The notes under the pieces are model-generated. The model worked only from the letters and a program-made list of their open reading frames with translations. It searched no databases and was not told the DNA's origin. This document shows positions 1-36,114 of a stretch of DNA of 36,114 nucleotides, one piece after another. How positions within the stretch are numbered: position 1 is the stretch's first letter; every line of letters begins with the position of its first letter. This DNA is from an uncultured Clostridia bacterium. GTDB taxonomy: Bacteria; Bacillota; Clostridia; Oscillospirales; Ruminococcaceae. The translations under genes and the position numbers were made by a program. The stretch covers positions 1 through 36,114 of the forward strand of contig CANRLY010000002.1 in NCBI GenBank assembly GCA_947631585.1, written 5' to 3'.

Positions 1-8
1 CCAGGGGA

Positions 9-690
9 AAGAGCTATTAGAGGTAAGAAGTTAGAGGTTAGAAAACCCACCCCCTAACGGCTAACGCCGTTTTCCCCCTCCCCAGTTTGGGAGGGGGATT
101 TTCGAACATCACAACAACATAATAGTAAATCGGGTGCATCACACCTTTTGAAAAATTATACCCACCCCCTTGACAGCTTCGCTGTCATTCCCCCTCCCCA
201 GTTTGGGGAGGGGGGTTCGGGCGGCTTCGCCGCCCTACTGGAAGCTAGAAGTTCCACAACCGATGGAGATAACACGCAGTTGCCAGCCTAAAATGAAAAC
301 CCCACCCCCTAACGGCTAACGCCGTTTTCCCCCTCCCCAAACTGGGGAGGGGGATTTTTATGCGGCGGCAAAGCCGCCGTCTTTTATCTCTTGCTTCTTA
401 TTTTCTTGCCTCTAGCGGCTGAGGCAAGAGGCAAGAGCTATTAGAGGTTAGAAGTTAGAGGTAAGAGGTAAGAAGCCCCAACCCCTGCTAGAGGCAAGAG
501 GCAAGAAGCCCCACCCCCCTTGACAGCTTCGCTGTCATTCCCCCTCCCCAGTTTGGGGAGGGGGGTTCGGGCGGCTTCGCCGCCCTGCTGGAATCTAGAA
601 GTTCCACAACCGATGGAAACAACACGCAGTGCCAGCCTAAAATGAAAACCGCCACCCCCTAACGGCTAACGCCGTTTTCCCCTAAAAATG
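9..690. repeat. Cluster of intergenic palindromic repeats: five copies or fragments of a C-rich element (about 45-108, 161-236, 301-379, 520-586, 652-682) within larger direct duplications, interspersed with purine-rich 'ttagaggtaagaag' repeats
   Basis: Repeated CCCACCCCCT + hairpin (AACGGC-TAAC-GCCGTT or GACAGC-TTC-GCTGTC) + CCCCCTCCCC-N5-GGGGAGGGGG + third hairpin (GGGCGGC-TTC-GCCGCCC or CGGCGGC-AAA-GCCGCCG). Segment 161-331 recurs at about 521-681 (offset near 360), including 'tctagaagttccacaaccgatgga' flank. Confidence 0.9.
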
Positions 691-987
691 GTGAGGCGAA
701 TGTTGCAAACAGCCTAGTAATGAAATTGCATTTCCCTATGCCTTTTGAGAGTACAGGGTTGTTTGTTTGTCAATAGGAATTGTTTGGATTATAACTCCAC
801 ACATATAAACCCGCCACTTGTTCCCATGCTTGCATTACATCTAAATAAGATCCCTATCATAATTCTGCTCTTAATTACAACAATTGGCAATAATATATAT
901 TTATATATTAATACTGACAATATATTGTCGAATTATATCTAATAGAAAAAATAATTGCCATATACTGTCTGACTTTAATAATATGGG

Positions 988-1016
988 TTGAAATTCTATG
1001 AAAAATATGATATAAT
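988..1016 (+). promoter_or_regulatory. Candidate sigma-A promoter for the 1285-8815 operon: TTGAAA - 17 nt - TATAAT
   Basis: TTGAAA at 988-993, 17-nt spacer, TATAAT at 1011-1016; implies a 5' UTR of about 260 nt. Confidence 0.5.
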
Positions 1017-1284
1017 AAAAATAAGTGCAGATAATTTGACATAAAGAAGAAGAAATTCTCATTTGTTTTATATATTTAGAATATAATCACTTATATGGTA
1101 AAATATATGAAAAATGATTTTATGTCATTTATTTAAATGACCCAAATACTCTGAATAGATATAACAAACAGATGTTCAATTACTAATAAATATAAGTGGT
1201 AAAGTAGAAAAATATCGTGCGGCTTTAGTAAAAGCACATATGATTTGTGGTAATTTTTGAATATAACTGTAACAAGGAGAAAGC

Positions 1285-4200
1285 ATGATTTACATTCATA
1301 TCAAAGATAAAGACTTTTCTATATGGTCTGAATTTGAAGAATGGGTCAAATTCTGTTCTGATGATTGTATTGAATTTAACGTTCGAATTGACAGTAGTTC
1401 TAATTTTGATGAACTTCGAGGTCTTCGCAACGCAGCGGATCTTATCGCAGAGGCAAACAAAAGATTTATAATGCAAATTCAAATCGGCGGAAATAAATCT
1501 GTGGAAAATATTAATAGAATTTATAAAGCTATTGGTGATTTTGGCATTATTTATGCCGATCCTATACATAAAACGATTTATTTCTGTTCTGATACTTCTT
1601 TTTTAGCTCAAGAAGAGAACACTATGGATCAGTCTGTTGTTGAAAAAGTTAAAGAATCGCTTGTTAATCACGGCATAAGCGATTCGTCGGCATTGAAAAT
1701 ATGCAGATTTCTTAGAACTGCAAAAATGCGCACAATAAACGATGACAACAACGACGTGCATGCGCTTCAAAAGCGAGAGTTTTGCTTTATTCCCATAAAA
1801 GAAAATCAGTCCGACGAAATTGAGCGGGACCTTAAATATCCGGACATAATCTTTAATTATATTAACAATATAAATTTTGCATTGCTATCAATCAGTCGTT
1901 CTGTTCATTATGATATTTCATACAAAGTATTTGTTGACATTGAAAAAACTGTTATAAGCGTTTCAAAAAATACACGAACCGGTTGGCAAAATGCATTCGA
2001 ACTATATAAACACAAAAATGACTTTTTGAGAAATTTTTATACTGAATTTAAATTTAATGTTGAACTTCAACGTGATGATTTCAGCGATAAAACCGACGTT
2101 ACCAATCTTAGATTCTTTTATCCGTTAAATAAGCTAGACGAAAGATGCGTTATGAACGTTATCACTGACGACTTGGCTGATTTAAATAGAGCATATCAGT
2201 TTTGCACAAAATGCCCAAATGCCGTTTTAATAAATAATAGTCAACACAGTAAGCAAAGTGCCGTGTCAGATATTTTTCCGATAATAAAAATAGATAACAG
2301 TAACAACATTATGCACCCTATTGATGAATCAGATGCTTTAAAAGAGCAGATCAGCGACTATGAATCATATTTTACAATAGGGCATTCTAAAGATACTGAA
2401 TCGATTATAAGAATGAAGAACGAGGCGTATAATATACTTATTAAGTATAAAAATAGTATGCCTGCGCTGACATATCTAATGCTTATTTATCTTCTTCGCT
2501 TTTATATCGGAACTGAGAAAAGCGATACCATAAGCGAAAGCACCCTCGTTAAAATAATTACCGATGCCGAGTCGTACTCCGAAGGATTTTATCAGATAAT
2601 TGAGAACTCCTGCCTTCATTCTCATGGCCATTGCGCTTACTTTTCAATGAGGATCCATAAGGCAAATCGCAACGCAACTATGTCAGTTTTTGAAAAAGAG
2701 CAAAAAACCAGGCAAATGCTGTATGATAAATACTCCGAAAAGCGAAAGGTCAACAATATATTTAATAGTCTTAAGTACAATTATTATATTGAATTTTTCG
2801 TTATAGACTGTGCTGTGAGCGGCAACAATGAAATTGATGGGATTCTTGATACGTTCAACAGGGTTAACGAACAAAAGGTCGCAAGTATAGAAGATCTTAT
2901 TACGCTTACCGAAGAAATGTCTTTCGACAAAGAGAAATATTACACCGAGCATTACGGACTTAGATGGTTTGAAAAGATAATTGATAAGAATCATGGGATC
3001 ATTCACATTTTTTCACCGTTTAAAAGTGGAAAGGAAACGTCGTTATATGTAAGTAGTAATGGAAAAATCGAAGAAAATTCATATCGTAGCGGTAGCATAT
3101 ATTTTACCGAATACAACGTCGTTGTTCCAATGTTATATGCTTTCGAGGGTCAAGATGCAAAAGCGAAGCCAACAAAATGCAAAATAAAGATGTTAGACAG
3201 GCCGGATATTGAATTTAAACCATTAGCGCCGAAAGCGGTTACTAAGATTGACGGTTTATATAATCTCGAAAAAAAGTCAGATAAAATAGAGTGCATTCAT
3301 AATGAATTAAAAGGGTTATTGAAAGAGAGCAACAGCATATTGCAGATTGACTGCACTGATATGCCGTTCGACATGGTTGAGATTACTGCAAAGGCCATTT
3401 TTAAGTCGATATACGAAAAAAGAAAAGTCAAAAAAAATATGCCGATATATATTTCCATAGATTTTGGAGCATATAAAGAGCGGATTTCAGAATTTGTAAG
3501 AATATTTTCTATATTTTATGATAAATCCGGCGACAATGGTTATATGAATAATGTTCAGATAGCACTCTGCGGCAATGATGAAATATATAAAATTAAAAAG
3601 GTCTACTTCATAATTGCCGGCAAGAATCTTAGGTCAGCATATGAGACTGCATTAAAGCTGTTCTATTATGATTCATACTATATGGCGGAAAATATGTATG
3701 TTTTAGACTATCTCGCAGACGGCAAAAATGGCAATAAATCAAAAGTGAAAAGCAAAATCGATGAGGAACTGCAAATTTTGCCTTTTGATATTTACTTGCC
3801 GCAAAACCGTAACAGTTGGTTCTTAAAGCATATGTCCGCTATACTCAATACAAAGATCGAGGAAGCGAATAACGGCTGCAAGATAGAGAACACTCATGTC
3901 AGAATCAGTTCAAGGATCCATCTTGAGGATTTTTACGAAGCAGAGCATCTTTTCCACAATGAAGGAAATGTATACCGGTTTGCAATGTTAATTTCAAAGG
4001 AAATTATTTCCTCACATCAAGAAAATAAAAATATGCTCATCGTAGGATATGAAAACTATTCTTCAATACTGATAAATCTTATACAAAGTCTTGTACAAAA
4101 CGTTTATAAAAGCAATAAAATGCGAGTAAACGTTTGCTCGGCGATCTCAACAACTAACGAATCAGGCATAAATGACATTGTAACAATGAATATGCCAAAA

Positions 4201-6495
4201 TTAGACGATAATGATAAGTTGTATGTATATACCGTAATACCCATTGGCACCACTATGTCGACGATTTATAAAATTCACAATATCGTAAGAAATAAATTTG
4301 AAAATAATTTTATTGTGGAATTCAAGAATAACTATTCAATCATTGCGGTAAGCGACTATCTTGCGAATCCATATTCCGCCAATACTGACAATATGCTTCT
4401 TCGCAGATACTGGGACATAGACAGGATGACTAAGGACAGCTATGAAATAATTCTGCAAAAGGAAATTTCTGATGAATGTGATGCGGATAGCAGGGACACA
4501 AAGGTTAAATATTATCTTGCCGCATACTCTAAATGGCACGATCCAGAAAACTGTGTTCTGTGTAAGAACGCCATTCCACTCATACAGGTTGATAAGACCT
4601 CGACCATACCCTCTACAATTATTATATCAGAAAAGAACAACGAAAGGCACTCTGAACAATTTAACCTGCTAAAGGCTTCTCAGAGTAAGCTTTCAGAACT
4701 TGCTCCAGAATTTAAGTCTTATGGCAAGAACATAATTTATGTTAATTATTCTCATACTGTTCGTGGCGAAAATCATTATCAGTTTTATTTTGACTTTCAA
4801 AAACTCCTGTCGGAAAAGCGCAAATTCATAGAAGATTGGCTTAAACAAATAACGATTGACAATACTGCGTACAGCATATTGGTTTCACCGTTAAACGCTA
4901 CTAACCCAATGTTTTTAAGCCTTCTGATGAACAAGGTATTCTCGTCGGGCGTAAGATTTCTTCACGCAGATATCAACAGCACACTAAAAGAGAACATAAA
5001 GGTAAGATATAGCTATATAGCGGAAGAAATTAAAGAGCTAAAAAAAGTAAATCCAAAGGCGAAGATAAACGTATATTACGCTGACGACTCCATGGTTTCT
5101 GGAAGAACAGCCGAAAGAGGCAAGATGTTTGTGAAGATGCTGCTTGACGATGCCAAAATAAGCATGGACGGAGTATCACTATATAAGAAAATATTCCTGT
5201 TGATAAACCGCAATTCATATGAAACAATGAGTTCTTTAACAGAAAACCCTTTAGAAAACGTTCATTCATATATCTGGCTCAGTCTACCGTCATATAACAC
5301 AAACAATGGCATCTGTCCTAGCTGTGAGGTTCAAAATCAGTTTGAATTGCTAAAAAAACGTTCGGCGACAGTTAGAACAGCAAGAGAATTTGCACGGCTT
5401 CAGCGTAAGCACGAAAAACGTACACCGGAGGAATATGAGGTTTGGCTTGAGAATGAAATTCTCAATACTCATGCATACTTTGCGTGGCTTAAACTTTGGT
5501 TGTTCTATAACGCAGAGTCTTTTGATAATAAGAATAAAACAGATTTTAAGTCATTATGTGATAGAATAGTCAACTTCGTAAAAACCGATGTCGAGAAGAA
5601 GATCCAAGCCAAAAACAAATACCAGGATTTTAATTTCTTTAAACTTTTTGAAAGCAAGGGATTAAATGACGAAATAAAGGACGAATATCTGAATGCGTTG
5701 TCCAAACATTCTCTCAATGACTTTTTGGAATATTGCGGCGATGACAGCTTAAAAGAAAAACTAGTCGGGCTGATGCGATATATCGTCGCCGAGCGAGCTC
5801 ATCTTCGTTTGACCACTATGAACGAGGCATATCTTAAACTTCATAATGTTCGCTCTGAACACAACCGTGAAGATAACCCCTATATTTGCAACCTTCTGAC
5901 TGATTTTCTCAAAATAGGTAGAAATGATAATTCCGATCCGCAGATTTACCTGCGCTTTGAAACAACGGAATCCGCCATTAAGGTTATTTCGCGCGACCTG
6001 CTTGGCAAATACTTCCATGTCAGAAGCGAGATACTTGATGAAATGAAAAATATCGTCATGATTCTTGCAGGAGATATGCATCCTGAGAATGGCTTTGATT
6101 TTCTGCACAGCAGCATCGACGATAAGAGCGTCAGCCAAAAGTTTAAGAACCCTTGCGCAGCGCTTCAATACCAGTTGTTCATGGCAGTCATTCATAGAAT
6201 GGCGATGTTACGAACAAATATCATTTACATAGAAGAATTTATGGATAAGTTTGTATGCGCTTATAACCGTCTCAGGGATAAATACTTTTTCTGCAAAGAA
6301 TACTCCGATGTCCAAAATGCTCTGAGTAAAAAAGAAAAAACCGATCTGCTCTGTCTTACAGAAATTCCAAGTTCTGATAAAGTGGCAGAAAAATATATGT
6401 GCTCCGTCAAAGCGGCATCTATGCTGACCGACGATGACAGCGCTTGCTTTGCTTTGCTTAAAAGTTACAAAAAAGAGGTGAGCAGTGATGAATAA
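1285..6495 (+). CDS. Large multidomain protein: GHKL/HATPase-like ATPase region plus two tandem phosphoribosyltransferase-like modules
   Basis: RBS AAGGAG at 1274-1279 and ATG at 1285. N-box-like QIIENSCLHSHGHC (about nt 2590), D-x-x-x-S-G-like VIDCAVSGNN (about 2797), YGLRWFEKIIDKNHGIIHIFS (G2-box-like, about 2950). PRTase loop-like YVYTVIPIGTTMST (about 4228) and INVYYADDSMVSGRTAERGK (about 5065), each followed by CVLC or CPSC. Confidence 0.8.
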   Translation: MIYIHIKDKDFSIWSEFEEWVKFCSDDCIEFNVRIDSSSNFDELRGLRNAADLIAEANKRFIMQIQIGGNKSVENINRIYKAIGDFGIIYADPIHKTIYFCSDTSFLAQEENTMDQSVVEKVKESLVNHGISDSSALKICRFLRTAKMRTINDDNNDVHALQKREFCFIPIKENQSDEIERDLKYPDIIFNYINNINFALLSISRSVHYDISYKVFVDIEKTVISVSKNTRTGWQNAFELYKHKNDFLRNFYTEFKFNVELQRDDFSDKTDVTNLRFFYPLNKLDERCVMNVITDDLADLNRAYQFCTKCPNAVLINNSQHSKQSAVSDIFPIIKIDNSNNIMHPIDESDALKEQISDYESYFTIGHSKDTESIIRMKNEAYNILIKYKNSMPALTYLMLIYLLRFYIGTEKSDTISESTLVKIITDAESYSEGFYQIIENSCLHSHGHCAYFSMRIHKANRNATMSVFEKEQKTRQMLYDKYSEKRKVNNIFNSLKYNYYIEFFVIDCAVSGNNEIDGILDTFNRVNEQKVASIEDLITLTEEMSFDKEKYYTEHYGLRWFEKIIDKNHGIIHIFSPFKSGKETSLYVSSNGKIEENSYRSGSIYFTEYNVVVPMLYAFEGQDAKAKPTKCKIKMLDRPDIEFKPLAPKAVTKIDGLYNLEKKSDKIECIHNELKGLLKESNSILQIDCTDMPFDMVEITAKAIFKSIYEKRKVKKNMPIYISIDFGAYKERISEFVRIFSIFYDKSGDNGYMNNVQIALCGNDEIYKIKKVYFIIAGKNLRSAYETALKLFYYDSYYMAENMYVLDYLADGKNGNKSKVKSKIDEELQILPFDIYLPQNRNSWFLKHMSAILNTKIEEANNGCKIENTHVRISSRIHLEDFYEAEHLFHNEGNVYRFAMLISKEIISSHQENKNMLIVGYENYSSILINLIQSLVQNVYKSNKMRVNVCSAISTTNESGINDIVTMNMPKLDDNDKLYVYTVIPIGTTMSTIYKIHNIVRNKFENNFIVEFKNNYSIIAVSDYLANPYSANTDNMLLRRYWDIDRMTKDSYEIILQKEISDECDADSRDTKVKYYLAAYSKWHDPENCVLCKNAIPLIQVDKTSTIPSTIIISEKNNERHSEQFNLLKASQSKLSELAPEFKSYGKNIIYVNYSHTVRGENHYQFYFDFQKLLSEKRKFIEDWLKQITIDNTAYSILVSPLNATNPMFLSLLMNKVFSSGVRFLHADINSTLKENIKVRYSYIAEEIKELKKVNPKAKINVYYADDSMVSGRTAERGKMFVKMLLDDAKISMDGVSLYKKIFLLINRNSYETMSSLTENPLENVHSYIWLSLPSYNTNNGICPSCEVQNQFELLKKRSATVRTAREFARLQRKHEKRTPEEYEVWLENEILNTHAYFAWLKLWLFYNAESFDNKNKTDFKSLCDRIVNFVKTDVEKKIQAKNKYQDFNFFKLFESKGLNDEIKDEYLNALSKHSLNDFLEYCGDDSLKEKLVGLMRYIVAERAHLRLTTMNEAYLKLHNVRSEHNREDNPYICNLLTDFLKIGRNDNSDPQIYLRFETTESAIKVISRDLLGKYFHVRSEILDEMKNIVMILAGDMHPENGFDFLHSSIDDKSVSQKFKNPCAALQYQLFMAVIHRMAMLRTNIIYIEEFMDKFVCAYNRLRDKYFFCKEYSDVQNALSKKEKTDLLCLTEIPSSDKVAEKYMCSVKAASMLTDDDSACFALLKSYKKEVSSDE

Positions 6496-8815
6496 TGATT
6501 CTACATTTGAAAAATTGAAACATCTGAAAACGCTTGAAAACACCCGCATGATATATGATCTTATGACCGAAATCAATCTGCGAGTTGACGGCTATAATTC
6601 GTACAACGGCAGCGGGGGTCTTAAAGCTCGCATTGATAGCCGTGACAGTCTCAAACAAAAAATAGATGAATTGGTCAAAGGCGCTTTAAATGGCGAGGAT
6701 GTTTTATACCAAAACGCTCTTAGTGGGCATCTCAGATTCTGGAAGCAATATTACAATTCAGAAAAATATACTTCGATGTCGAATGATATCGCAAATTCAT
6801 ATGCGGTTTTTAAGGCGGCGGATACGATAGCTGAAAATATGTCAGAGGACGATTTGCCGTATTTATACGAAGACCTATGCATAAGTGCAGCAGAGATGAT
6901 GAATTGTGAAATGTGCTATATTCTCTACGGAAGCGATGAAGATGAAATTCAAATCGTCTCAAGATCCGGTTATCTTATCCACGAAGGAAGAATAATGCAG
7001 GATCCGTCTTTTTTGGATATACTTAAGCTGTCGCAAAACGAGGCAATCATAAACGGAATTAATTTAGTTTACGGTAAAGATATAAATCCCCAATCGGAAA
7101 GTTCTATTGATAAGACCTACGATTATCTTATTTACGAATTCCCATTTCATATAGACGGAAAGTCTAAAAACGGCGTGCTGAACTTAAAAAAATTTTTTAT
7201 GGTGTTCTGCAAAATAAACAAAGACAATCCGCTATCCGGCAAAACTTCAGAAGATATTATATTTGAAAGCTCAAAAAAGATACTATTTTTAAGGCACAAG
7301 ATAATGTCGATTTTGGAACGGGACTATGGTGTTTTGCTGAACTTCAGGTACGACTGTCATTATATAAAGAGAATATACGATAAAAAAACAGACAGTCTTA
7401 GAATTCTTCACATTTCCGATATTCATGCTGAAGATAACAGCGCTTGGGCAATAAACTCGAACACATTCAAGAAAACCGATAACATGTTGGATAATCTTTT
7501 CAACATTATGAAAAATAAAGGAGATAATGAAAATGTATTAGCATTTGAACTAAATAAAGATGATAACCGCCGCAGTATAGAACTAATGGTCATAACTGGC
7601 GATGTAATTCAAGCCGATAAATCGGCATACATTGCTCAAAGAAAATATAATCATACTGCCGAATATATTGGACATCTCGTTATTAAGCTCTGGGGAGAAG
7701 ATCACCACAGCAATATAAAAAGGCTTCCCCACGACTGGAAGCGCAGAGTTATTATTACAACTGGCAATCACGATTATATGACAATGAACGAACTGGTATC
7801 TCAAACTAAAGAACGCCAGACAAGATATGGCGAGCCAAGCAGTACCAGCGGTGGTACAATGACAAAATTTACATATTATGTAGAGTTCTTGCAGAAATTT
7901 ATTGATGCACCAATAGACAGGCTTTTGAGAGACGATTTGAATGAAGTTAGATACTATAAAAATTTTGGCTTTAAGACAATTGTTGTCAATACTGCCTCTG
8001 CGGCAAACGCTCTTCAGAACAACAAAGTAGGCGCCAACACCGATATCGTCAGGCATCTTCTTGAAAGTTCTATATGGAAAGATAGTGAAGGAATTATCAG
8101 AGCCTGTCTTTTGCATCACGGTCCCGGATGCAAAATCGGATATATTGATGATATTTACAGAGAGCGTAAGTTGTTTCCAAAAACAGGCACAGATCATGAG
8201 TCTCCCGATAACGATTTTCGTGAAAAATTTAAGGTACTGTACAGCAACTTTAAAGTCATCTCAAATGAGATATATAAAAATAGCGGCAAATTAGACAAAA
8301 TAGATATTTACGATAAATTTCTGAATGCCTATAACCATCTTTCCGATTATATCAACGAACAAATGTCAAGTTCATTCGAGGAAGAGCAAAATGAAGAAAT
8401 CAAAGAAATAAAAAAAGCGTGGATAAATCTGTATTACGAAAGTAATATATATCCCATAATGAGAGATTTGTTCGATTATCTGAGCAAAATCAAAAATGGT
8501 CAAATAGAACATGATGACAGAGACGAATTCATCTCTCAAAGTATAAGCAAAATTACCAATAATGTTCTTATGAGCCAGCTAGATCAGAATAAGCACAACA
8601 AATTGATTGATCTGATTATAAAACAAACTCCTGGTCGAAAGGTCGCATTTTTGTCGGGTCATGTTCATGTCTCAAATGATATAAAAAATATAACTGAGTC
8701 TGATGACTATCTTAACTTGGTTGTAGGTAAAGCTTTGGATCGTATATCTGTGATAGAGCTTAACAACAGCACAGATATGTGGAACAGGTGGACAGCGCAA
8801 TATTCTGATGGATAA
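6488..8815 (+). CDS. Calcineurin-like metallophosphoesterase with GAF-like N-terminal region
   Basis: Motifs LRILHISDIHAED, MVITGDVIQ, IITTGNHDY, LLHHGPG, FLSGHVHV. N-terminal LYEDLCISAAEMMNCEMCYILYGSDEDEIQIVSRSGYLIHEG resembles GAF. Start ATG 6488 (track gives GTG 6485); overlaps upstream stop by 8 nt with GAGGTG SD. Confidence 0.85.
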   Translation: MNNDSTFEKLKHLKTLENTRMIYDLMTEINLRVDGYNSYNGSGGLKARIDSRDSLKQKIDELVKGALNGEDVLYQNALSGHLRFWKQYYNSEKYTSMSNDIANSYAVFKAADTIAENMSEDDLPYLYEDLCISAAEMMNCEMCYILYGSDEDEIQIVSRSGYLIHEGRIMQDPSFLDILKLSQNEAIINGINLVYGKDINPQSESSIDKTYDYLIYEFPFHIDGKSKNGVLNLKKFFMVFCKINKDNPLSGKTSEDIIFESSKKILFLRHKIMSILERDYGVLLNFRYDCHYIKRIYDKKTDSLRILHISDIHAEDNSAWAINSNTFKKTDNMLDNLFNIMKNKGDNENVLAFELNKDDNRRSIELMVITGDVIQADKSAYIAQRKYNHTAEYIGHLVIKLWGEDHHSNIKRLPHDWKRRVIITTGNHDYMTMNELVSQTKERQTRYGEPSSTSGGTMTKFTYYVEFLQKFIDAPIDRLLRDDLNEVRYYKNFGFKTIVVNTASAANALQNNKVGANTDIVRHLLESSIWKDSEGIIRACLLHHGPGCKIGYIDDIYRERKLFPKTGTDHESPDNDFREKFKVLYSNFKVISNEIYKNSGKLDKIDIYDKFLNAYNHLSDYINEQMSSSFEEEQNEEIKEIKKAWINLYYESNIYPIMRDLFDYLSKIKNGQIEHDDRDEFISQSISKITNNVLMSQLDQNKHNKLIDLIIKQTPGRKVAFLSGHVHVSNDIKNITESDDYLNLVVGKALDRISVIELNNSTDMWNRWTAQYSDG

Positions 8816-9092
8816 ATGTCTTTTGATGGAAATAGTATAGACTTCTTCCATAATGCATTTATTTAATAGAAATAGTCAGAAAATGGTCTTTCAATATAGA
8901 AGTCAAAAACCAAACTTTAAATGTCACTGTTAAAATTTTGCATCCTAGTTTGAAAAGATATTTTCATGCAAGTAATTCCGTTTCAGTATGGGTTAAAATA
9001 TGTACCAACAATGTAATAGAACGTTTGAACTGCGATACGTGTGGAAGCATTTTTTGCTAATGAAACTGAAATTAATGCTCCGGCTGTACTAT

Positions 9093-9560
9093 TGCTTACG
9101 AATTTCACCGGCATGGATAATGTTGTTCAGAAGATAATAGACAATCATGTTAATTATTAAAAAGCCTGATAATGCTGCATTTGCGGCTAGGCTGTAGCTT
9201 ATGGTCTTGCCGTCGGGAACTATCGCTATCACCAAAACGCTGATGAGTGGTACAGCGATAAGGCAAAGATAGTTTTTGAAGTCTGCTTTTGCAGGCTTTT
9301 TTGACGGTCACGACTGCTATCAGCACGAGAGTAAATTTTATCAGCTTAGACAACATAGCGGTGTAAAGATACATATCTCCCTCGCTGCTCCAGCCGCCGA
9401 GGCTGTGTGTGAGGATTATTATGATATTTGCCGCAACCTCAGATTATAGAAAAATGAGATATGAGACTGTCGAAAACAGCCATATTACCCACTTTGTTTC
9501 AAACAATATTACGTCCTCATTGTGAAGGATAATTTCGCTGTCTTTTTGTATGATAACTGC
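9093..9560 (-). pseudogene. Remnant of an AgrC-like GHKL sensor kinase (membrane region only, frameshifted; kinase domain missing)
   Basis: Minus-strand frames spliced by eye: FETKWVIWLFSTVSYLIFL*SEVAANIIIILTHSLGGWSSEGDMYLYTAMLSKLIKFTLVLIAVVT / KKPAKADFKNYLCLIAVPLISVLVIAIVPDGKTISYSLAANAALSGFLIINMIVYYLLNNIIHAGEIRKQ*. Confidence 0.6.
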
Positions 9561-9576
9561 GAGGTTTGTTGCAGGT

Positions 9577-9962
9577 CTAAAGATAACTAATTAATTTATT
9601 AAGTTTGCTTTCAAATAGCTCATACGCAAAAGACTTCTTCAGGTACTGATACGCCTGCACATCGTAGCTGTTCTGCATATACAGTGTAGGACGATATGAA
9701 AAAATAAGGGCGTTCCGGTCGGAAATCTCGCACATACGCTTCGCTGTTTCAACGTTGCTAAAACCCGGCATTTTGACATCTGTAAATAAAACGTCAAACG
9801 TTGAGACTGAGTCGTATGTTGCGGAGCAGTTCCTCCCCCGCCGAGCTAAACCGCTTCACCCCCAAACTCTACGGAGTTTGTGATCGAAAATGCGCCCGGA
9901 TAGTTTTCTATAGTTTTCATCTCTGCGAGCGAATCGTCGCAGGTAACGATATTTAAAAGCAT
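9577..9962 (-). pseudogene. Remnant of a LytTR/AgrA-type response regulator receiver domain, frameshifted and truncated
   Basis: Minus strand: MLLNIVTCDDSLAEMKTIENYPGAFSITNSVEFGG ... (frame break) ... TFDVLFTDVKMPGFSNVETAKRMCEISDRNALIFSYRPTLYMQNSYDVQAYQYLKKSFAYELFESKLNKLISYL*. Confidence 0.75.
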
Positions 9963-10067
9963 GAAAAAACCTTTGCGTGCAATAGGGATATTATATCACA
10001 ACTGCAAAGGAGGAACAATGGGTGCGGCAACCATTCAGGGACGTAAATCGGCTAGTGGTGGATTCGT

Positions 10068-10247
10068 TTAGCGATTATATTTAGAAAAATAAATAAGCGT
10101 TTTTTCGCATATTTCCTCGGGGTTTTTCCCGAGATCAATAATTGCCATCAGATCATCTTTTACATTATTGGGGTAGACCGGGCTGCTTTTTACGATATTT
10201 TTTAGAAACTCTTTAAATGCATGTTCTTGAATCTTTTCGTTATTCAT
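10068..10247 (-). CDS. Small 59-aa protein (not in the supplied ORF track)
   Basis: Decoded by hand: MNNEKIQEHAFKEFLKNIVKSSPVYPNNVKDDLMAIIDLGKNPEEICEKTLIYFSKYNR*. SD TTAAGGAGAA immediately upstream of ATG; 79 nt downstream of the DUF2971-like gene, same strand. Confidence 0.6.
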   Translation of the reverse strand: MNNEKIQEHAFKEFLKNIVKSSPVYPNNVKDDLMAIIDLGKNPEEICEKTLIYFSKYNR

Positions 10248-10326
10248 ATATTCTCCTTAAAATAATTTTAATAATTGTAATCAAACACCAAATGTATTTG
10301 TTGATTGTTATTTTTCAAAGAACTTT

Positions 10327-11148
10327 TTACTCTTTGCAGACGAAAGGACCATTTTTGCACATACTGCAAAGAGACTTGAAATTTAATAGATTTTCAAATC
10401 CACTTGAGGTGATTCGTCTCTCATTGTAAAGTTTATCATACAGATCGTTTTTATGATATTTAAATGATGGACCGGTAGTAACTTTAATTTCTTTCAACAC
10501 AGTTTTGGGTATATCGATCAATATCTTTTCTACTCCCATGCTATGTTGGGGCTTTGCAATAAATCGCACTTCATTTTCATATTGCCATGCTGAATTTTTA
10601 ATAAAACCCGTCATACGAGAATTAGTATCCAAATCTATCAAACCAGAATCTTCTGAAACTTGTACGATCAAATCCCGGTGCTTCAATTTTATTGAATAGC
10701 TTTTAGTAATTACCTCAGCATAAATAATGTCGCTTAATACCAATTCTATTGGTATTGCTGCACCAACTTTTCCATTTTCCCATATGTATGCGTTGTCTGT
10801 TTCGTTGACCCAATTCAACATAGCTTTTTGTGGAATTGCTATTCTTACAGCGTTCTCCCAAGGCATACCATACAAGCCCCACATAGCCATGTTTTCAGAA
10901 TCTCCAAACGAAAAGCTTCCAATATAAGTTTTATTCCATTCTTTCCAAGAGCCTTTCATTTTAGACTCATGTTGATCATTAATTTGCAACGAATTGCCAC
11001 GAGTCATCAGAAAAGATGCTCTGTTATATATTTTTTCAAAGCTATCCCAAGTAGTATAATGGTAATAAACCTTGTGATTTTTTCCAGAATCGGCAAGAAA
11101 TTTCAAAATTTCATCAATACTATTTGGTTTTTTCTGTTGTCTATTCAT
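10327..11148 (-). CDS. DUF2971-like protein
   Basis: YYHYTTWDSFEKIYNRASFLMTRGNSLQINDQHESKMKG...YIGSFSFGDSENMAMWGLYG...AVRIAIPQKAM...YENEVRFIAKP pattern typical of DUF2971. Confidence 0.7.
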   Translation of the reverse strand: MNRQQKKPNSIDEILKFLADSGKNHKVYYHYTTWDSFEKIYNRASFLMTRGNSLQINDQHESKMKGSWKEWNKTYIGSFSFGDSENMAMWGLYGMPWENAVRIAIPQKAMLNWVNETDNAYIWENGKVGAAIPIELVLSDIIYAEVITKSYSIKLKHRDLIVQVSEDSGLIDLDTNSRMTGFIKNSAWQYENEVRFIAKPQHSMGVEKILIDIPKTVLKEIKVTTGPSFKYHKNDLYDKLYNERRITSSGFENLLNFKSLCSMCKNGPFVCKE

Positions 11149-11803
11149 ATTACAGCCTCACATTCTTTTTTACATATGGCGTTTTTCACGAATTCTATGC
11201 CACGTTGGAAATTAATGAATTGCTATATAAATAGCACTAGGTTAATTCTTTATATACCGAAAAGTTGTTATTTCACTGTTTTTATTTTATCAAGATAAGT
11301 TAAAACATTGACAATCTTTAATAAAGTATACATAATATAACATTAATAATTTCTTTTTCTTTATATTAGTATATCTTTTTGTATAATTAATTTTCATAAT
11401 TTGTCAATAAAGCAAATAATTTAATTGTATGCAATTACCGATTCATTATTAAATATAATTGATAACTGATAATTAAGGATTTAAAAGCAACCTCAACACA
11501 GCAGCTCAAATAGGAGCAAGATTTTTCCACAAAATCAATTTTGTATTGCAACTTAATTTTGGCTGTGTTGAAATCATATTTGAAGTGACTTTTTGAACTT
11601 TTGTATAAAAATCGCTAATATATTAATCCAATTGATGATTTTCTCATTAAAATATCGCTTCATGCCGTAATAAAAATACGCCAACACCAATGAGAAGCCG
11701 TGAGCCTTTATGGTCAAACAGGCTGCATACTGCGAGTACCATTTACATGGCGGATATGCCCGACGCAGGGCAACAACCCGACTTGCCGTTTTTATTGCAG
11801 CAG

Positions 11804-11980
11804 TGCGGCTATTACCGCAAAGTTTGAAAATTCTAACAAAATCTCCTGAATTCTTGATGTTTCTAACCTTGTGTTGTCGCAGATCTCGTCCAGCGTCGCT
11901 GTCTTTTCACGGTGTTTTGATGGTTGCAAAGGTGCTTTTATTCGTAAAAAGTCTGATAAATTTACTTATTATCTCTTCGC
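11804..11980 (-). pseudogene. Decayed coding fragment with winged-helix-like sequence, possibly the C-terminus of a DprA-type protein
   Basis: Minus-strand frame without a start codon: VNLSDFLRIKAPLQPSKHREKTATLDEICDNTRLETSRIQEILLEFSNFAVIAALLQ*; 'LDEICDNTGLE..RI.E.LLE.E..GVIAAL' logic. Coordinates approximate. Confidence 0.35.
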
Positions 11981-12050
11981 TTATGTTAGGGCAATCGTCG
12001 CCATGGCGGGCTATCTTTCCTCTAGTCGGGGTTAGGTCTACTGCCGCTTG

Positions 12051-14333
12051 CTACTCTATGCTGTACGTTTTGCCTTTTTCGGTCTCGAACGTGCAAACGC
12101 CGTTTTCCAGCCTGACCGGAACGTTCTCACCGGCGCATTTAACACTCAGCAGCTCATCGCTCACTACATGGCAGGTCTCGCCGCAAAGAGATAAGATCTC
12201 CGCTTTGACCGGTTTTCCGCCTTTCCAGCTTGCGCTTACAGAAAATCCTCCCCGTGCCCTGAGACCCTGAAAACTTCCCTCCGACCACTGCGGCGGAATT
12301 GCTCCCAGCAGTCTCAGCTCACCGCAGGAACTCTGTATCAGCGCTTCCGCTATTCCGGCTGCGCCGCCGAAATTTCCGTCTATCTGGAACGGCGGGTGCA
12401 TATCGAACATATTTATGCTGGTGGAATTTGACAGCAGTGCGGAAATGTTCTCTCCGACCTTTTCGCCGTCAAGCAGCCTTGCCCAGTGGTTGATTATCCA
12501 CGCCCTCGACCAGCCGGTATGACCTCCTCCGTGGGAAAGCCTGCGCTCCAGTGTGGCTCTGGCAGCGGCGGCAAGCTCCGGCGTTCTGCGGGGAGATATC
12601 ATGTCCGCCGGATACAGGGCAAATAGCTGGGAAATGTGCCTGTGTCCCGGCTCTACTTCGTCGTAGTCCTCCGCCCACTCCATTATCTGACCGTACTTTC
12701 CTATTTCCGGCTTGGGAAGCCTTTCCCGGATATCCTCAAGCTTTTGGCAGAACTCCCGGTCTCTGCCTAAGACAGCACCCGACTGTATCACCGCCGTGAA
12801 AAGCTCGTGAAGTATCTGGCTGTCCATGGACGACCCTGCGCAGACAGAACCCTGCGTTCCGCTGCCGGTAAGGTAAGTGTTTTCCGGCGAGACAGACGGA
12901 CAGGTCACCAGCCTGCCTTTTTTGTCCTCGATAAGAAAATCAACGAAAAATTCTGCGGCTTCTTTCAAAGTATCAAATTTTTCTGCAAGAAACTCTTTAT
13001 CAAGGGTGAATTTGTAATGTTCCCAGATATGCAGACAAAGCCACGCCGCACCCATAGGCCACTGAGTTCCCGGCATCCACAAGTCCTGAGGGGCGGTATC
13101 TCCCCAGAGATCGGTGTTATGGTGGCACATAAAGCCTGAGCAGCCGTACATTTTTCTGGCGGTCTCCCTGCCGGAGGGACGCATCTTCTCGATCAGGTCG
13201 AACAGCGGCTGGTGCAGTTCTGAAAATCCCCAGATCTCCGCCGGCCAGTAGTTCATTTCGGTATTAATGTTTATTGTGAATTTGCAGCCCCACGCAGGCC
13301 AGGGTCTGTCGTTCCAAATGCCCTGTAGGTTCAGTGGGAGCGTGCCGGGTCTGCTGCCGGATATCATCAGGTATTTCCCGAAATTAAAGTACAGTTCGGC
13401 AAGCTTGTTATCCTCTCCGCCGTTCCTGACATTTTCAAGTCTTTTGTCGGTAGGAAGTCCGGCACTGCCGCCGCTGTTGTCGCACAGGTCCAGCCTGCAC
13501 CTGTCATAAAAGCTGCGGTAGTCGGCGATATGGGCTTTTTTCACATCTTCATAATTTTTTGCCAGAACTTTCTCAGCGTCCTTTAAGCAAAGTTCCTTAT
13601 GGTCTTTATGGCGGTAGCTGGTACGGCAGGTCACGGCAACGGTCACCTGGTCGCAGCCTGTGCAGACCAGCGAACTGCCGTAAGCCTTTACTTTTCCGCC
13701 CTTGCTTCTGACCATTACAGCAGAAGAGAAGCAAAGGCTGCCCTCTCCGCCCATTCCTCCGTTATAGAAGATGGTATCGTCTTTCACCGGAGCATTGAAG
13801 TCGTAGTAATCGTCTCTGCCGTCGTTCATGAAGATCTTCAGGTCAACGCTTTTTTCCTTGTCGGCAGAAATATTGACCAGCACCGCCTCGTCCGGGCAGG
13901 AAGCAATTATCTCTCTGGTGAACCTGACTCCTCCGGCGGTGAACTCCGTTTTGCACACCGCCTGTGAAATATCCAGGCTCCGTCTATAGTCTGTGACTTC
14001 TCCCCTGTCAGGCGACTGTATCACCAGTTCCCCCAGGAGCATATAATGCCGCTGATTTACAGGCGTGCCGCAAAAAGCGTCCCTGACGATCTCTTCAGCT
14101 TCCGGTATCTTCTCATCAAGCAGAAGTTCCCTTACCTTTTGCAGGTTTTCAAAAGCTGACGGGTTCACTCTATCCCTTGGCCCTCCCGACCAGATGGAAT
14201 CTTCATTGAGCCAGATATGCTCGTCATAAGTCCCCCCGAAAGCCATTGCTCCCAGTCTGCCGCTTCCGGTGGGCAGCGCCTGATCCCAGTTCTCAGCCGG
14301 CTTCTCATACCACAAGATCTCCGATGTGTTCAT
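12051..14333 (-). CDS. Glycoside hydrolase family 95 alpha-L-fucosidase-like protein (no signal peptide seen)
   Basis: LWYEKPAENWDQALPTGSGRLGAMAFGGTYDEHIWLNEDSIWSGGP, NLQGIWNDRPWPAWGCKFTININTEMNYWPAE, HHNTDLWGDTAPQD, MHPPFQIDGNFGGAAGIAEALIQS. Confidence 0.93.
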   Translation of the reverse strand: MNTSEILWYEKPAENWDQALPTGSGRLGAMAFGGTYDEHIWLNEDSIWSGGPRDRVNPSAFENLQKVRELLLDEKIPEAEEIVRDAFCGTPVNQRHYMLLGELVIQSPDRGEVTDYRRSLDISQAVCKTEFTAGGVRFTREIIASCPDEAVLVNISADKEKSVDLKIFMNDGRDDYYDFNAPVKDDTIFYNGGMGGEGSLCFSSAVMVRSKGGKVKAYGSSLVCTGCDQVTVAVTCRTSYRHKDHKELCLKDAEKVLAKNYEDVKKAHIADYRSFYDRCRLDLCDNSGGSAGLPTDKRLENVRNGGEDNKLAELYFNFGKYLMISGSRPGTLPLNLQGIWNDRPWPAWGCKFTININTEMNYWPAEIWGFSELHQPLFDLIEKMRPSGRETARKMYGCSGFMCHHNTDLWGDTAPQDLWMPGTQWPMGAAWLCLHIWEHYKFTLDKEFLAEKFDTLKEAAEFFVDFLIEDKKGRLVTCPSVSPENTYLTGSGTQGSVCAGSSMDSQILHELFTAVIQSGAVLGRDREFCQKLEDIRERLPKPEIGKYGQIMEWAEDYDEVEPGHRHISQLFALYPADMISPRRTPELAAAARATLERRLSHGGGHTGWSRAWIINHWARLLDGEKVGENISALLSNSTSINMFDMHPPFQIDGNFGGAAGIAEALIQSSCGELRLLGAIPPQWSEGSFQGLRARGGFSVSASWKGGKPVKAEILSLCGETCHVVSDELLSVKCAGENVPVRLENGVCTFETEKGKTYSIE

Positions 14334-14371
14334 CTTCCTGCTCCTTTCATCTCACTGACCTGCTCTCCTGC

Positions 14372-14478
14372 GCCGCAGGGCGGCTGCCGGCGGGCTTCGC
14401 CCGCCGGCTCAGCGTCTGGAAGGCGCTGCCTTCCAGACGCTCCAGCGGAGCAAAGCTCCGCTGGAGCCGCCCTGCGGC
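14372..14478. repeat. Perfect composite palindrome: 14-bp closing stem enclosing three triloop hairpins (potential four-way junction)
   Basis: GCCGCAGGGCGGCT (14372-14385) pairs with AGCCGCCCTGCGGC (14465-14478). Inside: GCCGGCGGGC-TTC-GCCCGCCGGC (14386-14408), AGCGTCTGGAAGGC-GCT-GCCTTCCAGACGCT (14411-14441), CCAGCGGAGC-AAA-GCTCCGCTGG (14442-14464). Confidence 0.95.
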
Positions 14479-14603
14479 ATCGCTGAAAGAGCCGTATAAG
14501 CTGCTGAAACAATGATAGCATAAAGAGAAAAAGATTTCAAGGAGAAAAAGGCATAAAACAACACAATACACAAAAATGTCATGAAAAAAATGGGTTTTTG
14601 CTA

Positions 14604-14632
14604 TTTACAAATTTAAGGTTGTGTGATAGAAT
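14604..14632 (+). promoter_or_regulatory. Candidate sigma-A promoter for nifJ: TTTACA - 17 nt - TAGAAT
   Basis: TTTACA 14604-14609, 17-nt spacer, TAGAAT 14627-14632. Confidence 0.6.
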
Positions 14633-14731
14633 ATATAGTTGAAGTAATATGGTCGCATATGCCGGACAACGAATCCGGCAGGCGGCTTCCATAATTGCTG
14701 AGCTTGACTAATTTTTTTAGGAGGATAAAAA

Positions 14732-17700
14732 ATGGCAAGAAAAATGAAAACCATGGACGGTAACAACGCTGCTGCATGGGCGTCATACCCATTTACAGAA
14801 GTCGCTGCTATCTATCCTATCACCCCCTCCTCAGTAATGGCTGAGGTGACAGACCAGTGGTCCGCAAAGGGACAGACAAACATTTTCGGTCAGCCTGTAA
14901 AGGTTGCGGAAATGCAGTCCGAAGCAGGAGCGTCGGGAACAGTTCACGGCTCTCTGGCAGCAGGCGCTCTTACCACAACTTATACGGCTTCACAGGGACT
15001 TCTCCTTATGATCCCGAATATGTATAAGATCGCCGGCGAATTGCTTCCCTGCGTTATCCATGTTTCCGCAAGATGCGTAGCGTCACACGCACTTAATATC
15101 TTCGGCGACCACTCTGACGTGTACGCTTGCCGCCAGACAGGTTTCGCAATGCTCTGCTCTTCAAACGTTCAGGAAGTAATGGACCTGGGAACTATCGCTC
15201 ACCTTTCAACGATCAAGGGAAGAGTACCGTTCCTGCACTTCTTCGACGGCTTCAGGACCTCCCACGAGATCCAGAAGATCGAAGTCTGGGATAAGGACGA
15301 AGTTGCTTCCATGGTGGATATGGACGCTATCCAGCAGTTCCGTGACAGAGCTATAAACCCTGAACACCCCGTGCTCAGAGGTACCGCTCAGAACGGCGAT
15401 ATCTTCTTCCAGGCAAGAGAAGCCTGCAACACCTACTACAATAATATCCCCGGCGTTGTAGAAGAGTATATGGATACCGTAAACGCTAAGATCGGTACGA
15501 ATTATAAGCTCTTTAACTACTACGGCGCTCCCGACGCAGACCACGTTATAGTCGCTATGGGCTCTGTCTGCGATACTATCGAGGAAACTATCGACTACCT
15601 GAATAATAACGAGGGAACTAAACTGGGTCTCGTTAAGGTAAGACTTTACAGACCTTTCGTTTCTGAAAAGCTCAACGAGGCTATCCCTGCTACCTGCAAA
15701 CAGATCTCTGTTCTCGACCGCTCCAAAGAACCCGGCTCTATGGGCGAACCTCTGTACCTGGACGTTGCAGCTACAATGAAGAAGTACAGACCTGAAATGG
15801 TCATCGCTCACGGCCGTTACGGTCTCGGCTCAAAGGATACTACTCCCGCTCAGATCAAGGCTGTTTACTGGAACTCCTTCTTCTTCCATATGGATTCTTT
15901 CAAGGAAGAATTTACAATCGGTATCACCGACGACGTTACTAACCTCTCCCTGCCTACAGAGGGCAAACTGGACTCCGCTCCTGCCGGAACTACTTCCTGC
16001 AAATTCTGGGGTCTGGGCGCAGACGGTACTGTCGGCGCAAACAAGAACTCTATCAAGATCATAGGCGACCATACCGATATGTACGCTCAGGCATACTTCG
16101 CTTATGACTCCAAGAAGTCCGGAGGCGTTACCGTTTCTCACCTGAGATTCGGAAAGACCCCCATCAAGTCCACCTACCTTATCAACAGGGCTGACTTCGT
16201 GGCTTGCCATAACGAATCCTATATCACCAAGTATGATATGGTCTCCGACGTAAAACCGGGCGGAACTTTCCTCCTTAACTGCCAATGGAACGATAAGGAA
16301 CTGGATAAACACCTCCCCGGTCAGGTAAAGAGATATATCGCTCAGAACGGTATCAAGTTCTACACCATCAACGGCGTTAAGATCGGTAAGGAAATAGGTC
16401 TGGGCAACAGGATAAATACCGTCCTCCAGTCCGCATTCTTCAAGCTCGCTAATATAATCCCCATCGAGGACGCCGTTAAGTATATGAAAGACGCAGCTAC
16501 CGCTTCTTACTCCAAGAAGGGCGACGCTGTAGTTAAGATGAACCACGACGCTATAGACGCCGGCTACCAGCAGGTGCATGAAGTCGCTATCCCTGCCGCA
16601 TGGGCTGACGCTAAGGATACTCATATGGGTATGCCTAAGGTAAAATGCGACGACAAGACTCTGGAGAAATTCGTAAACGAGATCCAGATCCCCTGCAACG
16701 CTCAGGAGGGCGACAAGCTGCCTGTTTCCACATTTGTGGATATGCCTGACGGAACATTCCCCCAGGGCTCTGCCGCTTTCGAGAAGAGAGGTATCGCAGT
16801 GGACGTTCCTCAGTGGAACGGAGAGAACTGCATACAGTGCAACTTCTGCTCTTATGTATGTCCTCACGCTGTTATCCGCCCTGCTATCCTTACCGAGGAC
16901 GAGCTGAAAAAAGCTCCCGCTATCGCTAAGGATAAGGCTGTTGCCTGCACCGGAATGCCCGGCTACTATTTCGTAATGACAATGTCCGCTCTGGACTGCA
17001 CAGGCTGCGGCTCCTGCGTGAACGTTTGTCCCGGAAAGAAAGGCAATAAGGCTCTCAGCATGATGCCTCTGGAAACTCAGCTGGCTGAACAGGAACTGTT
17101 CAACTATGCAGTTAAACTTCCTGAGAAGAAAGAAGTTCTCGAGAAGTTCAAAGAGACTACCGTTAAGGGCTCTCAGTTCAAACAGCCTCTGCTGGAATTC
17201 TCCGGCGCTTGCGCAGGCTGCGGAGAAACTCCTTACGCAAAACTGGTAACTCAGCTGTTCGGCGACAGAATGTATATCGCAAACGCTACCGGCTGCTCTT
17301 CTATCTGGGGCGGTTCTGCTCCCTCGACTCCTTACACAACCAACAAGGACGGCAAGGGTCCTGCCTGGGCAAACTCCCTGTTTGAAGATAACGCTGAGTA
17401 CGGATACGGTATGTTCCTGGCTCAGAATACCATCAGACAGAGAACTATCGCTAAACTGCTTGAACTGGAAAAGACTACTAAGTCCGCTCCCGTTAAGTCC
17501 GCTATAGAAAAGTTCCTCTCTACCGTAAACGACGGAAAGGCTAACTCCCCTGCTACCGACGAGCTTATCTCCGCTCTGAAGAAAGCTAAGAACAAGGCGG
17601 CTGAGGAGATACTCAAGGACGCTGACTTCCTCAGAAAGAAATCCATGTGGGTATTCGGAGGAGACGGCTGGGCTTACGATATCGGATTCTCCGGTCTTGA

Positions 17701-18313
17701 CCATGTTATCGCTTCCGGCGAGGACGTAAATATCCTGGTATTCGATACCGAGGTTTACTCCAACACCGGCGGACAGTCCTCCAAGTCCACTCCTACCGGC
17801 GCTATCGCTCAGTTCGCTGCTGCCGGAAAGGAAGTCAAGAAAAAAGACCTTGCCGGTATCGCAATGTCCTACGGCTACGTTTATGTGGCTCACGTTGCAA
17901 TGGGCGCAGACTACAACCAGTGTATCAAGGCTTTCGCTGAGGCAGAAGCTTACAACGGACCTTCACTGATAATCGCTTACGCTCCTTGTATCAACCACGG
18001 TATCAAGGGCGGAATGTCTATCGCTCAGACTGAGGAGAAGAAGGCTGTAGAGGCTGGCTACTGGCACCTGTACAGGTTCAATCCTGAGCTGAAGAAACAG
18101 GGCAAGAATCCTTTCACCCTTGACTCCAAGGCTCCGTCTAAGGACTACAGAGACTTCATCATGGGCGAAGTTCGTTACAACGCTCTGGCAAGACAGAACC
18201 CTGAAAGAGCTGAGAAACTCTTCAGCAGCGCAGTTCAGAACGCTGCCGACAGATACGATTATCTGGTAAGACTTTCCAAGCTCTATGCCCCTGACGACGA
18301 GGATAAGAAATGA
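14732..18313 (+). CDS. nifJ: Pyruvate:ferredoxin (flavodoxin) oxidoreductase
   Basis: SD GGAGG; MKTMDGNNAAAWASYPFTEVAAIYPITPSSVMAE; two ferredoxin clusters CIQCNFCSYVCP and CTGCGSCVNVCP; TPP region GDGWAYDIGFSGLDHVIASGEDVNILVFDTEVYSNTGGQSSKSTPTGA. Confidence 0.98.
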   Translation: MARKMKTMDGNNAAAWASYPFTEVAAIYPITPSSVMAEVTDQWSAKGQTNIFGQPVKVAEMQSEAGASGTVHGSLAAGALTTTYTASQGLLLMIPNMYKIAGELLPCVIHVSARCVASHALNIFGDHSDVYACRQTGFAMLCSSNVQEVMDLGTIAHLSTIKGRVPFLHFFDGFRTSHEIQKIEVWDKDEVASMVDMDAIQQFRDRAINPEHPVLRGTAQNGDIFFQAREACNTYYNNIPGVVEEYMDTVNAKIGTNYKLFNYYGAPDADHVIVAMGSVCDTIEETIDYLNNNEGTKLGLVKVRLYRPFVSEKLNEAIPATCKQISVLDRSKEPGSMGEPLYLDVAATMKKYRPEMVIAHGRYGLGSKDTTPAQIKAVYWNSFFFHMDSFKEEFTIGITDDVTNLSLPTEGKLDSAPAGTTSCKFWGLGADGTVGANKNSIKIIGDHTDMYAQAYFAYDSKKSGGVTVSHLRFGKTPIKSTYLINRADFVACHNESYITKYDMVSDVKPGGTFLLNCQWNDKELDKHLPGQVKRYIAQNGIKFYTINGVKIGKEIGLGNRINTVLQSAFFKLANIIPIEDAVKYMKDAATASYSKKGDAVVKMNHDAIDAGYQQVHEVAIPAAWADAKDTHMGMPKVKCDDKTLEKFVNEIQIPCNAQEGDKLPVSTFVDMPDGTFPQGSAAFEKRGIAVDVPQWNGENCIQCNFCSYVCPHAVIRPAILTEDELKKAPAIAKDKAVACTGMPGYYFVMTMSALDCTGCGSCVNVCPGKKGNKALSMMPLETQLAEQELFNYAVKLPEKKEVLEKFKETTVKGSQFKQPLLEFSGACAGCGETPYAKLVTQLFGDRMYIANATGCSSIWGGSAPSTPYTTNKDGKGPAWANSLFEDNAEYGYGMFLAQNTIRQRTIAKLLELEKTTKSAPVKSAIEKFLSTVNDGKANSPATDELISALKKAKNKAAEEILKDADFLRKKSMWVFGGDGWAYDIGFSGLDHVIASGEDVNILVFDTEVYSNTGGQSSKSTPTGAIAQFAAAGKEVKKKDLAGIAMSYGYVYVAHVAMGADYNQCIKAFAEAEAYNGPSLIIAYAPCINHGIKGGMSIAQTEEKKAVEAGYWHLYRFNPELKKQGKNPFTLDSKAPSKDYRDFIMGEVRYNALARQNPERAEKLFSSAVQNAADRYDYLVRLSKLYAPDDEDKK

Positions 18314-18344
18314 TCTGACATTTCAAATTCAGTCGGATAATATT

Positions 18345-18376
18345 AAGCTCCCTGGTAAAACAGGGAGCTTTTATTT
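18345..18376 (+). terminator. Intrinsic terminator after nifJ
   Basis: AAGCTCCCTG-GTAAAA-CAGGGAGCTT followed by TTATTTT. Confidence 0.85.
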
Positions 18377-18486
18377 TGCTTAAAACAGATAAAACCTGCC
18401 GGAGTTTTAAAATATCTCTTTATTTTTCTCACATAATATGGTATACTTGTTTCAGATGTATTTCAAAAGAAAAGGAGAAGAGACCT

Positions 18487-20892
18487 TTGAAAGGCTTTTT
18501 AAAACCATCTGAAAACGGCAGGCTCAAAGAAAAATACCTTTTTGTCTTTCTTGTGTCGTTTGGCGTTATGATGGCGGTGTTCACGCCGCTGTTGATCTAT
18601 AATAAGGGATATTTCTTCTACTACGGCGACTTTAATTCCCAGCAGCTGATGTTTTACGACCACGTCCAGAAAGCCGCCAAAAGCGGAACTCTTAACTGGG
18701 ACTGGGGTACTGACCTTGGCTCAAGCTTTATAGGGGCTTACTCTTTCTACCTGCTGGGAAGCCCGTTTTTCTGGCTCACTACCCTGTTTCCCAAAGGCGC
18801 AGCCCCCTACCTTATCCCCTGGCTGCTGTCACTAAAGACCGCAGTTGCCGCTCTCACCGCTTACGCCTATATCAGACGGTTCGTGCAAAGCCGTGAAGCA
18901 AGCGTTATCGGCGCAATGCTCTACGCTTTCTCCGGCTTCCAGCTTTATAACGTTTTCTTCAACCACTTCCACGACGTCACCGCTTTGTTCCCACTTTTGC
19001 TGCTGGCTTTGGAAATGAACGTCAATGACGGCAGAAAAGGCTTCTTCGCCGTGACCGTCTGCCTGATGGCTGTGGTGAACTACTTCTTCTTCACCGGACA
19101 AGTCACTTTCCTGATAATTTACTTCGTCTGCCGCTGCCTGTCCAAAAACGACTTTAAGATCACATTGAAAAAGTTCGGGCTGCTGGCTCTGGAATCGGTC
19201 GTCGGCGTGATGATGGCTGCTTTCCTGCTGCTTCCGGCAGTGATGGGTATTATCGAAAACCCCAGGGTAGACCGTATGCTCACCGGAATGGATATGGCAG
19301 TCTATGACGACAAATTCCGTATCATCAGGATAATCCAGTCGTTCTTCATGATGCCCGACCCTCCCGCAAGAAGCAACCTGTTCACTTCGGATACGGCAAA
19401 ATGGGCTTCCATCGGCGGATACCTGCCTATGTTCTCAATGGCTGGAGTTATCGCCTTTATGAAAGCAAGAAAAGGTCACTGGGCAAAACGCCTGACCGCA
19501 GCCTGCATAGTGTGCGCCTTCGTGCCGTTTCTGAATACCTCGTTTTATATGTTCAACAGCAGCTACTACGCAAGATGGTACTATATGCCTATCCTGATAA
19601 TGGCGCTGATGACCGCCTGCGTTATAGAACCTCAGCCTGAGACCGGCGACCAGCCTCCTGCCCAGCTGAAAAAAGGCGTTCCTCTGTGCGTGGCGGCAGT
19701 GCTGGTGTTCCTGGCAGTGGGACTTCTCCCCACAGAGGTAAAAGAAAAGTATGTTTTCTTTAAGATAGCAAAATATTACGACCTGTTCTGGATACAAATA
19801 GGCGTGACCGCCGTGCTTACCGGCGTTCTGGTGTGGTTTGCGTATTTCTGCAAAGGCAAAAACCGCACAAAGCTGCTTGTCTGGCTGACGGTGGGAGCTT
19901 GCGTTGTCTGCGCAGCTTCATCGGTGTGGTACGGGGCGTCTCAGGGCATTTATCCGGAAGTCTACACCCGTCAGGCGATAAACGGCAAAGAGCAGGTGCA
20001 GCTTCCGCAAAAAGACGGGGAATTTTACCGCATAGACACCAGCGAGAACATCGACAACTTCTGTATGTTCTGGGGGTACTCCTCCATGAGGGCTTTCCAG
20101 AGTGCGGTCTCCCCCTCCATAATGGAGTTTTATATCGACATGGGGCTTACCCGTGACGTTGCTTCACGAATAGACACCAGGTTCTACCAGCTGAGACCTT
20201 TGCTCTCGGTAAAATATTATGTCAAGCGCAAACCGCTTGAGGACGATTTCCAGCCCATGCCCGGCTTCTCACTGTTTAAGGAAACCAAAGATTTCTGCAT
20301 TTATGAAAACAAGAATTATCTTCCTATGGGACTTGCCTACGACAGCTATATCACCAAGGAAGAATACGATTCCTACTCTACCGGCGGAAAGGCTGCGGCT
20401 CTGCTTGACAGCCTGGTGCTGACAGAGGAGCAGTACGAAAGATACAGCGATATCATCGACAAGCGTGAACAGAGAACAGTCAACAGCATATCCAATTTCA
20501 ACAAGTCTATCGAGGAAAGGCGCAGCAGCTGCTGCTATAGCTTCAAACCCGACACCAACGGCTTCAGCGCAGAGATAAACCTCGATGAGGACAGACTGGT
20601 CATGTTCTCAGTGCCCTACGACAAAGGCTGGAGCGCAGCCGTCAACGGCAAAGAGGTTCGGGTGGAGAAGGTCGCAAGCGGTCTCACCGCCATTAAAGTT
20701 CCGGCTGGTCAGGGAACTAAGATACGCTTTGACTACCATGTGGTCGGTCTGAAAGAGGGCATAATTATAAGCCTTGCAGGAGTCGCAATACTTGCGGTCT
20801 ATCTCATAACCGACAGGTCCATTTCTAAGAAGAAAGCGGCAAAAGCTGCCGAAAATGACAATAAAGGGAGCGAAACAGATGTATCAGAATGA
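18487..20892 (+). CDS. YfhO-family polytopic membrane protein
   Basis: In-frame TTG at 18487 preceded by AAAGGAGAAG (track start 18376 lies upstream of the SD). Many TM helices; GDFNSQQLMFYDHVQKA, WDWGTDLGSSFIGAYSFYLLGSPF; C-terminal VPYDKGWSAAVNGKEV, characteristic of YfhO. Confidence 0.88.
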   Translation: MKGFLKPSENGRLKEKYLFVFLVSFGVMMAVFTPLLIYNKGYFFYYGDFNSQQLMFYDHVQKAAKSGTLNWDWGTDLGSSFIGAYSFYLLGSPFFWLTTLFPKGAAPYLIPWLLSLKTAVAALTAYAYIRRFVQSREASVIGAMLYAFSGFQLYNVFFNHFHDVTALFPLLLLALEMNVNDGRKGFFAVTVCLMAVVNYFFFTGQVTFLIIYFVCRCLSKNDFKITLKKFGLLALESVVGVMMAAFLLLPAVMGIIENPRVDRMLTGMDMAVYDDKFRIIRIIQSFFMMPDPPARSNLFTSDTAKWASIGGYLPMFSMAGVIAFMKARKGHWAKRLTAACIVCAFVPFLNTSFYMFNSSYYARWYYMPILIMALMTACVIEPQPETGDQPPAQLKKGVPLCVAAVLVFLAVGLLPTEVKEKYVFFKIAKYYDLFWIQIGVTAVLTGVLVWFAYFCKGKNRTKLLVWLTVGACVVCAASSVWYGASQGIYPEVYTRQAINGKEQVQLPQKDGEFYRIDTSENIDNFCMFWGYSSMRAFQSAVSPSIMEFYIDMGLTRDVASRIDTRFYQLRPLLSVKYYVKRKPLEDDFQPMPGFSLFKETKDFCIYENKNYLPMGLAYDSYITKEEYDSYSTGGKAAALLDSLVLTEEQYERYSDIIDKREQRTVNSISNFNKSIEERRSSCCYSFKPDTNGFSAEINLDEDRLVMFSVPYDKGWSAAVNGKEVRVEKVASGLTAIKVPAGQGTKIRFDYHVVGLKEGIIISLAGVAILAVYLITDRSISKKKAAKAAENDNKGSETDVSE

Positions 20893-21451
20893 AAAGCAGA
20901 TAAGTTCGGAAAAGATATTTGACGGCGTGGTGGTAAAACTCAGCAGAGACCAAGTCCAGCTTGATGACGGCAGCCGGTCGGTAAGGGAGGTCATTACCCA
21001 CCCCGGCGGAGTGTGCATAGTGCCTGTTACCGAAAACGGAGAAGTTATATTCGTCCAGCAGTTCAGGTATCCGTTCAGAAGCGTTCTGACGGAAGTCCCT
21101 GCCGGAAAGCTGGAGTTCGGAGAGGACCCCCGTACCTGCGGTATCAGGGAGCTGAAAGAGGAGGTCGGCGCAGAAGCCGAACAGTTCACTTACCTGGGCT
21201 GCCTTTACCCCACGGTCGCATATGATACGGAAGTTATCTATATGTTTATGGCAAAGGGTCTGACTTTCGGCGAACAGCATCTGGACGAGGGTGAGTTTAT
21301 CGGTCTGAAAAAGATACCCCTTGACAAGGCTTATCAGCTTGCAATGGAAAACAAGCTCCCCGACGCCAAAACTCAGCTTGCCATAATCAAGACCTATGCG
21401 CTGGAAAAGGGTCTGTTCACCGAAAAAGACCTGCCCGAATACACTTTCTGA
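20879..21451 (+). CDS. NUDIX hydrolase, ADP-ribose pyrophosphatase-like
   Basis: Nudix box G-x5-E-x7-REL-x-EE: GKLEFGEDPRTCGIRELKEEVGAEAE. ATG 20879 with upstream AAAGGGAG; overlaps YfhO stop. Confidence 0.92.
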   Translation: MYQNEKQISSEKIFDGVVVKLSRDQVQLDDGSRSVREVITHPGGVCIVPVTENGEVIFVQQFRYPFRSVLTEVPAGKLEFGEDPRTCGIRELKEEVGAEAEQFTYLGCLYPTVAYDTEVIYMFMAKGLTFGEQHLDEGEFIGLKKIPLDKAYQLAMENKLPDAKTQLAIIKTYALEKGLFTEKDLPEYTF

Positions 21452-21468
21452 ATACTCATTACAGCAAA

Positions 21469-21505
21469 AAGCTCCCTCGTCTTAATGACTAGGGAGCTTA
21501 TCTTT
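21469..21505. terminator. Intrinsic (possibly bidirectional) terminator between convergent genes
   Basis: AAGCTCCCT...AGGGAGCTT at 21469-21499, then T-rich. Confidence 0.7.
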
Positions 21506-21511
21506 TTGTTT

Positions 21512-22789
21512 TTATTTTCTCAGAACTTCTGCCGCCGCAAGCTTTGCAGAAATAGCAAACAGCTTTGCCGCTTCCTCCAGCTCTGAAACCGGCGGATATG
21601 TCGGTGCGATACGCAGATTCGAGTCCTTGGGGTCTTTTCCGTAAGGGAAAGTCGCTCCTGCTCCTGTCAGGGTAACTCCGGCTTCCCTGCAAAGCTGAGC
21701 TATCCGCTTTGCGCAGCCCTCCGGCGCATCAAAGCTTATAAAGTACCCTCCGGCTGGTCTGTGCCATTCGCCTATCCCAAGAGGTGTGAGCTGCTCGTCC
21801 AGTATCCTCAGCACCGTATCGAATTTCGGTCTTATCAGATCGGCAAGCTTTTTCATGTGCGCTTTCAGACCCTCTTCGTCTTTTAAGAACCTGACGTGCC
21901 TGAGCATATTTATCTTGTCGTAACCTATGGTCTGTATGCCCAGCAGTCCCTTGTAGTAACTGATGTTCTTCTCAGACGCCCCCATGAACGCCAGCCCTGC
22001 TCCGGCAAAAGTCACCTTTGAGGTAGAACCGAATATGTAGACCATATCTTCGCTGCCGACTTTCTCACATTCTTCCATAATGTTCAGCAGGCTGTCCGGC
22101 TGGTCGGTCAGGTGGTGTATGCAGTAGGCGTTGTCCCAGAATATCCTGAAGTCCGCCGCCTTTGGTTTAAGCGAAGCAAACCTCCTTACCGTTTCGTCAG
22201 AATATGTTATCCCGGTAGGATTTGAATACATTGGCACGCACCAAATGCCTTTTATGCTTTCGTCCTCGCTGACCAGCTTTTCTACCATGTCCATGTCAGG
22301 ACCTGTTTTTCCCATGGGAACATTTATCATCTCTATCCCGAAGGCTTCGCAGATGGCAAAATGCCTGTCGTACCCGGGACAGGGACAAAGCCACTTTACT
22401 TTCTCCAGTTTTCCCCAGGGCTTTGCGCCGTCGCCCGTCCCGAAGATATAATTCTTTGCGATCATGTCGTACATCATGTTCAGGCTGGAATTGCCTGCAA
22501 CTATCACCTGAGATAGCTTTACTCCCAGCATGACAGAAAAAAGCCTCTTTGCCTCAGGTATGCCGTCAAGTCCGCCGTAATTGCGGCAGTCAGCGCCGCT
22601 TTCATCGGACAGATCGTCTCCGCTTTTCACAGCGTCCAGTATACCCATTGCAATATCCAACTGCTCGGCGGCAGGCTTTCCTCTGGACATATCCAGCTTC
22701 AGCCCCTCAGCCTTGAACTTTTCGTATTCCTTTCTGGTCTCCTTTTCAAATTCCGCCAGCTGTTCCTGTGACATTTCATCAAGACGCAT
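21512..22789 (-). CDS. PLP-dependent class I/MocR-type aminotransferase
   Basis: MRLDEMSQEQLAEFEKETRKEYEKFKAEGLKLDMSRGKPAAEQL start with GGGAGGA SD (track start 22903 is upstream). YGGLDGIPEAKRLF, CPCPGYDRHFAICEAFGIEM, FIFGSTSKVTFAGAG-like lysine loop (VYIFGSTSKVTFAGAGLAFMG). Confidence 0.9.
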   Translation of the reverse strand: MRLDEMSQEQLAEFEKETRKEYEKFKAEGLKLDMSRGKPAAEQLDIAMGILDAVKSGDDLSDESGADCRNYGGLDGIPEAKRLFSVMLGVKLSQVIVAGNSSLNMMYDMIAKNYIFGTGDGAKPWGKLEKVKWLCPCPGYDRHFAICEAFGIEMINVPMGKTGPDMDMVEKLVSEDESIKGIWCVPMYSNPTGITYSDETVRRFASLKPKAADFRIFWDNAYCIHHLTDQPDSLLNIMEECEKVGSEDMVYIFGSTSKVTFAGAGLAFMGASEKNISYYKGLLGIQTIGYDKINMLRHVRFLKDEEGLKAHMKKLADLIRPKFDTVLRILDEQLTPLGIGEWHRPAGGYFISFDAPEGCAKRIAQLCREAGVTLTGAGATFPYGKDPKDSNLRIAPTYPPVSELEEAAKLFAISAKLAAAEVLRK

Positions 22790-23053
22790 AACAGTTCCTC
22801 CCGAACAATATAACTTCTGTATTCTGCCTGTCTTGCAGCAGCAGGACGACCCCTTTGCCGCAAGACCTGCCCTCCCACATAAAAAGAGAGACGGCGTCAG
22901 CACCTGTTAATATTGTATACCTTGCAGGCGGTTTTTGCAAGAGGTTTTAATAATTCTTGCAAAAATTTTAAGTTTTGCACCAAAATACCCCTGAAAACTG
23001 CCGGCAAATTGGCGGAAATATGCAACCGAAAACCGCTTTTCCATTCAAGGGGG

Positions 23054-23431
23054 TCACAATACGGAGTGAAGATCGGGAAATTCGTTTTTGTAGATAAGCT
23101 CCGTTCCGTACTTTATCAGTCGGCACTCTGAATAAAATTCTTCGCTGCCCGTCTCCAGCAGAGGGTCCAGCTTTGCCACCGAATAGGAGATATCCTCCAG
23201 CTTTGAAGTCTGCACCAGATATGAAACCGTCACATAGTATTCCTCCCAGTAGTCCTGAAGCTCCTTGGTGCTTTCTGCCGCCAGCTCCTGCTGACCGGCA
23301 CGGGCGTAACTCACCGCCTTGTCAATAAGCTCCGCCAGGCGGCGGTTCCTGCCTTTTAGTATCATCAGGGAAAACACCCCCTGTGCTATTATCAGCGCAA
23401 GTATCACTGCGCACACTGCTACCCTTTTGAT
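23054..23431 (-). CDS. DUF4363-like small membrane-anchored protein
   Basis: One N-terminal TM, then a helical domain LAELIDKAVSYARAGQQELAAESTKELQDYWEEYYVTVSYLVQTSKLEDI. Start uncertain: ORF track starts at GTG 23416; SD-positioned ATC at 23431. Confidence 0.7.
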   Translation of the reverse strand: MKRVAVCAVILALIIAQGVFSLMILKGRNRRLAELIDKAVSYARAGQQELAAESTKELQDYWEEYYVTVSYLVQTSKLEDISYSVAKLDPLLETGSEEFYSECRLIKYGTELIYKNEFPDLHSVL

Positions 23432-24099
23432 GGCTTCTGCGCCTCCTTCTTTACAATAGTTACATTTCCCGAATCATCGCAGGTCATGAGGAACACCTCC
23501 TGCGGCGAAAGCTCCTTTCCACGGAGTATCGCCTCCGCCTTGCTCACAACGCTCCCGTCCTTTCCGGAAATAATGTCGCCGTCGTCGATCACCACTCTTG
23601 GGGGGTCCTGGGGTTTGTTGTGAAGTTTCAGATCTTTCTGGGTGGCAGGACGGCTGTCAGGCTTCTGATAAACGCTTATCTTGCCGGTGGTCTCAACCAC
23701 CGCAAACTGCACCTCTGAGATGTCAAACACCCCCTGAGACCTCAGGGACTCCATCAGGTCGTCCACCGTGTACCGCAGCTTTTTCAGCTGAAACTGGTCT
23801 ATTTCGCCGTTGGAAATTATTATCTTCGGGCTGCCGGAGATAAGCCGCCTGAGCTTTCTTGACCTGAGCGCCATAGCAGACACCAGCACGTCCAGACACA
23901 CCAGCGTAAGTATTGGTATCACTCCGGTGGTCATGGGAATGTTTATATCCTCTATGGGCAAAGTTGCAATGTTTGAGATAAGTATAGTTATCACCAGCTC
24001 CGACGGCTGAAGCTCTCCCAGCTGACGTTTTCCCATCAGCCTTATGGAAAATATCACCAGCACATAAAGGATAACTCCCCTGAGAAACACGATGAGCAT
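23419..24099 (-). CDS. DUF421 (YetF/YcaP-like) membrane protein
   Basis: RLMGKRQLGELQPSELVITILISNIATLPIEDINIPMTTGVIPI...LRRLISGSPKIIISNGEIDQFQLKKLRYTVDDLMESLRSQGVFDISEVQFAVVETTGKISV. Confidence 0.93.
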   Translation of the reverse strand: MLIVFLRGVILYVLVIFSIRLMGKRQLGELQPSELVITILISNIATLPIEDINIPMTTGVIPILTLVCLDVLVSAMALRSRKLRRLISGSPKIIISNGEIDQFQLKKLRYTVDDLMESLRSQGVFDISEVQFAVVETTGKISVYQKPDSRPATQKDLKLHNKPQDPPRVVIDDGDIISGKDGSVVSKAEAILRGKELSPQEVFLMTCDDSGNVTIVKKEAQKPSKG

Positions 24100-24244
24100 T
24101 GATGCGCCCTCCTTTTATGAAATGACCGTTTTTTCCTTATAACTTATTTTCTCCGCCCCTTTGAAAATAATACGGCGAATAAAACAGCAGTTTTTTTCAA
24201 ATACTTTTCATTAAGGACTTTTTGTAAAAAAGGAGGAACAGCTT

Positions 24245-25723
24245 TTGGAAAACCGACCCGGACCATTCGATTATCAGGACGCCCCCATAAACAGCAGCCT
24301 TTCTCAGGCTCTTGAGGATATCCGTACTATAATGGGCAACACCATGGACCTGAACATAATGGAAGTTATCATCTCCGGCAACAGCTGTGCAGTCATAAAC
24401 ATCGAGGGCATGATGGGTACTGTCGCCACGTCTCAGGTCATTTACAAATACCTGATGGGCTTTGAAAAGCAAAACTGCCAGCCGGCTGATATATTTGACT
24501 ATGTGACCACCCAAAGCCTGCTCACAAACGACAGAAAAACCATCTTCACCTATGGAGATCTGGTAAGGTTCGCATTTTCCGGCTTCGGGATAGTCCTGAT
24601 AGACGGCGTCCCAAAAGCCGTTGCGCTGGGCATACAAGGGTACGATAAGCGTTCTATCAGCGAACCCTCCACCGAGATAAATGTAAAAGGTTCTCACGAG
24701 GGATTTATAGAGGTCGTCAGAAGCAACATTTCTCTGGTAAGAAGGCGGCTTAAAACTCCCCTGCTGCGCTTTGAGATGATGCAGATAGGCAGCGTTTCCG
24801 GCACAGACGTGTGCATTGCCTACATGGAGGGCAGAGCAAGAAAAAAGTATGTTGACGAGATACGCCGCAAGCTCTCCTCCATAAAGCTTGATACCGTTCT
24901 CACCAGCGGCTACCTTTCCGCTTTTCTCGGAGCGGAGGGCAAGAACATTTTCTCAGGCGTTTTTACCACCGAACGCCCGGACGTTTTCTGCGCCAAGCTC
25001 AACGAGGGACGAGTGGGCATACTCATTGACGGCACTCCCTTTGCGCTGGTCTGCCCGTCGGTGTTCATTGAAAATTTTTTCACCATGGACGACTACGTTT
25101 CAAAGCCGTTTTACTCCACCTATATCCGCTGGATAAGATATATCTGCTTTTTCCTGACAATTGCAATGCCCGGACTGTACGTCGCCCTTGCCACCTACCA
25201 CCCGGAGACGTTCAGCCACAAGCTGCTGCTTAACCTTGCCGCTTCCGAAGAGGGGACTCCCTTTCCGCTGTATGTGGAGATATTCATACTTATGATCTTC
25301 TACGAGATCATGCGTGAAGCCGGCATACGCCTTCCCAGGGCTGTGGGCGGAGCGGTCTCCATAGTCGGCGGACTTATCATCGGCGACGCAGCGGTAAAAA
25401 GCGGTCTCGTCTCAGGACCTATCCTTATCATCATCGGCATAACCGCCACTGCCTCCTTTGTCATACCCTCCCTGAATGAGCAGACTTCCGTGCTGCGGCT
25501 GGTCTATATCGCCGCCGGAGGACTGGCAGGCATTTTCGGGATAGGACTTGCCACCGCCGCCCTGACAGTCAGCATCTGCTCTATGGACGATTACGGCGTT
25601 CCCTACGCTGCGCCGTTTTCGCCGTTCACGCTGAAAAGCTTCCTGAAGTCCCTTGGCAGAACGGGATTCAGGCGGCTTGCCAAAGAAAAGAACGTCATCA
25701 GCGACCTGAACGGCACAGACTGA
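24245..25723 (+). CDS. Spore germination protein, GerA/SpoVAF family
   Basis: TTG start with AAGGAGG. YMEGRARKKYVDEIRRKL, VGILIDGTPFALVCPSVFIENF, HKLLLNLAASEEGTPFPLYVEIFILMIFYEIMREAGIRLPRAVGGAVSIVGGLIIGDAAV. Confidence 0.95.
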   Translation: MENRPGPFDYQDAPINSSLSQALEDIRTIMGNTMDLNIMEVIISGNSCAVINIEGMMGTVATSQVIYKYLMGFEKQNCQPADIFDYVTTQSLLTNDRKTIFTYGDLVRFAFSGFGIVLIDGVPKAVALGIQGYDKRSISEPSTEINVKGSHEGFIEVVRSNISLVRRRLKTPLLRFEMMQIGSVSGTDVCIAYMEGRARKKYVDEIRRKLSSIKLDTVLTSGYLSAFLGAEGKNIFSGVFTTERPDVFCAKLNEGRVGILIDGTPFALVCPSVFIENFFTMDDYVSKPFYSTYIRWIRYICFFLTIAMPGLYVALATYHPETFSHKLLLNLAASEEGTPFPLYVEIFILMIFYEIMREAGIRLPRAVGGAVSIVGGLIIGDAAVKSGLVSGPILIIIGITATASFVIPSLNEQTSVLRLVYIAAGGLAGIFGIGLATAALTVSICSMDDYGVPYAAPFSPFTLKSFLKSLGRTGFRRLAKEKNVISDLNGTD

Positions 25724-25745
25724 ACTGCAAAAAGAGGAACGAAAC

Positions 25746-26816
25746 ATGAAAAAGATCACTGCTCCCCAGCTTATATTCCTGCTGTTTTTCACAAGAGGAT
25801 TTCTATCCATCACCTATGAAGCCTCCCAGTTCCGTCCTGACGGCACGACCGTTATGCTGTCGGCAGCCATTTCGGTGGCGATACAGTTCCTGCTTGTGCT
25901 TCCGGTGCTGGCAGCCGCAAAGAAATTCCCCCACCGTGATATTATCCAGCTCAGTTTTGAAAGATCGGCTGTTGCAGGAAAATTCATATCTTTGCTGTTT
26001 TTGTGCTACTTTGCCTTTGAAACGGTACACGTTCTGGGGAATTTCTCATACTTTCTGAAAAACCACTTCTTTGAGGCTTACCACGAAGCGTTTCTGATGG
26101 CAGCCCTTGCCGTGACCGCATTTTACGCCGCAACTCTGGGCTTTTCCGCCGTGGCAAGAGCTTCTTCCGTTTCGGCGGTGATATTCATTACTGCGCTGGT
26201 GGTGATAGTGTTTGCGGTCACGGGAGAGTTTGACGTCTACAACCTGCATATGCCCATCGCTGATGAAAAGGAACTTTTCGGCTCGGTCCTGCGGGAAGTG
26301 GGCGATTCCCTGGGCAGGTCGGTGGAACTGGCTGCTCTGATATTTCTGCTTCCCCATGTGGAAAACCGCAGGACTGCCGGACTTTTCAGCTATCTTGGCA
26401 TAAAGCTGCTGTTTGTGGAATTTTCCACCCTGATGATAACCGCCGTGCTGGGCGACTATGCAAAAGGTCTGACGCTGCCGCTGTATACCCTTTCCACTTA
26501 TGCCCGAAGCTCAGTGATAGAGCGGTTCGACTCAGTGTATATGCTGGTCTGGACGATAGCCGTGTTTTTGAAAGTCGCCCTGCTGCTCATGCTGGGCGGA
26601 CAGTGCCTGAAAAACATCTTTCCCAAGCTCAACGAAAATATTTCCAAAGGTCTGGTCACCGCCGCTGCCGCCGCAACTGCCATCTCCCTGGCAGCCCTCG
26701 ACCGCTGGGACAGCCTGCTTTTCAGAAGCCCCTCCGCACCGGCTTCGCTGATACTGGGCTTTCTGATACCGCTGGCAGTGCTTTTGTTCTGCCGCCGTAA
26801 AACCGAAAGGAGCTGA
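25746..26816 (+). CDS. Spore germination permease, GerAB/endospore germination permease family
   Basis: About ten hydrophobic segments; MKKITAPQLIFLLFFTRGFLSIT; position between gerA and gerC homologues. Confidence 0.88.
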   Translation: MKKITAPQLIFLLFFTRGFLSITYEASQFRPDGTTVMLSAAISVAIQFLLVLPVLAAAKKFPHRDIIQLSFERSAVAGKFISLLFLCYFAFETVHVLGNFSYFLKNHFFEAYHEAFLMAALAVTAFYAATLGFSAVARASSVSAVIFITALVVIVFAVTGEFDVYNLHMPIADEKELFGSVLREVGDSLGRSVELAALIFLLPHVENRRTAGLFSYLGIKLLFVEFSTLMITAVLGDYAKGLTLPLYTLSTYARSSVIERFDSVYMLVWTIAVFLKVALLLMLGGQCLKNIFPKLNENISKGLVTAAAAATAISLAALDRWDSLLFRSPSAPASLILGFLIPLAVLLFCRRKTERS

Positions 26817-26822
26817 CTTGTT

Positions 26823-28001
26823 GTGGGAATAGTTGGATTAATAAGAAAGACCGCAGCTGCTGCGGCGGTCTCGGCTGCTCTGCTGCTTTGCGGCTGCTCT
26901 CCCGACACGGATATAAGCAAGCGCCTTATCGTCCACGCAGTTGGTATAGATAAAGCCGAGGACGGGCAGTACCAGGTGTCGCTGCAAATATTCTCCCCGT
27001 CCGGCTCAGGCTCAGACACACCGCTAGACCCCAGCCAGGCGAATATGAAGGTCATCAGCGGAAAGGGCAAAAATGTCCAGGAGGGTGTGCGTGAGTGCGA
27101 AAACATCATGGGAAGCAGCGCATTTATCGGGCATAACCGCCTGATAATCTTCGGCAGTTCCGTTTATGATGAAGATATGGACAAGCTGCTGGGCTGGTTC
27201 AAAAAGGAAAACGCCAATTACCTGGGGGTAACAGTCGCCTATGCTGAAAATTCCGCCAAAGAGGTGCTGAGCGTTCCGCTGACCGACGGCTCGTCCACCA
27301 TAGAAAATGTCAACGATATAATTCGTTTTGCCAAAGATAAAGGCATTGCCGAAAAAGGCGACCTGCTCACGCTTATGAATAAGCTGAACGAAAGCGGCGG
27401 AAACGGCGTTGCGCCGGTGCTGTCGGTGGTGGAACAGGACGCCGTCCCCAAAGAGGGAGAGGAAAGTTCCTCCGGCGGAGAAGAAAGCGGAGGAAGCGGC
27501 GAAAAGCCCAAGGAGAAGTACCTGGAAGTCGTCGGTACAGCAGTGCTGAAAGACCGGAAATTCTGCGGTATGCTGAATAAGGAGGAAAGCGCAGGACTGC
27601 TCTGGCTCACAAAGGAAATGCAGACCTGCTCAGTCACCCTCAACGAAGCCGACGAACCTTTTAACGCCGAACTTACCGACCGCAATACCGAACTGCGGCT
27701 TTTCTGCGATGAGAGCGGTCTGCGGCTGGAAGCCGATATAACCGCCGAGATAAGGATCCCCGGCGAAACGGTCAGATGCAGTCCCGACCGCATTTGTGAG
27801 CTTGCCGAGGAAAAGATCGCCGCCCAGTGCCGTGCGGCTTCAAAGAAAGCTATAGGCGAAATGGGCGCAGACGCCTTCGATCTGGAAAAGCTCACAAAAT
27901 TCTACTTTCCACAGCTTTACAGAAAACACAAGGACGACTTTTCCTCCCTGGTCGCCACTGCTGATATAATAGTAAAGGCGGAATGTTTCCTGAACGACTG
28001 A
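26823..28001 (+). CDS. Ger(x)C-family germination lipoprotein
   Basis: GTG start with AAAGGAG; lipobox LLLCGC; DISKRLIVHAVGIDKAEDGQYQVSLQIFSPSG; C-terminal GerAC domain. Confidence 0.92.
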   Translation: MGIVGLIRKTAAAAAVSAALLLCGCSPDTDISKRLIVHAVGIDKAEDGQYQVSLQIFSPSGSGSDTPLDPSQANMKVISGKGKNVQEGVRECENIMGSSAFIGHNRLIIFGSSVYDEDMDKLLGWFKKENANYLGVTVAYAENSAKEVLSVPLTDGSSTIENVNDIIRFAKDKGIAEKGDLLTLMNKLNESGGNGVAPVLSVVEQDAVPKEGEESSSGGEESGGSGEKPKEKYLEVVGTAVLKDRKFCGMLNKEESAGLLWLTKEMQTCSVTLNEADEPFNAELTDRNTELRLFCDESGLRLEADITAEIRIPGETVRCSPDRICELAEEKIAAQCRAASKKAIGEMGADAFDLEKLTKFYFPQLYRKHKDDFSSLVATADIIVKAECFLND

Positions 28002-28040
28002 CTTCCTGCCGCTCAAGCTCTTCCGCCAAAGCCAAAAAAA

Positions 28041-28088
28041 CGATCCCCCTGCCCCTGACCTTTAACAAGGTCAGTACACGGGGGATCG
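28041..28088. terminator. Hairpin terminator between convergent gerC and coaBC
   Basis: CGATCCCCC (28041) ... GGGGGATCG (28088), with A-tract (T-tract on minus strand) at 28034-28040. Confidence 0.75.
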
Positions 28089-28092
28089 TCCG

Positions 28093-29289
28093 CTATTTAC
28101 CTGAAAGCCGCAGCAGCCTGTCAAGTATCACATGAGCAGCCTGCTCCTTGCTCATAAGCCCTAACTCCTCGCAGCCGCCTGCCGTTATCAGGGTTATTAC
28201 GTTGGTGTCCACCCCAAAGCCTGCGCCCTCCTGCGCTACCGAATTGGCACATATCATGTCGCAGCCCTTGGACTCCAGCTTTTTTCGGGAGTTTTCAATA
28301 AGATCGTCAGTCTCCATGGAAAATCCGCACAGCACCTGACCTTTCCGCTTATGCTGACCCAGATACGCCAGAATGTCTTTCGTCCGCCTGAAAGCCACGG
28401 TCATCTCATCGCCGGATTTCTTTATCTTCCCGGAAGATACCTCCACCGGCGTGTAGTCGGACACCGCCGCCGCCTTTATTATCATGTCCGCTTCGCCGCT
28501 GAGACCTGTTACCGCCTGGAACATCTCCTCCGCAGAAGTCACCTTTATAACGTTTGTGAACAAAGGCGGCAAAACTTCAGTGTGCGCCGCAACTATGGTC
28601 ACTTCCGCACCCCTGAGCATTGCGGCTCTTGCAATGGCAAACCCCATCTTTCCGCTGGAATGATTGGTTATGAACCTGACCGGATCCAGACTTTCCCTGG
28701 TCGCTCCGGCAGTGACTAAAACTTTCTTTCCGGCAAGGTCTTTTTCATAAGCCACAGCTTTCAGAATGTACTCTACAAGCGTTTCCTCGTCCGGAAGCTT
28801 TCCGTCTCCGATGTCGCCGTTTGCAAGCATACCCCTTACCGGCTCGACTATCTCCCAGCCGTAACCTCTCAGCTTTTCAATGTTGTCCTGTACCACCGGG
28901 TTGTGAAACATATTGTGATTCATCGCAGGAGCGATTATCTTCCTGCACGGACAAGCCATCACCGTGGTGGTCAGCATATCGTCAGCTATCCCGCACGCCA
29001 GCTTGCCTATGACGTTCGCCGACGCCGGAGCTACCATCACCACGTCAGCCCTCTTTGCCAGCGCAACGTGCTCCACACTGTACTGAAAATTCCTGTCAAA
29101 CGTGTCGATAAGACACTTGTTGCAGGTGAGCGTCTCTATGGTAATTGGGTCTATAAAACGAGTTGCGTTTTCCGTCATCAGCGTCTGAACATCACAGCCC
29201 AGCTTTTTTAACATTCTGGCAACGTTCGCCATCTTGTATGCGGCAATGCTTCCCGTTATCCCCAGAACTACAGTCTTTCCTTTAAGCAA
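28093..29289 (-). CDS. coaBC: Bifunctional phosphopantothenoylcysteine decarboxylase/phosphopantothenate-cysteine ligase
   Basis: VVLGITGSIAAYKMANVARMLKKLGCDVQTLMTENATRFI, APAMNHNMF, GATRESLDPVRFITNHSSGKMGFAIA, FSMETDDL. Confidence 0.97.
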   Translation of the reverse strand: MLKGKTVVLGITGSIAAYKMANVARMLKKLGCDVQTLMTENATRFIDPITIETLTCNKCLIDTFDRNFQYSVEHVALAKRADVVMVAPASANVIGKLACGIADDMLTTTVMACPCRKIIAPAMNHNMFHNPVVQDNIEKLRGYGWEIVEPVRGMLANGDIGDGKLPDEETLVEYILKAVAYEKDLAGKKVLVTAGATRESLDPVRFITNHSSGKMGFAIARAAMLRGAEVTIVAAHTEVLPPLFTNVIKVTSAEEMFQAVTGLSGEADMIIKAAAVSDYTPVEVSSGKIKKSGDEMTVAFRRTKDILAYLGQHKRKGQVLCGFSMETDDLIENSRKKLESKGCDMICANSVAQEGAGFGVDTNVITLITAGGCEELGLMSKEQAAHVILDRLLRLSGK

Positions 29290-29534
29290 AATTATCCCTC
29301 CTCAGAATGACACATCAGCGTCCGCCTTGCGCCGTACCCATATTGTAACACACTTTTTCCCCCCTGACAAGAGCCTGTGTAAAAAATCCGCCATTGTATT
29401 TGTGCAAAATCACGAAAAATCGTTTTTTCCTTGATTATTTTTAATATTTGTTGTATAATTTAATAAAATGGCTTCGTTGTCGCTTGTTCGTAAAATGAGG
29501 CTTTATCCTGACAGAAAAAAAGGAGGCGGTCAGC

Positions 29535-31628
29535 TTGGAATATGGTGCTTTTAACGTGAGACAGGTCAGACTTGGAAAAATGACCGCCGATATAAATGAT
29601 AACCTGAAGATCGTCAAGTATGATAAGGGTTTTCTGGAACTTGCCGGAAAATATCCTGCCGATATCGAAAACGGTATGTACTTCGCCGAACTGTTCCAGG
29701 GCAAAAAAGACGAGGCTTCCCAGATAATCGAACTTGCAAGGGATAATATCCGCATATTCGGCGAAAGCCACCTTACTCACTATATCTACCGCAGCGACGG
29801 CAGCAAGCTGTATGTTATCTGTCGGGCGTACCTTGACGAAAAGCCCGGACTTATAAACATGACTATGTGCGACGTCTCGGAAAGCAGGACCCCCGACCTG
29901 AGACTGGTCACCCAGGACGCCGACTTTTCAGAAGAAAAGAACGTTGTCTATCTGGATTATGACGTTGAATCGGATAAAATGTATCTTCCTGCCGGCATTG
30001 CCAAAAAGGTGATGGCAAAGTATCCTTTCTCTAAGTATTGGGAACATAACTGCCCTGCCATGACCGTCCACCCGGACGACTATGAGAATTATCGGGACCA
30101 GTGGGAAAGATGCCTGAAACGTCAGGATACCTGCCTGGTGGAATTCAGGAGCAAGGCGTTTTCCGATGATGATTCTTATAAATGGTACAGACTGCCGCGG
30201 GCAAGCGTCGCCGACGAGACCGGACGGGTCACCACCGTGTTCGGAAGGCTTTATTCCATTCAGGCGGAAAAAGTCCTCAGCGCAAAACTGGAATATGACC
30301 AAAAAGTCATAGAGGCTCTTTCCACTACCGACCCGCTGACAGGTCTGCTGAACAGAAATACTTTTAAGGCGAGAGTAGCCGAAAGATTAAAAAGCTTCGA
30401 CCACTCCCACTGCTATGCGCTGGTGTACTCCGATATCAATGATTTTTCCTATATAAACGATAACTTCGGCTTTGACGAGGGCAACAGCGTGCTTTGCGAC
30501 CTGGCAAAGCTCATCGCCGGCAACAGCCCCGACGTGCTGTCCTGTAGGATATATTCCGACTACTTTATGTCTTTCGTGGTCTCTTATAACCAGGACGAGA
30601 TAATAAAGTGCGTTTCTATGATAAATAATATCTTCTGCAAGAATATGAAAGAAAAATACCCTGCCAGCGATATACATATCTCAACAGGCGTGTTCTTCTT
30701 CCACGAGGATTGCCTGGACGTTACTATCGCTATGGATAACGCAAACCTTGCCAGGCGTTCGGTAAAGGGCAGCAAGGACGTTCCCTGCGGTATCTATTCG
30801 GAAAGCATGAGAAGAAAACGCCGCCACGAACAGAAAATAGCCAGCGAGCTTCATTCCGCTATCGAGGACGGCTCTATAGAAATGTTCCTTCAGCCCAAGT
30901 TTTCCATCTCCACAAGGGAGATAATCGGTGCGGAAGCTCTTGCCAGATGGCGCAATCCCGACGGCAGCTATAAGCTCCCCTTTGAATTTGTGGAAGTGCT
31001 GGAAAAGGTCGGATATATCGTTGAGCTGGACTTTTACGTCTACGAACTGCTTCTTAAACAAATGAAACAATGGAAAGAAAAAGGCATAAAGCTGATCCCT
31101 ATCTCGGTGAACTTTTCCCGTCTGCATAACCTGAGAAAAGACTTTGTGGAAAGACTTATCTCCCTTGCAGACCAATACCAGATAGATAAGAGCCTGATAG
31201 AGATAGAAGTCACCGAAAGCGCATTTGCTTCCGATGTCAGGTCGATGATGAGAAACCTGTCCAAACTGAGGAACGCCGGCTTCAAAATAGATATTGACGA
31301 CTTCGGTATCGGCTACTCCTCACTGTCAATGCTGCTTACCGCTCCTATCGATACGGTAAAGGTGGATAAGGTCTTTATAGATAACCTTGACCGTTCCGAG
31401 ATGAGCAGGGAGTATGTAAAGCAGATCTGTATCCTTATCGCCACAACCAAAAAGAACGTGGTCTTTGAGGGTGTAGAAACCGAAGATCAGGCAAAATTCC
31501 TCAGCGAGTGGGGCTTTAACATCGCCCAGGGCTGGCTGTTTGACAAAGCCATCTCCCCCAAGGAGTTTGAGGAGAAATACCTGACAGTCTCCGAACCGCA
31601 AAAGCAGGTCGCAGAACATGAGGCTTGA
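29535..31628 (+). CDS. PAS-like/GGDEF (degenerate)/EAL protein; predicted c-di-GMP phosphodiesterase
   Basis: TTDPLTGLLNRNTF, with RIYSDYF in place of GGDEF. EAL core intact: GAEALARW, SVNFSR, EVTESAF, IDIDDFGIGYSSL, VKVDKVFID, VFEGVET. Confidence 0.93.
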   Translation: MEYGAFNVRQVRLGKMTADINDNLKIVKYDKGFLELAGKYPADIENGMYFAELFQGKKDEASQIIELARDNIRIFGESHLTHYIYRSDGSKLYVICRAYLDEKPGLINMTMCDVSESRTPDLRLVTQDADFSEEKNVVYLDYDVESDKMYLPAGIAKKVMAKYPFSKYWEHNCPAMTVHPDDYENYRDQWERCLKRQDTCLVEFRSKAFSDDDSYKWYRLPRASVADETGRVTTVFGRLYSIQAEKVLSAKLEYDQKVIEALSTTDPLTGLLNRNTFKARVAERLKSFDHSHCYALVYSDINDFSYINDNFGFDEGNSVLCDLAKLIAGNSPDVLSCRIYSDYFMSFVVSYNQDEIIKCVSMINNIFCKNMKEKYPASDIHISTGVFFFHEDCLDVTIAMDNANLARRSVKGSKDVPCGIYSESMRRKRRHEQKIASELHSAIEDGSIEMFLQPKFSISTREIIGAEALARWRNPDGSYKLPFEFVEVLEKVGYIVELDFYVYELLLKQMKQWKEKGIKLIPISVNFSRLHNLRKDFVERLISLADQYQIDKSLIEIEVTESAFASDVRSMMRNLSKLRNAGFKIDIDDFGIGYSSLSMLLTAPIDTVKVDKVFIDNLDRSEMSREYVKQICILIATTKKNVVFEGVETEDQAKFLSEWGFNIAQGWLFDKAISPKEFEEKYLTVSEPQKQVAEHEA

Positions 31629-31661
31629 TAGACCCTACAGAAATTTAATTACCAAAATAAA

Positions 31662-31698
31662 AAACTTCCCGCTTATCACGGGAAGTTTTATTTTTGCC
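31662..31698. terminator. Intrinsic terminator
   Basis: AAAACTTCCCG-CTTAT-CACGGGAAGTTTTATTTTTG. Confidence 0.85.
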
Positions 31699-31703
31699 TT
31701 AGA

Positions 31704-34244
31704 TCAGAGCTTTCTGAGCTGCTGAACTATCACTGTTACCAAAAGCCAAACCAGCTCGTAACAAAGCACCACCGATGCGGTCAGCTGACTGAACGACCCC
31801 AGCACCGCCATTATCAGAGCTATCACAGCCCCCAGTATTGAGGACGCCATCTGTATCGTCACCCCGACCAGAGACAGCATTTGTATCTTCTTGGCACCGG
31901 TAATAAGCATTGCCAGACTCTGGAAATGCCCTGAACACAGCATGGACGCCGACATTGTGGGCACATAGGAGGTCTGCCGGTCGTACTCCTTGTAGTCGCT
32001 GTATTTCAGCAGCGACATGGAATCAGGCGATATCCCGAACAGCTTTGACAGCAGATTCAGAGAAACAAATGCGTCCACCGACCGGATTATGATCTTGATG
32101 TTCTGCTTCTCCAGCTCCCTCAGCCACTTTGTAACGTTCACCGAAGCTTTTACCCTGATTATGAACAGCGCCGATACCACTCCCGACACCGACAGATAGA
32201 CCGCCACGTTCCCTTTGGAATACTCCCTTTCCTTTGCGATGGTAGGCAGCCCCTCTATGGAATGTCTCTCCATCAGCTCTCTCGTTCCCAGAAGCACCCT
32301 CTTGTTCTCTATCCAGCCGGAAAGCCCCTGGTCGTCCTCATAAATGTAGCTTTCTACAGGATAAAGCATATCCGTTCTGCCTTTCAGTATCTTGTAGAAG
32401 GTAGAACCCAGCACGCTTCCTGCCTGACAAGCAAGGCTTCCGGCATAAAGTATGCACTCCTCCAGCATGGTCGCAGACATAGCTTTCAGGTTCACAAGCT
32501 CCACCATTCCCTCCGGGAAAAGCTGCTCAACTCCCACCAGAACGGAGTTTGTATCGCAGAATTCCTCCACCGAGGAATACCCCAGCATTACCGCCGAGGA
32601 CTGAAGATACTTCTTGCTTGCCCTTGCCAGCGGAAGATTCGCCACCAGCATGATAGCTATAGAGGAGCAGATAGCCAGCGTTCCAGCCAGTATGGAAAGT
32701 CCGGCAACTGCGTGTCCCAGCGTTCCCGAAGCGTTCTTATCCAGCATCATTCCCAGAAAAGCTATAAGTACAGCCGCCAGCGTCATGAACGGCGCAAATT
32801 TCTTGCTGTAGGAATCCGACACATCAGGCGAATAGGAATTGCCGATAAAGTCCTTTACGAACTCGGTTTTCTTCATTGCAGCCAGACAAGGGTACTCGTT
32901 CACCGAACGCTTTGTGAATTTCAGCGCAGTTTCCTCGTCATCTACCATAGTTATTGCGTACTTGTCATATTCTCCCGAAACGTACTTGAAGTTCCGTTCC
33001 GTCCGGCTTATTATCATCAGCTTGCCCAGGGCGTTGAAAAGCAGTCCCAGCATTGCCGCCGCCGTGTAAATGTGGAAATTCCCCGTTCTTGCCAGTTCGT
33101 CGTCCACAAGTATAACTATCCCCGACAGCACCGCCGCCACTATGGACACCGCCGCTATACTGTCGCAGTCTGCTTTCATAGTAACAAGGTTTTTCAGTCC
33201 TGAGAACACCACGTTATAAGAAACAAAGCAGGCGACCAAAGCCAGAGCAGTCAGTGTGAAAGCGAACCCTCCCGGGCTGGTGGTCCTGTCGAATATTTTC
33301 AGTATGGGCAGGGAAAAATCATTCGCCACAGAGATATAAGCCGCCGCCGCCGAAGTGATGAGCAGTATCACTGCTCTGAGGAAGATATTGCTCTTTATCT
33401 GGTAGATCTCGCTTTCCACCACGGACGTCTCATCAAAGCTGTTGTATTCGCCCTCAGTGTAATCATCGTCCTGCTGGGCTTCCTCTCTCTCCTTCTCTTC
33501 CAGAACGAACTTTTCTATCCGCTTCTGGCGTTTCTTTTTAAGAGCTTCTCTGTCCTCGGCTTCGTCCGCCTCTTCCGGGATATCCACCTGAGCGGTCTCC
33601 GGGATTATCTTTCCGGTAAGACCCATCTCTATGTCCTGCGGCTTGGGACGGCTCATAGGCTCAACGCCCGCAGCGCCCTCTTTTCCCTTGTCGGACTTCT
33701 TCTTTTTCAGATCGACTATCTTCTGGATCATGGCGGTATTGCCGGACTTTCCAGCCGTTTCTTTCTTCTCCGCCTCCGCAGCCTTTTTCCGGCTGTCCTG
33801 AACGCTCTGAACGTTCTGACCATTCTGAACGCCCTGTTCTTTCCTTGACTTCTCAGAAGTTTCCGGCTGGTATACTTCGGTCTTTTCTTCCGCTTTTTCC
33901 GGCTTTGGCGCAGGAGCTTCCTCCAGCCCCTCCACCGCCTTTTCGACCAGTGCAGTGACCGACATATCGCTTACCGGCGACTCTTTCACCGGCGCAGGAG
34001 CAGGCTCGATAGGCTGGGGCTTGATACCCAGCTTTATTTTAAGACCCAAAGTCTCCTCCATATCCTTTTTTGGAACGTCAGCCTCCCTGCCGGACGCCGC
34101 CGACCCGGACTGCGCAGACTTTTCAGTTTCAGAGCCTGCGTCCCGACTGCCGTCAGGTACGATAGCAGCTTTCCCGTCAGGAGCAGTATCCGTCTTGGCG
34201 GAATATTCTTTAAGAATATCCTCAAGTGAAAAATCGTCTGCCAT
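31704..34244 (-). CDS. Membrane protein with degenerate P-type-ATPase-like architecture and long charged N-terminal tail
   Basis: TM pairs; LKNLVTMKADCDSIAAVSIVAA; ANLPLARASKKYLQSSAVMLGYSSVEEFCDTNSVLVGVEQLF (position of the DKTGT region); GLSGWIENKRVLLGTRELMERHSI and NVAVYLSVSGVVSALFIIRVKASVNVTKWLRELEKQNIKIIIRSVDA resemble the N and P domains. Confidence 0.65.
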   Translation of the reverse strand: MADDFSLEDILKEYSAKTDTAPDGKAAIVPDGSRDAGSETEKSAQSGSAASGREADVPKKDMEETLGLKIKLGIKPQPIEPAPAPVKESPVSDMSVTALVEKAVEGLEEAPAPKPEKAEEKTEVYQPETSEKSRKEQGVQNGQNVQSVQDSRKKAAEAEKKETAGKSGNTAMIQKIVDLKKKKSDKGKEGAAGVEPMSRPKPQDIEMGLTGKIIPETAQVDIPEEADEAEDREALKKKRQKRIEKFVLEEKEREEAQQDDDYTEGEYNSFDETSVVESEIYQIKSNIFLRAVILLITSAAAAYISVANDFSLPILKIFDRTTSPGGFAFTLTALALVACFVSYNVVFSGLKNLVTMKADCDSIAAVSIVAAVLSGIVILVDDELARTGNFHIYTAAAMLGLLFNALGKLMIISRTERNFKYVSGEYDKYAITMVDDEETALKFTKRSVNEYPCLAAMKKTEFVKDFIGNSYSPDVSDSYSKKFAPFMTLAAVLIAFLGMMLDKNASGTLGHAVAGLSILAGTLAICSSIAIMLVANLPLARASKKYLQSSAVMLGYSSVEEFCDTNSVLVGVEQLFPEGMVELVNLKAMSATMLEECILYAGSLACQAGSVLGSTFYKILKGRTDMLYPVESYIYEDDQGLSGWIENKRVLLGTRELMERHSIEGLPTIAKEREYSKGNVAVYLSVSGVVSALFIIRVKASVNVTKWLRELEKQNIKIIIRSVDAFVSLNLLSKLFGISPDSMSLLKYSDYKEYDRQTSYVPTMSASMLCSGHFQSLAMLITGAKKIQMLSLVGVTIQMASSILGAVIALIMAVLGSFSQLTASVVLCYELVWLLVTVIVQQLRKL

Positions 34245-34343
34245 TATTCGATCATTCCCTTCCGAAATTTTTCCTCACATTCCGCAGCGTAAGCCGCAGC
34301 CAGCTTCGGAAATTCTATAACATCTGTATCTTTTGCAGCTTTG

Positions 34344-35198
34344 TCATATCCTGCCTTTGCGCTGCCTGACCGCTTCGTACATAAATATCCCTGCCGCCAC
34401 CGAAGCGTTCAGCGAATTTATCTTCCCAGCCATGGGGAGCTTCAGCAGAAAATCGCACTTTTCCCTTACCAGACGGCTCATTCCGCCGCCCTCGCTTCCT
34501 ATCACCAAAGCCATCGCTCCGTCCAGCTTCACCAAATCATAGTCCTCACCGGCAATGTCCGTCCCGTAGACCCACACGCCGTTTTCCTTGAAAAAGTCTA
34601 TGACCCCTGCGATGTTCGGCACTCTTGCCACAGGAACCACTCCGGCAGCCCCGGCGGAAGTCTTGAACACCGTTGAATTAAGCGATGCGCTGCGCCTTTT
34701 CGGAATAACTACCCCGTGCGCACCGGCACATTCGGCTGTTCTGATTATCGCCCCCAGGTTGTGAGGGTCCTCTATCTCGTCGCAAATTATAATAAAAGGC
34801 TGTTCTCCCTTTTTTCTGGCAATTTCCAGTATCTCTTCCGGGGAACTGTACTCTGCGCACGCCGCTGCCGCAGCCACCCCCTGGTGAGCTCCTCCGGCGC
34901 ACATGGCGTCCAACTTAGCCGGAGCGGTGCTTTTTACAACTATTCCCCGTTCCCTTGCCATTGCGGCTATCTGAACTGCCGTTCCACCGGCGTTTGGGTC
35001 TATAAAGATCTTGTCTATCGCCATTCCCGACTTCAACGCTTCCAGCACAGGATTCCTGCCGATTATCAGCGTCCTGTCGCTTTCCTGAGCTTGTCCGCCG
35101 AAGCTTCCACCCTTGCCGCCAGAACTTCCACCCTTGCCACCAGAACTTCCACCCCTGACGGGTCGCTGCCGCCTTTTGAAACTGTCATTTCCTGCCAT
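34344..35198 (-). CDS. TrmH/RlmB-family (SpoU) 2'-O-ribose RNA methyltransferase
   Basis: LIIGRNPVLEALKSGMAIDKIFI, DEIEDPHNLGAIIRTAECAGAHGVVIPKRRSASLNSTVFKTSAGA, ALVIGSEGGGMSRLVREKCDFLLKLPMAGKINSLNASVAAGI. Confidence 0.95.
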   Translation of the reverse strand: MAGNDSFKRRQRPVRGGSSGGKGGSSGGKGGSFGGQAQESDRTLIIGRNPVLEALKSGMAIDKIFIDPNAGGTAVQIAAMARERGIVVKSTAPAKLDAMCAGGAHQGVAAAAACAEYSSPEEILEIARKKGEQPFIIICDEIEDPHNLGAIIRTAECAGAHGVVIPKRRSASLNSTVFKTSAGAAGVVPVARVPNIAGVIDFFKENGVWVYGTDIAGEDYDLVKLDGAMALVIGSEGGGMSRLVREKCDFLLKLPMAGKINSLNASVAAGIFMYEAVRQRKGRI

Positions 35199-35331
35199 AG
35201 ATAACTGCCGCCTTTCCTAGCGGGCAAACATAATATCCCCTATAAAATAATGCTCCATATTATTTTACCACAAAGCCGCAAAAATGCCAATAGTTTTGAC
35301 ACATATTTCATCATATTCTACAAAAATAGCA

Positions 35332-35628
35332 CTACAAAATAAGTAATAATGACAATAAACCCACCAGTCCTGAGAGAATGATCGCCGCCGCAACAGCAAA
35401 ATGCAGCTTCTGCCCGGCCCACAGCCCACGGTTTTTCCTGCCCGCTGCGCCAAACCGTGCAGCCCCCTCCTCCCCCATCAGAGAGGCGTAGTATTCGTAG
35501 ATCTCTGCGCCCAGCTGCTTCACCGGAACGCAGCCGTTCTCACACTTGATAAATAACAATATCTTTTCAAAATGTTCACTTTCAGGACATTTTATTTCAA
35601 TGATTTGTTTATTTACACCTTTGAGCAT
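35332..35628 (-). CDS. Small conserved-looking protein with one C-terminal TM segment
   Basis: Probable start MLKGVNKQIIEIKCPESEHFEKILLFIKC, preceded by TTGGAGGCAGGGCG (SD GGAGG); C-terminal hydrophobic helix LHFAVAAAIILSGLVGLLSLLLIL. Confidence 0.65.
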   Translation of the reverse strand: MLKGVNKQIIEIKCPESEHFEKILLFIKCENGCVPVKQLGAEIYEYYASLMGEEGAARFGAAGRKNRGLWAGQKLHFAVAAAIILSGLVGLLSLLLIL

Positions 35629-35710
35629 CGCCCTGCCTCCAATTTTCTTTAAACTAAGGATATTTTTGTCAATTTGCATACCAAATATTCAGTTCCGGCA
35701 GTTCGTTGTG

Positions 35711-35780
35711 TTGAAAACCCTGTTGAAAAAGTTGAAAGCGCTTTTGAAAAGGTTGAAAACTATGTTGAAAACGTTGAAAA
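35711..35780. repeat. Tandem TTGAAAA array with a strict 12/9-nt alternating spacing (21-bp period)
   Basis: TTGAAA(A/G) at 35711, 35723, 35732, 35744, 35753, 35765, 35774. Confidence 0.9.
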
Positions 35781-36114
35781 CATCGTGATTTTTTGGACGT
35801 TTTTTTCTAACTGTCCTTTTGCGGTGCAGTTTTGAAAACAAGTCCGTAAGATCTCCAGCCGGATTTTAAAGGGTGAATGTGAACATTCCATGAACCCTGT
35901 CACATTTTTCTCTTTGCCGTCAGACAACCCCTTTAAAACTGGCATTTGCGGCTTTGTGAATTTGTTTGCAGCAAAAGCTTCATGTTTCGCTTGCAGTCCT
36001 GCGTTCCGTCACCGGCGGCGAATAGCTGCGGTAAAACGCCGTCTCTTTTGCAAAAGTACGTTTTTTGGCACAGTTATGCAAAAATGAATACTTTCATCTG
36101 GTGGTCAGGAACCT

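Follow-up and report, generated by a model that had tools for sequence, protein, structure and literature searches.

A GHKL-like, tandem phosphoribosyltransferase-fold protein overlapping a GAF-like metallophosphoesterase gene: a candidate regulated-effector system in an AT-rich island

The stretch of DNA analysed here, called the window, is 36,114 nucleotides long and is itself a whole contig. The genome to which it belongs is 82% complete, at 1.79 Mb over 215 contigs, so that the sequence to the left of the window is absent. Two open reading frames on the forward strand, ORF A (1285-6495, 1736 aa) and ORF B (6488-8815), are both intact, without interruption. ORF A starts at the ATG at 1285, preceded by AAGGAG. 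For ORF B, the ATG at 6488, behind AAGAGGTGAG, is preferable as a start to the GTG at 6485, and the two frames share 8 nt (ATGAATAA, 6488-6495) that contain the TAA of A. The translational coupling proposed in the original prediction, made from the sequence alone, is supported. A sigma-70-like promoter (TTGAAA-N17-TATAAT with an extended TG, 988-1016, forward strand), also part of that prediction, is present 270 nt upstream of ORF A; it is a consensus match only, at 11 of 12 positions, and the best among 11 sites of the region, where shuffling expects 6.5.

The G+C content of A and B is 35.6-36.0%. They are part of an 11-kb island (720-12050) with values between 26 and 38%, about 36% overall, within a 50-53% G+C genome, and from 12051 on the window itself is at 50-53%. 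The AT-rich region had been described as lying beside repeats, and the repeats at 1-700 are real: a G+C-rich cluster adjoining the island holds direct repeats of 61 nt and 168 nt, and also palindrome-like CCCCCTCCCCAGTTTGGGGAGGGGG. No Rfam match was found anywhere in the window. A short reverse-strand ORF at 9577-9771 resembles, by eye, the final portion of a receiver domain from a response regulator and is probably a gene remnant. Further right, at 10327-11148 on the reverse strand, lies a DUF2971-like gene (PF11185 slightly below cut-off; PADLOC PDC-S31, E 1.3e-4). A role for it as a third component was weighed and set aside, since it is on the opposite strand and 1.5 kb away. Compared with the DUF2971 proteins of the type I relatives described below, it was 19% identical to the reference protein and gave no blastp match at 1e-4. 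Beside A and B no recognised defence system was seen in the window, this PDC-S31-like gene on the other strand being the only match.

ORF A is predicted to encode a variable N-terminus, a GHKL-like ATPase, an alpha/beta linker, two domains of phosphoribosyltransferase (PRTase) fold and a helical C-terminus. The N-terminal part (aa 1-240, 1285-2004), a candidate sensor, is only 2-6% identical to six type II homologues in the alignment. The GHKL-like domain was placed by motifs at aa 390-625. Its N-box (QxxENxxxHS; here QIIENSCLHS, aa 437-446, 2593-2622) has an Asn invariant in 20 of 20 aligned members, and it is followed by a G2-like box, HYGL (aa 556-559, 2950-2961), and a GT-like box with a terminal Pro, FTEYNVVVP (aa 607-615, 3103-3129). 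The predicted order of strands and helices in this region agrees with the GHKL (Bergerat) fold. The linker (about aa 641-832, 3205-3780) has no assigned family. PRTase 1 has a phosphate-loop-like motif, PIGTTMST (aa 986-993, 4240-4263), without an acidic pair. PRTase 2 has a canonical PRPP loop, YYADDSMVSGRT (aa 1264-1275, 5074-5109), recognised by motif and fold, in which two acidic residues precede [ST]GxT. Two CxxC motifs, at aa 1090-1093 (4552-4563) and aa 1344-1347 (5314-5325), may form a metal site, judging from the sequence. The pair is present in most core members; the second motif is invariant in 22 aligned members and the first is absent from L029, L033 and L039.

No convincing family was found for A in Pfam (whole protein and pieces), PADLOC or NCBIfam (whole protein), where the sole match (E 0.014) is at chance level. 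Likewise, no Pfam family covered the core among 22 family members. An AlphaFold2 model of aa 391-1400, built with 22 sequences (mean pLDDT 73.4, pTM 0.75), was compared with the PDB by Foldseek. The best 50 matches were PRTases or PRTase-fold proteins at probability 1.00, HP1257 and TT1027, two unnamed structures, apart; orotate PRTase (OPRT), hypoxanthine PRTase (HPRT) and PyrR were in the lead. In this model the tandem region is of the type I PRTase fold, and the PRTase modules of the original prediction hold. Topoisomerase II/GyrB, Hsp90 and RIIA are GHKL proteins, and they appeared as weak matches to the model among viral models, after PRTases and PRPP synthetases, with the aligned regions not given. 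The GHKL part itself matched neither a Pfam HATPase family (22 members) nor a PDB profile, and nothing of use came from searching PDB profiles with this part, with the core as a whole or with DUF2971. The predicted GHKL ATPase thus stands on conserved motifs, secondary-structure order and these weak matches, but is without HMM confirmation; that A contains such a domain is inferred from motifs.

ORF B combines a GAF-like domain with a calcineurin-like metallophosphoesterase (MPE). In the numbering from the GTG at 6485, the GAF-like domain, taken from the structure model, spans about aa 100-290 (6782-7354) and the MPE about aa 305-730 (7397-8674). The MPE matches PF00149 (Metallophos) with E 3.2e-6 and 28.2 bits against a gathering score of 21.5, and has five motif blocks: DxH (312-314), GD (372-373), GNHD (427-430), H544 and GHxH (725-728). 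By profile and motifs B is a member of the calcineurin-like phosphoesterase family, which bears out the phosphoesterase first proposed. GAF domains lead the PDB fold matches of B at probability 0.99, but the E-value is only 8e-3, confidence in the model is low, with a mean pLDDT of 59.6, and Pfam gave no GAF match in B.

A profile of three homologues retrieved 21 loci in GTDB genomes, including the G203 and An44 contigs. Of 394 further genomes searched, all from the order, 4 matched, the window's own included, and these added L039. The 22 relatives belong to Bacillota, Spirochaetota and Bacteroidota; their spread is patchy, with about 1% of related genomes carrying such a locus, and they fall mainly into two architectures. 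In type I (15 loci), the core is followed by a receiver-like gene and then by a DUF2971 gene in 15 of 15 cases; the core is one ORF or is divided into two or three, the receiver-like gene has a conserved IDD plus a later Asp, and the loci come from Bacillota and Spirochaetota, apart from one on a contig that bears the label Bacteroides. Only in L004, L013, L014 and L015 does the type I core show a clear second GHKL domain, at its C-terminus. In type II (the window and six others), the core goes with a GAF-MPE in 7 of 7 loci, as a separate adjacent MPE ORF in the window, L029 and L039, and fused into a single ORF of 2300-2540 aa in L028, L030, L031 and L032. L033 (Bacteroidota) has a core and a receiver only, and this partner matches PF00072 weakly. 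The proposed pairing of A and B therefore stands, with homologues co-occurring in every type II locus and fused in four. It needs amendment in that the window is one of two architectures, the other having receiver-like and DUF2971 genes instead.

Several neighbouring genes were recorded. In L031 (4566-5480) and L032 (5931-6860), the gene immediately upstream of the fused giant of type II is of the DUF6615 family; it overlaps the giant by 4 nt in L031 and matches PF20320 in L032, and is possibly an extra component in these two loci. Endonuclease/exonuclease/phosphatase-family genes adjoin type II in L029 (5546-6313) and L039 (2296-3228), only that of L039 being above the Pfam cut-off. Downstream of the type I system in L024 (14662-19535), radical-SAM-like, NUDIX-like, thymidylate-synthase-like and dCMP-deaminase-like genes were seen by eye, a set resembling a nucleotide-modification cluster. 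An FRG-domain gene (PF08867, E 3e-13) lies upstream of the type I system in L027 (3359-4870).

In an unrooted maximum-likelihood tree of the PRTase region, in which L033 and L004 form long branches, type II is one clade (support 100/100) and the type label switches once. All five MPE motif blocks are retained in the seven type II homologues. All 15 type I cores have the acidic pair of PRTase 2, whereas among the seven type II cores just the window and L029 retain it; the difference has a Fisher p of 8e-4, a value that ignores relatedness, as the rows are not independent. This pattern bears on whether the PRTases make a PRPP-derived molecule, as was initially suggested. The PRTase pair could produce a nucleotide signal that is bound by the GAF-like domain and degraded by the MPE as an off-switch. 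The canonical DD of PRTase 2 in the window, the binding of small ligands by GAF folds and the proposal that the two Ter-system PRTases synthesise a nucleotide (PMC5512222) all agree with such a second messenger. Against it, five of the seven type II proteins have lost the acidic pair, PRTase 1 is without one, and type II lacks a conserved separate effector gene. We regard second-messenger synthesis as unlikely, and as less probable than first suggested for type II in particular, where the acids are mostly lost and the MPE site is invariant.

The same observations point to the MPE as the effector and to the PRTase pair as a ligand-binding or structural part rather than an enzyme. Moreover, the partner is exchanged on a constant core, as would be expected of an output module. 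We therefore favour, tentatively and at a little short of even chances, a reading in which A and B act together as a single regulated-effector system that was acquired horizontally, with A as sensor and switch, the MPE as output, and probably an anti-invader role. The variable N-terminus of A would recognise a trigger, which its poor conservation fits. The GHKL domain would bind ATP and change conformation, the PRTase pair serving chiefly as a nucleotide- or PRPP-binding module, and the state of A would be handed on to B. There, the GAF-like domain may keep the MPE off until triggering; the output would then be cleavage, by the released MPE, of a phosphodiester in a nucleotide or nucleic acid. 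Most likely this would protect against phages or other invaders; the infected cell itself would probably be harmed or arrested.

A narrower version of the output is that the MPE is a nuclease of SbcD/Mre11 type, which cuts invading or host DNA once released by A. By profile, the only solved relatives are indeed SbcD/Mre11 nucleases (E 0.003, about 55 residues), and the endonuclease/exonuclease/phosphatase genes beside L029 and L039 would suit it. However, the match spans the first two motifs only, and no SbcC/Rad50-like partner was seen by eye among the listed ORFs of type II loci, which makes this specific activity quite improbable. A regulated MPE acting on some phosphodiester remains the preferred output.

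With respect to mobility, B is missing from three other genomes of the genus; in the empty-site comparison, the related contig ends within the neighbouring gene. Plasmids were searched with A, B and two cores of type I, and phages with A and one such core, and IMG/VR was scanned three times; at the sensitivity used, none of these gave a homologue. From the 36% G+C island, the absence of B and the patchy distribution, the A-B pair looks like a rare, horizontally acquired one of mobile character.

Some relatives lie near defence genes. The L013 core has the BREX genes brxA, brxB and brxC on one side and, by eye, a SIR2-like gene on the other, L022 is near AbiEi/AbiEii, L017 near a TIR gene, and L014 near PDC-S01 and HipA. 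A PADLOC scan of 146 neighbours returned BREX, AbiE, PDC-S35 (TIR) and PDC-S01. The same scan of 144 proteins from ordinary control windows returned type I R-M and Cas genes (Cas6). Since control windows also hold defence genes, the claim of enrichment in defence islands was dropped. This outcome of the scans is in keeping with a two-component-like signalling or stress-regulation device carried on mobile DNA and unconnected with phages, as are the association of GHKL with a receiver-like partner in type I and the existence of comparable receiver/HK-like gene pairs (PMC8011034). Such a device sits poorly with the rarity and patchiness of the family, and neither a DNA-binding output domain nor a histidine phosphotransfer domain was found; we hold it to be rather unlikely. 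Phage or invader defence, for which the mobile, rare and patchy character of the family and the need for metallophosphatases in DS-8 and DS-9 (PMC13092281) also speak, is a plausible suggestion and in our view the likeliest use of A-B.

Taken over both architectures, it is conceivable, if doubtful, that a GHKL plus tandem PRTase-fold nucleotide sensor is a common switch for either a receiver with DUF2971 or a GAF-controlled phosphoesterase, that PRPP or a nucleotide signals infection, and that this is a new immune or stress class. If so, one large core for which Pfam, NCBIfam and PADLOC have no model would define a system family with two exchangeable outputs, and PRTase-fold domains, common in conflict systems with an unclear purpose, would be tied to ATP-driven switching. 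DUF2971 would likewise gain a defined setting, in 15 linked genes, in which its function could be tested.

As to named systems, PADLOC-DB 2.0.0 had no profile match for A or B, and a single one of the 22 core members, neither L026 nor L033, gave one weak PADLOC 'Effector Endonuclease' match (E 2.9e-5). The system was first put forward as one without a name, and this still holds, A being without a Pfam, NCBIfam or PADLOC family. Absence of the folds, homologues not co-occurring and identity with a described system were each examined, and none went against the original prediction. A literature search, mostly outside subscription journals and preprints, found the ATPase-PRTase-phosphoesterase combination not described. 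HATPase and REC domains are named in a DefensePredictor figure of untested predicted systems, with which overlap is possible (PMC13092281).

Four groups of described systems come close. HEF_HK (PF19191) and Response_reg_2 (PF19192) form two-component-like pairs linked to restriction-modification and paraMORC ATPases (PMC8011034). Like them, the type I relatives link a divergent GHKL ATPase gene to a receiver-like gene in mobile or defence-like settings; unlike them, the core here has two PRTase-fold domains and the type of the window has an MPE and no receiver gene. Neither PF19191 nor PF19192 matched in 22 cores or the three receiver-like proteins scanned. In DS-8 and DS-9, a metallophosphatase is required for phage defence (PMC13092281), and here too such an enzyme is linked with an ATP-binding protein or a partner gene. 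However, a NACHT NTPase takes part in DS-8 and a HAD phosphatase in DS-9, and GHKL, PRTase or GAF domains are described for neither (PMC13092281); Pfam NACHT and HAD families had no match in A, B or 22 cores. The GTPase-centred GAP1-N1 and related conflict systems use calcineurin-superfamily effectors (PMC7159879), so that there, too, an MPE can be exchanged as effector while the regulatory core stays constant; their cores are based on a GTPase or MoxR-vWA, whereas the present one is GHKL-PRTase. Finally, the PRTase pairs of Ter, which has two, and the polyvalent PRTases of phages place PRTase-fold domains in conflict settings (PMC5512222). Here, unlike in Ter, these domains are fused to a GHKL core, and none of the family proteins scanned matches a Pfam PRTase or Ter family. 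As far as the sources searched go, the present core and its pairing are undescribed, and a regulated effector on a signalling core is a known kind of system.

Follow-up and report, generated by a model that had tools for sequence, protein, structure and literature searches.

The GH95 leader and the element within it

The window, by which we mean the whole analysed stretch of 36,114 nucleotides, is contig C2 of assembly G000, which totals 1.79 Mb in 215 contigs and is 82% complete. A 107-nt element lies between a minus-strand GH95 glycosidase gene and, as its right-hand neighbour, a plus-strand gene encoding pyruvate:ferredoxin oxidoreductase (PFOR). In brief, the region is laid out as follows.

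12051-14333, minus strand: GH95 glycosidase gene, a neighbour outside the element (Pfam PF22124, E 4e-175)
14372-14385, no strand assigned: left arm of the closing stem, 14 bp with the right arm, GCCGCAGGGCGGCT (direct reading and fold)
14386-14408, no strand assigned: hairpin 1, 10 bp, loop TTC (direct reading and fold)
14409-14410, no strand assigned: TC, the sole unpaired junction bases (fold and family comparison)
14411-14441, no strand assigned: hairpin 2, 14 bp, loop GCT (direct reading and fold)
14442-14464, no strand assigned: hairpin 3, 10 bp, loop AAA (direct reading and fold)
14465-14478, no strand assigned: right arm of the closing stem, AGCCGCCCTGCGGC (direct reading and fold)
14512-14540, minus strand: promoter-like site of GH95, TTGAAA-17-TATCAT (sequence-pattern match)
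14604-14632, plus strand: promoter-like site before the neighbouring PFOR gene, TTTACA-17-TAGAAT (sequence-pattern match)

Read directly from the sequence, positions 14372-14478 form a perfect four-way junction of 107 nt, in which all four stems consist of Watson-Crick pairs only. The preliminary description of this DNA, which had reported a 14-bp closing stem around triloop hairpins of 10, 14 and 10 bp with only TC unpaired, proved exact, as did its placement of the element 38 bp upstream of the GH95 start (start codon at 14333, minus strand). It had also called for RNA folding: the segment 14352-14498 folds at -112.5 kcal/mol (z = -11.5), a value equalled by none of 200 shuffles. Folding the other strand of the element as DNA gave -66.1 (z = -12.4).

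The two promoter-like sites, at 14512-14540 (-) and 14604-14632 (+), would put the element within the leader that is transcribed with GH95, outside that of the PFOR gene. A similar arrangement, TTGATA-17-TATTAT, was read by eye in the syntenic leader of the congener G001. We found no terminator-like site and no T-tract between 14300 and 14760. An Rfam search returned no match at the gathering cut-off, and at a loose threshold gave only sub-threshold matches of the kind expected by chance. At its own locus, in the GH95 leader, the element most likely travels as a passenger, and it may be tolerated there since the folded part does not include the ribosome-binding site.

Elsewhere, the window holds spore germination genes, which suggest a spore-former of the Clostridia type as the host. 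The plus strand at 1285-6495 holds an open reading frame of 1736 aa to which Pfam gave no match; after it comes a 776-aa protein that has a metallophosphoesterase domain.

A family of cloverleafs that share a shape

The genome-wide search for the 107-mer that had been proposed along with the preliminary description gave no further sequence copy; a family became visible by shape instead. BLAST found no second copy in the assembly itself and no convincing copy in 59 relatives, and a search of phages and plasmids gave none either.

For the search by shape we scanned 868 kb, about half of the assembly. A script that finds adjacent perfect hairpins inside a common closing stem detected 15 three-hairpin junctions within the first 664 kb, rising to 25 over the full 868 kb, and none in mononucleotide-shuffled sequence. 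An independent scan by ViennaRNA local folding, with G-U pairs allowed and a threshold of -60 kcal/mol or better, detected 33 three-branch junctions in the same 868 kb, next to three others, of which one was two-branched, one four-branched and one five-branched (three-branch junctions thus making up 33/36). A Markov-2 imitation of the same contigs, also 868 kb, contained no junction at or below -60 kcal/mol, which bears out the earlier judgement that the palindrome is far too perfect for chance. Eight of the scanned contigs had been picked for earlier hits; leaving them out, there are 26 junctions in 815 kb, extrapolating to about 57 per assembly.

The 33 three-branch junctions, which we call cloverleafs, are 88-133 bp long and have 73.6% GC, compared with 47.5% for the genome. 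Triloops cap 81 of their 99 hairpins. Their 1506 pairs include 31 G-U pairs and 19 mismatches or bulges, that is, the homogenised arms of a template-switch inverted repeat, although the low share of G-U is partly a product of selection, since the scans favoured well-paired junctions even where ViennaRNA allowed G-U. The linkers at the junction are short; most commonly there are 2 nt between two hairpins and 0 or 1 elsewhere, a form to which eight sequence-related copies contribute. A strong polarity of the 2-nt linker is seen in about half of the non-homologous cloverleafs, and we therefore take it as a tendency only. Hairpin modules recur both free-standing and within cloverleafs, and single hairpins are abundant in the genome.

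By simple ORF calling, 12 of the 33 lie between tandem genes, 10 between divergent genes, 7 between convergent genes and 4 at contig ends; in a few cases there is overlap with the end of a gene or with a short ORF of doubtful standing. Some of the gaps are very tight: one cloverleaf has convergent genes at distances of 12 and 6 bp, another tandem genes at 14 and 16 bp. Placement between genes of every orientation, in some cases with so little room, fits neither a terminator nor a gene-specific leader RNA. The 15-nt flanks hold no insertion consensus, no target-site duplication (judged by eye) and no visible conserved core of the integron attC type.

Most family members are unrelated to one another in sequence. 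Unrelated cloverleafs give no meaningful alignment when submitted directly to MAFFT, and length-trimmed, gap-free elements were used instead to seed covariance models. The second of the two models, R2, recovers most members in the genome of origin, including some on which it was not trained (L155:3763, L167:8982, L065:11572 and L159:7581 among them). The 107-mer is one member of a genome-wide, shape-conserved family of intergenic cloverleafs and not an RNA device specific to GH95.

Among relatives, R2 gave no match at E 0.05 in 1.03 Mb of stretches, none at E 0.001 across 38 genomes sampled from the order, and none at E 0.01 in 38 close relatives, the last two samples overlapping; covariance searches of other genomes have limited sensitivity for a family with unrelated sequences. 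A structure scan of the congener G002, a genome of lower GC, detected a few looser four-way junctions (L079:156-266, L082:2157, L082:7697-7774 and L194:13300-13401). The family is dense in its own lineage and rare or absent in the sampled kin.

Four cloverleaf sites could be compared with syntenic sites in congeners, and all four lack the element there. The gap between GH95 and the PFOR gene is preserved in G001 without it. A gap of about 157 bp in G000 that holds a 91-bp cloverleaf (L047:8611-8701), beside a gene that we take from its sequence to be ispE, measures 11 bp between ispE and the next gene in G002. The neighbour pairs at L044:15495 and L068:6967 are preserved without a junction in G003 and G001, respectively. 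This is the presence/absence pattern of a mobile element. The congeners are distant, however (the proteins of the neighbour genes are about 52-95% identical), so that a missing element could in principle reflect loss, and the flanks have diverged too far to reveal the exact joint.

Paired arms and inverted loops in related copies

Eight sequence-related copies form one subfamily of sister elements, to which the 107-mer does not belong, and could be aligned in register. In this alignment 37 of 39 pairs are invariant, and one pair is changed on both sides, from G-C to T-A. The preliminary description had named arms left unpaired in related copies as the observation that would speak against it; in these eight sister elements the arms stay paired.

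The copies differ mainly at the hairpin tips. The loop of hairpin 1 is GAC or GTC, that of hairpin 2 is GAA (three copies) or TTC (three copies), and that of hairpin 3 is GTT (four copies) or AAC (three copies), the two forms being reverse complements in each case. Copies C74 and C172 are identical over 57 of 57 bases of the 3' flank, and within the element their sole difference is a GTT as opposed to an AAC triloop. Inversion of a spacer between otherwise unchanged arms, a mark of template switching, is hence seen in the sister elements. Across the eight copies as a group, the flanks are poorly matched (55% identity on the 5' side and 70% on the 3' side), which makes the element itself the unit of similarity. 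Loop inversion across all equal-arm hairpins was set aside as proof, as the strand cannot be fixed there.

The preliminary description had noted that the triloop hairpins echo the repeats at 1-690, and the likeness holds, both showing triloops inverted in register (GTT/AAC). The related array is:

window 1-707 (42-707), no strand assigned: array of perfect triloop hairpins, CCCCCTCCCCA-GTT/AAC-TGGGGAGGGGG and others

Here the triloop occurs in both orientations at one and the same position of the repeat unit, with GTT at 42-102 and AAC at 297-357.

Further repeats were observed. In copy C4 of the subfamily (L040:4099-4210), a palindrome of about 22 nt, TAAACGCTTGC-AAA-GCAAGCATTTA, has been added at the tip of hairpin 2. 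It resembles free-standing hairpins nearby, and this copy suggests that hairpins lengthen when sequence is inserted into their tips. A second repeat family consists of two-hairpin junctions with a closing stem GAAGAAT.../...ATTCTTC, in which a base change in the closing stem or the hairpins is matched by one in its partner from copy to copy. Its members often lie near the eight-copy subfamily, and in three cases near tRNA-like sequence:

L040:3878-3949, L063:8771-8838, L076:2779-2847, L170:6963-7034, L172:4329-4400 and others: second (two-hairpin) repeat family

In G009, a genome of the same taxonomic family that has no SbcD match, L095 (G009:C21) carries a dense hairpin array at about 5790-6190 with a period of about 166 bp.

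Proposed maintenance and spread of the cloverleafs

Template switching in yeast inverted repeats homogenises arms and has produced ten spacer inversions, among them GAA to TTC (PMC8604942), and in rRNA genes the same process has been traced through inverted loops and paired changes (PMC8794818). Perfect arms combined with loops inverted in place are this published signature, which argues for a copying process at the level of DNA and not for a switch controlling one enzyme. We consider it probable that the 107-mer belongs to a lineage-specific family of intergenic DNA cloverleafs, each a closing stem around exactly three hairpins, that is maintained by template switching. The cloverleaf would fold as DNA while single-stranded during replication, and the polymerase would switch templates between the arms, one arm being repaired from the other. 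Such repair would keep the arms perfect and the shape constant while the sequence drifts, and the same switching could invert the hairpin loops. The cloverleafs would have entered their intergenic sites by insertion, as non-autonomous DNA. There is almost no arm drift among the eight related copies, so that the case for drift with repair comes mainly from the unrelated members; likewise, as the 107-mer has no sequence relative, its own history of template switching is read from the family.

Known systems share some of these traits. REP, REPIN and BIME sequences, associated with RAYT transposases, are intergenic palindromic repeats, non-coding, present in many copies per genome and presumed non-autonomous (PMC3733652). 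The cloverleafs are likewise intergenic, palindromic, non-coding and numerous. REPs, in contrast, measure 20-40 bp, have a conserved sequence with a GTAG or CGTC tag and lie mostly downstream of genes, whereas the cloverleafs measure 88-133 bp, form four-way junctions, are not conserved in sequence and in many cases lie between divergent genes. With no copies of the 107-mer, members mostly unrelated and no consensus in the flanks, we found nothing like the conserved 20-40 bp palindrome of REP/RAYT systems. The Y1 (HUH) transposase domain PF01797 was absent from G000, at 82% completeness, and was detected in five control genomes. Integron attC sites are recognised as a folded strand and vary in sequence, and they carry conserved core sites and extrahelical bases; the cloverleafs resemble them in the former respect, but none of the latter features was seen. 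The enzymes of IS200/IS605 elements and of integrons recognise folded ends.

The double-hairpin elements of fungal mitochondria are reportedly GC-rich and variable in sequence. As summarised in PMC5910586, these elements (Paquin, Laforest and Lang 2000) are, like the cloverleafs, compact, built of several hairpins and thought to be mobile; they have two hairpins and are mitochondrial, whereas the cloverleafs enclose three hairpins in a closing stem and reside in a bacterial chromosome. The minute hairpin inversions of chloroplasts (Kelchner and Wendel 1996, as cited in PMC5910586) flip a loop in place between inverted arms, as here, but concern single hairpins in plastids. Template-switch footprints (PMC8604942, PMC8794818) match the cloverleafs in having homogenised arms and short spacers that invert (GAA to TTC among them); those footprints are events at scattered hairpins, whereas in this genome the process would preserve an entire family of composite junctions.

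Template switching accounts for the maintenance of the cloverleafs, not for their near-constant three-hairpin plan or their spread. The candidate routes to new sites are an enzyme that recognises the shape and serial accretion of single hairpins. The former, in which some enzyme of the lineage would recognise the folded junction in single-stranded DNA and insert it, leaving the sequence free and the shape fixed, is a tentative possibility. It would add a mover to the template-switching explanation without conflict with the maintenance part, and agrees with the fixed plan of exactly three hairpins joined by short linkers (often one of 2 nt between two of the hairpins), with the syntenic sites that lack the element and with related copies sitting in different flanks. 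Against it stand the search for a mobilising enzyme, which covered the Y1 transposase and gave no candidate, the lack of a target consensus and the fact that most elements have no sequence sibling, when an active transposon should leave many recent copies. Accretion, by which single hairpins would settle within or next to each other, to be made perfect afterwards by template switching, with the cloverleaf as no more than a stable end product, we hold to be unlikely. Hairpin modules found both alone and inside cloverleafs, the palindrome inserted at the hairpin 2 tip of copy C4 and the two-hairpin junctions of the other repeat family speak for it, but it predicts a broad range of branch numbers and the strong junctions are three-branched in 33 of 36 cases.

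Two other readings fare worse. That the element is a structured leader RNA controlling GH95, whether riboswitch-like, a stabiliser or an attenuator, is improbable: the same shape occurs between convergent, tandem and divergent genes, it is missing from the syntenic GH95 leader of G001, there is neither an Rfam match nor a T-run, and loop inversion is a DNA event. Its position between the GH95 promoter-like site and the start codon, where an extremely stable RNA would form, does agree with this reading, and the preliminary description's option of a structured 5' leader RNA holds to that extent, as regards position (promoter-like site at 14540-14512); as a general account it fails for a family found between genes of every orientation. 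We regard a REP/BIME-type or attC-type element, or a bidirectional terminator, as very improbable: the cloverleafs are intergenic, palindromic and repeated, but lack a common sequence, a Y1 transposase and a T-tract, and 10 of the 29 classifiable elements lie between divergent genes. The same description had further offered a mobile cruciform or REP-like element and a recombinase substrate. A mobile cruciform-like element is the best supported of its three options, given the family of the same shape and the syntenic sites without the element; a REP-like element in the strict sense is disfavoured by the lack of a Y1/RAYT transposase and of a common sequence, and the recombinase substrate found no direct evidence.

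SbcCD cleaves DNA hairpins. Searches of G000, from which 18% of the genome is missing, gave only weak matches to SbcC and SbcD, namely a 283-aa protein next to uvrC, which we take to be metallophosphoesterase-like, and a 1190-aa frame that is presumably an SMC protein. SbcD (126-162 bits) and SbcC are present in all three congeners. An absence of SbcCD, if real in a genome of which 18% is missing, would fit one so rich in palindromes. Loss of SbcCD as the sole cause was set aside: G002, which has SbcCD, contains its few looser junctions, and G009, with no SbcD match, has no such family.

We rate the cloverleaf family as belonging to a known kind, the extragenic palindromic elements. A literature search, with most subscription journals outside its coverage, found no description of such a family. 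There is a real chance of something newer if shape-only mobility can be shown. That the cloverleafs are bacterial mobile DNA recognised by shape alone is for now a doubtful proposal: a candidate enzyme would act on the folded strand, template switching would keep the arms matched, the sequence would be free for these two reasons, and the elements would perhaps be tolerated without SbcCD. The question raised is whether a DNA element can spread in bacteria on shape alone, and whether loss of SbcCD permits that spread.

Repeat families are usually found by sequence; searches of that type miss this one almost entirely, and it comes to light only by shape. It also carries a warning, in that compensatory changes in such hairpins need not imply a functional RNA. 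The cloverleafs of this lineage offer dozens of naturally occurring perfect palindromes built to a single design, and with them a way to measure arm repair and tip inversion by template switching.
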